Origin: Thermoflexales bacterium
Lineage (GTDB): Bacteria; Chloroflexota; Anaerolineae; J036; Brachytrichaceae
Assembly (NCBI GenBank): GCA_025056965.1
Contig: JANWVF010000128.1
Location: forward strand, 1-50,008
Reading direction: 5' to 3'
DNA length: 50,008 bases
Part shown: positions 1 to 50,008 of the stretch, one piece after another
Numbering within the stretch: position 1 is the first letter of the stretch
Layout: every line of letters starts with the position of its first letter
Translations under genes and position numbers: made by a program
Notes under the pieces: model-generated
The model's input: only the letters and a program-made list of their open reading frames with translations
What the model was told of the DNA's origin: nothing
Database searches by the model: none

Positions 1-89
1 CGAACGCTGCGATCCCTCTCCGCGACGTTGGCCAGGAAGATGACCACAAGAAAAGGCAGCATCGCGAACAGCGTAGCGATGGCATTCAT
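1..89 (-). CDS. Partial membrane protein, N-terminus only
   Basis: Only the first 29 codons lie inside the window; the rest runs off the left edge. The visible part starts with MNAIATLFAM and holds one strongly hydrophobic stretch (about residues 4-20) followed by charged residues, so it is either a membrane-anchored protein or an exported one. The start at 89 is preferred because a GATAAT box ends 7 bases upstream, the same spacing seen at many other genes here. An in-frame ATG at 98 and a TTG at 122 are alternatives. It is divergent from the gene at 208. The family cannot be named from so little. Confidence 0.4.
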   Translation of the reverse strand, partial: MNAIATLFAMLPFLVVIFLANVAERDRSV

Positions 90-96
90 CGCGAGC

Positions 97-102
97 ATTA
101 TC
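97..102 (-). promoter_or_regulatory. -10 box of the left-edge gene
   Basis: GATAAT lies 7 bases before the ATG at 89 on the minus strand, with no Shine-Dalgarno sequence between. This fits a leaderless transcript. No convincing -35 box is visible. Confidence 0.35.
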
Positions 103-192
103 GCTGTTTCTCTGCGGGGCAAGGTGGAGCCGCCGAGGCGCTACCATGCACCGCAGCGCAGCTTAGGGGCAGGCGAAGGCGCTGCGCTGCTG

Positions 193-201
193 TGCTAACC
201 T
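193..201 (+). promoter_or_regulatory. Extended -10 box of the DUF4062-like gene
   Basis: TGCTAACCT is an extended -10 element (TGn plus TAACCT). It ends 6 bases before the ATG at 208, and there is no ribosome binding site, so the message is probably leaderless. Confidence 0.4.
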
Positions 202-207
202 AAATAT

Positions 208-810
208 ATGCTCGACAAGCTCAGATTGTATGTCTCTGCTGCGCCGGAGCTGCGCTTCGAGCGCGACGTGCTGGCGCGCGCGGTCGCCGAGATCCCTACG
301 TCGCTGGGCTGGACGATCACCCAGACGCCTGGCAGCGATCACGAGCCGGATCTCGAGGCGGTGACGCGGGCCGACGTACATCTGCTCATCCTCGGCCGTG
401 ACATTCAAGCGCCGGTTGGCCTGGAATGGGCGATGGCGCGGCGGGCTGGCAACAACGTGGCGCTGTTCTACAAATCGTCGTCGTTACAGACGCAGGCCGC
501 CCAGGCCTTCGTGCGCGAAGCGGCGAAGTTCGGCCGGTGGCAAGGGTTCAGCGATGCGTTCGAGCTGCGCTGGCGCGCGCTGCGGCTGCTGGTGGATCAC
601 ATCCTCGCCCACGAAGCGCGCTACGAGATCAGCGCTGCCGAGGCCGAGACGCTGCGCGCATGGCGCAAGACGCTGGACGCGAAGGCGAGAGAGAAGAAGG
701 CCGTGGACGACAGGCGCGGCGGCGCCGAGGAGAGCGCCGTGATCCTCACGACCGAGCGCTTCATTCCCAGCGAGGGCAAGTTGCTGCAGGCGAAAGCCGA
801 CGGCGCGTGA
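208..810 (+). CDS. DUF4062-like / TIR-like Rossmann protein
   Basis: A 200-residue soluble protein of unknown function. The N-terminal half (about residues 5-90) reads LRLYVSAAPELRFERD, then ADVHLLILGRDIQ and LEWAMARRAG. That is the layout of DUF4062 and related TIR/nucleoside-deoxyribosyltransferase-like folds: a beta strand with a VS(S/A) turn, an R/E-rich helix, a hydrophobic strand ending in a Gly-Arg turn, and a helix with a conserved Glu. Residues 150-200 are charged and probably flexible. DUF4062 domains often sit at the N-terminus of STAND or NACHT signalling proteins, but here the domain stands almost alone. No Shine-Dalgarno is present; the -10 box is 6 bases upstream. Family membership is judged by eye, and no catalytic activity can be claimed. 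Confidence 0.55.
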   Translation: MLDKLRLYVSAAPELRFERDVLARAVAEIPTSLGWTITQTPGSDHEPDLEAVTRADVHLLILGRDIQAPVGLEWAMARRAGNNVALFYKSSSLQTQAAQAFVREAAKFGRWQGFSDAFELRWRALRLLVDHILAHEARYEISAAEAETLRAWRKTLDAKAREKKAVDDRRGGAEESAVILTTERFIPSEGKLLQAKADGA

Positions 811-816
811 TAGACT
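811..816 (+). promoter_or_regulatory. -10 box of the YhhN-family gene
   Basis: TAGACT starts directly after the stop codon of the preceding gene and ends 8 bases before the ATG at 825. There is no Shine-Dalgarno, so this gene may have its own leaderless message even though it follows its neighbour closely. Confidence 0.4.
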
Positions 817-824
817 GATCGCGC

Positions 825-1526
825 ATGGCGCTGCCGCTGCTGCCCATCCCCTTGCTCATCGTTGCCGTCTTCCTATTGCTGCGCGCGGAGACGCGAAGAC
901 CGCGCCATAAGCCGCAGATCAAGCTATGGAAGCCACTCTCCACGGCACTGGTGATCCTCATCGCGATCCTGTCGTTCACCCAGCCGATGCATGTGCCGCT
1001 CTACTCGGCGCTCGTCCTCATCGGCCTGGTGCTCTCGCTGGTCGGCGACTGGCTGCTGATAGATTCGGATGAGCGCCCACGCCTGTTCGTCGCCGGGCTG
1101 TCCGCGTTCCTCCTGGCGCACGTGGCCTACATTGCCGCCTTCGCTTATGCGCAGATCGTGCGCCGCACGCCCTTCGACCTCAACCGCGCAGCCCTGGCCG
1201 CCGCCGTGTTGGCGATCATCGGCATGGTGCTGTATTTCTACCTGCATCCGTCGCTGGGTAACCTGCGGCAGCCGGTGCTGCTGTATATGACGGTGATCTC
1301 GCTGATGGTTCACCAAGCCTTCTCCGGTGTGCAGCTCGGCGGGAGCCTTCTGGCGCAGCCGGCCTTAGCCATGGGCGGTGCGCTGCTGTTCTACATGTCC
1401 GACCTTATGCTGGCCATCAACAAGTTCGTCTTTGACGGCGAAGGCGAGCACAACACCATCTGGGTGCTCTCGACTTACTACTGCGCGCAACTGTTCATCG
1501 CGCTCTCAGCATCCTTCGTCAGATAG
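825..1526 (+). CDS. YhhN/TMEM86 family membrane protein (lysoplasmalogenase-like)
   Basis: A 233-residue integral membrane protein with about eight hydrophobic segments. Family landmarks in order are a KLWKPLST motif near residue 33, GDWLL near residue 75, an FLLAHVAYI helix, and GALLFYMSDLMLA near residue 185, followed by a YYCAQLFIA helix. Members of this family (eukaryotic TMEM86B and several bacterial YhhN proteins) hydrolyse the vinyl-ether bond of lysoplasmalogens. The conserved acidic residues of GDW and SD are thought to be catalytic. Whether this organism makes plasmalogens cannot be read here. The gene lies 14 bases after the DUF4062-like gene and shares its direction with the PPOX and Rieske genes downstream. 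Confidence 0.8.
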   Translation: MALPLLPIPLLIVAVFLLLRAETRRPRHKPQIKLWKPLSTALVILIAILSFTQPMHVPLYSALVLIGLVLSLVGDWLLIDSDERPRLFVAGLSAFLLAHVAYIAAFAYAQIVRRTPFDLNRAALAAAVLAIIGMVLYFYLHPSLGNLRQPVLLYMTVISLMVHQAFSGVQLGGSLLAQPALAMGGALLFYMSDLMLAINKFVFDGEGEHNTIWVLSTYYCAQLFIALSASFVR

Positions 1527-1580
1527 CCCGGAGGACCAGGCGGGGCATCCACGGCTCGCCAATCATTCAACACGGAGCAG

Positions 1581-2024
1581 ATGATAGACACGAAAGAAGA
1601 TCTCCTGCGGCCATTCGAGGGGCAGCGTTTCTTGGCCTTGGAAACCTTTCGCAAAAACGGCGTCGCGGTGCGCACGCCGGTCGGTTTCGTGCGCGAGGGC
1701 AACGTGTTGCTGATCCGCACCGAGGCTGCCTCCGGCAAGGTCAAACGCATCCGCAACAACAATCGCGTGCGCATCGCCCCCAGCACCGCCCGAGGCGATC
1801 CATTGGGCAGCTGGGTGGAGGCGCGCGCGACGATTCTTGATCCGGCGGCAGGTGAGGCGGCGCGCCGCCAGCTCCTGGCTAAGTATGGCTTAATCTGGCG
1901 GCTGATCGAGTGGCAGGTGGCACTCCGCGACCGGCTGAGCCGTCGTCCACGCCCAGGCTGGGTGACCATTCAGCTAACGCCCGTCGCGGCGTTGCCGGAA
2001 GGCCAGTTTCACGATGCGGAATGA
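1581..2024 (+). CDS. PPOX-class F420/FMN-dependent oxidoreductase
   Basis: A 147-residue protein of the pyridoxamine 5'-phosphate oxidase-like split-barrel fold. FLALETFRKNGVAVRTPV is the first strand pair, with the run of small residues typical of the family. LLIRTEAASGKVKRIRNN is the signature of the Rv2061-like PPOX subgroup that binds F420 or a flavin, and GSWVEARATIL is the next strand. The tail ends GWVTIQLTPV, the usual last strand. Substrates are unknown; relatives reduce or oxidise small ring compounds. A GGAG sequence at 1574-1577 is close (3 bases) to the start. The gene ends just before the Rieske gene, with the same orientation, so a shared redox role is possible but unproven. 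Confidence 0.75.
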   Translation: MIDTKEDLLRPFEGQRFLALETFRKNGVAVRTPVGFVREGNVLLIRTEAASGKVKRIRNNNRVRIAPSTARGDPLGSWVEARATILDPAAGEAARRQLLAKYGLIWRLIEWQVALRDRLSRRPRPGWVTIQLTPVAALPEGQFHDAE

Positions 2025-2050
2025 CGCCTCCCCCAAGCCCTCCGCGCGAT

Positions 2051-2056
2051 TACAAT
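2051..2056 (+). promoter_or_regulatory. -10 box of the Rieske oxygenase gene
   Basis: TACAAT ends exactly 8 bases before the ATG at 2065 and no Shine-Dalgarno is present. This favours the start at 2065 over the earlier in-frame ATG at 2014, which overlaps the previous gene. Confidence 0.5.
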
Positions 2057-2064
2057 CTGCCTCC

Positions 2065-3030
2065 ATGATTCAGGACCCTGTGCTGCTCAACGATTGGCAT
2101 CCGGTTGCCTCGTTGCAACAGCTCGATGCACAGCCGGTGCTGGGGGTGCGCTTGCTGGGCGAAGATTTGGTGGTGTGGCGTTGCGGCGACGCCGTGATGG
2201 TCTGGCAAGATTTGTGCATCCACCGCGGCACGCGCCTCTCCCTCGGCGAGACGGACGGCGAGACGCTGGCTTGCCCATATCATGGCTGGCGCTACGCCCC
2301 GGACGGTCGCTGCGTGCATATCCCGGCGCATCCCGGCCAGAAACCGCCCGACAAGGCTCGCGCCAAGACCTACCGTGCCCAGGTGAAATACGGCCTGGTA
2401 TGGGCCTCGCTCGGTGAGCCGCAGCACGACGTGCCGCCCTTCGCCGAGTGGGACGATCCGACGTTTCGCAAGGTGCTGTGCGGCCCATACCGGGTCAGAG
2501 CCAGCGGCCCGCGCGTGATCGAGAACTTCCTCGACGTCGGCCACTTCCCGTTCGTCCACGAAGGCATCCTGGGCGACCGCGCCCATCCGGAGATCATGGA
2601 CTACGAGGCCGAGATCACGCCGGAGGGGGTGATCGCGCGAGGCGTGCGCGTGTACCAGCCCGACCCTTACGGAACGGGCGTCGGCGATTACGTGACCTAC
2701 GTGTATCGGGCATTGCGGCCGTTGACCGCGTACCTGCTCAAACAATCGGCGCAGTGCCTGGCCATCCAGCTCATGGTCACGCCGCACGACTTGGTGGACA
2801 GCACGGCGTGGATGTGGATGGCGATGAACTATGGGCACGAGACGCCGGTTGAGTCGTTCGTCAAGTTTCAGGATCGCATCTTCGGTCAAGACGCGCCGAT
2901 CGTGCAGTCGCAGCGCCCAGAACTCTTGCCACTGGATTTGCAAGCCGAGCTACACCTCAAGAGCGATCGTACTGCGATCGCCTATCGCCGGTGGCTGAAC
3001 CAGCTCGGCCTCACCATCGGTGCTGCATGA
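2065..3030 (+). CDS. Rieske 2Fe-2S aromatic-ring oxygenase
   Basis: A 321-residue oxygenase subunit. The N-terminal Rieske domain holds CIHRG and CPYHGW, the Cys-X-His and Cys-X2-His pairs that bind the 2Fe-2S cluster. The catalytic domain holds ENFLDVGHFPFVHEG, in which Asp and the two His residues fit the bridging carboxylate and the ligands of the mononuclear iron. The overall build matches the VanA/phenoxybenzoate/PaO-like single-component oxygenases that demethylate or hydroxylate aromatic rings using an external reductase. No reductase gene lies next to it; the upstream PPOX protein is not one. The start at 2065 is chosen because the Rieske domain starts soon after it and a TACAAT box lies 8 bases before. 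The stop overlaps the next start (ATGA). The substrate is unknown. Confidence 0.85.
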   Translation: MIQDPVLLNDWHPVASLQQLDAQPVLGVRLLGEDLVVWRCGDAVMVWQDLCIHRGTRLSLGETDGETLACPYHGWRYAPDGRCVHIPAHPGQKPPDKARAKTYRAQVKYGLVWASLGEPQHDVPPFAEWDDPTFRKVLCGPYRVRASGPRVIENFLDVGHFPFVHEGILGDRAHPEIMDYEAEITPEGVIARGVRVYQPDPYGTGVGDYVTYVYRALRPLTAYLLKQSAQCLAIQLMVTPHDLVDSTAWMWMAMNYGHETPVESFVKFQDRIFGQDAPIVQSQRPELLPLDLQAELHLKSDRTAIAYRRWLNQLGLTIGAA

Positions 3031-5048
3031 CCAAGGGCCTTCCGGCTGCACTCTCGCTGCTCGTCGCGCTGATTGGGCTATGCGCACCGGTGCATGCGTG
3101 GCAAACGATCGAGCGTCCGGCACAGCAGGAGGAAGGATCGTCCTTCACCGCTGAACCGTGCGAAAGCGTCGTTACCGTGAGCGAGTCGGAAACGACGCCG
3201 AAGTTCGACGAGAACACCGACTGCGGCTGGCTGACCGTGCCGGCTCGACACGCCGACCCCGGTGGGCTGAAGATCAAGTTGGGCGTCGTCATCCTCCGCG
3301 CGCGCGCCCTTGACCATGCGCCTGATCCCCTGGTCATGGCGCAAGGCGGACCGGGCGCCAGCACCATCGAGACCTACCTCGAGGAGATGAAGGACAGCCC
3401 GATCCGCGCCAAGCGCGACATCGTGCTGTTCGATCAGCGCGGCACGCGCCACACCCGGCCAGCGTTGGCCTGCGATGAACTGGATCGCGCGAGGATCGCG
3501 GCCATCGAGCAACGGCTGACGCCCGACGAGGAAAGCCGCCGCCGGCTGGAGGCGGTAGAACAGTGCCGTGCGCGCTTAGTGCGCGAAGGCGTTGACCTAT
3601 CGGCTTTCGATAGCATTGAGAACGCCGCCGATGTGGCCGCGCTGGCCCGCGCGTTAGGCTACGACAAGATCAACTTCTACGGCGTGTCCTACGGCACCTT
3701 GCTGGCACAGCACCTGATGCGCGACCACGCCGGCATCCTGCGCAGCGTCGTCCTAGACGCAGTCGTGCCGAGCGAGGGTAGCTACATAGCGGAGTCCGCA
3801 CGCGCGGAAGATGGCGCGCTCAGCGAGCTATTCCGCGCCTGCGCCGCCCATCCGCGCTGCGCAGCGGCCTACCCCAACTTGGAGCGCGACTACTTCGATG
3901 CTGTAGAGCGGTTGAACCGTCAACCGGCCGAGGTTTTCATGCTCGATTTGGACACCGGCAAGGGTTACGACACCGTCCTCTACGGCGACACGCTGCAGGG
4001 TTTTGTCTTCCAGGCGCTCTACGCGACCGAGCTGTTGCCCTTGCTGCCTTATGTGATGGACCGCGCTGCGAAAGGGGACTACGCGCCGATCGGCAACCTC
4101 GGCAGCGTGTTTGCCTTTGACCGCTCCGTGAACGACGGCGCCTACCTCTCTATGACGTGCGCCGAGGACGCCAGCTTGCTCGATCAACCGATAAGCGACG
4201 CCGGTGTGCGCCCACCGGTCGCACAGCGCAGCGCGCGCGACTGGCGCGACTTCGTTGCAGCATGTCGGCTGTGGAACGTGGAAGCGCTGCCGGCCGACGC
4301 GAACGCGCCGGTGCGCAGCGACGTGCCGACGCTGTTGCTGTCCGGTCGCTTCGACCCGATTACGCCTCCGGCCAAGGGTGACCGTGTGGTGGCGACGTTG
4401 ACCCGCGCACGGCACCTCGTCTTCCCCAACGTCGGCCACAGCGCCTTCGGCATCGAGCCGTGCGCCGACCAGATCGTTAAGGCATTCATCGCCGATCCCA
4501 ACGCGCCGCTCGACACGACGTGCCTGGCTCAGCTCGGTGCGCCGACCTTCATCACGTCGGAGGACGTCGTGCCGCTGACCTCGTTGGTTCGGCTAGCGTC
4601 GCTCTCGGAGCGCGGGCGGCGTGAGCTGGCCGAACTGGGGCTGGCTCTGCTTGTCCTCTTGAGCGCCTGGATCACGATCCCGCTAGGGTGGCTCGTGCGT
4701 AGGCTGGCAGGCCAGGAATCACGCGATCTACCCTGGCTGGCCAAGCTCAACCCGTGGCTCACGCTGTTGTGCGGCGCGCTGCTGGCCTACTTCGTCGGCA
4801 TGGTCGGCGCAACGGCGGCGGACTTAGTCTTGCAAGATAACTACTTGTTCTTGTTCGGCCTGCCCGGTGATGCCCGGCCGTTCTTCATCGTTCCCCCGGT
4901 CGCCCTGGCGCTCACGGGCTTAATGGCCATCGGTGTCGTTGTCGGTTGGCGCCATTGGGGATGGTTGCGGCGGATCAATCGCATGCTACTGGTTGCCGCC
5001 GCCATCGTGTGTCTCAACGTGCTTAGGGCGTTAGGGATGTTGTTGTAG
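3027..5048 (+). CDS. Secreted alpha/beta-hydrolase peptidase (S33/TAP-like) with C-terminal membrane anchor
   Basis: A 673-residue protein. A signal peptide (about residues 1-24, MTKGLPAALSLLVALI, ending in VHA) leads to an alpha/beta-hydrolase domain. Landmarks are MAQGGPGAS (oxyanion loop), VLFDQRGTRHTRP, the nucleophile elbow YGVSYGTLLAQ, and near the end of the domain SGRFDPITPP (Asp) and NVGHSAFG (His), so the Ser-Asp-His triad is complete. This is the plan of proline iminopeptidase and tripeptidyl aminopeptidases (TAP-like C-terminus). After residue 510 come four hydrophobic segments (near ALLVLLSAWITIPLGW, LLCGALLAYFVGMVG, VALALTGLMAIGVVVG and VAAAIVCLNVLRALG), which would tether the enzyme to the membrane with its catalytic domain outside. 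The ATGA overlap with the Rieske gene suggests translational coupling. The 3' end overlaps the opposing R2lox gene by 18 bases. Confidence 0.85.
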   Translation: MTKGLPAALSLLVALIGLCAPVHAWQTIERPAQQEEGSSFTAEPCESVVTVSESETTPKFDENTDCGWLTVPARHADPGGLKIKLGVVILRARALDHAPDPLVMAQGGPGASTIETYLEEMKDSPIRAKRDIVLFDQRGTRHTRPALACDELDRARIAAIEQRLTPDEESRRRLEAVEQCRARLVREGVDLSAFDSIENAADVAALARALGYDKINFYGVSYGTLLAQHLMRDHAGILRSVVLDAVVPSEGSYIAESARAEDGALSELFRACAAHPRCAAAYPNLERDYFDAVERLNRQPAEVFMLDLDTGKGYDTVLYGDTLQGFVFQALYATELLPLLPYVMDRAAKGDYAPIGNLGSVFAFDRSVNDGAYLSMTCAEDASLLDQPISDAGVRPPVAQRSARDWRDFVAACRLWNVEALPADANAPVRSDVPTLLLSGRFDPITPPAKGDRVVATLTRARHLVFPNVGHSAFGIEPCADQIVKAFIADPNAPLDTTCLAQLGAPTFITSEDVVPLTSLVRLASLSERGRRELAELGLALLVLLSAWITIPLGWLVRRLAGQESRDLPWLAKLNPWLTLLCGALLAYFVGMVGATAADLVLQDNYLFLFGLPGDARPFFIVPPVALALTGLMAIGVVVGWRHWGWLRRINRMLLVAAAIVCLNVLRALGMLL

Positions 5049-5855
5049 GTGTCGCTGCCGACCGCGCTCGAGCGCGCCTAGGCGATGGTCGAACTGCTCG
5101 CCGGCATAGGCGATGAACTCGGACGGATCGAGGCCGAAGGGCACATCGTCGCCGTAAGGTGCGAAGGTCTCGTTCACGACCTCGAGCGCCAGCGGCAACA
5201 GCGCGTTCAGCCGGTTCATCAGCACGTCCCATAGCGCCGGCTCGTGCCGCAGCAGGCGATCCAACGCATAGAGCCCGTAGGCGATGTGGCGCGCCTCGTC
5301 GCGCTGCACCAGCTCGACCCCGCGCACTGTGGCGGGCATGAGGCCGTGATCACGCAGAGCGCGGGCATAGCCGTAGTAGCCGGTCTCGGCCAGCACGCCC
5401 TCGATGATGATGTGATATGTGGCGAGCGCCTCTACCTGCGCGTGGGGTGAATCGTCCCGCAACAACCGGCTGAGCGCTGCCGGTAGCTCGACCGCAAAGA
5501 GCTGACGATACGGCGCAGACGGCGCCGCAGCCGCCGGCGCACCCATGGCGCTGTGCCAGCGATCGAACCATTCGACATGCTTGCTCTCCTCGAACAACTG
5601 CGTCGTGAGGAACATCTCCTCCTCCAGTAAGCCGCCCTGCCGTCGTATGGCTATCAAGAGCGGCGCTAAGTCATGCGTCACGGCGACCTCACCGCCCATG
5701 AACTGCCCTGAGAGCCGCAGGATGATGTCGCGCTCACGTTCGCCCATGCGCTGCCAATCGCGCACGTCCTGCGAAAGGTCAATATCGCGCGGATCCCAGA
5801 CCAGTTGCTTGGCTTTGTGATACAGAGAGAGCGGAAGCAGGGTTTCATCAAGCAT
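5031..5855 (-). CDS. R2-like ligand-binding oxidase (R2lox, Mn/Fe)
   Basis: A 274-residue ferritin-fold protein of the R2lox group, related to ribonucleotide reductase R2 but with a different role. All six metal ligands can be placed: Glu56, Glu90 and His93 (EESKH), Glu152, Glu187 and His190 (DEARH). The two residues joined by the ether cross-link in known R2lox proteins are also present: Val59 (three after Glu56) and Tyr147 (five before Glu152). The N-terminal YHKAKQLVWDPRDIDLSQD stretch is typical. Known R2lox proteins assemble a Mn/Fe cofactor, bind a long-chain fatty acid-like ligand and activate oxygen; their physiological substrate is not settled. The gene stands alone, converges with the peptidase gene and is divergent from the LacI gene. 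No R1 partner is present, which fits R2lox rather than R2. Confidence 0.88.
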   Translation of the reverse strand: MLDETLLPLSLYHKAKQLVWDPRDIDLSQDVRDWQRMGERERDIILRLSGQFMGGEVAVTHDLAPLLIAIRRQGGLLEEEMFLTTQLFEESKHVEWFDRWHSAMGAPAAAAPSAPYRQLFAVELPAALSRLLRDDSPHAQVEALATYHIIIEGVLAETGYYGYARALRDHGLMPATVRGVELVQRDEARHIAYGLYALDRLLRHEPALWDVLMNRLNALLPLALEVVNETFAPYGDDVPFGLDPSEFIAYAGEQFDHRLGALERGRQRHLQQHP

Positions 5856-5913
5856 GACTTTTCACGCCTCGAGCGAGCGTCTGCCGGCCAAGGCCGAGCA
5901 TGTCGAGAATATA

Positions 5914-5927
5914 ACCCTATTTTGGGT
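5914..5927. repeat. Small inverted repeat upstream of the R2lox gene
   Basis: ACCC, a 6-base spacer and GGGT form a short dyad about 60 bases upstream of the R2lox start. It could be an operator, but the arms are only 4 bases and chance is a fair explanation. Confidence 0.15.
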
Positions 5928-6050
5928 CGTCCGCCTCAGCGCATTTCGTCTGATCAAGCGCACTGAACCGACCGCCCGCGCGCATTGCACCCGCTCGACA
6001 CTCTCGACGTCGGCATGGCCGTGTGCCGCCCGATACCTGTTGCAGTCGTT

Positions 6051-6070
6051 CGCCCTTATAAGATAGGGCG
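6051..6070. repeat. Inverted repeat between the R2lox and LacI genes
   Basis: CGCCCT and AGGGCG are perfect 6-base arms around the 8-base spacer TATAAGAT. The element lies just upstream of the -35 box of the LacI gene, so it may be a regulator site or a weak hairpin. Function unknown. Confidence 0.35.
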
Positions 6071-6083
6071 AGGAAAGACAGGC

Positions 6084-6111
6084 TTGACACTGCCGAGGGA
6101 GTTAATAGAAT
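6084..6111 (+). promoter_or_regulatory. Sigma-70-like promoter of the LacI gene
   Basis: TTGACA at 6084-6089 and TAGAAT at 6106-6111 are separated by 16 bases. This is the best full promoter in the window. Transcription should start near 6118, giving a leader of about 15 bases before the GTG at 6133. Confidence 0.7.
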
Positions 6112-6117
6112 GTTAAC
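6101..6117. promoter_or_regulatory. Candidate LacI-type operator over the -10 box
   Basis: GTTAA and TTAAC form an inverted repeat with a 7-base spacer. It covers the -10 box and the expected start of transcription, so a bound repressor would block the promoter. Self-regulation by the LacI-type protein is the simple guess, but the site lacks the central CG of classic LacI-family operators. Confidence 0.4.
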
Positions 6118-6132
6118 CACGACCTAATTTCA

Positions 6133-7221
6133 GTGAAAGTTTTAGAAAACACTCAGCCCGGGCGTCAACCCACTCTGCGCGATGTAGCCGAACGCGCAGG
6201 TGTTTCATTGGCCACGGCGTCTCAAGCGTTGAACAACCGGCCTAATGTGACGCCTGAAACCCGCCGTCGCGTGATCGAGTCTGCTGCGGCCTTAGGGTAT
6301 CGTCCGCTGCGCAGCAGGCGTCATGAGGCGCTGTCCGTCGTGGGCATGCTGGTCAAACACGACTATGGCCTGCCCCTGACGTTCAACCCGTTCTTCTCGC
6401 AGGTGCAGATCGGCGTCGAACAAGAGTGCCGCGCTCGCCACCTCAGCTTGATGGTGGCGACGGTGGACGTAGACCGCAGTAATCGTCCGGTGATGTGGCC
6501 GCGCATGATCGAGGACAACAGCGTGGATGGCTTGCTGCTGGTCGGCACGAACATCGAGATGACCGCCGAGGCGCTTCAGCATAAGTATCTCCCCGATAAG
6601 CCAATCGTCCTCGTGGACAGCTACGCGCGCGGCTTTCACTTCGATAGCGTGCTGATTGATAACTTCGGCGGCGCAACGCAGGCGGTTGAGCATCTCATCG
6701 AGCTGGGTCACCGCCACATCGCCCTGATCGGCTCCAACCCGGATTCGCCACCGGATATCCTGGAGCGGCGCCAGGCCTACTTTGAGGCGCTCCGGCGCCA
6801 CGGCATCGAGGCAACATACGTAGAGGACAGCTTGATGAGCCGCGAGGCCGGCTATGAGATGCTCCAACGGCTGCTGCGGCGCGCGCCTCAGGTCACCGGC
6901 GTGTTTGTCGTGAACGACGACACGGCGATCGGTGTGCTGCAAGCTGCCCAAGACATGGGGCTGCGCATACCGGACGACCTTTCCATCGTAGGGTTCGATG
7001 ACATCGCGCTTGCCGGACAGGTGCGTCCGGCGTTGACCACCGTGCGCGTACCGATCCCTTGGCTGGGGCGGCTAGGCGTGCGACAGCTCCTCGAGCGCAG
7101 CTGCAACCCCGATCAGCCTCAGGTGACTTCGACGCTGGCTACGCAGCTGGTGGTGCGCCAGTCGTCCGGCCCATGCAGGCGGTGTGAAGAAGCGGAGGTG
7201 AAGGACATGCGCATCGCCTAG
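6133..7221 (+). CDS. LacI-family transcriptional regulator
   Basis: A 362-residue regulator. The N-terminal helix-turn-helix reads LRDVAERAGVSLATASQALN (about residues 15-34), followed by the hinge region ending near LGYRP. The periplasmic-binding-like effector domain follows, with DGLLLVGTN, VLVDSYARG and the GRRQAY-like helix ERRQAYFEAL. The C-terminal half has VFVVNDDTAIGVLQAA and LSIVGFDDIALAGQVRPALTTVRVP, both typical of sugar-responsive LacI/GalR members. The start is GTG at 6133; no ATG lies before the DNA-binding domain. The gene precedes the surface glycan genes in the same direction, so its effector is probably a sugar and its target this locus. The last residues after the domain (CRRCEEAEVKDMRIA) are an unusual tail. 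Confidence 0.9.
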   Translation: MKVLENTQPGRQPTLRDVAERAGVSLATASQALNNRPNVTPETRRRVIESAAALGYRPLRSRRHEALSVVGMLVKHDYGLPLTFNPFFSQVQIGVEQECRARHLSLMVATVDVDRSNRPVMWPRMIEDNSVDGLLLVGTNIEMTAEALQHKYLPDKPIVLVDSYARGFHFDSVLIDNFGGATQAVEHLIELGHRHIALIGSNPDSPPDILERRQAYFEALRRHGIEATYVEDSLMSREAGYEMLQRLLRRAPQVTGVFVVNDDTAIGVLQAAQDMGLRIPDDLSIVGFDDIALAGQVRPALTTVRVPIPWLGRLGVRQLLERSCNPDQPQVTSTLATQLVVRQSSGPCRRCEEAEVKDMRIA

Positions 7222-7293
7222 GCGGCCAAGCCTCGGACGGACGCGCCAGGGCCTGCGCGACGCGTTCGACAAGCCAAGTTCAGAGAGGTGGGG

Positions 7294-10200
7294 ATGGAAA
7301 TCAAGCGTAATCTGTGCTGCCTTGCAGCAGCCGGCGCGCTGCTCGTAGCGAGCGGAGCGGCATTTTACGTCTCGGCGCGCGAGGCTTTCTCTCAAGGTGA
7401 CCTAGTTGTCTTCGACGACAGCCTAGCCTCGGGCTGGCAGAACTGGTCGTGGGACGGCAGCTATGACTTGGCGCACAACGTCACGGTGTACCAGGGTAGC
7501 GCGTCCATCTCTGCAACGATCACCAACGGATATGGTGGCTTGTCGCTGCGCGTAGATCCCGGCCTGACGGGCGCGAATTATGGTGCGATCCAGTTCTGGG
7601 CGCACGGCGGCGCAAGTGGCACGCGACAGCTCCAGGTTGTGGTGGAACAAGGCGACTCCGGACCGCGCACCCCGGCGTTCGACATAGATGTGCCAGCCGG
7701 CAGCTGGCAACAGTTTACGGTTCCGCTGAGTGCCCTCAGTAGTCCGGCGACGATCAAGCGCATTAACATTGAGGATCGCAGCGGCGCCGGCCAGCCGACG
7801 TTCTACATAGACGAAATCAAGCTGCTGGCAGCTACGCCGCCTCCGACGCCTCCACCGGGCTGCGATTTGCCGATCTACCTCGACGGCCTAGCCTCGGGCT
7901 GGCAGAACTGGTCGTGGGGAGGCACATACCAACTCTTCCACACGTCTACGGTTTACCAGGGCAACTTCGCCATAGAGGCTTCTATGACCTCTGGTTATGC
8001 AGGGCTCTCCTTCCGCGTTGATCCCGGCATCACCGGCGGTTATGCGAGCATCCTCTTCTGGGCGCACGGCGGCGCAAGCGGCACCCGGCAGTTGCAAGTG
8101 GTCGTCGAGCAGGGTGACTCCGGCCCGCGCACGTCGCCGTACTTCATAGATGTGCCGGCAGGGACATGGCAACCTTTTCTCATCCCGCTCAGCGCGCTGG
8201 GCAATCCGGCAACGATCAAGCGCGTCAACATTGAGGATCGCACTGGGGCCGGCCAGCCGACGTTCTACGTGGATGCCGTGTGTTTGAGCACTATGGCGCC
8301 TCCCCCAACGCCCACGCCCATGCCACCTCCACCGGACTGCGATGCGCCGGCGTATCTTGATGCGCTCGCCGCGGGCTGGCAGAGCTGGTCGTGGGATGGG
8401 ACGTATGACTTTGCGCACACCACAACCGTATATCAAGGCAATGCATCCATCGCGGCGACGATCACGAATGGCTACGGCGGGATATCGTTGCGGGTAGATC
8501 CCGGGTTATCCGGCGCGAGTTACACCTCGATCCGTTTCTGGGTGCACGGCGGCGCAAGCGGCACGCGCAGGCTTCAGGTCGTGGTGCAACAAGCCGATGT
8601 GGGACAGGAGACTACGCCATTCGCATTCGATGCGCCGGCGGGCACGTGGACACAAGTTATTGTGCCGTTGAGCGCGCTGGGCAACCCGGCCACGATCAAG
8701 CGCATCAACATCCAAGACCGCACTGGAGCCGGCCAGCCGACGTTCTACGTGGACGTCGTATGTCTCAGCGCCGCGCCGCTGCCGCCGCCGCCACCGCCTC
8801 CTCCACCACCTCCGCCCCCCGCACCGACCCCGCCGCCTGCACCCCCGGCATCGCGCTTTCCGGGTGTGCCGGGGTGCGCCTACACGCTCTACGACGACGC
8901 ACTGGCAGATGGCTGGGACGACTGGTCGTGGAATACCAACGTAGCGCGCGAGCATCCATATGCGCTGCAAGGCCGCGCCCTAGCTTTTCAGTATCGCGGC
9001 GGCTACGCAGGCCTGTCGTTGCGCACTCCCGTAGCGCTCAGCCGCAGCGACTACGAGGCCGTTTCCTTCTGGATCAGCGGCGGCGAAGATCCCGGCGTGC
9101 GTCAGATCATGTTCCTCATCCAGAGCGCCGACGAGGGGGGCGAATCGCGGCGATTTCATCTTGACGTGTCACCGCGAACGTGGACGCCGGTGACAATCCC
9201 CTTTAGATTGCTCGGTCACGTGCCGGCCATCAAGCGTATCAACTTCCAGGAGCGCACCGGCCAGGCGCAGCCGCCGATCTTCGTGGACAACATATGCTTC
9301 CTGCGCGACAACGGCGGCGTGGATCTAAGCGGCCTGGCCAACTTGCATCCCGGCGATTTGCTTCTGTTTGACGAGGCAACCGGTGACTTTGTGGATGACT
9401 GGTCGTGGGAGACAGCGCTGAGCTTTGCCAACGTCCAACCGGCGATCGGTCTGCGTTCGCTCGCAGTGCGGCATCAGAAAGCTTACGCTGGGCTATCGCT
9501 GCGTTTGAAACAGGCGCAGAGCGCCGCCGAATACAGCGGCATCGCATTCAGCATCCACGGTGGAGAGCAGGGTCGGCGTCAACTCGAGCTCTACGTTCAG
9601 CAGGCCGATGAAGGCCAGGAAAGCAAGCGCGTCAAGTTCGACGTGCCTGCGGGACAATGGTATGACGTCGTCGTCCCGTTGAGCGCGTTGGGCGAACTCC
9701 AGGCGATCAAGCGCATCAATATTCAAGACCGCAGCGGTCGGCCTCAGGCGTATTACTTGGATAACATCGTCCTCGTCGGCGCCGGCAGGCAGGTTACGCT
9801 CAAGCTGCCCGCCCAGCCCAGCGATGCCGCTGCCCCGGACGTCCGATCGAGCTCCGGGCGAGTCAGTTCGTCGTGGCCGGATGGCGTGGTGTATCAGGAT
9901 GCGCTGGCGCCGAACTGGGAGAACTGGTCGTGGGACGCGCGGGTGAACGTCGCGAACACCCAACCCGCGCTGGGACGGCGCTCGATAGCGGTGAGCTACG
10001 CCAAGGGCTACGCCGGCCTCTCGCTGCGCGCGCCCATGACGCTTGCGGCCGGCGATTTCCGCGCGGTCGTGTTCTGGGTGCACGGGGGCGAAGCCGGTGA
10101 GCGACGGTTGCAGTTCTTCGTTCAGCAGACCGACGCCGGCGGAGAGTCGCGCAAGATTCCGCTCGAGGCGCCGGCGGGTGCCTGGACACCGTTCACCATT

Positions 10201-11250
10201 CCGCTGACCTTCCTGGGCGAGCTGAACACGATCAAGCGCCTGAACCTGCAGGATGTGAGCGGCGCGCCCCAGCCACCGTTCTACGTTGATCAGATACAAC
10301 TGACGCGCGAGTCCGTGACGACGACGTTGCCGCCGCCTCGCACGGGACCGACACCGGAAGGTGGATTCCTGATCTATCGGGACGGTTACCTGGCCGAGGG
10401 CTGGGATAACTGGTCGTGGGACACCGACGCTGACTTCCGCAATCGCAAGCCGGTGCTCCTCGGCTCGCATTCCATCCTGGTGCGCAACCGAGCGGCCGGC
10501 GGGTTGTCGCTGCGCGCGCCGATTACGCTGAACGCCGAAAACTATGGCGGCGTCCTAGTCCGCGTGCTCGGCGGGGAGACGCGCCCGCGACGTTTGCAGC
10601 TCTTCGTGCAGACGACCGACGTCGGCGGCGAGATGCCTAGCTTTATCTTCGACGTCACGCCGCGGCGCTGGCTCACCTTCAGCATCCCGTTCAGTGCGCT
10701 GGGCAACCCTCAGACGATCAAGCGCATCAACATTCAGGATTTGAGCGGCGCTTCCGAGACGACCTACTACATAGATGAGCTGGCGCTGTTGCCGTTCCGT
10801 GATCGCCCGCAGCCGCCGCGCCCCCCTTACTCCGCGCTGTTTGGCAACATCTTGGCCAAAGGATGGCGCGTGACGGCGCAGGGCATGCAAATCTCGCTCC
10901 GGGAAGAGCGCGTTGCACGAGCGATGTATGCCATCGCTGCTCAGATTACACAATCGGGCGCGCGCCTTCAACTTGAGGCAGCTCGACCCGCGGACGCGCG
11001 CGAGTTTCAGGCGTTCTCATTCTGGGTACACGGCGGTGCACGAGGGGTGCGCGGGTTGAAAGTGCGCATCCACCCGGCTGCTAACGCCGCGCCCGTGGAA
11101 GCGATATTCGACGCGCCGGCCAATGCTTGGCGGGAGGTTCGCGTGCCGCTGGGAGGCATGCCCGGCGTGCAAATGATCGCGATCGAGGCGCCCGCCGACA
11201 TAGCTGACGGCGTGTTCTATCTCGACGATCTTCGTCTGGTGCGCGACTAA
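7294..11250 (+). CDS. Large secreted protein of eight tandem beta-sandwich (carbohydrate-binding-like) modules
   Basis: A 1318-residue exported protein built almost entirely from copies of one module of about 155 residues. After a signal peptide (hydrophobic stretch near residues 8-26) each copy opens with GW-x-x-WSW, continues with GYAGLSLR, then a FW(V/A)HGG turn, LQ(V/F)xVQQxD, a DVPAGxW strand and PLSALGNPxTIKRINIQD, and closes with PTFYVDxIxL. Seven copies are intact; the eighth (from about 10850) keeps FWVHGG and FYLDDL but lacks the WSW and IKRINIQD signatures. Proline-rich linkers separate copies 1-4, including a run of 13 prolines. Similar modules occur beside glycosidase domains, hence the guess of glycan binding; no catalytic domain is visible. 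ATG 7294 is preferred over GTG 7288 because GAGAGG lies just upstream. The gene follows the LacI gene by 72 bases and precedes the beta-helix gene by 46. Confidence 0.8.
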   Translation: MEIKRNLCCLAAAGALLVASGAAFYVSAREAFSQGDLVVFDDSLASGWQNWSWDGSYDLAHNVTVYQGSASISATITNGYGGLSLRVDPGLTGANYGAIQFWAHGGASGTRQLQVVVEQGDSGPRTPAFDIDVPAGSWQQFTVPLSALSSPATIKRINIEDRSGAGQPTFYIDEIKLLAATPPPTPPPGCDLPIYLDGLASGWQNWSWGGTYQLFHTSTVYQGNFAIEASMTSGYAGLSFRVDPGITGGYASILFWAHGGASGTRQLQVVVEQGDSGPRTSPYFIDVPAGTWQPFLIPLSALGNPATIKRVNIEDRTGAGQPTFYVDAVCLSTMAPPPTPTPMPPPPDCDAPAYLDALAAGWQSWSWDGTYDFAHTTTVYQGNASIAATITNGYGGISLRVDPGLSGASYTSIRFWVHGGASGTRRLQVVVQQADVGQETTPFAFDAPAGTWTQVIVPLSALGNPATIKRINIQDRTGAGQPTFYVDVVCLSAAPLPPPPPPPPPPPPPAPTPPPAPPASRFPGVPGCAYTLYDDALADGWDDWSWNTNVAREHPYALQGRALAFQYRGGYAGLSLRTPVALSRSDYEAVSFWISGGEDPGVRQIMFLIQSADEGGESRRFHLDVSPRTWTPVTIPFRLLGHVPAIKRINFQERTGQAQPPIFVDNICFLRDNGGVDLSGLANLHPGDLLLFDEATGDFVDDWSWETALSFANVQPAIGLRSLAVRHQKAYAGLSLRLKQAQSAAEYSGIAFSIHGGEQGRRQLELYVQQADEGQESKRVKFDVPAGQWYDVVVPLSALGELQAIKRINIQDRSGRPQAYYLDNIVLVGAGRQVTLKLPAQPSDAAAPDVRSSSGRVSSSWPDGVVYQDALAPNWENWSWDARVNVANTQPALGRRSIAVSYAKGYAGLSLRAPMTLAAGDFRAVVFWVHGGEAGERRLQFFVQQTDAGGESRKIPLEAPAGAWTPFTIPLTFLGELNTIKRLNLQDVSGAPQPPFYVDQIQLTRESVTTTLPPPRTGPTPEGGFLIYRDGYLAEGWDNWSWDTDADFRNRKPVLLGSHSILVRNRAAGGLSLRAPITLNAENYGGVLVRVLGGETRPRRLQLFVQTTDVGGEMPSFIFDVTPRRWLTFSIPFSALGNPQTIKRINIQDLSGASETTYYIDELALLPFRDRPQPPRPPYSALFGNILAKGWRVTAQGMQISLREERVARAMYAIAAQITQSGARLQLEAARPADAREFQAFSFWVHGGARGVRGLKVRIHPAANAAPVEAIFDAPANAWREVRVPLGGMPGVQMIAIEAPADIADGVFYLDDLRLVRD
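7414..11247 (+). repeat. Tandem protein-coding repeat, eight units of about 460-540 bases
   Basis: The GW-x-x-WSW codons recur near 7429, 7894, 8370, 8911, 9390, 9912 and 10399, and the degenerate eighth unit begins near 10850. The string ctggtcgtgg is identical in all seven intact units, and units 1 and 2 share a longer exact stretch around it. DNA-level identity this high suggests fairly recent duplication or gene conversion. Confidence 0.8.
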
Positions 11251-11296
11251 CAGCCAAGAGGCTGTGCAACGAGAACTGTTGGAGGTATTCGAGCTT

Positions 11297-14200
11297 ATGC
11301 ACACGAAAACGACGACGATCATCAAGCTGTTATTAGGAGCGATCACGACGCTCGCCGCGCTGCTCCTAGCCGGTCGAGCCCATGCCGATACGATCACCGT
11401 GACGATCGGTTTCGATCGCTTCGACGAAACGGCCACGGCGGACTGCTCGCTGCGCGAAGCGATTCAGGCAGCCAACACCAACGCCTCATTTGCCGGATGT
11501 CAGCACAGCGGCGGCGACCCGAACGATGTCATCGTGTTCGATAGCGCGGTCAGCACGGCATTTATCACGCGCACGGTATCCGGCGATAACAACGACAACA
11601 CCAGCGGCGATCTCGACGCATACGTGGGGAGCGTAAGCGGCACGCTGGTCATCCGCGGCCCAGCGACGGTGCTCGTGCAGAATCTCTTCGACCGCGCATT
11701 CGACGTGCGCCCCGATTCATCGGGAAGCGGCGCGTTCAGCCTGGAGGCAATCACGGTGAGCGGTGGGGATCTGCGCCTCGACCTTACTTCCGATGACGCC
11801 GTCATCACCAATGCTCAGCTCGAATGCGTCTATGGAGGTGGGGGCGTGCGCGTTCACTCCGGCGTAACGGCGACCCTGGACGGTGTCGTCGTGAGTGAAA
11901 ACGCGGCTGCTTACGCCGGCGGCGGCGTGTGCGCCAAGGAGGGCGCTTCGCTCATCATTAGCGGCACCCAGTTGCTTTCCAACACGGTCGGGTTGAGCGG
12001 CAGCACGCAGGTGAACTGGGTGGCCGGAGGCGGCGGCTTGTGGAGCAGCGCGCCACTGGTGATGACGAACTCGTTCGTGATCAGCAACCGCGTCGTGCTT
12101 AGCGGCGGCTTCTATAGCTTTGCCGGCGGCGGCGGCATCGGCGTCATCACCGGCGATCTAAGCATCATGGGCAGCGTCGTGAGCTACAACCGCGTCGAGC
12201 AAAGCGCCGACGCCGAGGCTCAGGGTGGCGGGATCATGGCCGGCCGCTGGGCAGGCCCGCTCGCTCAGGTGCTGCTCCGGGGTGTCAGGATCGAAGGGAA
12301 CCAGTCGTTGAGCGGTGCGACGTCCTACGGCGGCGGCGTGGCGCTGCTACGGGGCGTGCAGGCGTTGATCACTGGCGGTTCGATCATCTCCGGCAACGTG
12401 TTGAGCGCGACCCAAGGCGCGGCCGGCGGCGGGCTCGCCGTGGGATTGAACTTCTGGCCGAGTGACTACCAGCCGCCTATCGTTGAGATGGACGGCGGCG
12501 TGGTGCGTAACAACCGCGCTACGGCGAGCGCCGCTTCGGTCGCGGGCGCCGTGACCCCAACCGTATTCGGCGGCGGGGCGTTCCTGGGTGTGGGAACGGT
12601 GTTCACCGTGACCGGTATCTCCGTAGATAACAATGCGGTGCGATACATCGGCGCCTCAGTGACTAACACCAACGGCTTTGGCGGAGGGATCAGCGCCTTC
12701 GCCCATGGGGGCGGCCGCGTGAGCAACTCCCAGGTTCTCAGCAACGCCGTGCGCGGCTTCCGCTTTGCCAGCGGCGGCGGCCTGCATGTAGGTGGCGACG
12801 GCTTCCTGCTGAGCAATACCGCGGTCAGCGCGAATGTCGCCGAGTCATCCACGGACGCCGACGCCGGCGCGCTCGGCGGCGGCGCCTTCATCAACTGGGG
12901 CGAGTCGCACTTCACCGACGCGCAGATATTCGGCAACGTGATCACCGGCGTGCTCTACGCCAGTGGCGGCGGCATCGCGGTGGACGGCAGACTATATGTG
13001 ACGAGCACCGCGATCGGCGCAAATCACGGCCGCGCCGGTGGAGGGCTTTTTGTGAACAGCGGCGGCATTGCACACGTCGAAAGCAGCAACATCGTGTCTA
13101 ACACGGCCGAGAGCGACGGGGGCGGCGTCCAGGTGAACGGCACACTCTTCATCACGCGCACCGCCGTAGTGACAAATACTGCCCTGCAAGGAGGTGGCTT
13201 GGGCCTCAGCAGCGCGGCGCTGCTCTACGGGCGCCAGATCACCGTGGCGCACAACCTGGCCACAGGCACCAACTACGCGCAGGGAGGCGGCCTGTTCGGC
13301 GGCGGTAGTGCGTTCGTGTCCGATAGCACAATTGCACATAACCGCGCCGTGGCGCCGAACTACGCAGCCGGAGGCGGCGTGTATCGCTATGGTGGTGTAT
13401 TCCATCTGAGCGGTTCGCAACTGAGCGATAACCTGGCGAGCAGCAACGGCGACGTGAAGGCGGGTGGGTGGTATGGCTCGGACAGCACGGCCTACATGAC
13501 CAACACGCTGATCGCGCGCAACGTCGCCTCAGCGACGAATCTTGCGCTGGGCGGCGGCATCTGGATCACCAATACGACGCTCGCGCTGTCGAACGTTGAC
13601 GTGTTGACCAACACGGCTCGCTCGCTGAACAGCGTAGCCAAGGGTGGAGCAGGCGTTCAAGAGAGCCAGACTACGCTCACGCTGATCAACGGTCGGGTGC
13701 AGGACAACCAGGCGCGCTCGCAAAACGCCTCGGCATACGCCGGTGGGTTCGACGTGGCCAGCACGTCCAAGCTGTTCATCACGACTACGCGCGTAGTGAG
13801 CAACGCCGCCGTCGGCGACAACGCGAGCGGCAGCGGCGGCATCGGTAACAACGGCGTCTTGCGGATCGTGACGTCTACCGTGAGCAGCAACAAAGCCCTG
13901 AGCGTAACGACCGGTCAGCCGGTCGGCGCAGGCGGCGGCATCGGCAACGGTGGCACGCTGCACATCGCGGCCTCGAGCATCGTCAGCAACGTCGCCGCAA
14001 CCGGCGCCGGGCTGAACACCTATGGCGCTGCCCAGACGCATATCCTGAACAGCACGCTGAGCGGCAATCAGTCTAACCCTGGCACCAACATCGGCGGCGC
14101 GATCCTGACCGGCACGGCGTATCTGACCCACACCACCGTTGCGAGCAACACCGGCGCCGGCCTGGCCATCGGCGGGAGCGGCCTGGTCATTCGTGCCACG

Positions 14201-14557
14201 GCGGTCGCCCACCATGCCGGCAACAACTGCGTGAGCTGGGGCGGGAGTGTGAGCAACAGCGATTACAGCGTGAGTGATGACACGACGTGCGCGACGTTCT
14301 TCGCTGGAACGAATGCGCTGAACAATACACCATTCATGCGCCTGAGGCCGCTGACATTCCACAGCGCGACGGGCACGTGGTATCACCCCACCTTGGTGGG
14401 CAGCCTGTTGCATGAGCGCGTGCCGGCGGGCGACTGTCCGCTGACCGATCAGCTCGGACAACCGCGCCCCGGCGTCTTGCACTGCGACACCGGCGCGTTT
14501 GAGCTGCAGAGCTTCTATCGCGTCTTCGCGCCGATTGTGCGGCGGCCGAACGTTTGA
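11297..14557 (+). CDS. CSLREA-type right-handed beta-helix surface protein
   Basis: A 1086-residue exported protein. The signal peptide (MHTKTTTIIKLLLGAI, ending near GRAHA) is followed by the CSLREAIQAAN motif at about residues 50-60, the mark of the CSLREA domain family. The rest is a long series of 20-30-residue turns with GGG(V/I/L) and SNTA-like Asn/Thr/Ser-rich strands, the pattern of parallel beta-helix or Pmp-like repeats. Such proteins are usually on the cell surface, as adhesins or as polysaccharide-acting proteins; no pectate-lyase catalytic residues can be picked out. The C-terminus ends FYRVFAPIVRRPNV, resembling the short YLPL(V/I)-x-R ends of many Chloroflexota exported proteins, maybe a sorting signal. 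GGAGG at 11281-11285 supports this start. It is probably cotranscribed with the multi-module gene. Confidence 0.8.
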   Translation: MHTKTTTIIKLLLGAITTLAALLLAGRAHADTITVTIGFDRFDETATADCSLREAIQAANTNASFAGCQHSGGDPNDVIVFDSAVSTAFITRTVSGDNNDNTSGDLDAYVGSVSGTLVIRGPATVLVQNLFDRAFDVRPDSSGSGAFSLEAITVSGGDLRLDLTSDDAVITNAQLECVYGGGGVRVHSGVTATLDGVVVSENAAAYAGGGVCAKEGASLIISGTQLLSNTVGLSGSTQVNWVAGGGGLWSSAPLVMTNSFVISNRVVLSGGFYSFAGGGGIGVITGDLSIMGSVVSYNRVEQSADAEAQGGGIMAGRWAGPLAQVLLRGVRIEGNQSLSGATSYGGGVALLRGVQALITGGSIISGNVLSATQGAAGGGLAVGLNFWPSDYQPPIVEMDGGVVRNNRATASAASVAGAVTPTVFGGGAFLGVGTVFTVTGISVDNNAVRYIGASVTNTNGFGGGISAFAHGGGRVSNSQVLSNAVRGFRFASGGGLHVGGDGFLLSNTAVSANVAESSTDADAGALGGGAFINWGESHFTDAQIFGNVITGVLYASGGGIAVDGRLYVTSTAIGANHGRAGGGLFVNSGGIAHVESSNIVSNTAESDGGGVQVNGTLFITRTAVVTNTALQGGGLGLSSAALLYGRQITVAHNLATGTNYAQGGGLFGGGSAFVSDSTIAHNRAVAPNYAAGGGVYRYGGVFHLSGSQLSDNLASSNGDVKAGGWYGSDSTAYMTNTLIARNVASATNLALGGGIWITNTTLALSNVDVLTNTARSLNSVAKGGAGVQESQTTLTLINGRVQDNQARSQNASAYAGGFDVASTSKLFITTTRVVSNAAVGDNASGSGGIGNNGVLRIVTSTVSSNKALSVTTGQPVGAGGGIGNGGTLHIAASSIVSNVAATGAGLNTYGAAQTHILNSTLSGNQSNPGTNIGGAILTGTAYLTHTTVASNTGAGLAIGGSGLVIRATAVAHHAGNNCVSWGGSVSNSDYSVSDDTTCATFFAGTNALNNTPFMRLRPLTFHSATGTWYHPTLVGSLLHERVPAGDCPLTDQLGQPRPGVLHCDTGAFELQSFYRVFAPIVRRPNV

Positions 14558-14560
14558 AGG

Positions 14561-14611
14561 CACGGCGGGGCGGCGCATCGCGCGACGCGCCGCCCCGCCG
14601 TGAGGCGTTTT
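14561..14611 (+). terminator. Strong intrinsic terminator after the beta-helix gene
   Basis: Perfect 16-base arms at 14561-14576 and 14587-14602 (CACGGCGGGGCGGCGC and its complement) enclose a 10-base loop, followed by a short TTTT run at 14608-14611. It starts 3 bases after the stop codon and separates the large surface genes from the solute-binding gene. Confidence 0.8.
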
Positions 14612-14652
14612 GAGAATACCTTGTCTGATCTGCTAAACAGGAGTGAATCGCG

Positions 14653-16497
14653 GTGACCAGGAAACTAACTCGTCGTCAACTGTTGCGTGCCGGAATGATC
14701 GGCAGCCTGGGCGTTTTGGCGGCCGCGTGCGGCGGGAGCACCGATGGCAGCAGCGCATCTCCCGATCAGCCTGCGCTGCCCGAAGTCGCCCCAACCGATA
14801 CCCCCCAGCCGGCCTCGGAAGCAGGTGAGCCGTCTCGTGCATCGGTCAGGCTGAAGGAAGTGCCGCGCAATCGCACGCTGATCGTGAACTACGGCGGGGT
14901 CAGCGGCCAATACACCAATCAGGGCATCACCAATCCCTGGGCGATCGGCTTCAACCACCAAGAGGGGAACTCGCTATTGTGGGAGCCGCTGTTCTACTAC
15001 TCAGTGTTCGCCAACAAAGAGATCCCCTGGCTGGCCGAGCGCGGCGATTACAACGAGGACTACACCGAGCTGGTGATCAAGATGCGCCCGGGGGCGGAAT
15101 GGAGCGACGGCGTGCCGGTAACCTCGGCGGATGTGAAGTACACCCTCGATACGCTCATGGAGAACGACCTGCTGCTTTATCACGCGCAGGTGTCCGAGGC
15201 AGTCAAGGAAGTGACGACCCCGGACGAGCGCACGGTCGTCGTTCGCTTCAACAAGCCGAGCCCGCGCTTCAAGTTCGAGGTGCTCAGTTTTAAGTTCGAC
15301 ACGGGCATTCCTGTGCTGCCCAAACACGTCATGGAGCAGATGTATGACGTGACCGCCTTCCCGGGCGACGATGACATGGTGCACAGCGGCATGTTCAACA
15401 CCTTCCAGACGCCGCAACAGAAGGTCTTCGACCTGCGCGAAGATTGGTGGGGCTTCAAGACGGGCTTCCAGAAGAAGCCCGACATCGAGCGCGTGATCGT
15501 GCTTCCGATCAGCGACATGACCATGACGGCGCAGCGCATCGTGAACGATGAGGTGGATGCGACGCTCGATATGCGCCCCTCATTGATCCGCAGCGTCGTC
15601 GAGCAGAACCCGAAGATCATCACGCACACCGGTCGCCAGGAGCCGCTGGGCTACGTGGACTGGTGGCCCAACTCGCTCTGGGTCAACACGCAGCTCGCCC
15701 CCTACGACAACCCAGACGTCCGCTGGGCGATCAACCTGGCGATTGACCGGGACACGATAGACCGCTTCGTCTTCAACGGCGTCAAGCTCACCACGATCTT
15801 CCCATATCCCGAGTATGAGCCGCTCAAGCCGTATCTCGACCGCGTGCGACCGCGCGGCGAGGCGCTCGGCGTGGCGCGCTTCAGCTTGGAGGAGAGCGCG
15901 GCGCGCATGGAACGCGCCGGATTCACGAAAGACGGCGAGGGCTTCTGGGTGAAGGACGGTCGGCGGGTCAACGCGACCATCCACGGTTTCGAGGTGATCC
16001 ATGCCGACATCGTGCCGGTCTTGATCGAGATGCTGCGCCGCGGCGGTTTTGAGTCTGCGGTGAACTTCGGAAGCGACGCCTTCCAGAGGATGGTGGACGG
16101 CCAGCCGGGCCTCTACCTGTATGGCCACGGCGGCAGCCTCGTTGATCCTTACGCGACGCTGGAGCTGTATCACAGCCGTTCCAGCCAGCCCAACCAGGCC
16201 GGCGCCGGCGGCAGCAATCGCTTCTCGCGCTACAGCAATCCGGAGTTCGACCGCATCGTAGATGAGATGAGCGTGATCGCCCCGTCAGATCCCCGGCTGG
16301 ACGCGCTCTTCGAGAAGGCGATGGACATCTACTGGGGCGACATGATAGACATCCCGTTGATCCAGTGGCTGCATCGCATCCCCTACAACACCACTTACTG
16401 GACGAATTGGCCAACGCAGGACAATCCTTATCTCAACGGCGCATTCTGGCACTACACTTTCCCGTTGCTGGTGTTGAACTTGAAGGCGGCTCAGTGA
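14653..16497 (+). CDS. Family-5 (oligopeptide/oligosaccharide) ABC solute-binding lipoprotein
   Basis: A 614-residue SBP_bac_5 protein. The N-terminus TRRQLLRAGMIG looks like a Tat signal and is followed by a lipobox-like LAAAC, so it is probably exported folded and lipid-anchored. Family landmarks are NSLLWEPLFYYS, the MRPGAEWSDGVPVTSADVKYT motif region, and DVRWAINLAIDRDTI. Most relatives bind peptides or nickel, but a subgroup in Thermotoga and others binds beta-glucan or xylan oligosaccharides. The adjacent GH5 gene and LacI-type regulator favour a sugar ligand here. No permease or ATPase genes are near, so it must share a channel encoded elsewhere. The start is GTG at 14653 with AGGAG 9 bases upstream. 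Confidence 0.88.
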   Translation: MTRKLTRRQLLRAGMIGSLGVLAAACGGSTDGSSASPDQPALPEVAPTDTPQPASEAGEPSRASVRLKEVPRNRTLIVNYGGVSGQYTNQGITNPWAIGFNHQEGNSLLWEPLFYYSVFANKEIPWLAERGDYNEDYTELVIKMRPGAEWSDGVPVTSADVKYTLDTLMENDLLLYHAQVSEAVKEVTTPDERTVVVRFNKPSPRFKFEVLSFKFDTGIPVLPKHVMEQMYDVTAFPGDDDMVHSGMFNTFQTPQQKVFDLREDWWGFKTGFQKKPDIERVIVLPISDMTMTAQRIVNDEVDATLDMRPSLIRSVVEQNPKIITHTGRQEPLGYVDWWPNSLWVNTQLAPYDNPDVRWAINLAIDRDTIDRFVFNGVKLTTIFPYPEYEPLKPYLDRVRPRGEALGVARFSLEESAARMERAGFTKDGEGFWVKDGRRVNATIHGFEVIHADIVPVLIEMLRRGGFESAVNFGSDAFQRMVDGQPGLYLYGHGGSLVDPYATLELYHSRSSQPNQAGAGGSNRFSRYSNPEFDRIVDEMSVIAPSDPRLDALFEKAMDIYWGDMIDIPLIQWLHRIPYNTTYWTNWPTQDNPYLNGAFWHYTFPLLVLNLKAAQ

Positions 16498-16527
16498 TCT
16501 TTACCGGGCTGCGCCGGAAGGAGTGAT

Positions 16528-17637
16528 ATGGGCATCCCTGCATGGACTCGTGCGCTGGTGGCCGTCGCGACGCTTGTGACGCTCGCCGCGTGCAGCGACC
16601 GCGACGCGCCACCCCGCAGCGCGCCGACGGCGACACCGAGCGCGAATCAGCGCAATGAGGGCGCCGTGTCGGTCACCACAGTGGACAAATTCACCCCGAT
16701 CGGGCCCTTCGAGATGCAGCGCCGCCTAGGACGCGGCGTTAACCTGGGCAATGCCCTGGAAGCGCCGCGCGAGGGCGAATGGGGCGTTACGATCGCCGAT
16801 TACTTCTTCCCCCTCATTCGCCAGGCCGGCTTCGATACCGTGCGCGTCCCAATCCGCTGGTCGGCACATGCGCTGCGCGAGCCGCCTTACACAATCGCCC
16901 CGGAATTCTTCGAGCGGATAGACTGGGTCGTTGAACAGGCGCTGAATAATGACCTCAACGTGGTGATCAATGTGCATCACTACGATGAGCTGTTCCAGGA
17001 TCCTGAGGCGGAGTGGGATCGCTTCCTAGCGCTATGGGCGCAGATCGCCGACCGCTACAAAGACTATCCCCCAACGCTGTTGTTCGAGGTGCTCAACGAG
17101 CCGAACGGAGCACTCACCACGCGGGTGTGGAACGTGCTGTTCGAGGACACGCTGCGCGTCATCCGCAAAACCAATCCCACCCGCAACGTGATTCTCACCG
17201 GCGCCAACTGGGGGCAGCTCGCCAGCTTATTCAGCGTGCGCATCCCCGATGATCCCTACCTCATCGCCACCTTCCACTATTACGAGCCCAAGGCATTCAC
17301 CCATCAGGGCGCGAGCTGGGTGCAGGAAGCCGGGGAGTGGATCGGCACGCGCTGGCAGGGCAGCGAGGATCAGCGCCGGGAGATAGACCGCGCGTTCGAC
17401 GCCGTAGCGCGCTGGAGCAAAGATAAGAACATCCCGGTGTGGATGGGCGAGTTTGGCGCCTTTGGCCTGCACGCCGAGTTGGAGGACCGCGTGCGCTGGA
17501 CGGCTTACGTCGCCCGCGCAGCCGAGCAGCGTGGAATCACTTGGGCATACTGGGAGTTCGGCGCCGGCTTCGGCGTATACGATCTGGTCACCCAACAGTG
17601 GGTCGAGCCTTTGCTACGGGCGATGATCCCACAATGA
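16528..17637 (+). CDS. GH5-family endoglucanase lipoprotein
   Basis: A 369-residue glycoside hydrolase. The lipoprotein signal ends in LAAC, with Cys22 as the lipid-carrying residue, then a Ser/Thr/Pro-rich linker to about residue 50. The TIM barrel starts at RLGRGVNLGNALEAP. The acid/base Glu191 lies in LFEVLNEPNG and the nucleophile Glu308 in PVWMGEFGAF, both placed as in GH5 cellulases and mannanases; INVHHYDEL and FHYYEP are further GH5 barrel motifs. It should cut beta-1,4-glucan or a related glycan outside the cell. AGGAG lies about 8 bases before the ATG. It follows the solute-binding gene by 30 bases, so the two are probably one transcript: cut and bind. Substrate specificity within GH5 is not decided. 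Confidence 0.9.
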   Translation: MGIPAWTRALVAVATLVTLAACSDRDAPPRSAPTATPSANQRNEGAVSVTTVDKFTPIGPFEMQRRLGRGVNLGNALEAPREGEWGVTIADYFFPLIRQAGFDTVRVPIRWSAHALREPPYTIAPEFFERIDWVVEQALNNDLNVVINVHHYDELFQDPEAEWDRFLALWAQIADRYKDYPPTLLFEVLNEPNGALTTRVWNVLFEDTLRVIRKTNPTRNVILTGANWGQLASLFSVRIPDDPYLIATFHYYEPKAFTHQGASWVQEAGEWIGTRWQGSEDQRREIDRAFDAVARWSKDKNIPVWMGEFGAFGLHAELEDRVRWTAYVARAAEQRGITWAYWEFGAGFGVYDLVTQQWVEPLLRAMIPQ

Positions 17638-17663
17638 GGGCGCGAGGCCGGTTGCGCGCATCA

Positions 17664-18860
17664 TCACCCCCTGCGAGGCGGAAAGCGCGAAAGCACCGTG
17701 GCCGAGTCCGGCATCAAGGCGCGGCTGCCCGGCGGCGCGAACGGTTTGAGCGGCTCGGGCATGCGCTCCGGCAGCGCGACGATGTAGATCGTGCTGCCCT
17801 CGTCGGCGCCCGCCGATCTTTCGACCAGCGCCAGCCCCAACAGATAGCCTTCTCCGTCCTGCGCGCAAGAAGTGACCACGCCGATCACCCGGCCGCGCTT
17901 GTCGAGCACTGGGTCACCCAGCTTGCTCGGCCGCACGCCTTTCTCATTCATGCGGAAGCGCACCATCGTTGACGAGTTGCGCGCGGCCTTCTCCATATAC
18001 GCCGCCTTGCCGATGAATTCGGACGCTTTGCCGACCTTCACGAAGTTGTCGAAGCCGATGTGATACGGCGCCAAGTTGAGCGGCCCGCCTAACTCGTGGC
18101 CGTAGAGCGGCAGGCCGGCCTCGGTGCGCAGGCTATCGCGCGCAGCCAGGCCGCAGGGCTTCAGCCCGTGGGCGCGCCCGGCATCCAACAATGTTTGCCA
18201 CAGCGCGACCGACGCATCAGGATGTGCGAAGATCTCATAGGCGATGCGCTCGCCGGTGTATCCGGTGCGCGAGATGAAAGCGTCACAACCGGCGATTTGA
18301 GCGCGCATGACGCCGGTATAGGGAAGCTCGGCGAGCATCGCGCCTTGGGCAGCGGGCAGGAGACGCTGCAGGATCGCCAGCGATCCGGGACCCTGTAGGG
18401 CGAGGTCAACCCGCCGATCTTCCCCGCAGGCCGGGTTGCGCAGATCGCGCAGGGCGCAGCGAAAGCCGCCGATCTGTGCGCGCAGCCACCCTTGATCCTT
18501 GTCGTCGTTGGCGGCGTTGACCACGACCATGTAGCGCTCCGGCTCGATGCGGTAGATCATGATGTCGTCCACCACATCACCGCGCTCATCGAGCATGTAG
18601 CTGTAGTGCGAGCGGCCAACGGCCAGCTTGCTCACGTCGTTTGTGCTCACCCGGTCGAGAAAGGCGCAGGCGTCTGGGCCGCGCACTTCCAGCACACCCA
18701 TGTGGCTGACGTCGAACAAGCCGGCGGCGGCCCGCACGGCCAGATGCTCCTCGCGCGCCGAGGTGTACCACAATGGCATCTCCCATCCGCCGAAGGGCGC
18801 CATGCGCGCACTGAGCCGCTTGTGCACTTCAAACAGGGCGGTGCGTTTGAGATCGGCCAT
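17664..18860 (-). CDS. gcvT: Glycine cleavage system T-protein (aminomethyltransferase)
   Basis: A 398-residue T-protein. It takes the aminomethyl group held by lipoyl-H-protein, releases ammonia and passes the carbon to tetrahydrofolate as 5,10-methylene-THF. Landmarks are PFGGWEMPLWY near the start, LFDVSHMGVLEVRGPDA, FLDRVSTNDV, GDVVDDIMIYR (containing the catalytic Asp), ISRTGYTGE, LRTEAGLPLYGHEL, and the C-terminal barrel with GxVTSCAQD-like VVTSCAQDGEG. The length is a little above the usual 360-370, with a proline-rich tail. It starts 14 bases after glyA and is clearly in its operon. Genes for the P, H and L proteins are not in the window. The tail converges on the GH5 gene with a gap of 26 bases. 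Confidence 0.92.
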   Translation of the reverse strand: MADLKRTALFEVHKRLSARMAPFGGWEMPLWYTSAREEHLAVRAAAGLFDVSHMGVLEVRGPDACAFLDRVSTNDVSKLAVGRSHYSYMLDERGDVVDDIMIYRIEPERYMVVVNAANDDKDQGWLRAQIGGFRCALRDLRNPACGEDRRVDLALQGPGSLAILQRLLPAAQGAMLAELPYTGVMRAQIAGCDAFISRTGYTGERIAYEIFAHPDASVALWQTLLDAGRAHGLKPCGLAARDSLRTEAGLPLYGHELGGPLNLAPYHIGFDNFVKVGKASEFIGKAAYMEKAARNSSTMVRFRMNEKGVRPSKLGDPVLDKRGRVIGVVTSCAQDGEGYLLGLALVERSAGADEGSTIYIVALPERMPEPLKPFAPPGSRALMPDSATVLSRFPPRRG

Positions 18861-18874
18861 CGCGTTGGAGCCGG

Positions 18875-20644
18875 CTACTTCACGACGACCGGCCCGGGGA
18901 TGTGGACGTCTACGTTGGCGTCATCGAAGATCACGTAGCCGTCGGAGAGGGCGCGCAGCCACTGGGTGACGCGCGGCGCCTGGTCTGCCGGGACGTCGAG
19001 CGCGTAGCCGTCATGGATGCGGGTGAGGGTTGCGGCGCACAGGGGCGCGCGATTGCGCCCAAGCACGGTCACCTCGGCGCCGTCGCTCAGGTCGCCGACA
19101 TCCGCGCCGAGGACGACGCCCAAGAATGCCGCCGCTTGCGCGCCACAGACTTCGATTCGGCCGCGATCCGCTGCCCGGTGCCCGTTCGTCGCATACCAGA
19201 CGAAGGGGTAACCCTCACGCGGCAGCTCGAAGTCGCGGCCGGCCTTGGCGACGAGCGCGTTGATGCGCGCGACTCCTTCCATCAGTGCGTCGAAGTCCAC
19301 TCGCGCGCTGTAAGTCACCGATTTCTTCGTCGGGATGGTGTGCGGCTTGGCCGTCTTGAGCACCAAGGCAATCACGTCGGCGATTTCGCGCATGTCGGCT
19401 TCTTTGAGGCCGCGTTGCGTGACCCAGGGCGTGCCAAAACGCAGCGCGCTTGGCCGACCGGCGTCTTTGTCGCCGGGGATGGTGTTGCGGTTGCACACGA
19501 TGCCCATGAGGTCGAGGATGCGCGAAGCCACGTTGCCCATCAGCGGCACGCCGTTGTGCTGGGCGATAGATTTGCAATCCAGCAACACCATGTGCGTGTT
19601 GGTGCCGCCGTGCACCACGCGCAGGCCGTTCGCCTTTAGGCCGTCGCTGAGCGCGACGGCGTTTTTGGCGATCTGCTGTTGCAACGCTTTGAACTGCGGC
19701 GTCTTGGCCAGCTTGAACATGACGGCCATGCCGGCGATCTTGTTCATGTGCGGGCCGCCTTGCATGCCCGGAAAGACCGCCCGGTCTATGCGCTTGGCCA
19801 GCTCTGGGTCGGTGGTGATGATGACCGCGCCGCGCGGCCCCATCATCGTTTTGTGGGTGGTGAACGACGTGACGTGCGCGATGCCGACCGGATTAGGATA
19901 CACGCCAGCGGCGGCCATGCCGGCGGTATGCGCGATGTCGGCCAGCAAATATGCGCCGACCGAGTCGGCAATGGCGCGGAACTTATGAAAGTCGGGCGCC
20001 CAAGGGTATGACGTGTAGCCGGCGATGATCATCTTCGGCTTCTCGCGCTGGGCTAGCTCATAGATTTCCTCGTAGTCCAGTAGCTCGGTTTCTTCGTTCA
20101 CCCGATAGTGCACGATGCGCTGGCGATGGCCGGTGACGTTGACGGGGCTGCCGTGCGAGAGGTGGCCGCCGTGCAGCAAATCCAGCGTCATCACCGTGTC
20201 GCCCGGCTGCACTAGCGCCTCGTATATAGCCGTATTCGCCACGGCGCCGCTGAGCGCCTGCACGTTGACGAAAATCTGCTCCGGCGACATGCCCGGTGGG
20301 CAGAAGACCTCCGCGGCGCGCCGTTGCGCTAGCGCCTCGATGAGGTTGCAATACTCGACGCCTTTGTAGTAGCGCCGGTCGCCGTTGCGGCGATAGAAGG
20401 CCAGCTGCGATGCGTAGTCCAGAATCTGCTCCTCGGCCAGGCCGTGCAAATCGGCATGGGGATAGCCTTCGGCGTAGATGTTCTGGAAGACCGAGCCCTC
20501 GGCCTCGCGCACTGCGGCCGGCACATAGGACTCGCTGGCGATCATGATGAGCTTATCGAGCTGGCGCGCGTGTTCGTGCCGGATTAGTTCGGCGACGTCG
20601 GGATCAACCTCGGCCAGCGTGCCACGAACTAGAAAGTCGTCCAT
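18875..20644 (-). CDS. glyA: Serine hydroxymethyltransferase with GcvT-like C-terminal extension
   Basis: A 589-residue protein, about 150-170 residues longer than ordinary GlyA. Residues 1-440 form the PLP enzyme that swaps serine and THF for glycine and methylene-THF: IASESYVPAAVREAEGS, the SGAVANTAIYEAL region, LADIAHTAGM, and the PLP lysine Lys265 in TTHKTMMGPRGAV. From about residue 480 a second domain begins. RIEVCGAQAAAFLGVVLGAD and GYALDVPADQAPRVTQWLR resemble the N-terminal part of GcvT (compare VRGPDACAFLDRVSTND in the next gene), but shorter and without its catalytic Asp motif. AGGAG at 20655-20659 supports the ATG at 20644 over an upstream frame extension that runs into the terminator. 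The gene is led by a ZTP riboswitch and followed by gcvT. Confidence 0.9.
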   Translation of the reverse strand: MDDFLVRGTLAEVDPDVAELIRHEHARQLDKLIMIASESYVPAAVREAEGSVFQNIYAEGYPHADLHGLAEEQILDYASQLAFYRRNGDRRYYKGVEYCNLIEALAQRRAAEVFCPPGMSPEQIFVNVQALSGAVANTAIYEALVQPGDTVMTLDLLHGGHLSHGSPVNVTGHRQRIVHYRVNEETELLDYEEIYELAQREKPKMIIAGYTSYPWAPDFHKFRAIADSVGAYLLADIAHTAGMAAAGVYPNPVGIAHVTSFTTHKTMMGPRGAVIITTDPELAKRIDRAVFPGMQGGPHMNKIAGMAVMFKLAKTPQFKALQQQIAKNAVALSDGLKANGLRVVHGGTNTHMVLLDCKSIAQHNGVPLMGNVASRILDLMGIVCNRNTIPGDKDAGRPSALRFGTPWVTQRGLKEADMREIADVIALVLKTAKPHTIPTKKSVTYSARVDFDALMEGVARINALVAKAGRDFELPREGYPFVWYATNGHRAADRGRIEVCGAQAAAFLGVVLGADVGDLSDGAEVTVLGRNRAPLCAATLTRIHDGYALDVPADQAPRVTQWLRALSDGYVIFDDANVDVHIPGPVVVK

Positions 20645-20722
20645 CCCGTCGTTTCTCCTCATGGATGTACTGGCTTTTCGGTCGCTGCGGCGCGCTCGTC
20701 GCACCACGCAGGGCAGCCCGCC

Positions 20723-20762
20723 AAAATAAAGAGGCAATCAGGCAGCTCGCCTCGATTGCCTC
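20723..20762 (-). terminator. Attenuator terminator in the glyA leader
   Basis: On the minus strand GAGGCAATC (20754-20762) and GATTGCCTC (20731-20739) form a perfect 9-base stem, with an inner AGGC/GCCT pair and a small loop. A U-rich tract (TTTATTTT, 20723-20730) follows. It lies only 2 bases after the ZTP aptamer and about 80 bases before the glyA start, so it is the expression platform of the riboswitch. Confidence 0.85.
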
Positions 20763-20763
20763 C

Positions 20764-20840
20764 TGCCCAGACGATCGGCTTGGCATGCGTGGCGCTGCGC
20801 TTCCATGTGGTCCATTCCACTTTCATCGTCAGTTGGCGCA
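20764..20840 (-). promoter_or_regulatory. ZTP (pfl) riboswitch aptamer
   Basis: Read on the minus strand the leader holds ACTGACGATG, GTGGAATGGACCACATG and CCGATCGTCTGGGCA in order, the conserved parts of the pfl/ZTP motif. GACGAT (20825-20830) pairs with ATCGTC (20770-20775), and GTGG pairs with CCAC in the next hairpin. ZTP riboswitches sense the folate-stress alarmone ZTP/ZMP and commonly turn on glyA, purH and folD type genes. The match to the family is by memory of the consensus, but the agreement is very close. Ligand binding should prevent the terminator that follows. Confidence 0.88.
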
Positions 20841-20857
20841 GCGACTTAACTAACGCG

Positions 20858-20866
20858 ATTCTAGCA
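20858..20866 (-). promoter_or_regulatory. Extended -10 promoter of the glyA leader
   Basis: On the minus strand TGCTAGAAT is an extended -10 element. It ends about 18 bases before the aptamer, so the transcript would begin near 20850 and contain the whole riboswitch. No good -35 box is visible, as expected for an extended -10 promoter. Confidence 0.6.
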
Positions 20867-20981
20867 CGGCGATGATATGCACGGTGCAGCGCAGAGGACG
20901 TGCCGGCGCGGGCATACGCCCTCTTTTGAAATGCGCCCTAAGGACTCTGAGCCGATCATACTCAAGCGAGGTCAATGAGAC

Positions 20982-21404
20982 ATGATTAAGCACATCTTAC
21001 TGGCGACGGATGGTTCGGCAGCCGCCGAACGCGCCGCCGACATGGCAGCTTCGCTTGCCATGCGCTACGACGCCAAGCTCACCGTGGTCCACGCTTATCA
21101 TCCCATTCCGATCTTTCTGGGTGAGCCGAATTACAGCCAAGCTGTGGAGCGCGCGCTGGAAAGCGGCACTAAGTTGGTGCAGGGCGTGGCTAATCGCCTA
21201 CGCGAGCTGGGCGTAAAAGAGGTTATCGCTGAGCTGGTCGAAGGGGCGGCTACCGATGTGATCCTGGCAATGGTTGAGACGCGCAATCCCGACTTGGTCG
21301 TAGTGGGTTCGCGCGGGTTGGGCACGTGGCAGGGCGCGTTCCTGGGCAGCGTGAGCATGTCCGTGACGCAGCGCGCGCCTTGTCCGGTGCTCGTCGTGAA
21401 GTGA
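20982..21404 (+). CDS. Universal stress protein, UspA family
   Basis: A 140-residue single-domain Usp protein. It starts MIKHILLATDGSAAAERA, the first strand with the nucleotide-contacting Asp, and ends with GSRGLGTWQGAFLGSVSMSV followed by CPVLVVK. The G-X2-G-X9-G-S motif is the ATP-binding form of the family. Such proteins are usually small dimers made under starvation or stress, and the partner is seldom known. The gene is divergent from the glyA leader, with about 115 bases between the two transcription starts. A GAGGT about 11 bases before the ATG may serve as ribosome binding site. Confidence 0.88.
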   Translation: MIKHILLATDGSAAAERAADMAASLAMRYDAKLTVVHAYHPIPIFLGEPNYSQAVERALESGTKLVQGVANRLRELGVKEVIAELVEGAATDVILAMVETRNPDLVVVGSRGLGTWQGAFLGSVSMSVTQRAPCPVLVVK

Positions 21405-21439
21405 AATCGCACGCCGCGACGGACGCACGGAACTACGGA

Positions 21440-22447
21440 TTACCTCGTCCCGTAGCCATGAGGATGCGTCCGGTGCCAATCCCAGGCGCTGCGGATGATC
21501 TCTTTTAAGTCGGGATACTGCGGCGTCCAGCCTAATTCACGCCGAATGGCCTCCGACGAGGCGACAAGGACGGCCGGATCGCCGGGCCGGCGCGGGCCGA
21601 CCACTGCAGGGATAGGGTGGCCGGTGACTTGGCGCGCCGTCTCGATCACCTCTCTCACCGTGTAGCCCGTGCCGTTGCCCAGGTTGTAATGTCGCACCTG
21701 CAACCGGTCGAGCGCCTCCAGCGCCAAGATGTGGGCATGGGCTAGGTCCACGACGTGGATGTAATCGCGCACGCATGTGCCATCGCGGGTCGGGTAATCG
21801 TCGCCGAAGATAGTGACGTGCGGGCGCTGGCCCAGCGCCACCTGGAGCACCAGCGGGATGAGATGCGTCTCGGGGTAGTGGTCCTCGCCGCGATCCGGCA
21901 AGCCGCCGCAGGCGTTGAAGTAGCGCAGGCAGGCGTATTTGAGGCCGTAGATGCGGTGAAACCAGTGCAGCATGCGCTCGATGAAGAATTTGCTCTCGCC
22001 GTAAGGCGAGCCGGGGTTGATCGGGAACTGCTCATCTATAACGCCGAATTCCCTATCCGGTGGCACGTCGAACAGGTTGGCTGTAGACGAGAGGATGAAG
22101 CGCGTCACACCGTGAGCGACGGCTGCCTCTAACAGGTTGGCGGCGTTCACCAAGTTGTCGCGCAAATACATGAGGGGCTTCTCCATGCTTTCGCCCACCA
22201 GCGTGTAGGAGGCGAAATGCATGATCCCATCAATGCCGTCGTGCGCCTCGAACAACGCTTTGACGGCAGCCGTGTCGGCTAGGTCGCCTTGCACGAACAC
22301 GGCTTTGGGATGGACGGCCTCGACATGGCCCTGATACAGATTGTCGAACACGATCACGTCGTAGCCGGCGTTGATCAACTCGTGCGTGGTGATGCTGCCG
22401 ATGTAACCGGCGCCGCCGGTGACGAGGATTTTGTTGAGCGATCTCAT
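21440..22447 (-). CDS. galE: UDP-glucose 4-epimerase
   Basis: A 335-residue short-chain dehydrogenase-type epimerase that interconverts UDP-glucose and UDP-galactose. The NAD-binding GGAGYIGS lies at residues 11-18, SST at 120-122, and the catalytic Tyr149 and Lys153 in [29 protein letters not shown] and [14 protein letters not shown] are the usual later GalE motifs, so the assignment is secure at the family level. Whether it also acts on N-acetylated sugars is not visible. It follows radA on the same strand after 102 bases. A TACAAA sequence 11 bases before the start could be a -10 box. The convergent uspA gene ends 35 bases away. Confidence 0.92.
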
Positions 22448-22549
22448 AGCAAGGTTGCTTTGTAGGTCTATCCGATGTTCCAGGATGAGCGAGTATCGGG
22501 GTAGTATGCACGGCTGCGTGCGCTGCGCAGCTCTAGCCGAGTCGCGGGC

Positions 22550-23932
22550 TTACCCACCCAGCGCGACGTCCAACGCCTCGCCTAGGCTGCGCACCGGCAA
22601 TAGCTGCAGCCCATCGGGGGGGCGTTCCACCTTGCGCGCCGTTTTGGGCAGAATACAACGCGTGAAGCCGAGCTTGGCCGCTTCGTTGAGCCGCTGGTTG
22701 AGCTGGCCGACGCTGCGCACCTCGCCGCTTAGCCCCACTTCGCCCACTACGGCGATGTCGGCCGGCACAGGCACGCCCTTGTGGGCGCTCGCGATGGCGA
22801 CTGCAGCGGCCAGGTCGGCCGCCGGTTCGTCAATCGTCAAGCCCCCCACGACGTTCACGAATACGTCTTGGTCGTGCAGGCGAATGCCAACGCGCTTGCC
22901 CAACACCGCGATCAGCAGAAATAGCCGGTTGTAGTCGAAGCCGTTAGCAGTGCGGCGCGGCATGGGGTTCTGCGTGGGGCTGGTCAGCGCCTGCACCTCG
23001 ACCAGCAACGGGCGGGTGCCTTCCATCGTCACGGCGACCGCGCTGCCGGGCGCGTGCAGCAGACGTTCGGCCAAGAAGGCCTCGCTGGGGTTGAGCACCT
23101 CGCGCATGCCGTCGCCGGTCATCTCGAACACGCCGACCTCGCTGGTGGCGCCGAAGCGATTCTTCATGCTGCGCAATACGCGGAAGGACTGGAAGCGGTC
23201 ACCTTCTAACTGCAGCACGGTGTCCACGATGTGTTCAAGCACCTTCGGCCCAGCCAGGCTGCCGTCCTTGGTCACGTGGCCGACGATGAACACGGCCACC
23301 TCACCGGACTTGGCGATCGCCTGCAAGCGCTGCGCGCTTTCGCGCACCTGGGTAATCGTGCCGGGAGAGGATTGCAGGCCGTCTACATACATAGTCTGGA
23401 TCGAGTCCACAATGCACAGCTTGGGTCGCAGGGTCTCGATGGCGTGGATCACCGAGTCGAGGTTGGTCTCGGTGAGCAGGTACAGCTCGCTCTGGCCCAC
23501 GCCCAGGCGTTCGGCGCGCATCTTGATCTGCTGGGCGCTCTCCTCGCCGCTTACGTAGAGCGTTGGGCCGATGTGCCTGGCGACGAGCACTGCGCTCTGG
23601 AGCAGCAACGTACTCTTGCCGATGCCCGGGTCACCGCCGATCAACACGAGCGAGCCAGGCACGATGCCGCCGCCCAACACGCGGCTGAATTCGCCGATGG
23701 GTAACGGCAGGCGCTGGATCGCGTCGGCGCGGATATCGCACAGCTTCTGCGGCACGGCGCCGAGCGCCGGCGCGCGCCGTGCGGCGGTCGCTGGTTGCGC
23801 CTCGACCACTTCCTCGATCAGCGTGTTCCATTCGCCGCACGCCGGACACTTGCCCGACCAGCGCGCCTGCGTGCTGCCGCAGTTGGTGCAGACATACCGC
23901 GTTTTCAGCTTCGGCGCGATCGTCTTCGGCAT
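22550..23932 (-). CDS. radA: DNA repair protein RadA (Sms)
   Basis: A 460-residue RecA-like branch-migration helicase of recombination repair. The N-terminal zinc finger uses Cys15, Cys18, Cys29 and Cys32. The ATPase core has Walker A GGDPGIGKST (residues 99-108), Walker B LCIVDSIQT, and the RadA-specific KNRFG motif at 257-261. The last 170 residues are the Lon-protease-like domain (VNVVGGLTIDEPAADLAAA), which lacks proteolytic activity in this family. The length is typical. The minus-strand TGCTAAACT box ends 6 bases before the ATG and there is no Shine-Dalgarno, so the mRNA is probably leaderless. It is divergent from the UbiD-type gene, whose promoter lies within the same 63 bases. Confidence 0.95.
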   Translation of the reverse strand: MPKTIAPKLKTRYVCTNCGSTQARWSGKCPACGEWNTLIEEVVEAQPATAARRAPALGAVPQKLCDIRADAIQRLPLPIGEFSRVLGGGIVPGSLVLIGGDPGIGKSTLLLQSAVLVARHIGPTLYVSGEESAQQIKMRAERLGVGQSELYLLTETNLDSVIHAIETLRPKLCIVDSIQTMYVDGLQSSPGTITQVRESAQRLQAIAKSGEVAVFIVGHVTKDGSLAGPKVLEHIVDTVLQLEGDRFQSFRVLRSMKNRFGATSEVGVFEMTGDGMREVLNPSEAFLAERLLHAPGSAVAVTMEGTRPLLVEVQALTSPTQNPMPRRTANGFDYNRLFLLIAVLGKRVGIRLHDQDVFVNVVGGLTIDEPAADLAAAVAIASAHKGVPVPADIAVVGEVGLSGEVRSVGQLNQRLNEAAKLGFTRCILPKTARKVERPPDGLQLLPVRSLGEALDVALGG

Positions 23933-23938
23933 GGCCGC

Positions 23939-23947
23939 AGTTTAGCA
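23939..23947 (-). promoter_or_regulatory. Extended -10 box of radA
   Basis: On the minus strand TGCTAAACT ends 6 bases before the radA ATG. No ribosome binding site fits between, so a leaderless transcript is likely. Confidence 0.5.
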
Positions 23948-23981
23948 CGGATGTTCTGCGGCAGCGCGATGCGCCATCCCC

Positions 23982-23987
23982 TACAAT
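23982..23987 (+). promoter_or_regulatory. -10 box of the UbiD-type gene
   Basis: TACAAT ends 8 bases before the ATG at 23996, without a Shine-Dalgarno sequence. It marks this ATG as the start rather than in-frame codons further upstream, which overlap radA. Confidence 0.55.
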
Positions 23988-23995
23988 GGCCCACC

Positions 23996-25387
23996 ATGCA
24001 CGAGATCTATGACCTACGTTCGTATCTGGACCTGCTAGAGCGACGCGGCCAGCTCATGCGGATCACCCAGCCGGTCAACATCATTCACGAGGCCGCCGAC
24101 ATCGGCGCCACCTGCGAGCGGACCGGCGGACCGGCGCCGCTCTTCGAGCGCATCTATGAGGGCAACCCCGAGTCGGGTGAGCAACAAGCGTTCGAGCGCT
24201 GGCGTCTGTTCAGCAGCGCCGTGGCCAACCAAGAGCGCGTGGCGTTGGCGCTGGGTTGCGAGAAGAGCCAGGTGACGGCGACGATGGCGCGCGTGCTTGA
24301 ACCGGCGAACGCCATCCCGCCCGTCCAGGTTGCCGATGCGCAGTGGAAGAAGAACCTCATTACCGACCCGGATGACATTGACGTCAATCGCCTGCCCATT
24401 CCCAAACATGCCGTGGGCGATGGAGGCCGCTTCATCACCGGCGGCGTGGTCGTGAGCAAGCACCCTGAAACAGGCGTGGGCAACTTGAGCTACAACCGCA
24501 TGCAGATTCTGGGGCCGCGCACGTTCGGCATGAACATCAACCAGTGGCGCGATGTGCAGCGCGCCCACGCGGCGGCGGAAGCCAAAGGCATGCCGCTCGG
24601 CATCGCCGTCGCCATCGGCCTCGACCCAGCGCTGATGATCGCCGCCGGCTGTAAATACGAAGGCGACGAGAACAACATCGCCGGCGCGATCCGCGGCCGG
24701 CCGATCGAGGTGACGCGCGGCGTCACGGTGGACGTGGATACGATCCCCGCGCATGCCGAGCTGGTGCTAGAAGGGCACGTGCTGCCCGGCGCGCGGCGCA
24801 GCGAAGGTCCGTTGGCCGAGTTTCACGGCTATTACGGCGAGCCCTGGGATTCGCCGGTGTTCGAGGTCACGGCCATCGGCTGGCGGGATGACCCGATCTT
24901 TCAAACCATCGTGCCCGGCTGGAACGAGCACATTTACATCGGCAACGTGCTGCCGCGCGAGCCGCTGCTGATGCGTTTTGTCCGCCACGCCAGCAAGAAC
25001 GTGCGCGCCGTGCACATTCCGCCCTACACCAATGGCTTCCTGGTGGTAGTGCAGCTCGAAAAGAAGACAAACATGGGCGAGCCGCGCAACGTGGCGCTGG
25101 CTGCCTTCGCCGCGCATCCGAACTTCCGCGTGTGCGTGGTGGTCGAGAGCGATGTGAACATCTACGATCCCAGCGATCTCCTATGGGCGCTGACGACGCG
25201 GGTGGACTGGGGGCAGGATGTGTTCACCGTGCCGCGCGCGCAGGGGCACGAGATGGATCCGGCCAACGATGCGAAGGGCATCGGCACCAAGATCGGCATT
25301 GATGCGACCTTCGACAAAGGCCGCCGGCCTTACGGTCGGCGCGTGAGTTACCCGATGGTAGAGCTGGCGAAGTACTTGGCAGGATAA
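23996..25387 (+). CDS. UbiD-family decarboxylase
   Basis: A 463-residue member of the UbiD family, which uses prenylated FMN to remove or add carboxyl groups on aromatic and alpha,beta-unsaturated acids. Landmarks are the N-terminal DLRSYLDLLERRGQL, NLSYNRMQILGPRTFGMN, the Glu/Arg-rich KYEGDENNIAGAIRGRP (in the cofactor and catalysis region), FHGYYGEPWDSPVFEV, and near the end VDWGQDVFTVPRAQGHEMDP. The length is near that of other UbiD-like proteins. No ubiX-like prenyltransferase gene and no quinone pathway genes are nearby, so the substrate is open; it could be a peripheral aromatic-acid enzyme rather than ubiquinone biosynthesis. Confidence 0.88.
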   Translation: MHEIYDLRSYLDLLERRGQLMRITQPVNIIHEAADIGATCERTGGPAPLFERIYEGNPESGEQQAFERWRLFSSAVANQERVALALGCEKSQVTATMARVLEPANAIPPVQVADAQWKKNLITDPDDIDVNRLPIPKHAVGDGGRFITGGVVVSKHPETGVGNLSYNRMQILGPRTFGMNINQWRDVQRAHAAAEAKGMPLGIAVAIGLDPALMIAAGCKYEGDENNIAGAIRGRPIEVTRGVTVDVDTIPAHAELVLEGHVLPGARRSEGPLAEFHGYYGEPWDSPVFEVTAIGWRDDPIFQTIVPGWNEHIYIGNVLPREPLLMRFVRHASKNVRAVHIPPYTNGFLVVVQLEKKTNMGEPRNVALAAFAAHPNFRVCVVVESDVNIYDPSDLLWALTTRVDWGQDVFTVPRAQGHEMDPANDAKGIGTKIGIDATFDKGRRPYGRRVSYPMVELAKYLAG

Positions 25388-25416
25388 AAGGAGCGGCCCG
25401 CTCACGCAGGCCGCTC
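25386..25416 (-). terminator. Terminator shared by the UbiD-type and nucleotidyltransferase-like genes
   Basis: GAGCGGCC (25391-25398) and GGCCGCTC (25409-25416) are perfect 8-base arms around a 10-base loop. On the minus strand the hairpin is followed by CTTTTAT, giving a plausible terminator for the nucleotidyltransferase-like gene, whose last bases are within the loop. On the plus strand the run is weaker. Confidence 0.55.
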
Positions 25417-26094
25417 TTCATCCCACGACGATGTCTCTCGCTCTTGCCGCCCGAGGAAGATCAGCGACTCCAAGTCTTCGAGATCTTCAGGGCTGTAGCG
25501 AGCGATGACGTCGCGCACCGCATCGAGTTCGGCGTCGGTAGCCCAGCCGAGCATGCGCGACACATCGGCCCAGTCTTGAGCGCGCTGCGCCGATAGCTTC
25601 ATCAGCGTCAGGTAAGGCAGGCCAAGCACCGGATAGCCGGCCGGGTCGTAGTTGGGCCTTTCGAGCGCCTCTTTAAGCCAAGGATCGCTACCGAGAAGCA
25701 CGTCCACTTCGACGCCCGTCGGGGAGCGCAGCGCGTAGCCGGGCACGGCCAGACGAGAAACGAGTTGATAGCCGGCCCGGTTGAGCCGGCGCATCACCTC
25801 GTCCCCGTCGTCGCGATGCACGAGGATGTCTAGGTCTTTCGTGGCCCGCTCCGGCATGTAGGCGCGTGTGGCGACGCCGCCGACCAACGCCCAGCCAATT
25901 CCCCCCAAGATCGGCCGCAGGTCGGGCCAGGGATGGATTGCCGTTCTCCTTCGCATGAACTCGTGGCTGCTGCCGGCGCCCGGACGGATGCGGCGTTTGA
26001 GCATCTCGATCATGAGGCGCCGCCTCTGGCGCGGGGTGAGGTTGCCATCCGGCGCGATGCGAGCGATGGCAGGCGGCACGGGCGAATCGCTCAT
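25402..26094 (-). CDS. Nucleotidyltransferase-like protein of unknown role
   Basis: A 230-residue protein. The middle part WALVGGVATRAYMPERATKDLDILVHRDDG has the G-G-x-A helix and the D-x-D metal pair (DLDIL) of the Pol-beta-like nucleotidyltransferase fold, as in DUF6036 and AbiEii-related proteins. A third acidic residue may be the one in VEVDVLLG. A helical C-terminus (TLMKLSAQRAQDWADV, then EDLEDLESLIF) resembles the usual second domain. In toxin-antitoxin systems such proteins act with a small partner, but none is seen here. The upstream end has an Arg-rich stretch. TATAAT lies 8 bases before the ATG, so the transcript is probably leaderless. Confidence 0.6.
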   Translation of the reverse strand: MSDSPVPPAIARIAPDGNLTPRQRRRLMIEMLKRRIRPGAGSSHEFMRRRTAIHPWPDLRPILGGIGWALVGGVATRAYMPERATKDLDILVHRDDGDEVMRRLNRAGYQLVSRLAVPGYALRSPTGVEVDVLLGSDPWLKEALERPNYDPAGYPVLGLPYLTLMKLSAQRAQDWADVSRMLGWATDAELDAVRDVIARYSPEDLEDLESLIFLGRQERETSSWDEERPA

Positions 26095-26102
26095 CGGGAC
26101 GG

Positions 26103-26108
26103 ATTATA
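26103..26108 (-). promoter_or_regulatory. -10 box of the nucleotidyltransferase-like gene
   Basis: A perfect TATAAT on the minus strand ends 8 bases before the ATG at 26094. It is the clearest leaderless-type promoter in the window. Confidence 0.6.
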
Positions 26109-26132
26109 GTTTGCGCGCGCCTTCGGCCTGAC

Positions 26133-27854
26133 TCACGCATAGCGCACGAGATACACCGCGCCGGTCAGCTGAACTGCTTCAGGCTCGCGAGACTCGAAGC
26201 GCAGCGTCAGCGGCTGGCCCGACATCAGGTGCTCCGCCGCAATCTCGCCCACCGCCCACGATAGGCCGCTCCAGATCGCCTTGTCGTAGTTCACCTGCAC
26301 CGGCACCTCGCGTCCGGATTGATGCGCCGTGATGGTGAGAAGCCGAGCCAGCGTCGTCCCGCTGGGGGGGCTGCCGCCGGTGGTGCGCTTGGCGATGCCG
26401 CGCGCGTCGGTCTGACGGAAGACGGCGCGCACGTGCGCATCGCTCGGCGCAGGTATCGTCGCCGTGATCGCCTTGTCCCCATCGGCGACGAACGCGACAG
26501 GCAACGGCTCGATGGATGCAGGGATGATTACGTCGTCCTGCACGCCCAGCTCGTATTGCGCATCGGCGTAGCGCCCGATGCCGATCAGCGCCATCTGCTC
26601 CGCGCCCAGCGTAATCTGCCGGCCGCGCAGCGCCGGCTTGAACCCGGCATCGCAGAACAGCAGTCGCATCGGCGCGTCGGCCGCGATGGGAATGGGCGAC
26701 CGGCCGAGATCTACGTCCGCTGTCCTCTGACCGGGATTCACGGCCGTGACTAGCGCGCCGTCCGCGTCGGCGGCGATGAAGGCATAGGGCTCGCCCTCGC
26801 CCGGCATCCCGCCGAACGCCTCGCATCGTCCGTAAGCTTGCAGTGCCATGAACATGGCCTGTGCTTTGGCGAACCATCGCGCGTCGGCCTCGCTCAGCAG
26901 GTCGAGGTTGCCGTAGTAAGTGTTGGCCCAGCCGCCGCGCGCCAGCGATAGCAGCAGCATGCCGCGCCACGCCGCCGCGCCGCGATAGTAGCAGGTGCCG
27001 GTCGTGCCGATCATGAACCCGGAGTTGTCAATGCGCGCGAGCGGCAGGCCGTTCAAGGCGTAGGCGCGCACCATGTGATCGGAATACACATCTTTGGCGC
27101 GCCAGAAGTTCATCGCCGGCACGTCGGCCGGGCGCGGATCGCCGCAATAGATGGCGTCGAAGACATCCAGCCAGCGCGTGTCCATGACTTTGCGGAAAGG
27201 CAGGCTGGTGTTGCTCTGGGTCACGTAAGACCAACCTCGGCAGCGTGTCTGCTCCTCGAAGCCGTTGTAGGCGAGGAAGACCACGTCGGGGTGTTCCAGC
27301 CGAAAGCGCTTCAGGCCGGCCATGAACGCGGCGATGTTCTGCGCGCGCACCTCGGAAGGCAGCATGGTCTGGGCGACGGCGACCGGCGCCGCATCGAAGT
27401 TCATGAAGTCCACCTTGAACAGGCGCACGCCGCGTTCGTACCACAGGTGCAAGCTCTCCAGGAAGTGGGCGAAGAAGCCGCCGCTGAACAAGCAGCAAGC
27501 TGTACCGTCCTCGTTGAGCGAGTCGCGCCAGGCCGGAACGGGATCGTGCGCCATGCACGAGTTGCCGGCGACCCACAGCCCGGGTAACACGCCGTTGCTC
27601 AGACATTGATCGAGCCAAGCATCCGGGCCGTTCGGCCAGTGCGGCCGGCGCCAGGTGCGGTAGCCGCCGTCGCGCGCATACCAGAAGGCATCCATCAGGT
27701 AGTAATCGAAGCGCACGCCGAACGAGCGTAGGCGCAGCAGCTCGCGCAGTTGGCGCAGCGCCAATTCTTCCGTCAGCTCGACTACATCGGACAGCTCATC
27801 GTAAGCTGCCCAATTGATATAGATGGCAACCGGTTGTTTGAGCATGATGTTCAC
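26133..27854 (-). CDS. GH36/clan-D-like alpha-glycosidase
   Basis: A 573-residue TIM-barrel protein, probably an alpha-galactosidase-like glycosidase. FDYYLMDAFWYARDGGY is the typical early barrel strand of GH27/GH36 clan D, followed by GVLPGLWVAG. Asp149 in LFKVDFMNFD matches the nucleophile position (K-x-D). The acid/base residue is not certain; Asp in DVFDAIYCGD is one candidate. From about residue 345 come beta-rich C-terminal domains. It has no signal peptide, so it should act in the cytoplasm on imported oligosaccharides. The start GTG at 27854 is preferred over the ATG at 27845 because TACAAT ends exactly 8 bases before it. Without a search the exact GH family stays open. Confidence 0.65.
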   Translation of the reverse strand: MNIMLKQPVAIYINWAAYDELSDVVELTEELALRQLRELLRLRSFGVRFDYYLMDAFWYARDGGYRTWRRPHWPNGPDAWLDQCLSNGVLPGLWVAGNSCMAHDPVPAWRDSLNEDGTACCLFSGGFFAHFLESLHLWYERGVRLFKVDFMNFDAAPVAVAQTMLPSEVRAQNIAAFMAGLKRFRLEHPDVVFLAYNGFEEQTRCRGWSYVTQSNTSLPFRKVMDTRWLDVFDAIYCGDPRPADVPAMNFWRAKDVYSDHMVRAYALNGLPLARIDNSGFMIGTTGTCYYRGAAAWRGMLLLSLARGGWANTYYGNLDLLSEADARWFAKAQAMFMALQAYGRCEAFGGMPGEGEPYAFIAADADGALVTAVNPGQRTADVDLGRSPIPIAADAPMRLLFCDAGFKPALRGRQITLGAEQMALIGIGRYADAQYELGVQDDVIIPASIEPLPVAFVADGDKAITATIPAPSDAHVRAVFRQTDARGIAKRTTGGSPPSGTTLARLLTITAHQSGREVPVQVNYDKAIWSGLSWAVGEIAAEHLMSGQPLTLRFESREPEAVQLTGAVYLVRYA

Positions 27855-27862
27855 CGCCGCCG

Positions 27863-27868
27863 ATTGTA
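27863..27868 (-). promoter_or_regulatory. -10 box of the GH36-like gene
   Basis: On the minus strand TACAAT ends 8 bases before the GTG at 27854. It lies 30 bases from the divergent box of the isocitrate dehydrogenase gene, so the two promoters almost touch back to back. Confidence 0.5.
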
Positions 27869-27898
27869 TGCGTCTCTGAGATAAGCCGCTGATTGCGG

Positions 27899-27904
27899 GA
27901 TAAT
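27899..27904 (+). promoter_or_regulatory. -10 box of the isocitrate dehydrogenase gene
   Basis: GATAAT ends 6 bases before the GTG at 27911. No ribosome binding site is seen. Confidence 0.45.
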
Positions 27905-27910
27905 GCGCGT

Positions 27911-29356
27911 GTGGCTACTTCGACCATCCCCATCACCGTCGCCTACGGCGATGGCATCGGCCCGGAGATCATGGAGGCCGTGTTGAGCATCTTGGACGCC
28001 GCGCGCGTCCCGTTGCGCTATGACGTCATCGAGGTCGGGCAGAAACTGTATGACCAAGGCTACACCGCCGGCATCGCTCCGGAGTCGTGGGATGTGATCC
28101 GGCGTAACCCGGCCTTCCTAAAGGCGCCGATCACCACCCAGCTCGGCACCGGCGGCAAGAGCTTCAACGTCACGGTGCGCAAGGCGCTCAACCTCTTCGC
28201 CAACGTCCGGCCGTGCAAGTCTTACGCGCCGTTCGTCGCCTCGGCGCATCCCGGCATGAACTTGGTCATCATTCGTGAGAACGAAGAAGATCTCTACGCC
28301 GGCATCGAGCATCAACAGACGCGCGAGGTGACGCAGGTGCTCAAGCTGATCACGCGGCCGGGCGCCGAGCGCATCGTCCGCTATGCGTTCGAATATGCGC
28401 GCGCCTACGGCCGCCGCAAGGTCACCTGCATGACCAAGGACAATATCATGAAGCTGACCGACGGCCTCTTCCATCGCACCTTCGAGCGCATCGCGGCCGA
28501 GTATCCAGATATCGAGGCCGAGCACATGATCATTGACATCGGCACGGCGCGCTTAGCGGCGCAGCCGGAGCGGTTCGACGTCATCGTGACGCTGAACTTA
28601 TACGGGGACATCTTGTCGGATGTCGCGGCGCAGATCGCCGGCTCGATCGGGCTGGCCGGGTCGGCCAACATCGGGCCGCGCGTCTCGATGTTCGAGGCGG
28701 TGCACGGCAGCGCGCCGGACATCGCCGGCAAGGGCGTGGCTAACCCCTCCGGCCTGCTGGTCGCGGCCACGCAGATGCTGGTTCACCTGGGACTGGCCGA
28801 AGATGCCGAGCGCATCAAGAACGCCTGGCTGTGTACTTTGGAAGACGGCATCCACACTGCCGATATTTACCGAACCGAGCTGAGCAGCGAGCTGGTCGGC
28901 ACGGCGGCGTTTGCGCGGGCGGTCATCGCGCGGCTGGGCTGCACCCCGCGCCAGTTGCAGCCGGTGCATTACAAGGCAACCGGCATCCATGCGGCGATCG
29001 GTGAGTTTCCCAAACCATCGAAGGCGCTGGTCGGCGTGGACATCTTCCTCGACTGGGATCAAGCTGGGCGCGATCCGAACGCCCTGGGCGCGGCGCTGAC
29101 GCGCCATACGCCCACCGGCTGGCAGCTCAAGATGATCACCAATCGCGGCGTCAAGGTCTACCCGGACGGCTTGCCTGAAACGTTCTGCACCGATCATTGG
29201 CGCTGCCGATTCGTCGCCGTCCAGGAGCCGATCGCCTATGCCGAAGTGCTGGCGCTGCTCAACACGCTCCACGCAGCGGGCTTCGAGATCATCAAGACGG
29301 AGAACCTCTACACGTTCGACGGCGAGCGCGGCTACTCGCTTGGGCAAGGCGAATAG
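27911..29356 (+). CDS. Isocitrate dehydrogenase, Thermus-type with C-terminal extension
   Basis: A 481-residue member of the isocitrate/isopropylmalate dehydrogenase family. The start YGDGIGPEI is typical; NLVIIRENEEDLYAGIEH and FANVRPCKSY contain the isocitrate-binding Arg residues. LNLYGDILSD carries the metal-binding Asp residues, and FEAVHGSAPDIAGKGVANPS is the cofactor-binding loop. After about residue 340 there is an extra region of roughly 140 residues, ending near TENLYTFDGERGYSLGQGE, as in the long Thermus-type enzymes rather than the short E. coli type. It is probably the TCA-cycle enzyme making 2-oxoglutarate and NAD(P)H. Cofactor preference was not judged. The GTG start gives a leaderless-type spacing to GATAAT. 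Confidence 0.85.
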   Translation: MATSTIPITVAYGDGIGPEIMEAVLSILDAARVPLRYDVIEVGQKLYDQGYTAGIAPESWDVIRRNPAFLKAPITTQLGTGGKSFNVTVRKALNLFANVRPCKSYAPFVASAHPGMNLVIIRENEEDLYAGIEHQQTREVTQVLKLITRPGAERIVRYAFEYARAYGRRKVTCMTKDNIMKLTDGLFHRTFERIAAEYPDIEAEHMIIDIGTARLAAQPERFDVIVTLNLYGDILSDVAAQIAGSIGLAGSANIGPRVSMFEAVHGSAPDIAGKGVANPSGLLVAATQMLVHLGLAEDAERIKNAWLCTLEDGIHTADIYRTELSSELVGTAAFARAVIARLGCTPRQLQPVHYKATGIHAAIGEFPKPSKALVGVDIFLDWDQAGRDPNALGAALTRHTPTGWQLKMITNRGVKVYPDGLPETFCTDHWRCRFVAVQEPIAYAEVLALLNTLHAAGFEIIKTENLYTFDGERGYSLGQGE

Positions 29357-29395
29357 CTGCGACGAGGCCGGTCGAGGCTCGCCGGGAGCGCGCCA

Positions 29396-30613
29396 TCAGG
29401 TGCGGTAGCGGCCGTTGATCGTCACGTAGTCATGCGAGAGGTCGCACGTCCATACGATAGCGCTGGCGCTGCCCAGCCCTAGGTCGAGCCGCACGACGAT
29501 CTCACGGGGCTTCATGGCCGCAGTGGCATCGGCCTCGGAGTATGAGGTTGGCGCGCCCTTGGCGAACACCTGCACGCCGCCGAACCAGAGCGACATCTTA
29601 TCCGGATGCACATCCTCGCCGCTGTAGCCTGCTGCGGCGAGGATGCGCCCCCAGTTGGCATCTTCGCCGTAGAAGGCCGTCTTCACCAGCGGCGACTTGG
29701 CGATCGTCCGCCCGACGTTTTCGGCCATGCGCTCGTCGCGCGCGCCTGTGATCTCGATGGTGATGAACTTGGTTGCGCCCTCGCCGTCGCGCACGATCTG
29801 CTTGGCCAGGTCGGTGCAGATGCTGGTCAGCAAGATCTCGAACTCCAGCGGTGTGGGCTGCAGGCCGCTGGCGCCGTTGGCCAGCACGACGAGCGTGTCG
29901 TTTGTGCTGGTATCGCCGTCCACGCTGATGCGGTTGAACGATTTGCGCACGGCGCTGGCGAGGGCCTTCTTCAGCACTTCCGGCGTGACGATCGCATCGG
30001 TCATCACCACAGCCAGCAGGGTAGCCATATTGGGGTGGATCATGCCGGCGCCCTTGGCGATGCCGGCTAAGTGGGCGATGCGCGGGCCGCCTTGCCGCTC
30101 GTCGCCGGCCACGGTGATGTCGTCGGCGGCCATCTTAGGCCGCGTGTCGGTTGTCATGATGGCATGCGCGGCGGCCTCCAAACCGTCTTCGGACAAGGCT
30201 TGCGCGGCGGCGGGAATGCCGGTGCGCAGCTTGTCCATCGGCAACGGCACGCCGATGACGCCTGTGGACATGACGAACACCTGATGCGGCGCCACCGGCG
30301 TCGCGGCGCCCGCCGATAGCGCGTCAGCGGTCAGTTTGGCCATCTCTTCGCAATCTTTCAAGCCGCGTTCGCCGGTGCAGGCATTCGCGCATCCGGAGTT
30401 GATCACGACGGCGCGCAGCTTATAGCCCTCGGCAATCAGTCGCTGGTCGTAGATGACCGGTGCCGCCTTGACTTTGTTCTGCGTGAAGACCGCGGCGGCC
30501 GTGCAGTCGGTCTCGCTGACGATCAAGGCGAGGTCGGGCTTGCCGTTCTTCTTGATGCCGGCAGCGATGCCGGCTGCGCGAAAGCCCTTTGGGAGTGAAG
30601 GGTTCGAGATCAT
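29396..30613 (-). CDS. argJ: Bifunctional ornithine acetyltransferase / N-acetylglutamate synthase
   Basis: A 405-residue ArgJ. It moves the acetyl group from N-acetylornithine to glutamate and so recycles it in arginine synthesis; many versions also make acetylglutamate from acetyl-CoA. NSGCANACTG (residues 72-81) forms the oxyanion hole and MTTDTRPK is at 153-160. GAGMIHPNMATLL holds the self-cleavage site, expected between Ala197 and Thr198, with Thr198 becoming the nucleophile of the beta chain. The length is typical. It starts 4 bases after the Gfo/Idh gene ends, yet has its own TAACAT box inside that gene. No other arginine genes are in the window. Confidence 0.93.
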   Translation of the reverse strand: MISNPSLPKGFRAAGIAAGIKKNGKPDLALIVSETDCTAAAVFTQNKVKAAPVIYDQRLIAEGYKLRAVVINSGCANACTGERGLKDCEEMAKLTADALSAGAATPVAPHQVFVMSTGVIGVPLPMDKLRTGIPAAAQALSEDGLEAAAHAIMTTDTRPKMAADDITVAGDERQGGPRIAHLAGIAKGAGMIHPNMATLLAVVMTDAIVTPEVLKKALASAVRKSFNRISVDGDTSTNDTLVVLANGASGLQPTPLEFEILLTSICTDLAKQIVRDGEGATKFITIEITGARDERMAENVGRTIAKSPLVKTAFYGEDANWGRILAAAGYSGEDVHPDKMSLWFGGVQVFAKGAPTSYSEADATAAMKPREIVVRLDLGLGSASAIVWTCDLSHDYVTINGRYRT

Positions 30614-30617
30614 CGCG

Positions 30618-31694
30618 TTATGTTAGAGCCACCTCTCGTCCGCTTGCCGCCGAAGTCGCGATGGCCTCCAGGATGCGCACGACTTGCAAGGCTTGCTCCG
30701 GCAGGACGACGAGCGGCGCTTCGCCGCGCACGGCTCGGACGAACGCGCCGACCGATTGCAACCAGCCGCGTTCGTTCGGGTAAGGTGAAAGGTCCGGCTC
30801 GCTGGAGACGATTTTGCCGTCCTCAGCCGAGTAGTATTTGAGCGACGGTGATTCGCTGAAGAAGCCGCTGCGGTCGAGGCCGCCCTGCGTGCCGTAGAGC
30901 GTGACGCGGTCTTCGGCCGGGCCGAAGGCCGCCCATGTCACTACCAAGCGGATCTGCGCACCGTCCTTCAGCGTCAGCACGGCGAAAGCCGTGTCGTCTA
31001 CGTCGAAGCGACCCTCTGGGAAGCGATCGGCGCCCCAGCCGCCCAGCCCGATCTTTTGCTTACCCAGCTCGCCGCTCAAGAAACCCTTCACGGCGACGAC
31101 TTCGGGAAAGTCCATCAGATACAAGATCAGGTCCAGCAGGTGTACGCCGATGTCGTAGAGGGCGCCGCCGCCAGCCAAATCTTTGTTGGTGAACCAGCTG
31201 CCATAGCCGGGGATGCCCTGCTGGCGAATCCACTTGGACTCGGCCAGGTAAACGCGCCCTAGACGGCCGGCGGCCACGATGTCGCGCATGGCGCGGGCGC
31301 TGCGGTCGAAGCGCATATGCTGGTTGACGCTGAGCAGCCGGCCGTTTCGCCGAGCGGCCGCGATCATCTCGGCCGCCAGCGCGCTCGACGTAGTCATGGG
31401 CTTCTCGCACAGCACGTGTTTGCCGGCGTTTAGCGCCTCGATCGTCACTGGGGCGTGCAGTGCGTTTGGCAGCCCAACGGAGACCATGTCAATCTCCGGT
31501 TGGGCCAGTAACTCGCGGTAGTCGGCGAAGACTTTGGGGATGCTGAACTTATGGGCGACTTCCTGTGCGCGGGCGAAGTTGGAGTCGCAGATCGCCGCGA
31601 CTTGGACGCCTGCGGCCTGAAACCCGGGGATGTGGCCTTGTTGGCCGATCGCGCCGGCGCCGATGACCCCGGCGCGCAAAGGATGTGTGCTCAT
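30618..31694 (-). CDS. Gfo/Idh/MocA-family oxidoreductase
   Basis: A 358-residue NAD(P)-dependent sugar or inositol dehydrogenase-like protein. The N-terminal GVIGAGAIGQQGHIPGF holds the Gly-rich dinucleotide loop, followed by a VQVAAICDSN strand. VLCEKPMTTSS contains the Glu-Lys-Pro motif with the catalytic Lys. The C-terminal part has GGALYDIGVHLLDL, which carries the Asp and His of the active site. Its substrate cannot be told from sequence; such enzymes usually oxidise cyclic polyols or sugar derivatives. AAGGAG at 31706-31711 (11 bases before the ATG) is a normal Shine-Dalgarno site, unlike many neighbours. It may share a transcript with argJ. Confidence 0.88.
   Translation of the reverse strand: MSTHPLRAGVIGAGAIGQQGHIPGFQAAGVQVAAICDSNFARAQEVAHKFSIPKVFADYRELLAQPEIDMVSVGLPNALHAPVTIEALNAGKHVLCEKPMTTSSALAAEMIAAARRNGRLLSVNQHMRFDRSARAMRDIVAAGRLGRVYLAESKWIRQQGIPGYGSWFTNKDLAGGGALYDIGVHLLDLILYLMDFPEVVAVKGFLSGELGKQKIGLGGWGADRFPEGRFDVDDTAFAVLTLKDGAQIRLVVTWAAFGPAEDRVTLYGTQGGLDRSGFFSESPSLKYYSAEDGKIVSSEPDLSPYPNERGWLQSVGAFVRAVRGEAPLVVLPEQALQVVRILEAIATSAASGREVALT
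30620..30625 (-). promoter_or_regulatory. -10 box of argJ
   Basis: On the minus strand TAACAT ends 6 bases before the argJ ATG at 30613. It lies in the 3' end of the Gfo/Idh gene. The match is modest, so argJ may also be read from the upstream gene. Confidence 0.3.
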
Positions 31695-32012
31695 ACGCGG
31701 TGATGCTCCTTCGATGGCTGAATGACGCCGCCCGCTAGTTTAGCATTGTTGGCAGGAGCAAAACGACGCATCCAGGTCATCGGTGCAGGGCTTACGGCAT
31801 ATCAAGCAGGGGTATGACCGGAAGTCGTCATGACTGCATACGGTGCGCAAGCAGCAGGCGCAGGGATGACCGTCACCGGCAGTGAACCGCTGCCAGGTGG
31901 CTACATCACGAGCATCGGCGCGCATGACGGGCGAGGCGGGGTTAGGCGAAGGGCGGGTACGCTCGCGCGGAAGCGGCGCGCTGTGTCGGTCGCGTGTTCG
32001 GATAGTGGTCTG
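31695..32012. other. 318-base stretch without a certain gene
   Basis: It holds the Shine-Dalgarno of the Gfo/Idh gene (31706-31711) and a doubtful small cysteine-rich frame (31740-31925, minus). Nothing else convincing is visible; no clear promoter or terminator could be placed. Confidence 0.5.
31740..31925 (-). CDS. Possible small cysteine-rich protein
   Basis: A 61-codon frame with ten Cys residues: PCACCLRTVC, then YPCLICRKPC and SFCSCQQC. Two CxxC-like knuckles of this kind could bind zinc or an iron-sulfur cluster. The frame has no ribosome binding site or clear promoter, and the GC content at third positions is only moderately high, so it could be a chance frame. It sits between the membrane protein and the Gfo/Idh gene on the same strand. 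Confidence 0.2.
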   Translation of the reverse strand: MRADARDVATWQRFTAGDGHPCACCLRTVCSHDDFRSYPCLICRKPCTDDLDASFCSCQQC

Positions 32013-32837
32013 TTACGTCTCTCGATTTACCCGACGTTCGGCTGTCGCAAAGTGCGCCAGCCCCAGCGCTACGAGCGACAGAATGAGCAGAGGCAGGTGC
32101 ATGACGCCTAACCAGACGCGCTCCGGGACGGCCCAATGGTTGAGGTTGAACAGGCCGTAGATCAGCCCGTTGAAAGCAGTCACCCGAAGGGCGAAGCGAT
32201 TGACGTTCGGCCAGGCCAGGATCAAGAGAAACAAGAAGACCGGCGTGAGGAAGCAATAGGCTAGGCCGTAGTCCGGTGAAGTGAGCAGCAGCGTCGGGTT
32301 CAGATCGGGAACGGCGCGTGCCCCCTCCATGCGCATGGGCGACCAGAATGTCAGCAGCGCAAGCGGAAGGAGCAGCCAGCGCCAGCGCGGCGCATCGGCA
32401 GGTGAAAAACGCAAGTCTCCGCGCCATGCGACCCCTAACCACAGCGCGCCCAGTAGCACTTCGGCCACCAGCGCCCCCGTGTGGATCGCATAACCGTAGC
32501 TGGGCGTATCGGCGCTGCTCTGGGTTGCGGCGACCACCAGGTAGTTCAAACCGAAGTAGGCGGCCATCAGGCGCCCTCCTAGGGCCGGCTTCCAAATAGC
32601 CACCCCGATCACTGCAAGCGTCAGGACGTGGAAGATCCATCCCCAAGCCGCATACGGCGCAGTGGCCCGGCTCAGAATCTCAAAGATCACCGCCGAAGTT
32701 TCCTGCTGTGGGTTGTAAGGGCGCTCAGTGATCAGCGGTAGGAAGGCGATGATCACCAGGACGATGTAGATCAGCGGGTAAAACCACTTGTGGCGCTTGT
32801 GCTGCGTCCGGGGCGAGAAAGCCTGAGAAGCGTTCAT
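32013..32837 (-). CDS. Polytopic membrane protein of unknown function
   Basis: A 274-residue protein with about eight transmembrane segments (for example WFYPLIYIVLVIIAFLPL near residue 20, GWIFHVLTLAVIGVAIW, LMAAYFGLNYLVVAA, ALVAEVLLGALWLGVAW, FLTPVFLFLLILAW and LPLLILSLVALGLAHF near the end). No motif with a known function was recognised. The start at 32837 (MNASQAF) is chosen because the earlier in-frame codons give an unlikely Ser/Ala/Asp-rich leader and extend into the structured region upstream. It has no Shine-Dalgarno; GATAGT 3 bases upstream may or may not be a -10 box. It follows the sugar epimerase gene on the same strand after 190 bases that hold a long hairpin. Confidence 0.7.
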   Translation of the reverse strand: MNASQAFSPRTQHKRHKWFYPLIYIVLVIIAFLPLITERPYNPQQETSAVIFEILSRATAPYAAWGWIFHVLTLAVIGVAIWKPALGGRLMAAYFGLNYLVVAATQSSADTPSYGYAIHTGALVAEVLLGALWLGVAWRGDLRFSPADAPRWRWLLLPLALLTFWSPMRMEGARAVPDLNPTLLLTSPDYGLAYCFLTPVFLFLLILAWPNVNRFALRVTAFNGLIYGLFNLNHWAVPERVWLGVMHLPLLILSLVALGLAHFATAERRVNRET

Positions 32838-32916
32838 AGCACTATCATCATCGGCGCCGAGTGTTGGGCTGGAATTAGAATGAGCCCCCGAGACCCGGTC
32901 GTGCGCGATCAACTAT

Positions 32917-32966
32917 CGCGATGAGCGACGATAGCCGAGGATCAACGCCTCGGCTATCGCATCGCG
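32917..32966. repeat. Long imperfect hairpin, 12 plus 7 paired bases
   Basis: CGATAGCCGAGG (32929-32940) and CCTCGGCTATCG (32948-32959) pair perfectly around a 7-base loop. Below them CGCGATG (32917-32923) and CATCGCG (32960-32966) pair as well, leaving a 5-base bulge on one side. Neither strand has a U run after it. It lies between the epimerase gene and the membrane protein gene, 80 bases upstream of the latter, and could be a terminator, an operator or an RNA structure. Confidence 0.6.
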
Positions 32967-33027
32967 AACGTCCCCTCTGAGACGCCGTCGGCGCGAGTGG
33001 GCGACGGCACTCATGCGGCCACCGCAG

Positions 33028-33786
33028 CTATCCTAGCCAGCCGCGCGCGACGATGTTTTGGTAGCTCTTGCGGACGCTCTCCAGCTCGCCTTTTGGGCAG
33101 ATATCCTGCTCGACGATATACCAGTCCACGCCGCTGGCATCACCGGCGGCGAAGATGGCGTCAAAGTCCAGGATGCCTTCGCCGACGATCTCGAAGGTGT
33201 GGGAAGGATCGGCGCTCATGTCCTTGACGTGGATCAGCGGCACGCGACCGCTCAGCTTCTTGATGTACGCGACGGGATCCTCGCCGCCCTTCTTCACCCA
33301 GTACACGTCGAGCTGCGACTTGAGCAGTGCCGGGTCGGTGTTGTCGAAGAGATGGTCGAAGGCATACTTGCCGTTGGGCAGGCGCTCGAACTCGAACGCA
33401 TGATTATGGTAGTGGAAGATCAGGCCGTGCTTCTGCGCTTGCAGCGCGGCCTGCTCCATCAGCTTGCCGGCGCGCAGCCAGCCGGCCTCGCTGCGATACG
33501 ATTCAGGCATCCAGGCGATGCCTATGTAGCCCGCGCCAAGCGTGACATAGTCCTCCAGGAGCTTCTCAAGCCCGCTGCTCAGCGCGTCCATGCCGACGTG
33601 TCCGCTGATCATTTGGAGTCCAAGATCGTCCAGCAGCCGGCGCAGCTCTTTGGCCGTGTGGCCGCCCATATTGCCGGCCAGCTCCACGCCCTTGTAGCCA
33701 ATCTTGGCGACTTGTTCGAGCGTGCCGACGAAGTCTTTCTTGAGCGTCTCGCGAACTGTGTAGAGTTGAAGGGCAATCTTGCGCAT
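33028..33786 (-). CDS. TIM-barrel sugar phosphate isomerase/epimerase
   Basis: A 252-residue xylose-isomerase-like TIM barrel protein. It starts MRKIALQLYTVRETLKKD, the usual first strand, followed by IGYKGVELAG, HVGMDALSSGL and FHYHNHAFEFE with the His and Glu metal ligands of the family. LLKSQLDVYWVKKGG and VPLIHVKDM hold further ligands (Asp, His) and WYIVEQDIC is the last strand. Members isomerise or epimerise keto-sugars, inositol or similar compounds using a divalent metal. The start at 33786 begins at the first strand; an in-frame TTG at 33819 would add 11 residues. It follows the AraB-like gene by 78 bases and may belong to the same sugar pathway. Confidence 0.82.
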   Translation of the reverse strand: MRKIALQLYTVRETLKKDFVGTLEQVAKIGYKGVELAGNMGGHTAKELRRLLDDLGLQMISGHVGMDALSSGLEKLLEDYVTLGAGYIGIAWMPESYRSEAGWLRAGKLMEQAALQAQKHGLIFHYHNHAFEFERLPNGKYAFDHLFDNTDPALLKSQLDVYWVKKGGEDPVAYIKKLSGRVPLIHVKDMSADPSHTFEIVGEGILDFDAIFAAGDASGVDWYIVEQDICPKGELESVRKSYQNIVARGWLG

Positions 33787-33864
33787 GTTGAACGTGTGAT
33801 GATCGAATGGGCTAGGCAAGTTATGCAGCGTGCGTGATGGGCGATCGGCATGGCCGAGCGTCCA

Positions 33865-35538
33865 TCAGCCGTGAACCGTGAGCTTGATCCGCTTGAGTTT
33901 CTTGATCGTGCTGCCAGCATCCCGACCGAAGTAGTCGTGCAACCGGACATACTCGGCGTAGAGCTGATCGTAGATCGGCCGATGGGCTGGGTTCGGCGTG
34001 AACGTCTCATCTTTCAAGTGGGCCATGTGTTCGGCAGCGGCTTCGATTGAGTCGTAGCCGCCAGCCGTGCTTCCGGCGGCCACTGCCGCGAACATCGCGC
34101 TGCCCAGCGCCGGCGTCTGAGATGACGCCGAGACTTTGATCGGCAGGCCGACGACATCGGCGGTGATCTGCATGAACAGTTTGTTCTTCTCCGGCAGGCC
34201 GCCGCAGGCGACGATTTCCTCGATGGCCAGCCCCTTGGACGTGAACGCCTCGACGATGACGCGCTTGCCGAAGGCCGTCGCTTCGATCCACGCGCGATAC
34301 ATCTCCGGCGCGGTCGTCGCCAGCGTCATGCCGAGCATCACCGCGCTTAGATCGGCGTCCACCAGGATCGAGCGATTGCCGTTCCACCAATCCAGCGCCA
34401 GCAGACCGGATTCGCCCGGCCTCAGCCGCGCGGCGTGTGCCTCCAGCACTGCGTGGATCGAGCGGCCGGACGATCGCGCCTCGTCGAAGTATTGCGGTGG
34501 CACGCAGTGCTCGACGAACCAGGCGAAGCCATCGCCCACGCACGACTGGCCGGCTTCGTAGCCGAGATAGCCGGGCAAGATGCCGTCTTCGACGTAACCG
34601 CACATGCCTTCGACCATGGCCTCGCGCGTTTCGAGCAGCATGTCGCACACGCTCGTGCCCATGATCGAGACCAGCGTCCCCGGACGGGTGACCTTACAGG
34701 CCGGCACCGACACGTGCGCATCCACATTCGCGACGGCGACGGCGATGCCGGGGCGCAGGCCGGTGAGCTCGGCCATCTGCGGGGTGAGCGAGCCGGCGCG
34801 CGAACCGATGGGCGAAAGCTCTCGCTTCATCTTCTCGTCCACGATGTTCTCCATGCGCGGGTGCAGCGCGCGGAAGAACTCGCGGCGCGGGAAGCCATCG
34901 CGCTTCGACCAAATGGCCTTATAGCCGGCCGTGCAAGTGTTGCGCGTCTCGACGCCGGTGAGCTGCCACACCACCCAGTCGGCCGCCTCGATCAGCCGGT
35001 CGGCAGCCTCGTACACTTCCGGCGCTTCGTTTAGGATTTGCAGCGCCTTGGGGAAGAACCACTCCGAGGAGATCTTGCCGCCATAGCGCGGCAACCATGT
35101 TTCGCCCAGCTCGGCAGCGACCGCGTTGACGCGATCGGCTTCGGGCTGTGCGGCGTGGTGCTTCCACAGCTTGACCCAGGCATGCGGGTTCGCGCGAAAT
35201 TCGGGCAGGCGGCACAGGGGGGTGCCATCTGCCTTGGTCGGCAGCATCGTGCAGGCCGTAAAGTCAATGCCGAGGCCGATCACATCGTCTGCCGAGACCC
35301 CGCCCTGCCGAAGCACGGCCGGGATCGCCTCGGCGAAGACTCGAATGTAATCGTCGGGATCTTGGAGCGCCCAATCGGGTTCGAGCCGAATGCCGCTCTC
35401 GGGCAAACGCTCGTCAATGACGCCGTTGGCATACTCACTGACTGCGGTAGCGATCTCGGCGCCATCGCTCACGCGGACGAGCACGGCTCTGCCGGATAGG
35501 GTGCCGAAATCAATGCCGATGGTGTATTTCGGAGACAT
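33865..35538 (-). CDS. araB: L-ribulokinase-like FGGY carbohydrate kinase
   Basis: A 557-residue kinase of the FGGY family, closest in build to AraB, which phosphorylates L-ribulose in arabinose catabolism. The N-terminal GIDFGTLSGRAVLV is the phosphate-binding loop; GIDFTACTMLPTKADGTPLC and SSEWFFPKALQILNEAPEVY are AraB-like. PGTLVSIMGTSVCDMLL precedes EIVACGGLPEKNKLFMQITADV and TPALGSAMFAAVAAG, the C-terminal FGGY signature region. AGAGGA just before the ATG is a Shine-Dalgarno at short distance. Other arabinose genes (araA, araD) are not in the window, so arabinose use is inferred from the kinase only. It is divergent from the LdhA-type gene. Confidence 0.88.
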   Translation of the reverse strand: MSPKYTIGIDFGTLSGRAVLVRVSDGAEIATAVSEYANGVIDERLPESGIRLEPDWALQDPDDYIRVFAEAIPAVLRQGGVSADDVIGLGIDFTACTMLPTKADGTPLCRLPEFRANPHAWVKLWKHHAAQPEADRVNAVAAELGETWLPRYGGKISSEWFFPKALQILNEAPEVYEAADRLIEAADWVVWQLTGVETRNTCTAGYKAIWSKRDGFPRREFFRALHPRMENIVDEKMKRELSPIGSRAGSLTPQMAELTGLRPGIAVAVANVDAHVSVPACKVTRPGTLVSIMGTSVCDMLLETREAMVEGMCGYVEDGILPGYLGYEAGQSCVGDGFAWFVEHCVPPQYFDEARSSGRSIHAVLEAHAARLRPGESGLLALDWWNGNRSILVDADLSAVMLGMTLATTAPEMYRAWIEATAFGKRVIVEAFTSKGLAIEEIVACGGLPEKNKLFMQITADVVGLPIKVSASSQTPALGSAMFAAVAAGSTAGGYDSIEAAAEHMAHLKDETFTPNPAHRPIYDQLYAEYVRLHDYFGRDAGSTIKKLKRIKLTVHG

Positions 35539-35625
35539 GTTCCTCTGTGATGTCTAACCGGAAAGTGTGCCAAAAGCAGCTAGGCGCTATGCTACTCGAT
35601 CGCCGTGTTCGCGCAAGCGAAGGGA

Positions 35626-35631
35626 TACAAT
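35626..35631 (+). promoter_or_regulatory. -10 box of the LdhA-type gene
   Basis: TACAAT ends 9 bases before the ATG at 35641, and no Shine-Dalgarno is present. It supports this start over the in-frame upstream codons from 35605. Confidence 0.5.
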
Positions 35632-35640
35632 CCGGCATAC

Positions 35641-36642
35641 ATGCGCGTGCTGGTTTTCGACACCAAGAAGTACGATCGCGAGACATTGCAGGCCGCGAAT
35701 CGGGCGCACGGCGCTGCCCATGAGCTGGTCTTCATCGAGTCGAATTTGAACGAACAGACGGCCGCGCTGGCCGACGGCTTCCGCGCGGTGAGCATCTTCG
35801 TGAATGACGATGCCTCTGCGCCGGTGGTCGAGCGCCTCGCGCGCGGCGGCGTTCGCCTGCTGCTGCTGCGCAGCACCGGCTTCAACCACGTGGACTTGAG
35901 CGCGGCAGCGCGCTGCGGCATCACGGTCATGCGCGTCGCCAACTATTCGCCCTATGCAGTAGCCGAGTTCGCCGTGGCGCTGCTACTGGCCGTCAATCGG
36001 AAGATTCATCGCGCTTACAACCGCATGCGCGAGGGCAATTTCTTGTTGGATGGGTTACAGGGGCGCGACATCCACGGCAAGACCGTCGGCGTGATCGGCA
36101 CAGGGCGCATCGGCGCAGTGTTCGCCCAGATCATGGCCGGCTTCGGCGTGACGTTGCTCGGCTACGATGTCACGTCGAACCCCGAATGCGTTCGGCTCGG
36201 CATGCGCTACGTCGCGCTGGACGAGTTGCTCGCTCAATCGGACGTGGTGAGCCTACACGTGCCGCTCCTGCCCAGCACCTACCACATCATCAACGCCGAG
36301 GCGTTGGCCAAGATGAAGCCCGGCGCGATCCTGATCAATACCAGCCGCGGCGCGCTGGTGGATGCCGAAGCGCTGATTGAAGCGCTCAAATCCGGCCGCA
36401 TCGGCGCCGTCGGACTCGACGTGTACGAGGAAGAAGAAGGCCTGTTCTTCCGCGATCGCTCCGATCAGATCATCACCGACGATGTGTTCGCCCGGCTGAT
36501 GACCTTCCCGAATGTGCTGATCACCGGCCACCAAGCCTTCTTCACCCACGAGGCGCTGACGCAGATTGCCGAGACGACCATCCGCAACCTGAACGATTTC
36601 GAGGCCGGCCGCACTAACGAGAACGTGCTGCACCCTCACTGA
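35641..36642 (+). CDS. D-2-hydroxyacid dehydrogenase (LdhA-type)
   Basis: A 333-residue NAD-dependent D-isomer dehydrogenase, closest to fermentative D-lactate dehydrogenase LdhA. KTVGVIGTGRIGAVFAQI is the dinucleotide-binding loop. The catalytic residues are the Arg of INTSRGALVDAEAL, the Glu of GLDVYEEEEGLF and the His of VLITGHQAFF; LLRSTGFNHVDL and NYSPYAVAEFAV are further family marks. The stretch FFRDRSDQIITDDVFARLM is seen mostly in LdhA-like members. It should convert pyruvate to D-lactate or act on a similar 2-ketoacid. The P-type ATPase gene starts 10 bases after its stop, so the two are cotranscribed, although no functional link is obvious. Confidence 0.9.
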   Translation: MRVLVFDTKKYDRETLQAANRAHGAAHELVFIESNLNEQTAALADGFRAVSIFVNDDASAPVVERLARGGVRLLLLRSTGFNHVDLSAAARCGITVMRVANYSPYAVAEFAVALLLAVNRKIHRAYNRMREGNFLLDGLQGRDIHGKTVGVIGTGRIGAVFAQIMAGFGVTLLGYDVTSNPECVRLGMRYVALDELLAQSDVVSLHVPLLPSTYHIINAEALAKMKPGAILINTSRGALVDAEALIEALKSGRIGAVGLDVYEEEEGLFFRDRSDQIITDDVFARLMTFPNVLITGHQAFFTHEALTQIAETTIRNLNDFEAGRTNENVLHPH

Positions 36643-36652
36643 CGTCTGAGCA

Positions 36653-39475
36653 ATGCCGTCGCCGGTTGCACCAGAACAAACTTCCTCGCCGCAGGCCTAC
36701 CGAGAATCGCCGGAGGCCGTGCTGGCGCGCTTGGGCGCCGACCCAACGTTGGGTCTGACCGCCGGCGAGGCGGTGGCGCGCCTGCAACGCTACGGCCCAA
36801 ACGAACTCCAGTCCTCGCCGGCGACGCCTGCTTGGCGCAAGTTCTTGGCTCAATTCCAAAGTCCACTCGTGCTTTTGCTGCTGGTTGCCGCGCTCATCTC
36901 GTTCATCGCCTGGTTGATCGAGCGCGAGTCGGATTGGCCGTTTGAGACCATCGCCATCTTGGCCATCCTATTGTTGAACGCCGTGTTGGGGTTCATCCAG
37001 GAGGAGCGCGCCGAACGGTCGGTCGCCGCGCTTAAAGCGATGTCGGCAGCGATGGCGACCGTGATCCGCGACGGCGAGCGCCGGAGGATCCCGGCGCGTG
37101 AAGTCGTGCCCGGCGACATCTTGTTGGTGGAGGAAGGCGACACGATCGCGGCGGATGCCCGGCTGATCGAGGTGACCGGCCTTCAAGTTGCCGAAGCCGC
37201 GCTCACGGGTGAGAGCTTGCCGGTGGCCAAGTCGCTCGCCGCGATCCGTGAAGAGGTGAGCCTGGGCGACCGCCGGAACATGCTCTTCGCCGGCACTTCG
37301 GCAACCTACGGTCGCGCGCGCGCCGTGGTCACCGCGACCGGCATGCAGACCGAGATGGGCAAGATCGCCGGCCTGCTCCAACGCACCGAGGACACTTCGA
37401 CGCCGCTCCAAGCCGAGATTGAGCGCGTCGGCCGAGCGCTGGGCTTGGCGGTGATCGTGATCGCCGTCGTCATCGTCGTCGCGGTGTTCCTCACTCAGCA
37501 GGTGACGACGCTGAAATCGGTCGTGGACGTGTTAATCGTCGGCGTATCGCTGGCGGTGGCCGCCGTGCCGGAGGGTTTGGCGACCGTCCTGACCATCGTG
37601 CTGGCGCTCGGCATGCAGCGCATGGCCCGGCGCAACGCCATCGTGCGCAAGTTGGCCGCCGTGGAGACGCTGGGTTCGGCCAACGTGATCTGCACCGACA
37701 AGACCGGCACGCTCACCCGCAACGAGATGACCGTGCGCACGGTAGTCACGGCCAGCGGTCGCGTCGAGTTCAGCGGCATCGGCTACGCGCCCGAGGGCTG
37801 CGTGACGACCGCCGACGGCCGACCGCTCGACGACCCGCTTCTGCGCGCCGAAGTCGCGTACGCCCTGCGCGCTGCCGATCTGGCCAACAACAGCGTGTTG
37901 CAACGGCGTGATGGGCGCTGGGTCGTGCAGGGTGACCCGACCGAGGGCGCGCTGCATGTAGCGGCGGCTAAGCTGGGTCTGCAACACGATGCGCTTGCGC
38001 GGCGCTTCGTGCGCATCGGCGAGGCGCCGTTCTCCTCGGAGCGCAAGCTAATGAGCACGATGCACGCCGACGCGCACAAGCCGGAGCGGGTGGTGATCTT
38101 CGCCAAGGGCGCGCCAGATGTGCTGCTGGCGCGCTGCTGCGCCGAGCGCGTCGGTGAAGAGGTGCGACCGCTGAGCGACGCACGGCGCAGCGAGATTCAG
38201 GCAAGCATAGATCGGCTCGCCGGCCAGGCGCTGCGCACGCTCGGCGTGGCCTTCCGCACCCGGCCCCGCGATCACGTGCGGGATGGCGCGATCGGCGAAG
38301 AGATGGAGCGCGACCTGGTCTTCCTCGGCCTGATCGGGATGATTGATCCGCCGCGGCCGGAGGCCAAAGACGCCGTGGCGCGCGCGCAACAGGCCGGCAT
38401 CCGCGTCATCATGATCACCGGCGACCATCCGCTGACGGCTCAGGCGATCGCGGCCGAACTAGGTATTGCCGCGCCCGGTGCGCGGGTCATGACCGGCGCC
38501 GAGCTAAGCAGGTTGGATGAGCCGGCGCTGTGCCGCGCCGTGCGCGAGGTGTCGGTCTACGCGCGCGTCAGCCCGGAGCACAAGCTGTTGATTGTGCGCG
38601 CTTTGAAGCAGAACGGCGATGTGGTGGCGATGACGGGCGATGGCGTGAACGACGCGCCGGCGCTCAAGCAGGCCGACATCGGTGTGGCCATGGGCATTAC
38701 CGGCACAGATGTATCCAAAGAGGCCGCCGACATGATCCTTACCGATGACAACTTCGCGTCCATCGTCGCGGCGGTCGAGGAGGGGCGCGCGATTTTCTCC
38801 AACATTCGCAAGTTCCTGCGTTACCTACTTTCGTCCAACATCAGCGAAGTAATGACGATGTTCTTCGGGTTGGTGTTTGCCACCGCGCTCGGCTTAGTGA
38901 CGGAGCAGGCCGGCGCGCTGGTGCTGCCCCTTCTGGCCACGCAAATTCTATGGATCAACCTCGTGACCGATAGCAGTCCGGCGCTGGCGCTGGGCATAGA
39001 TCCACCGGCCGATTATCTGATGCGCCGGCCGCCTCGGCCGCGTGACAAAGGCGTGATTGACCGCGAGATGTGGGTTGGGTTGTTCTTCGTCGGCGCGGTG
39101 ATGACGCTGGGCACGCTGATGGTCTTCGACTATGCGCTGGCCGGCGGGTTGATCCCCGGCGCGGGTGACTTGCCCCGCGCCCGCACCATGGCCTTCACGA
39201 CGCTGGTGCTGTTCCAATTGTTCAACGTCTTCAATGCGCGCTCGGATCGCGAGAGCGCGTTCCGCGGGCTATTCCGCAATCCTGGGCTGTGGCTAGCCGT
39301 GGCGGTCTCGCTCGTCCTTCAGGTGCTCGTTGTCCATGTGCCGTTCTTGCAGCGCGCCTTCAGCACCGTCGCGCTTTCGCCCGCCGACTGGCTCACGTGC
39401 ATCGCCGTCGCCAGCAGCGTGGTCTGGATGCGCGAATTGTTCAAGCTCCTCGCTCGCCGCCACCGGGCCGGCTAG
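36653..39475 (+). CDS. P-type cation ATPase, Ca2+ type (P2)
   Basis: A 940-residue ion pump. The phosphorylated Asp349 is in ICTDKTGTLTRNE, the TGES loop at LTGESLPVAK (residues 184-193), PEGL in membrane helix 4 at 307-310 (AAVPEGLA), and the hinge TGDGVNDAPALKQADIGVAMG near residue 663. The N-terminal cation-ATPase domain (LTAGEAVARLQRYGPNEL) and six to ten membrane segments are present. PEGL and the overall length point to the Ca2+-pumping P2A/P2B group (PacL-like), though related pumps move Na+ or Mn2+. It follows the dehydrogenase gene with a 10-base gap, and its last 35 bases overlap the opposing TOPRIM-like gene. Confidence 0.9.
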   Translation: MPSPVAPEQTSSPQAYRESPEAVLARLGADPTLGLTAGEAVARLQRYGPNELQSSPATPAWRKFLAQFQSPLVLLLLVAALISFIAWLIERESDWPFETIAILAILLLNAVLGFIQEERAERSVAALKAMSAAMATVIRDGERRRIPAREVVPGDILLVEEGDTIAADARLIEVTGLQVAEAALTGESLPVAKSLAAIREEVSLGDRRNMLFAGTSATYGRARAVVTATGMQTEMGKIAGLLQRTEDTSTPLQAEIERVGRALGLAVIVIAVVIVVAVFLTQQVTTLKSVVDVLIVGVSLAVAAVPEGLATVLTIVLALGMQRMARRNAIVRKLAAVETLGSANVICTDKTGTLTRNEMTVRTVVTASGRVEFSGIGYAPEGCVTTADGRPLDDPLLRAEVAYALRAADLANNSVLQRRDGRWVVQGDPTEGALHVAAAKLGLQHDALARRFVRIGEAPFSSERKLMSTMHADAHKPERVVIFAKGAPDVLLARCCAERVGEEVRPLSDARRSEIQASIDRLAGQALRTLGVAFRTRPRDHVRDGAIGEEMERDLVFLGLIGMIDPPRPEAKDAVARAQQAGIRVIMITGDHPLTAQAIAAELGIAAPGARVMTGAELSRLDEPALCRAVREVSVYARVSPEHKLLIVRALKQNGDVVAMTGDGVNDAPALKQADIGVAMGITGTDVSKEAADMILTDDNFASIVAAVEEGRAIFSNIRKFLRYLLSSNISEVMTMFFGLVFATALGLVTEQAGALVLPLLATQILWINLVTDSSPALALGIDPPADYLMRRPPRPRDKGVIDREMWVGLFFVGAVMTLGTLMVFDYALAGGLIPGAGDLPRARTMAFTTLVLFQLFNVFNARSDRESAFRGLFRNPGLWLAVAVSLVLQVLVVHVPFLQRAFSTVALSPADWLTCIAVASSVVWMRELFKLLARRHRAG

Positions 39476-40109
39476 TCTGAACACACCATGCACGCACATC
39501 CGCCTCGAGGCGATTGAAAGCGCTTAACTTTCGTAACTTCCCAAAGTCTTTGATGTATTCTGGGATACGTTGTCGTGCCCAATTCAGATTGAAGTCCTTG
39601 AGTCTTCGCCCGCTCAGCTCACTTGCCGTTCGCAACAGCTCATCCAGTTCGGCTTTTGGGTCAGCCAGATGTTCTAACTCGTGCAATTTGGGCATGGATA
39701 GCGATGAACGGCCACGCGGATTAGAAGCTGCTTCCCGGATGGCTTGCTCTTCGAGTAATAGCCATGCCTCCGTCGTTCGCACGGGGATTACCGGGATGCA
39801 GGCTGGGAGCACGCCCCTGGTTTGGGAACGGAGTTTGTTAACTGCTGCAGCAATCTCGCCTGCGCGCGCTTTGATCGAGCTCCGATCGGCGTCCCGATGC
39901 ACAAACAGAACATCACAAGGGTAAAGCTCAAGAGCATGTTTGATGCGCTCCTTGAGCGGGCGCGGCGGAATGGGGAGACGACGGAGATCTGCCCAGTCGG
40001 CGTTCAATGCGACGCCCGGCAGATGCTGACCAAGCAACCAGCGCAAAATAGGGATGAGTGCCTGATCTGACGGCCCTTCCGATAGCAGGGTGAACGTGAT
40101 CGAGCACAT
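39441..40109 (-). CDS. TOPRIM-like protein, DUF4276/RloB-like, partner of the ATPase
   Basis: A 222-residue protein. It opens with TFTLLSEGPSDQALI, where Glu11 sits in the first strand turn, and has VLFVHRDADRSSIKAR (Asp73 and Asp75) and VRTTEAWLLLEE (Glu114). The Glu then Asp-x-Asp layout is that of TOPRIM-fold nucleases and of DUF4276-like proteins. This family is common as the second gene after an SMC/RecF-like ATPase in phage-defence modules. The start ATG overlaps the stop of the ATPase gene by one base (TGATG), so translation is coupled. Base composition is lower in GC than neighbouring genes. Its 3' end overlaps the P-type ATPase gene by 35 bases. The activity is inferred from fold and neighbour only. 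Confidence 0.65.
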   Translation of the reverse strand: MCSITFTLLSEGPSDQALIPILRWLLGQHLPGVALNADWADLRRLPIPPRPLKERIKHALELYPCDVLFVHRDADRSSIKARAGEIAAAVNKLRSQTRGVLPACIPVIPVRTTEAWLLLEEQAIREAASNPRGRSSLSMPKLHELEHLADPKAELDELLRTASELSGRRLKDFNLNWARQRIPEYIKDFGKLRKLSAFNRLEADVRAWCVQTSRPGGGERGA

Positions 40110-41674
40110 CACGGGATCGGTTCGAGAGAAGGAAAGAGATAAGGCTGCAAATCCGGACGATCAACGACTCTTCGCCTACGCGCCTGAGTTGTGCTGGACG
40201 ATGATGCCTTCTCCGGTGCGCTGCTGAAGCCGTTGGACGGGACGATGGGTGACAAGTAGCTGAGCAGCTCCCCTTTCTTAACCAGAGGCGTCTGGCCTGC
40301 ATGGGAACGCCAAGTGTCCGGCAGCGCCGCAAATTGCACCTTTGTGTAGCGTCGCCCCTCCTTGTCTACTTGCTCGACCAACCGAGCAACCAGTAGGCTG
40401 TCTTCAGGCACTTCGGCAACGACCGATGGCGAATGAGTGTTCACGATAACTTGACGTAGTGGGTTGTCTTCGCCAACGCTCGAGGAAGTGTCGCAAGCGA
40501 TGTCCTGAAGCAGGCGCAACATAGAAGGGATGCGGCTAGGGTGAATGCCGTTCTCCGGCTCTTCCAAGCAGATGACCCCTTGCGCCTGCGGATCCATCTC
40601 TAACACGGCCAGGGCTAGGAAGCGCAGTGTGCCGTCGGAGAGCGAGCGTGCAGGATGGGCCGTGCCGTCTCGACTTGTTGCGTAGAGCGTCAACAGCTCA
40701 CGCTGTATGTCGCGGTCCACGCGCAGAGTTCGCAAGTCGTCAATTAATTCGCTCAGCCGGTTGGCCACTTGGGCGTAGACACGTTCTGCCCTCTCCTCCT
40801 TGCCATTTGACTCGCCGTTCGCGCTCAGTGGCGTGTGACCGTATGCCAAGCGAAACAGCGTGGCCGGCAAATGTCGCCCATCTGTCGCCAGTCGTGTAGG
40901 TGCGGTGAATTCGTCCGGCTTACGCAGCGCCGAGGGTTCGAGTTGAAGCAGACGCCACGACTGCATTTCGCGGCGTGCCGCGAGTATGGTGGGGTTCTCC
41001 GCAGCGTTAGATGCGGAGAGCACCGTTCGGGGCAGGCTTGCAGCTCGCAGCCTTAAGGCGCGCCCCTGGCGACCGTCCTGATGAACCTTGATCAGGTTGC
41101 CGCCCTCTGCCGGCTCCGTCGAGATGAGAGGCGCCGAGCGCCTGCCCTTGATGACCGACTTGCGCCACTCAGGAGAGTGAGGAAACAGCAGCTTACCTGC
41201 CGCGTCGCCGAGGTTAATTCCGGTCAACTCTTCGCTCTCGATCTGCAGCAAGCTGCCTTCACTGCCGCTAGATCCCTCGCGCTGCGGGACGGCGGCTAAT
41301 TTCCGATCCTCTTCTATCAGCCGCAGCGTTAATGAATAGCGCAGGAAGGTAATAGACGCTTTCGCCTCTTGGCCGAGATCATCGGTTGCTTTCTCGGGTA
41401 CGATCATTTCGGCTTCAAAGACGATCCTCTGGGCTTGTCGATCACCTACGCGATGAAACAGGCTGCGGATGTCGCCAGCCCTGCCGCCCTCTTCGCGCAC
41501 CGACAAGGCGGCACCTATGAGCGTAGTGCTCGACAGCGCGCTCAGAAAGTGAATCGCGTCAAACAAATTCGACTTGCCCACTCCGTTGGCGCCTGCGATA
41601 CACGTGAAGGCGCCAAAGTGCACGTCAACGTCAACCAAGTTTTTGAAGCCACGAACCGAAAGTCGAGTCAGCAT
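40109..41674 (-). CDS. SMC/RecF-like AAA ATPase of a probable defence pair
   Basis: A 521-residue ATP-binding-cassette-type ATPase. It opens LTRLSVRGFKNLVDVDVHFG, then Walker A GANGVGKSN (residues 28-36). The signature motif is SLSDGTLRFLALAVLE, Walker B GVICLEEPENGIHPSR, and the switch His is in VIVNTHSPSVVAEV. Together these match the AAA_21 or RecF/OLD-like group. No coiled-coil arm long enough for SMC is seen. Such ATPases sense phage or DNA ends and control a partner nuclease; the following TOPRIM-like gene is coupled to it (TGATG). The start at 41674 begins at the first strand; no Shine-Dalgarno was found. It lies 77 bases downstream of the mmsA-like gene on the same strand, so it could be read from that promoter. 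Confidence 0.75.
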   Translation of the reverse strand: MLTRLSVRGFKNLVDVDVHFGAFTCIAGANGVGKSNLFDAIHFLSALSSTTLIGAALSVREEGGRAGDIRSLFHRVGDRQAQRIVFEAEMIVPEKATDDLGQEAKASITFLRYSLTLRLIEEDRKLAAVPQREGSSGSEGSLLQIESEELTGINLGDAAGKLLFPHSPEWRKSVIKGRRSAPLISTEPAEGGNLIKVHQDGRQGRALRLRAASLPRTVLSASNAAENPTILAARREMQSWRLLQLEPSALRKPDEFTAPTRLATDGRHLPATLFRLAYGHTPLSANGESNGKEERAERVYAQVANRLSELIDDLRTLRVDRDIQRELLTLYATSRDGTAHPARSLSDGTLRFLALAVLEMDPQAQGVICLEEPENGIHPSRIPSMLRLLQDIACDTSSSVGEDNPLRQVIVNTHSPSVVAEVPEDSLLVARLVEQVDKEGRRYTKVQFAALPDTWRSHAGQTPLVKKGELLSYLSPIVPSNGFSSAPEKASSSSTTQARRRRVVDRPDLQPYLFPSLEPIP

Positions 41675-41751
41675 GTATCCGTCTTGATGAGCTCGGCGCG
41701 CAGAAGCTTAGCCTGAACTCGCGCTAACCCATCTCTGCGACGCCATTCAGG

Positions 41752-43230
41752 CTAGAACTTGCGGCTCCACTCTTTGGGCCAGCGCTCGACGACGACCTTG
41801 GTCTCGGTGTAGAACTCGACGCCGTGCATGCCCTGGGCATGCAGATCGCCGAAGAAGCTCTCGCGCCAGCCGCTGAAGGGGAAGAAAGCCATCGGCGCGG
41901 CCACGCCGACGTTGATGCCGACGTTGCCGGTGTTGACCTCGTAGCGGAACTGGCGCGCCGCGGCGCCACTGCTGGTGAAAATGCACGCCATGTTGCCATA
42001 GCTGCGATCGTTGACCAGGGCGATCGCTTCTTCGATCGTCTCGGCATGCATGAGGCTGAAGACCGGCCCGAAGATTTCGGTGTGGGCGATCTGGCTCTTG
42101 GGCGGCACGTGGTCCAGGATGGTTGGGAAGATGAAGTTGCCGTCTTCGTAGCCTTTCACCTTCTTATTGCGGCCGTCCACCAGTACCTGGGCGCCTTCCT
42201 GCTCGCCGAGCGCGATCAACTTCTCGATGCGCGCCTTGCTCTCAGCGGTGATGACCGGACCCATCTCCACGCCGGGATCGAGGCCATAGCCGACTTTGCG
42301 CGAAGCAGCGGCATCGGCCAGTTGCTCGACGAAGATGTTGCGCGCCTCGCCGACCGTGATGCCGACCGAGGCTGCCAGGCAGCGCTGGCCAGCGCAGCCG
42401 AAGGCCGAGTCGGCCACGATGCGGGTGGTCATGTCCATGTCGGCGTCCGGCATGATGACGACCGGGTTCTTGGCGCCGCCCTGCGCCTGCACGCGCTTGC
42501 CGGCGCGCGCCCCGCGCTCGTACACGTAGCGGGCTACCGGCGTGCTGCCGACGAAGCTCACCGCGCGAATGTCCGGGTGGTCGAGGATGGCATCTACGAC
42601 CTCCTTTGCGCCGTTCACCACCTGCACCACGCCGGGTGGGAAGCCTGACTGCTCGAGCAGCTGGAAGATGCGCTGGATCGTCATCGGCACCTTCTCGCTG
42701 GGCTTGAGGATGAAGCAGTTGCCGGTGGCGACGGCGTAGGGCAAAAACCACAGCGGCACCATGCCGGGGAAGTTGAAGGGCGTGATGGCCGCGACGACGC
42801 CGAGCGGCTGCCGGAAGCAGTGCTCGTCAATGCCGCGCGCGATGTCTTCGTTGTTGAAGCCCTGCATGAGGCTGGGGATGCCGCAGGCAACCTCGACGTT
42901 CTCGATGGCGCGCTGCATTTCGGCCTGGCTTTCAGCGTAGGTCTTGCCGCACTCGTTCGTGATCAGGCGCGAGAGTTCGTCGCGGTGCTCTTCGAGCAGG
43001 CGCTTGAACTTGTACAGGTGCTGCACCCGCTCAACCGCCGGCACGCGCCGCCAGTCCTTGAACGCTTTCACACCGGCCTCGGCGGCCATGTTGACTTCTT
43101 GGGCCGGCGAGAGTGGCACCTGGGCGATGACCTGGGCCGTAGCCGGGTTCTTCACGTCAAGGAAGGCGCTGGCGCTGGATTCCATCCACTGGCCGTTCAC
43201 ATAGTTGAGCAGGCGACCGTTGGTTGACAT
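41752..43230 (-). CDS. mmsA: CoA-acylating (methyl)malonate-semialdehyde dehydrogenase
   Basis: A 492-residue aldehyde dehydrogenase of the MmsA/IolA group. It oxidises malonate or methylmalonate semialdehyde, loses CO2 and forms acetyl- or propionyl-CoA. The catalytic Cys284 is in [28 protein letters not shown] carries the Asn in place of the general-base Glu of ordinary ALDHs, as in known MmsA enzymes. [16 protein letters not shown] and the NAD site [12 protein letters not shown] complete the match. The ATG at 43230 follows AGGAG by 10 bases; the frame extends further upstream but without a start signal. Expression is probably controlled by the palindrome over its promoter. It may finish the degradation of pyrimidines, valine or inositol. 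Confidence 0.92.
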
Positions 43231-43270
43231 GGTTGAATCTCTCCTGAGAAAGTCCGCTTCTTGGCTTAGA

Positions 43271-43290
43271 CTTGAAATTATAAGTTCAAG
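43271..43290. promoter_or_regulatory. Palindromic operator over the mmsA promoter
   Basis: CTTGAA and TTCAAG arms enclose TTATAA at the centre, with one unmatched base on each side: 18 of 20 positions are symmetric. It covers the -10 box at 43277-43282, so a dimeric regulator bound here would block mmsA. The regulator family is unknown. Confidence 0.65.
43277..43282 (-). promoter_or_regulatory. -10 box of mmsA
   Basis: A perfect TATAAT on the minus strand. It lies about 46 bases before the ATG, giving a leader of about 40 bases with a normal Shine-Dalgarno. No -35 box is clear, so an activator may help. Confidence 0.55.
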
Positions 43291-43535
43291 GGCCGGTGGA
43301 CTCGCAAGAGCCGTCTCTGAAGTTCGGGCATGCGTTAGGCCGGCGCACCCGCCGCGCGCGGTGCGGCTGGCCGATCCCTGAAACAGCGCCGAACGGCGGC
43401 AGGACAAAGAGCCGTCGAAAGGTGAGGCGTCTCGTCACTCATTTGCCCGATCATCGCCTTCGGTGGGTCGCAGCAGTCGAACCTTAAATCTGCTGTCAGT
43501 GAGGCGCTAATTCCCGGAAGGGGGTTGAAACTAAG

Positions 43536-43558
43536 AAGCCGAGCGAAAGGCTCGGCTT
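43536..43558 (-). terminator. Terminator after the phosphatase-like gene
   Basis: AAGCCGAGC and GCTCGGCTT form perfect 9-base arms around a 5-base loop. On the minus strand a T-rich tail (CTTAGTTTC) follows. It lies 146 bases after the stop of the phosphatase-like gene and ends the RraA operon before mmsA begins. Confidence 0.65.
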
Positions 43559-43703
43559 GACCTGCATCGGTCCACTGCGCCGAGAAGGCATCGGTGACGA
43601 TGAGCGCATGACACGAGCCGGCAGCTCGCGGTTGACTTTCACGCCGAAACGAATCGCGCGCGGAACGTCGAAGGTAATCGCCGTCACGGGCGACGGCTGC
43701 GCG

Positions 43704-44150
43704 CTATGACATCGGCGCGCCGGCTGCTAGTTCGCGTACCAGCGCGTCCACGTACTGCTCGATCCGCGCAAACGCCTCGTCGGCCGGCATGAGATGCAGA
43801 TCGGGCACGCGCCAATAGCGAATCCGATCGCGCCAAGCCGGGAAATCCTGCTCGACGTAAGTGCGATGCTCATCCTCGTCCAGCGCGATGATCCGCTGCG
43901 CTGCGTAAAGGTCACGCTCGATCAACCGACGCGGCTCGGGCAAGTCGTCGGGCAAGGGCAGCCCGCGCGCTTGCGCACGCCGGATGACGCTGACGGCGAT
44001 CGGGCCGGGGTTGAACGGGCTCGGAGCGAAGCCGCGCGAAATGGCGCGCCAGCCCAACTGCGTCGGCACGGTCGCGTTGAAGTACAGTTCGGCGTAGCGA
44101 CTGCGGTAGTAGTTGCCGGTGCAGATAAACAGGACGAGGCGATCGGACAT
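43704..44150 (-). CDS. Low-molecular-weight phosphatase-like protein
   Basis: A 148-residue protein of the LMW protein-tyrosine-phosphatase/arsenate-reductase fold. The N-terminus VLFICTGNYYRSR holds the C-X5-R phosphate loop with Cys10 and Arg16; ordinary members have GNICRSP, so the Tyr-Tyr and Arg in that loop are unusual. A later RYWRVPDLHLM stretch has the Asp expected as general acid. Its substrate could be a phosphotyrosine protein or a small phosphoester. The gene starts 3 bases after the RraA-like gene and so is in its operon. Activity cannot be assured with the changed loop. Confidence 0.7.
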   Translation of the reverse strand: MSDRLVLFICTGNYYRSRYAELYFNATVPTQLGWRAISRGFAPSPFNPGPIAVSVIRRAQARGLPLPDDLPEPRRLIERDLYAAQRIIALDEDEHRTYVEQDFPAWRDRIRYWRVPDLHLMPADEAFARIEQYVDALVRELAAGAPMS

Positions 44151-44153
44151 GGC

Positions 44154-44891
44154 TCATCGGCCCTGCGCCCGACGCCAGGCCTCGTATTCTTCCCACGCGT
44201 CTTCACGCAGTGGATAGTATTTGCGCAGATCGCCGCCCTCGGCGAGCTTCATGCGGCTGAAGTCCTCCCATTCGGCGTGTTCGCTGGCCTTCTTCAATAA
44301 CTCCGGCGCCAGCTTGATGGGCACCACGACGACGCCATCGTCGTCGGCGATGATGATGTCGCCGGGCATGACCAACACGTTGTTCATGGCGATCGGCACG
44401 TTGACGGCGAAGGGCATGAGGTTGGTCTGCGTGTGAAAGTTGGGCGTGACGCCGCGCAGCCACATCGGCAAGTCCAGCTTCTTCACGTTGGGATAGTCGC
44501 GGATGCAGCCGTCAATGACTACGCCGGCGCCGCCGCGCCCCTTGAAGTAAGTGAGCATCATCTCGCCGAAGACGCCACTGCCCATGTCGCCCCGCGCGTC
44601 CACCACGACGATATCGCCCGGCTGGGTGTGGTAGAGGACGTGGCGATGCAGCTGCGCCTCGACGTTGCTGTATTCGCTCTCGCCGTATAGGTCCTCGCGC
44701 TTCGGCATCATCTGCAAGGTGAGCGCCGGGCCGACGACACTTTTGCCCTTGTTCCACGAGACCGGTCCGCGAATGTGCGCGTCGCGAATGCCCAGGCGAT
44801 ACAACTCGCCGGCGGCCGTGGCGCAACTGATGTGCCGCAGTCCTTCAATCAGTTCTTTGGGTGGACGAACGATGTCCGGTGTCTGAATCAT
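44154..44891 (-). CDS. RraA-like protein / HMG-type aldolase
   Basis: A 245-residue protein of the RraA/4-hydroxy-4-methyl-2-oxoglutarate aldolase family. The core GDIVVVDARGDMGSGVFGEM and GGAGVVIDGCIRDY hold the conserved Gly-rich loop and the Arg-Asp pair that bind metal and pyruvate. PGDIIIADDDGVVVVP is the next conserved strand. Real RraA proteins inhibit RNase E, while most relatives are aldolases or decarboxylases of keto-acids; the longer form here, with an extra C-terminal helix, points to the enzyme group. The ATG at 44891 is preferred over the one at 44900 because TATATC ends 9 bases before it. The neighbouring genes suggest catabolism but do not name the substrate. Confidence 0.78.
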   Translation of the reverse strand: MIQTPDIVRPPKELIEGLRHISCATAAGELYRLGIRDAHIRGPVSWNKGKSVVGPALTLQMMPKREDLYGESEYSNVEAQLHRHVLYHTQPGDIVVVDARGDMGSGVFGEMMLTYFKGRGGAGVVIDGCIRDYPNVKKLDLPMWLRGVTPNFHTQTNLMPFAVNVPIAMNNVLVMPGDIIIADDDGVVVVPIKLAPELLKKASEHAEWEDFSRMKLAEGGDLRKYYPLREDAWEEYEAWRRAQGR

Positions 44892-44900
44892 GCCCCGCAT

Positions 44901-44906
44901 GATATA
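44901..44906 (-). promoter_or_regulatory. -10 box of the RraA-like gene
   Basis: On the minus strand TATATC ends 9 bases before the ATG at 44891; the first ATG (44900) would begin right at the box and is therefore unlikely to be used. Confidence 0.35.
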
Positions 44907-44939
44907 GCGCTATTCCGGTGTCGAGCAAGCCGGAAGCGC

Positions 44940-45503
44940 CTATAGGCCGAACACCTGCGCGACCTCGATCCGCAGATCGGGGATCGCTTGTGATGTCAGG
45001 GGGTCGTCCCATTCGAGGATGCGCATGTTCTGATAGCGCGACCTGCCGGGTAGGGTGTATTGCTCGATCGCTTGGTTCGTGACGTCTACCAGCCAGGCTT
45101 CCGGGATGCCGGCGCTTGCGTAGCGCGGAATTTTTTCCTTGCGGTCGTAGTCGGCCGAGGCATCGGCGACCTCGATGACGATGAGCGTGTCTTGGCCTCC
45201 GGGGTGCCGTGATGCGTAGTCATCGTCGCGCGGCTTCGGGATGGCGAGGTCGGGAATCGGCTCGGAGTAATCATCGAGCTGGATCGGATTTTGGACGCTG
45301 ATGCTCGTCGCGTTGCCGACCAGATTCGCCAGTAGCCTCGTGAGGCGGCGAACGATGGAGGCATGTACGGGGCCAATGGGGCTCATTTGGCGTATCTCTC
45401 CGGCGATCAGCTCGACGCGGTCGTCTTCGGTGAGAATGCCGGCTTCGCGCATGCGCGCGTATTCGCCCACAGTGATCGGACGCAGGGTGGCGTGCGCAGT
45501 CAT
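44940..45503 (-). CDS. Uma2-family (DUF820) protein
   Basis: A 187-residue member of Uma2, a restriction-endonuclease-like fold common in Cyanobacteria and Chloroflexota. Landmarks are GILTEDDRVELIAGEI near residue 25 and HASIVRRLTRLLANLV, then IPDLAI and DTLIVIEVADASADYDRKEKIPRYA, which holds the Glu and Lys of a PD-(D/E)xK-type site, and GIPEAWLVD. The role of these proteins is unknown although they are often numerous in a genome. The start at 45503 lies 6 bases from TATTAT, a leaderless-type layout. The gene is flanked by catabolic genes but has its own promoter. Confidence 0.88.
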   Translation of the reverse strand: MTAHATLRPITVGEYARMREAGILTEDDRVELIAGEIRQMSPIGPVHASIVRRLTRLLANLVGNATSISVQNPIQLDDYSEPIPDLAIPKPRDDDYASRHPGGQDTLIVIEVADASADYDRKEKIPRYASAGIPEAWLVDVTNQAIEQYTLPGRSRYQNMRILEWDDPLTSQAIPDLRIEVAQVFGL

Positions 45504-45509
45504 ACACCA

Positions 45510-45515
45510 ATAATA
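45510..45515 (-). promoter_or_regulatory. -10 box of the Uma2 gene
   Basis: On the minus strand TATTAT ends 6 bases before the ATG at 45503; no Shine-Dalgarno is present. Confidence 0.45.
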
Positions 45516-45596
45516 TCTGAAGAGTGCGCGAGGCCGGCGCCGGCGACGCTTGCCACCGGCTACCCGGCCTCGCTCAGGCACATCAGTTGCGCGGGG

Positions 45597-46982
45597 TCAG
45601 AAATGCGTCGGCTCGCGCTTCAGGAACTGGCCGCGCCCGATCGTGCCGACGAACTCGCCGTCGCGCACGGCGATCTCGCCGCGCACGGTGACGACGCTCG
45701 GTCGGCCTTTGATCTCCCAGCCCTCGAACGCGCTGTAATCCAAGTTGATGTGGTGCGTCTTGGCCGAGATGATGCCGCGATAGTTCGGGTCGTACACCAC
45801 CAGATCGGCGTCGCTGCCCACGGCGATCGTGCCCTTGCGCGGGAACAGGCCGAATAGTTTGGCGGCCTGGGTGCTGGCACAGTCCACAAAGGTGTTTAGG
45901 TCAATCCGGCCGGTTGTCACGCCGTAGGTGTAGAGCAGGTTGACTCGGTCCTCGAGCGAGGGAATGCCGTTGGGGATTTTCGTGAAATCGCCGCGCCCCA
46001 TCTCTTTTTGCCCCTTGAAGTCGAAGGGCGCGTGATCGGTGGCGACCGTCGAGACGAAGCGCTGCCTCAGGGCGTTCCAGAACACGTCTTGGTTCTTCTT
46101 GTCGCGCAGCGGCGGCGACATCACGTATTTGGCGCCCTCGAAGTCGGGCAGCTCGGCGTAGCTCTTGTCCAGCACCAAATACTGGATCAGCGTCTCCACC
46201 CAGACGTTGAGGCCGCGCGCCTTGCCGGCCATGGCCTCGTTGAGCGCCTCCTCGCAGCTGGTATGCACGATGTAGGTGTGTGCGCCGGTCATCTCGGCGA
46301 AGGAGAGCAGGTGATGCACGCCCTCGGCTTCCACGCGCGGCGGCCGGCTCCAGTAGTGATACTCCGGCCCGGTCTTGCCTTCGCTCAACAATTGCTTCTG
46401 CAGTTCCAGCACCAAGTCGGCGTTCTCGCAGTGGGCCGTCACAATCACGCCGAGCTTTTTGGCCAGCCGCAGGGTGTGATACAGCTCTTCATCGGTGATG
46501 CCGAAGGCGCCTTTGTAGGCCAAGAAGACCTTGAAGCTTGCGACGCCAGCTTTCACGATCTCGGTCAGCTCGGCTTCGACTTGGGCGTCGTAGCGGGTCA
46601 CCGACTGATGGAAGGTGAAGTCGCATGCGCTCTTGCCGACGGCCTGGCTCATCCAGAATTCAAAGCCATCGGCCAGCGGTTGGCCGTTGCGCGCTTGGCA
46701 GACCATCTCGATGAGCGTGGTCGTGCCGCCGATCAGTGCCGCCTTGCTGGCGCTGATGTAGTCATCTTTGGCAAAGGTGCCCATGAAGGGCAGGTATACG
46801 TGCACGTGCGGGTCAATGAAGCCGGGGAAGACGTACTTGCCGGTCGCGTCAATCACGGTTGTATCCGGCGGCACGTCGAGGTCTTTGCCGATGCGGCTGA
46901 TCTGCTCGCCGGCGCAATAGATGTCGGCCTGCATCTGCTCGCTAGCCGTGACGATGGTGCCGTTCTTGATGAGTAACGCCAT
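45597..46982 (-). CDS. Dihydropyrimidinase / hydantoinase
   Basis: A 461-residue amidohydrolase that opens the ring of dihydropyrimidines or hydantoins. The metal ligands are all there: His59 and His61 in FIDPHVHVYLP, Lys150 (the carbamylated Lys) in ASFKVFLAYKG, His183 in VTAHCENADL, His239 in IVHTSCEE and Asp315 in VATDHAPFD. The loop FKGQKEMGRGDFTKIPNG after it is the same as in known dihydropyrimidinases. AAGGAG 7 bases before the ATG supports the start at 46982. The gene follows the luciferase-like oxidoreductase by 17 bases. Together with the upstream ABC genes it should take in and open a pyrimidine-like ring. Confidence 0.92.
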   Translation of the reverse strand: MALLIKNGTIVTASEQMQADIYCAGEQISRIGKDLDVPPDTTVIDATGKYVFPGFIDPHVHVYLPFMGTFAKDDYISASKAALIGGTTTLIEMVCQARNGQPLADGFEFWMSQAVGKSACDFTFHQSVTRYDAQVEAELTEIVKAGVASFKVFLAYKGAFGITDEELYHTLRLAKKLGVIVTAHCENADLVLELQKQLLSEGKTGPEYHYWSRPPRVEAEGVHHLLSFAEMTGAHTYIVHTSCEEALNEAMAGKARGLNVWVETLIQYLVLDKSYAELPDFEGAKYVMSPPLRDKKNQDVFWNALRQRFVSTVATDHAPFDFKGQKEMGRGDFTKIPNGIPSLEDRVNLLYTYGVTTGRIDLNTFVDCASTQAAKLFGLFPRKGTIAVGSDADLVVYDPNYRGIISAKTHHINLDYSAFEGWEIKGRPSVVTVRGEIAVRDGEFVGTIGRGQFLKREPTHF

Positions 46983-46999
46983 GCTTGGCTCCTTGAAAC

Positions 47000-48067
47000 T
47001 TATTGCTTCTTCGACTTGCGCGTCTTTCCGTTCGCCGTGGCTTTGACGGCGATCGTGCGCCTCTTGCCGTTGAAGTGTGGGATCACGCTGCGCCCGTAGG
47101 CGGCGACCTGCTTCTCCTCGTCGCCACACATCAAGTAGATGTTGAACTGATGCACGCCGAGCGACTGGAGCTCCTCGAGCTTGGCGATGTGATCCTTGAT
47201 CGTGCCGATGATGCAGTAGCGGTCGGTGATTTCATCGCTGACGAAGCGGGCGTTGCTGCTGCCCACTTCGGCATGGTGCAAATAGTCGTAACCCGGGCGG
47301 TCCTCGACGTAGGCGTAGAGTTCTACCGGCAGCTCCTCCTTGGGGTAGCGCTTGAGCAAGTCCACGACGTGGTTGGACACCAGCGCCGGGAACCAGCGCA
47401 CATGCTCGCGCGCCGCTGCTAAATCGCTCGAGATCCACACCGGCGCGCAGGCCATGATCTTGATCTGCGAATAGTCGCGTCCGGCTTCCTCCGCGCCTTG
47501 CTTGACGAACTGCAAGCACCACTTGATGAGGTAAGGATCCGCGAACTGGAGGACTACGCCGTCAGCAATCCGGCCGGCGGAGCGCAGGGCGATCGGCCCA
47601 TAGCCGGCCACCCAGACCGGCGGCACGCCGCCGTCGGCCCAGCTGAGGTAGGTATCCACGCCGTCGTAGTCAATATGCTCGCCGGCGGTCAGTTTGCGGA
47701 ACTGCTCCACGAACTCTTCCAAGTTGGCCATCGTCGTGGGCTTCTTGCCCAGGCGGCGGCGCGAGCTGTCGCCGCGCCCGATGCCCATCTCCATGCGCCC
47801 CTTGCTGATGCGCTGCAGCGTGGCGAAGTCGCTGGCGCACACGGTCACATCGCGCACCACTGGGTTGGTAACCAGCGTGCCGAGGTGCACCTTCTTGGTG
47901 TTCCACGCCCACAGCGCCAAGCGCGGAAAGACCGATTGCCACAGCACATGGCTATCGAAGCTCCATACGTAGCGGAAGCCGGCCGCTTCGGCCTGCATGG
48001 CGATCTTCACCTCGCGGCGAACATCCATGTCGCTCTTGAAGGTGATGCCGAAATCCATCTTGGCCAT
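47000..48067 (-). CDS. Luciferase-like (LLM class) flavin-dependent oxidoreductase
   Basis: A 355-residue TIM-barrel flavin or F420-dependent oxidoreductase of the bacterial luciferase family. It starts MDFGITFKS, then AEAAGFRYVWSFDSHV and LGTLVTNPVVRDV, the usual early barrel strands. GRMEMGIGRGDSSRR is the family signature; VPPVWVAGYGPIALRSAGRIADG is the cofactor-phosphate loop region. The Lys/Arg-rich tail (GKRRTIAVKATANGKTRKSKK) is unusual. The cluster with dihydropyrimidinase and an NMT1-like transporter suggests oxidation or ring cleavage of a nitrogen heterocycle, as RutA does with uracil, but it is not close enough to call RutA. The ATG at 48067 starts the visible homology; the ATG at 48058 is also possible. 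Confidence 0.82.
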   Translation of the reverse strand: MAKMDFGITFKSDMDVRREVKIAMQAEAAGFRYVWSFDSHVLWQSVFPRLALWAWNTKKVHLGTLVTNPVVRDVTVCASDFATLQRISKGRMEMGIGRGDSSRRRLGKKPTTMANLEEFVEQFRKLTAGEHIDYDGVDTYLSWADGGVPPVWVAGYGPIALRSAGRIADGVVLQFADPYLIKWCLQFVKQGAEEAGRDYSQIKIMACAPVWISSDLAAAREHVRWFPALVSNHVVDLLKRYPKEELPVELYAYVEDRPGYDYLHHAEVGSSNARFVSDEITDRYCIIGTIKDHIAKLEELQSLGVHQFNIYLMCGDEEKQVAAYGRSVIPHFNGKRRTIAVKATANGKTRKSKKQ

Positions 48068-48140
48068 GGTGTCAAATGCTGCGTAACGGATGAGGGATCG
48101 AGGTTCTCGCCTCCGATCCCTCATCCATTGCTTAAGTCGG

Positions 48141-49304
48141 CTAGTTGCCGCCCTCTTTCAGCTCGACGGTAATCTTCTTGAAGCCTTCGCCTTTCGTGTC
48201 ACCCTCCAGGCCTTCCAGCGCTTTCTTGGCCAAGTCGGTGCGATACGCGCCGGGGTCTGGGTCTTGCTTCAGGATGCCGTATGTCTTGGCGATCTCCACC
48301 GTCTGCTTGTAAAGCGCCTCGTCCATTAGCCCGATGCCGTTGGGCGAAGGCCAGATCAGCGCGTTGATCTCGTTGAGCTGCCAGCGCATGTGGCTTTCGC
48401 CGAGCGCCGTCCCGTTGTTCAACACGATCTGCACGCACTCGTCGAAGTTATCGCGGCAGAACATCCAGCCCCTGAAGGTTGCGCGCAGGAACTTCACGGC
48501 GATTTCCTCGTTGCCCGGCTGCTTCAGCCACGACTCACGCGCCATGATGCCATCCTGCAGCATCGCGGTGCCTACTTCGTTGAAGTCAATCACGTTCAAA
48601 TCTTCGGGCTTGTAGAGTTCGCCGGTGGCGGGGTTCTTGGTTTCCAGCACCTGCGCGTACTCGTTGTAGATCATCGCCTGCGCCACGTCCACTTCGCCGT
48701 TTAGCAGCTGGCTCATGTCGAAGTTCTGCTTGATGATCTTGGCGTCCTTGTCCGGGTCCAAGCCGACCTTGCGCATGGCGGCGAACAGCTCGGCCTCGTT
48801 GCCCAGCAGCCACGAGCCAACGTTCTTACCCTTGAAATCCTCGACCTTGGTGATGTTCTTCTCCTTGAAGGAGACCATCAGCGTGCCGCTGCGCTGGAAG
48901 ATCTGGGCGATGTTGACCAGGTCGGCGCCGGCCTCGCGCGCGGCGAGCATGCGACCGGGCAGCCAGGCTACGCCGAACTCGGCACCGTCGGACGCGACGA
49001 CTTGAGCCGGGGCGATATCCGGGCCGCCGGGGATGATGGTCACATCGAGGCCTTCCTCGGCGTAGAAGCCTTTATCCTTGGCGGCGTAGTAGCCGGCAAA
49101 CTGGGACTGCGGCACCCACTGCAAGACGACGCGAACCGGGGTGAGCGCTGCCGGGGCTGCGGTGGCCACTGGAGCTTCGGTCGCTGCCGGAGCTTCGGTG
49201 GCAGCAGGAGCCGCCGGAGCGGCGGGGGTGGCCGGCACGGCACACGCCGCCAGAACAAGCGTGGTCAACGTCGCGAATGCGAAAGCTTTGGTGGTTGGTT
49301 TCAT
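48141..49304 (-). CDS. NMT1/THI5-like ABC solute-binding lipoprotein
   Basis: A 387-residue binding lipoprotein. The signal ends VLAAC (Cys21), followed by a long Ala/Pro/Thr/Glu linker (to about residue 52). The binding domain starts VRVVLQWVPQSQFAGYYAAKDKGFYAEEGLDVTI, the mark of NMT1/THI5 and SsuA-like proteins that bind pyrimidines, riboflavin, sulfonates or nitrate. GSWLLGNEAELFAAM and VDVAQAMIYNEYAQVL are further family regions. With dihydropyrimidinase downstream, a pyrimidine or hydantoin is the likely ligand; riboflavin, carried by related Chloroflexota transporters, is an alternative. AGGAG lies upstream of the ATG. The permease gene comes first in the operon. Confidence 0.9.
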   Translation of the reverse strand: MKPTTKAFAFATLTTLVLAACAVPATPAAPAAPAATEAPAATEAPVATAAPAALTPVRVVLQWVPQSQFAGYYAAKDKGFYAEEGLDVTIIPGGPDIAPAQVVASDGAEFGVAWLPGRMLAAREAGADLVNIAQIFQRSGTLMVSFKEKNITKVEDFKGKNVGSWLLGNEAELFAAMRKVGLDPDKDAKIIKQNFDMSQLLNGEVDVAQAMIYNEYAQVLETKNPATGELYKPEDLNVIDFNEVGTAMLQDGIMARESWLKQPGNEEIAVKFLRATFRGWMFCRDNFDECVQIVLNNGTALGESHMRWQLNEINALIWPSPNGIGLMDEALYKQTVEIAKTYGILKQDPDPGAYRTDLAKKALEGLEGDTKGEGFKKITVELKEGGN

Positions 49305-49326
49305 GTGTCCTTTCTCCTCTTGAAAT

Positions 49327-50008
49327 TTATCGTTTCTCTACCGAGACGTGCCAAGGAATCGCGACCCTCTCAGCAGCGAGGATGACAAGGTAGAACGCGA
49401 TGCCCAGTAAAGCACTGATGATAATCGCCGCCCATGCATTGTCAAAGCGGAACAACTGCGCTTCCTGGAGGATATATACCCCCAACGATTCACGCGGGCC
49501 GCCGAAATACTCGCCCACGATAGCGCCGATCAGCGCCAAAGTGCTGCATACCTTCAGCGCGTTGAACAGATAGGGCAGCGAATTCGGGATGCGCACTTTC
49601 GTCAGCACCTCTAGCGGCGTGGTGGCGTACGAGCGCATCAACTCGATCTTGGCCGGCTCGACCAGCGTCAGCCCGCGCACCATGTTGATCATCATCGGGA
49701 AGAAGGTGATGACCGCAACGATCATGATCTTGGACATCGGGTTGATGCTACCGAACCAGTTGTTCATAATCGGCGCGAAGGCGATGATCGGCACCGAGTT
49801 GAGGGCGATGGCGAACGGCATCAGCCCCTCGCGCAGAGTTGTCCAGCGCGCCGTGGCCAGGGCGACAAGGATGCCGGCGCCTGCGCCGATAAGGAAGCCG
49901 ACTACGGCGCTGCGAAGGGTGTAAGCAGCGCTGCTCATGATCGTCGAGAACGTGCGGAAGAACGCCTCTGCGATGACGCTCGGCGCGGGCAGCAGGAAGC
50001 GCTGCACG
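49327..50008 (-). CDS. ABC transporter permease, SsuC/TauC-like, partial
   Basis: At least 226 residues; the N-terminus runs off the right edge. LPAPSVIAEAF is a typical early motif of SsuC/TauC/ThiX permeases. Membrane helices near VVGFLIGAGAGILVALATA and FAPIMNNWFGSI come before the ATPase-contact loop LMRSYATTPLEVLTKVRIPNSLPYLFNALKV (the EAA-like motif). ALIGAIVGEYFG and AAIIISALLGIAFYLVILAAERVAIPW are the last segments. It should form the channel for the NMT1-like binding protein that follows after 22 bases; the ATPase gene is presumably just beyond the window. Confidence 0.9.
   Translation of the reverse strand, partial: VQRFLLPAPSVIAEAFFRTFSTIMSSAAYTLRSAVVGFLIGAGAGILVALATARWTTLREGLMPFAIALNSVPIIAFAPIMNNWFGSINPMSKIMIVAVITFFPMMINMVRGLTLVEPAKIELMRSYATTPLEVLTKVRIPNSLPYLFNALKVCSTLALIGAIVGEYFGGPRESLGVYILQEAQLFRFDNAWAAIIISALLGIAFYLVILAAERVAIPWHVSVEKR

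Follow-up and report, generated by a model that had tools for sequence, protein, structure and literature searches.

The window analysed is a stretch of 50,008 nucleotides of a Thermoflexales bacterium. Positions 7294-11250 (+) form one open frame of 1318 residues with an ATG start and an alternative GTG at 7288. The encoded protein is composed of a signal-like N-terminus (MEIKRNLCCLAAAGALLVASGAAFYVSAREAFSQG, 7294-7398, +; read from the sequence) and eight beta-sandwich modules. Start-to-start spacing of the modules, including the linker, is about 150-180 residues. When module 1 served as sole query against the genome, all seven other copies in the frame were recovered, the weakest being module 8 (E 8.9e-12; E <= 1e-26 for the rest), so that the repeat is far beyond chance. 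No catalytic domain was found in the protein with Pfam and NCBIfam. These searches agree with the initial annotation, which had described seven intact copies and a degenerate one without any catalytic domain. The repeat is thus borne out, but the length of the module, given there as ~155 residues, is corrected to ~143.

The modules are located, all on the + strand, at 7399-7830 (module 1), 7864-8292 (module 2), 8341-8772 (module 3), 8881-9306 (module 4), 9355-9777 (module 5), 9880-10308 (module 6), 10366-10791 (module 7) and 10837-11244 (module 8). Pro-rich linkers had been noted between the first four copies only. The longest ones are indeed found there, including a poly-Pro linker of 36 residues between modules 3 and 4 (8773-8880, +), but linkers 6-7 and 7-8 have Pro runs too. 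Linker 4-5, in front of module 5 (DNGGVDLSGLANLHPG), is Pro-poor and conserved as DxGGVDLSxMAxLxPG. Modules 2, 3 and 4 each have a Cys pair, with one residue just ahead of the module and one near its end, at matching positions across the complete eight-module arrays. In these arrays the other modules, including module 1, have none. These positions suggest a disulphide latch.

A profile built from modules 1-7 and one paralogue was compared with the PDB. The best match is DdCBM8, the C-terminal module of the GH9 enzyme CelA from Dictyostelium discoideum (PDB 7t7y; E 1.2e-12 over 139 positions), followed by the module inserted in MtGlu5 from Meiothermus taiwanensis (E 0.00095). 7t7y was also matched in a single-sequence search (E 4.6e-07). 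In the same profile comparison, the relationship to CBM29-1 and CBM29-2 is not significant (E 0.59 and 0.95). The structure of module 3, modelled alone with AF2 from an alignment of 97 sequences, was predicted with a mean pLDDT of 97.6. Search for structural similarities using Foldseek again ranked 7t7y first (E 5.2e-10, TM 0.83/0.80, rmsd 1.9), ahead of MtGlu5, CBM29 and CBM11. The carbohydrate-binding-type beta-sandwich proposed from sequence inspection is therefore retrieved both by profile and by predicted fold. Module 8 alone matches 7t7y weakly (E 0.16), yet the module 1 search identifies it as homologous to the other modules. A five-module model (M4-M8) has a pTM of 0.42 and supports no arrangement of the modules; with it, Foldseek returned only multi-jelly-roll coincidences with a global TM <0.2.

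Pfam matches above cut-off in the protein correspond to the generic jelly-roll families MAM, CBM_11 and CBM_4_9, and no CBM8 model is among them. The SGBP_B_XBD domain stays below its cut-off in the array protein (15.4 vs 26.4 bits). MAM (PF00629) reaches 53 bits on the whole protein for a cut-off of 26.4. In terms of fold, however, a MAM structure ranks only 39th, with a TM of 0.47 vs 0.83 for 7t7y. A MAM adhesin is disfavoured by this weaker fold match, the Pfam score and the fold pointing in different directions.

The binding site of DdCBM8 is a flat platform made up of W572, W574 and Y600; the W572A and Y600A mutations abolish binding and Q686A weakens it (PMC9079177). Its ligands are glucomannan, beta-glucan, HEC, xyloglucan and cellulose, whereas xylan is not bound; glucomannan is the tightest-bound of the soluble polymers measured (PMC9079177). 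Residue numbers of 7t7y were taken from the construct, with the first vector residue as 552. In the alignment, W572 and W574 correspond to the two Trp of the WSW motif, Y600 to the Tyr of GYxGLSLR and Q686 to the Gln of INIQD. All four positions are kept in modules 1-6 as W, W, Y and Q/E. Glu replaces Gln in two of these six full sites in the window (modules 1 and 2), whereas modules 3 to 6 have Gln. The third aromatic is gone in module 7 (W W A Q in the window), where the site Tyr is replaced by A, T, G or N in every genome with the array. In module 8, both Trp and the third aromatic are replaced in 9/9 genomes. The M6-like copy of one fragmented array (G007) carries F. Of 62 relatives from outside the array family, 58 have Trp as third aromatic, so that Tyr marks the array; conservation of WSW in these relatives is partly built in, since WSW was one of the two scan patterns. 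Judging by sequence, fold and site, modules 1-7 may thus be described as CBM8-like, with carbohydrate binding as a prediction.

The initial annotation had proposed a recent expansion from copies with high DNA identity. Such identity is found for modules 1-3 only (69-70% in nucleotides and also in amino acids), the other pairs being 42-62% identical in nucleotides. Within the window, pairs of copies have dS values that are 0.78-2.77 or saturated, and mostly >1. In a tree of 80 modules, positions 4, 5, 7 and 8 each form a clade over the nine array genomes, which belong to four genera, with a bootstrap of 100. Position 6 forms a clade (98/92) of eight genomes, with the G007 copies beside it. Intact arrays have eight modules in six cases out of seven; the G007 and G022 arrays, split over contigs, are outside this count. 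The copies are thus anciently diverged and constant in number, the very outcome that the annotation had named as speaking against its own proposal. Clades by position over several genera, together with the constant number, indicate that the expansion is older than the spread of the array among genera. Purifying selection acts on every module (dN/dS 0.05-0.32 between close orthologues), module 4 being the slowest-evolving position.

A recently expanded, length-variable repeat protein would account for the closeness of modules 1-3, which form a single clade with an order mixed between lineages, and for the seven-module array of one genome (G010), which has lost one of these N-terminal copies. 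Some copy turnover thus took place, within these first three modules only. For modules 4-8, fixed in position across genera, recent expansion is refuted. The dS values between copies and the position-specific clades rule out a recent tandem expansion, and, considering also the dN/dS between orthologues, we give this explanation of the whole protein almost no credit. Separately, the G007 array (L047:837-1386, C181) is interrupted at its first copies by a frame change and an in-frame TAG, corresponding either to a pseudogene or to an assembly error.

Despite the loss of its site, module 8 is predicted to have an intact fold. It evolves faster than most modules, but its dN/dS between close orthologues (0.19-0.32) argues for a constrained rather than a decaying domain. 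The earlier idea that this degenerate last copy is a cap or an anchor may hold.

The array was found in 9 of the 28 genomes of the family, with a patchy distribution even within the genus. Named relatives belong to Candidatus Roseilinea and to other Thermoflexales/Anaerolineae MAGs. Outside the family, no protein with more than three modules was present among the matches listed (396 genomes of the class; best 77 loci in a scan of ~85,000 species). Among these matches, proteins other than the array have 1-3 modules, often beside glycosidases. Most have one or two modules and several hundred further residues, often GH44; the enzyme families in proteins carrying module relatives are GH44, GH8, GH5 and GH9. 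This is in line with the view, expressed at the outset, that such modules are normally appendages of glycosidases. In another family of the class, one protein (L136:4094-7903, -) has three CBM8-like modules and a middle part that looks GH5-type when read by eye, a layout between appendage and array. In the genome studied here, a paralogue (L010:6928-9072, -) has one CBM8-like module before ~530 residues that match no Pfam enzyme family and only weakly match the structure of an arabinofuranosidase. Several further module relatives likewise have no Pfam enzyme match. A search of plasmids for the module retrieved only a Runella GH9 protein.

In two comparisons, the sequence identity of the arrays departs from that of RadA. 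Modules 4-8 of G013 (L045, C6) and G005 (L042, C67), which belong to different genera, are 94% identical, for 73% in RadA. UvrB, encoded ~2 kb from the G013 array on the same contig, is 83% identical to that of G005, and the gene downstream of the array differs. These two observations disfavour contamination as the source of the near-identical arrays, a chimeric contig being conceivable. The array of the window is 70% identical to that of G010, from another genus, and 61-63% identical to those of three genus-mates. RadA shows the reverse (75% with G010, 88-89% with genus-mates). From the conflict between the array and RadA/UvrB, we infer transfer between genera. Thus, the array apparently crossed genera, and the G005/G013 case is likely recent.

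A gene for a LacI-family regulator (6133-7221, +) lies just upstream of the array. The next gene after the array encodes a CSLREA / choice-of-anchor Q protein (11264-14557, +). It is followed by a family-5 solute-binding protein (14653-16497, +), assigned by Pfam and PDB search, whose best solved relative is the mannoside-binding protein 4pfu (E 1.2e-33), and by a GH5 endoglucanase-like protein (16528-17637, +) closest to 3amc/TmCel5A (E 6.6e-109) and without a CBM of its own. Both have lipobox-like starts (LAAC in the GH5), as read by eye. Some of the nine array loci stop at contig edges, and with this limit the CSLREA gene adjoins the array in five of nine genomes (window, G010, G013, G015, G022), the binding protein is near it in three (window, G010, G015) and the GH5 in two (window, G015). 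LacI is near the array also in G010 and G022, both of another genus, and G002 and G005 have a GH1 gene instead. Because the neighbourhood varies in this way, partnership with the GH5 and the binding protein is not obligatory. Upstream of the LacI gene is a gene of the R2-like ligand-binding oxidase type (5031-5855, -). Further along the window, a 573-residue open frame (26133-27854, -) has no Pfam match.

The LacI regulator, the mannoside-type binding lipoprotein, the TmCel5A-like GH5 and, elsewhere, GH1 suggest capture of beta-1,4-glucan or glucomannan. We propose, with a probability of about two in three, that the array is a secreted, non-catalytic, multivalent protein binding polysaccharides, probably those of plants, for the neighbouring GH5 and uptake protein. 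It would be exported via its signal-like N-terminus. The flat aromatic sites of modules 1-6 and the reduced site of module 7, carried on linkers, would bind the polymer with avidity. The GH5 lipoprotein, which lacks a CBM and whose gene is the third after that of the array, would cleave the polymer held near the cell. The resulting oligosaccharides would be picked up by the solute-binding lipoprotein, whose gene immediately precedes that of the GH5. The LacI regulator may control the set. Module 8 would be a folded terminal domain without canonical site, perhaps capping the array or making contact with the cell or with a partner.

The weakest link of this proposal is retention of the polymer at the cell, because no SLH, cohesin, dockerin or anchor motif was found. 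The array protein shows neither a lipobox nor a sortase motif nor an anchor at its C-terminus, and anchoring through SLH was rejected since the genome contains no SLH domain. A location at the cell surface is a conjecture, with the signal-like N-terminus as its basis in the sequence. Glu in place of Gln in two of the six full sites of the window also counts against the proposal. Non-catalytic multi-module layout, with a last domain that is distinct, conserved and devoid of site, also recalls a scaffoldin that would assemble enzymes on the polymer through module 8 as docking domain. Cohesin and dockerin were not found in the genome, which led us to reject a cellulosome scaffoldin, and the GH5 encoded nearby carries no additional domain. 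A scaffold role is therefore very improbable.

A multivalent, enzyme-free protein with a signal-like start could also bind exopolysaccharide of the cell itself or of a neighbour and build a biofilm or a filament sheath, with no role in feeding. Hot-spring biofilms are the source of Candidatus Roseilinea-like MAGs (PMC11071339). In addition, the CSLREA neighbour resembles another secreted repetitive protein and MAM, matched in Pfam, is a domain of adhesion proteins. Against this stand the catabolic neighbours (GH5, GH1, binding protein, LacI) and the poorer fit of the MAM structure. In addition, nothing in the genome reached the curated cut-off for cellulose synthase, one match being weaker, and own cellulose was rejected as ligand on this ground. 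Overall, we consider a matrix or adhesin function unlikely, at roughly a fifth of the weight one could give, and favour polysaccharide capture for the GH5 and the uptake protein.

Several known systems share features with the array. CBM29-1 and CBM29-2 of Piromyces equi non-catalytic protein 1 are tandem modules with a Trp-x-Trp + Tyr platform; they are fungal and number two, and their sequence match to the array is not significant. We take the Piromyces protein, in line with its PDB molecule name, to be a CBM-only protein. DdCBM8 is alike in profile, fold and the WSW, Tyr and Gln of its site, but is present as a single copy on a GH9 enzyme, whereas the array has eight copies without enzyme. 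The related CBM29-like Trp-x-Trp module of MtGlu5 (PDB 7vt4/7vt8) goes with the same GH5 type as here. It sits within a TmCel5A-like GH5, and its removal leads to loss of substrate affinity (PMC9063844). The module of MtGlu5 is thus part of the enzyme and has Trp as third aromatic, whereas enzyme and modules are separate proteins here. Sas20 of Ruminococcus bromii (PMC9112005) and Bacteroidetes SusE/SusF-type proteins are likewise non-catalytic, multi-site polysaccharide or glycan binders for separate enzymes. They differ by their unrelated domains, starch ligands, fewer sites and known cell-surface complexes.

Thus, domain, fold and site were already known, and the ordered, enzyme-free, position-specialised array is the new arrangement. 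A search of open-licence papers found none on CBM8 arrays, and the one solved CBM8 structure is that of a cellulase appendage. More tentatively, and with odds that we place below even, the array might be a free polymer-capture device, with modules in a set order and each adapted to its position, that is inherited and moves between genera as a unit and serves a CBM-less enzyme in trans in bacteria without cellulosome or Sus system. Its eight ordered modules, in which the site is reproducibly kept, reduced or lost by position, provide natural variants to probe the contribution of each aromatic. The array also suits the study of multivalency with cellulose or glucomannan as ligand, possibly at high temperature, and may represent a Chloroflexota route to holding insoluble polymer without a cellulosome.

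Follow-up and report, generated by a model that had tools for sequence, protein, structure and literature searches.

According to the part of PMC2864571 available to us, glyA is among the five genes most often found behind pfl RNAs. In the accessible text of PMC10085676 and PMC7337938, the ZTP switches of Clostridium beijerinckii (pfl), Fusobacterium ulcerans and Thermosinus carboxydivorans have a terminator and an aptamer that share the bases of P3 and the pseudoknot, and ZTP switches with terminators follow an ON logic. A 2026 covariation study of whole riboswitches models ZTP as a rearrangement of the aptamer by the expression platform, and the accessible portion of that study makes no mention of a non-overlapping class of ZTP platform (PMC13273304).

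Here, we analysed 50,008 nt of DNA from a Thermoflexales bacterium (this whole stretch is called the window), in which a ZTP element lies on the minus strand before glyA and gcvT. With the glyA-associated members of RF01750 it shares a full aptamer scoring above the gathering threshold, the pseudoknot, the Z-box, a position upstream of glyA and an intrinsic terminator; it differs from them in a pseudoknot pair that is changed on both sides, a short P3 and the presence of gcvT behind glyA. As in the three species named above, a U-tract terminator follows closely behind the aptamer and an ON switch is presumed. In those strand-displacement switches the terminator shares P3 and pseudoknot bases, whereas in the window its stem begins 1 nt after P3. 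Taken alone, the riboswitch is an ordinary representative of a known class, and its target gene is a published one. Its setting is unusual, because in many relatives glyA and gcvT form one fused gene before which no switch was found.

The leader upstream of glyA

An extended -10 motif, a ZTP aptamer, a terminator hairpin and a U tract follow one another on the minus strand from 20866 to 20723, and 78 nt separate the end of the U tract (20723) from the ATG of glyA (20644). A preliminary description, made from the letters alone, had given this same order and had placed the end of the element about 80 bases before glyA. The aptamer (20758..20847, minus strand) consists of P1, P2, the pseudoknot GACGAU/AUCGUC and P3. 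A cmscan against all Rfam families returned RF01750 at 51.5 bits (gathering threshold 39, E = 1.4e-5) over the full model length (1-86), the sole Rfam match at gathering level within the 50-kb window; the match at 20847-20758 is also the only ZTP match in the whole genome (E = 2.1e-7). The covariance search, which the preliminary description had named as one test that could overturn its ZTP assignment, thus came out in favour of it. CUGGGC, the conserved ligand-site motif in the loop and 3′ strand of P3 (20765..20770, minus strand; placed by the Rfam alignment), is invariant across 8 leaders of the genus, and in these leaders the helices of the P1-J-P2 and P3 elements, joined by an H-type pseudoknot, are paired in 97.9-100% of cells. 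The location is that of the family, upstream of a gene of purine or formyl-THF metabolism (glyA by PF00464 and NF000586). P3 has only 3 Watson-Crick pairs in the window. Compared with the Rfam consensus, both sides of the pseudoknot are altered (GGCG/CGCC to GACG/CGUC), and its columns are invariant across the 8 leaders except for one unpaired cell, so that it is the difference from the Rfam consensus that speaks for covariation here. Judged by its sequence, the window carries a genuine ZTP riboswitch.

The terminator (20723..20763, minus strand) is a hairpin at 20763-20730 with a U tract to 20723, and it starts 1 nt after P3. The stem has 14 pairs with one bulge and a predicted energy of -22.2 kcal/mol, which together with the U tract bears out the intrinsic attenuator proposed earlier; the hairpin of 9 bases given there exists, and those 9 bases are merely the lower part of the longer stem. 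A mechanical scan for terminator patterns did not list this hairpin, probably because of the bulge. The extended -10 TGCTAGAAT (20858..20866, minus strand) is a motif common to all 8 intact leaders. A sigma-70 pattern scan returned no promoter with a -35 and no consensus promoter for the leader, and an extended -10 without a -35 is modest evidence of a promoter. A probable ribosome-binding site of glyA, GAGGAG, was seen at 20655..20660 (minus strand). The whole leader folded with z = -2.54 relative to shuffles, 3 of 200 of which were equally good. On the other strand, 115 nt from the riboswitch promoter and divergent from it, lies a gene that looks like one for a universal-stress protein (20982-21404, plus strand).

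ZTP matches were found in 9 of 41 genomes searched (the source genome and 40 relatives), namely 8 of the 9 genomes of the genus and one of another family. In every one of the 8 genus genomes with an aptamer, promoter, aptamer and terminator succeed one another in this order at almost identical spacing. The same element thus stands before glyA in related genomes, as the preliminary description had proposed to check; adjacency is shown in 7 of the 8 and inferred in G004, because there one contig ends with the leader and another begins with glyA. Across the 7 genomes other than G004, mean pairwise identity was 0.89 for the promoter, 0.89 for the aptamer, 0.87 for the terminator and 0.89 for the first 240 nt of glyA; in the flanks it was 0.55 (100 nt upstream) and 0.58 (from the terminator to the ATG). 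Over the 8 leaders 99.3% of 297 cells form standard pairs, and none of 500 shuffles was as high on four of five pairing measures; the fifth, the number of further pair types, was not above the shuffles (376 of 500). Two-sided pair changes are few, three cells in all (one in P1 and two in the terminator, each in one sequence), and one slid control (-3) likewise shows two such changes.

Placement of the terminator behind P3

For a survey of terminators 59 loci were given, 3 of them without a recognisable Z-box; 56 were scored, and 35 had a hairpin of -8 kcal/mol or lower. The terminator abuts the aptamer (0-3 nt after CUGGGC) in 28 of these 35 Chloroflexota loci, which are not independent since all 8 of the genus are among them. 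It overlaps the aptamer in 7 of the 35: 5 of them, all of family f66, resemble the published type, with a stem that starts 12 nt within the aptamer, and the overlaps at L073 and L100 are probably scoring artefacts.

ZTP matches occur in 38 of 396 genomes of the class and in 44 of 400 of the phylum. Among 50 ZTP loci outside the genus, the next gene matches the GlyA of the window by BLAST in 13, at 30-44% identity, which is lower than for the fused type described below; the 1500-base flank covers only part of the frame in 12 of these 13. At many other ZTP loci the next gene begins like PurH, and a 200-aa stretch of L009 is purH by profile. The purH-leader elements of the Anaerolineae families f14 and f38 belong to the same aptamer family as that of the window and, where scored, have an abutting terminator (offset 0-3 nt); they differ in the gene, purH (by profile for L009 only, by N-terminal sequence for the others), and in P3, which mostly has 5 pairs compared with 3 in the window. 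In family f66 (L090, L091, L092, L098, L102, L105 and L111) the gene behind the ZTP element encodes a small protein resembling a membrane protein; for the one at L090, neither Pfam nor NCBIfam gave a match at E<=1e-5. ZTP elements also precede a cobalamin-independent methionine synthase (L097), an adenylate kinase (L101) and a class-V aminotransferase (L103; the best NCBIfam model, aspartate-glyoxylate aminotransferase, was below cut-off).

When the leaders were folded as free RNA, the terminator had a mean pair probability of 0.87-1.00 in all 8, and the aptamer helices and the terminator coexist in the minimum-energy fold of L005. Since aptamer and terminator are compatible in free RNA, their coupling must be kinetic or steric. 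P1 and P3 were not dominant in the free-RNA fold of the window (mean pair probabilities 0.42 and 0.08), and the pair probability of P1 was low in L006 and L007 too.

Two other forms of coupling bear on this arrangement. The classic one, in which the terminator contains P3 and pseudoknot sequence and opens the aptamer by strand displacement, is described for three species in the accessible text of PMC10085676 and PMC7337938 and is present at the 5 loci of family f66; it is very unlikely here, because the stem of the window and of 7 intact relatives uses no P3 or pseudoknot base and, in each of the 8 genus leaders, starts 0-1 nt past CUGGGC. As this published coupling does not fit the sequence of the window, neither the direction of the response nor its size is proven. 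An extra antiterminator would form if the linker UGCC just 5′ of P3 paired with GGCA in the 5′ arm of the terminator, thereby prolonging P3. GCC or GCU is in register in all 8 genus leaders, the extended P3 is predicted at -6.3 to -9.6 kcal/mol, and 31 of 34 leaders had p<=0.3 when the whole linker was shuffled; that signal vanished in 23 de-duplicated leaders with the two P3-proximal bases fixed, where the pairing was no better than in shuffled linkers (Fisher p = 0.51, Stouffer p = 0.18) and the mean mid-p was 0.44, compared with 0.63 in 20 control leaders. The pairing is also absent in G011 (L053). We rejected the P3 extension as an antiterminator and regard this form of coupling as rather unlikely.

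The aptamer, promoter motif and terminator, their spacing and conservation, and the gene order are seen directly in the DNA. We consider it very probable that the ZTP riboswitch is a transcriptional ON switch for a glyA-gcvT operon, its ligand and ON direction being taken by analogy from the ZTP family. Transcription would start a few bases after the extended -10. With 10-formyl-THF plentiful, ZMP and ZTP would be low and P3 and the pseudoknot loose, the terminator 1 nt after P3 would form, and RNA polymerase would stop before glyA. With 10-formyl-THF short, ZMP and ZTP would accumulate and lock the pseudoknot and P3; as there is almost no spacer, the locked P3 would sit at the base of the terminator inside the exit channel of the polymerase, and the terminator could not close. 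Read-through would follow, and GlyA and GcvT would be made from the same message. Exclusion in the exit channel is suggested by the 1-nt spacer, which would put the folded P3 at the terminator base inside RNA polymerase; this coupling, the start site and the co-transcription of gcvT are proposed for this locus only.

Fused and separate glyA and gcvT genes

The glyA gene of the window (18875..20644, minus strand) encodes a serine hydroxymethyltransferase of 589 aa with a C-terminal extension (PF00464, E = 2e-124; NF000586 above cut-off). As described before, it is followed by gcvT (17664..18860, minus strand), which starts 14 nt after glyA, encodes an aminomethyltransferase of 398 aa (PF01571, E = 2e-82; TIGR00528 above cut-off) and is the only gcvT match in its genome. 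GlyA and GcvT share methylene-THF. The extension of GlyA (aa about 485-589; 18878..19192, minus strand) is the remnant of a degenerate GcvT-like domain, as indicated by profile, Pfam and Foldseek.

The window has two genes and no single open frame for both. In 19 of 32 relatives outside the genus, one frame of 951-1248 aa covers glyA and gcvT; 8 of these are among the 16 relatives from the same family, and 11 are among the 16 that come from other families of the class. Among the matches listed, a few further classes of the phylum have such frames as well. The fused protein has the order GlyA, GcvT-like piece, linker, GcvT. Fused Anaerolineae proteins, such as those of Thermanaerothrix daxensis (L210), Longilinea arvoryzae (L219) and Bellilinea caldifistulae (L230), have the same parts in the same order as the window; they are one polypeptide of about 1050-1300 aa with no ZTP match upstream in the searches of fused loci given below, whereas the window has two genes and a ZTP element. 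A literature search of open-licence papers, by title or the start of the abstract, found no description of a GlyA-GcvT fusion.

The middle piece is derived from GcvT. That of G025 (L067) aligns to gcvT residues 31-285 (E about 1e-25), and a profile of 10 middle-piece homologues matches T-proteins in the PDB (best E 3e-10). A GCV_T match at E<=1 was obtained for 9 of 10 middle pieces, and the window's own piece gave E 0.099, below cut-off. A model of the middle piece had a mean pLDDT of 72 (the first 19 residues and residues 40-60 mostly under 50), and its 22 best Foldseek matches were T-proteins and proteins that we take to be their kin (best E 1.0e-3, TM about 0.45). The piece carries the signature LSDGY[VT]xFD. 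Of this piece, about 100 aa survive in the GlyA of the window; the linker has been lost, and gcvT begins at a start of its own.

Scanning named genomes with the middle piece gave 183 relatives, of which the best 80 were kept. In these best 80 of 183, 79 record titles name Chloroflexota or groups that presumably belong to it, and the title of L166 reads uncultured bacterium only. By a fixed rule the same best 80 comprise 61 fused genes, 5 split genes with gcvT next, 5 glyA-middle genes alone, 8 truncated and 1 cut; one of the 5 split genes (L191) is an open-ended frame at the edge of its locus and probably a cut fused gene. Because these 80 were selected for holding the middle piece, they are not a fair sample of the class, for which the 19 of 32 relatives are the fairer measure. 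Fused genes lie at L057, L058, L062 and L067 among other loci, and the split remnant in the window is at 19192-17664.

We infer that the glyA-gcvT pair of the window is the fission product of a fused glyA-(GcvT-like)-gcvT gene. Fission as an artefact of assembly or frameshift was rejected, since the two are separate neighbouring frames in all 8 riboswitch-bearing genomes of the genus and since a separate gcvT start lies in the window 14 nt beyond the stop of glyA.

Origin and role of the switch

A GlyA tree was built for 25 genomes from residues 1-440, which leaves out the middle piece; G009 (best match 30% identical) and G018 and G023 (cut at a contig end) are not in it. The 16 split genes form one clade (100/99), so that the fused and split states need one change, and the presence of ZTP needs 4 changes. 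A ZTP element before this gene, whether intact, diverged or decayed, was found only inside the split-gene clade. In G011 (L053) a diverged element of 31.7 bits, below gathering, stands with a terminator before glyA. G016, the first branch in the split clade, has a ZTP relic (L055:5534-5420, minus strand; 22.1 bits, E 0.1) in which CCGGGC replaces CUGGGC, a change of the Z-box U, and in which no U-tract terminator was seen; in a larger genome search this relic was absent from the listing at E<=5. A confinement of ZTP before glyA to the genus, which a strict-filter search had suggested, is wrong, as the diverged element of G011 and the relic of G016 lie outside it. G007, a genus member placed with G004 on the tree (83/90), has a leader (L048:4341-4243, minus strand) with the same extended -10, a similar terminator and no recognisable aptamer. 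This leader seems to be a riboswitch that lost its sensor, and the gene can evidently do without the switch. Searches with the Rfam and genus models found no ZTP element before glyA in G010, G017, G022, G013 and G021. Rfam at E<=5, which had picked up the element of G011, detected none before the fused gene at 8 fused loci, and no fused locus among 100 searched reached E<0.01 with the genus-derived model.

The promoter pattern extends beyond the switch. The pattern TGNTANNAT precedes the start codon by 47-111 nt in 6 of 10 fused loci (the first block examined); its distance to glyA is 213-259 nt in the intact riboswitch leaders and 110 nt in G007. In G010 and G017 (L049 and L050) the pattern, an extended -10, lies just 12 nt before the glyA ATG, which suggests a leaderless glyA message there. 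The simplest reading is that the switch arrived between glyA and an old promoter when the genes split or later, and was subsequently lost in places; a gain before the split, with loss in the fused lineages, may have occurred instead. On the simplest reading, a fused glyA-(GcvT-like)-gcvT ancestor would have split, and the switch would have entered between the older promoter and glyA in the split lineage.

The relic of G016, the aptamer-less leader of G007 and the five genomes in which no element was found raise the question of whether the window's aptamer is itself decaying and no longer controls the terminator, which would then merely damp glyA-gcvT. This is very unlikely, since in the 7 genomes compared aptamer (0.89) and terminator (0.87) match the start of glyA (0.89) in conservation in the midst of diverging spacers, and since the pair changes preserve the helices. 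A different question is which gene the element serves. GcvT requires the P and H proteins. The genes gcvH and gcvPA are adjacent on contig C69 of the source genome G000 (L120:4752-6485, minus strand), away from gcvT, and a second, weaker GDC-P match on contig C164 is probably gcvPB; the locus in the window does not hold a complete glycine cleavage operon of gcvT with gcvP and gcvH. Co-regulation of the whole glycine cleavage system was rejected, because the P and H genes are located elsewhere and no ZTP match accompanies them. The earlier proposal that the switch would raise methylene-THF from both serine and glycine is thus only partly supported: the glyA-gcvT pair does stand behind the switch, but the partners that GcvT needs do not. 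A role of the element chiefly for gcvT and glycine cleavage, with glycine as the one-carbon source, would suit a gcvT that is the only one in the genome and lies 14 nt behind glyA; it is improbable, given that gcvH, gcvPA and the second GDC-P match carry no ZTP match and that in G011 the diverged element precedes glyA with gcvT on another contig. Since it is glyA that a diverged element (G011) or a remnant (G007) precedes where the two genes are apart, glyA is more likely the primary target of the switch, and its pairing with gcvT is inherited from the gene fusion.

The abutting, non-overlapping terminator is left unexplained by the strand-displacement model, which was built on three species. 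Tentatively, and with more doubt than confidence, we suggest that a second kind of ZTP platform may exist in Chloroflexota, one whose terminator borders directly on P3, shares no strand with it and is gated by physical exclusion in the polymerase exit channel. The clade in which the fusion split may also be the one that acquired the switch, inserted between glyA and a promoter already present, possibly restoring dosage control over the separated enzymes. Across the relatives, the locus presents a series of states, from a promoter with a fused gene, through split genes with a switch, to diverged, decayed and aptamer-less remnants, and this series could show how a riboswitch enters and leaves one interval between a promoter and a gene.
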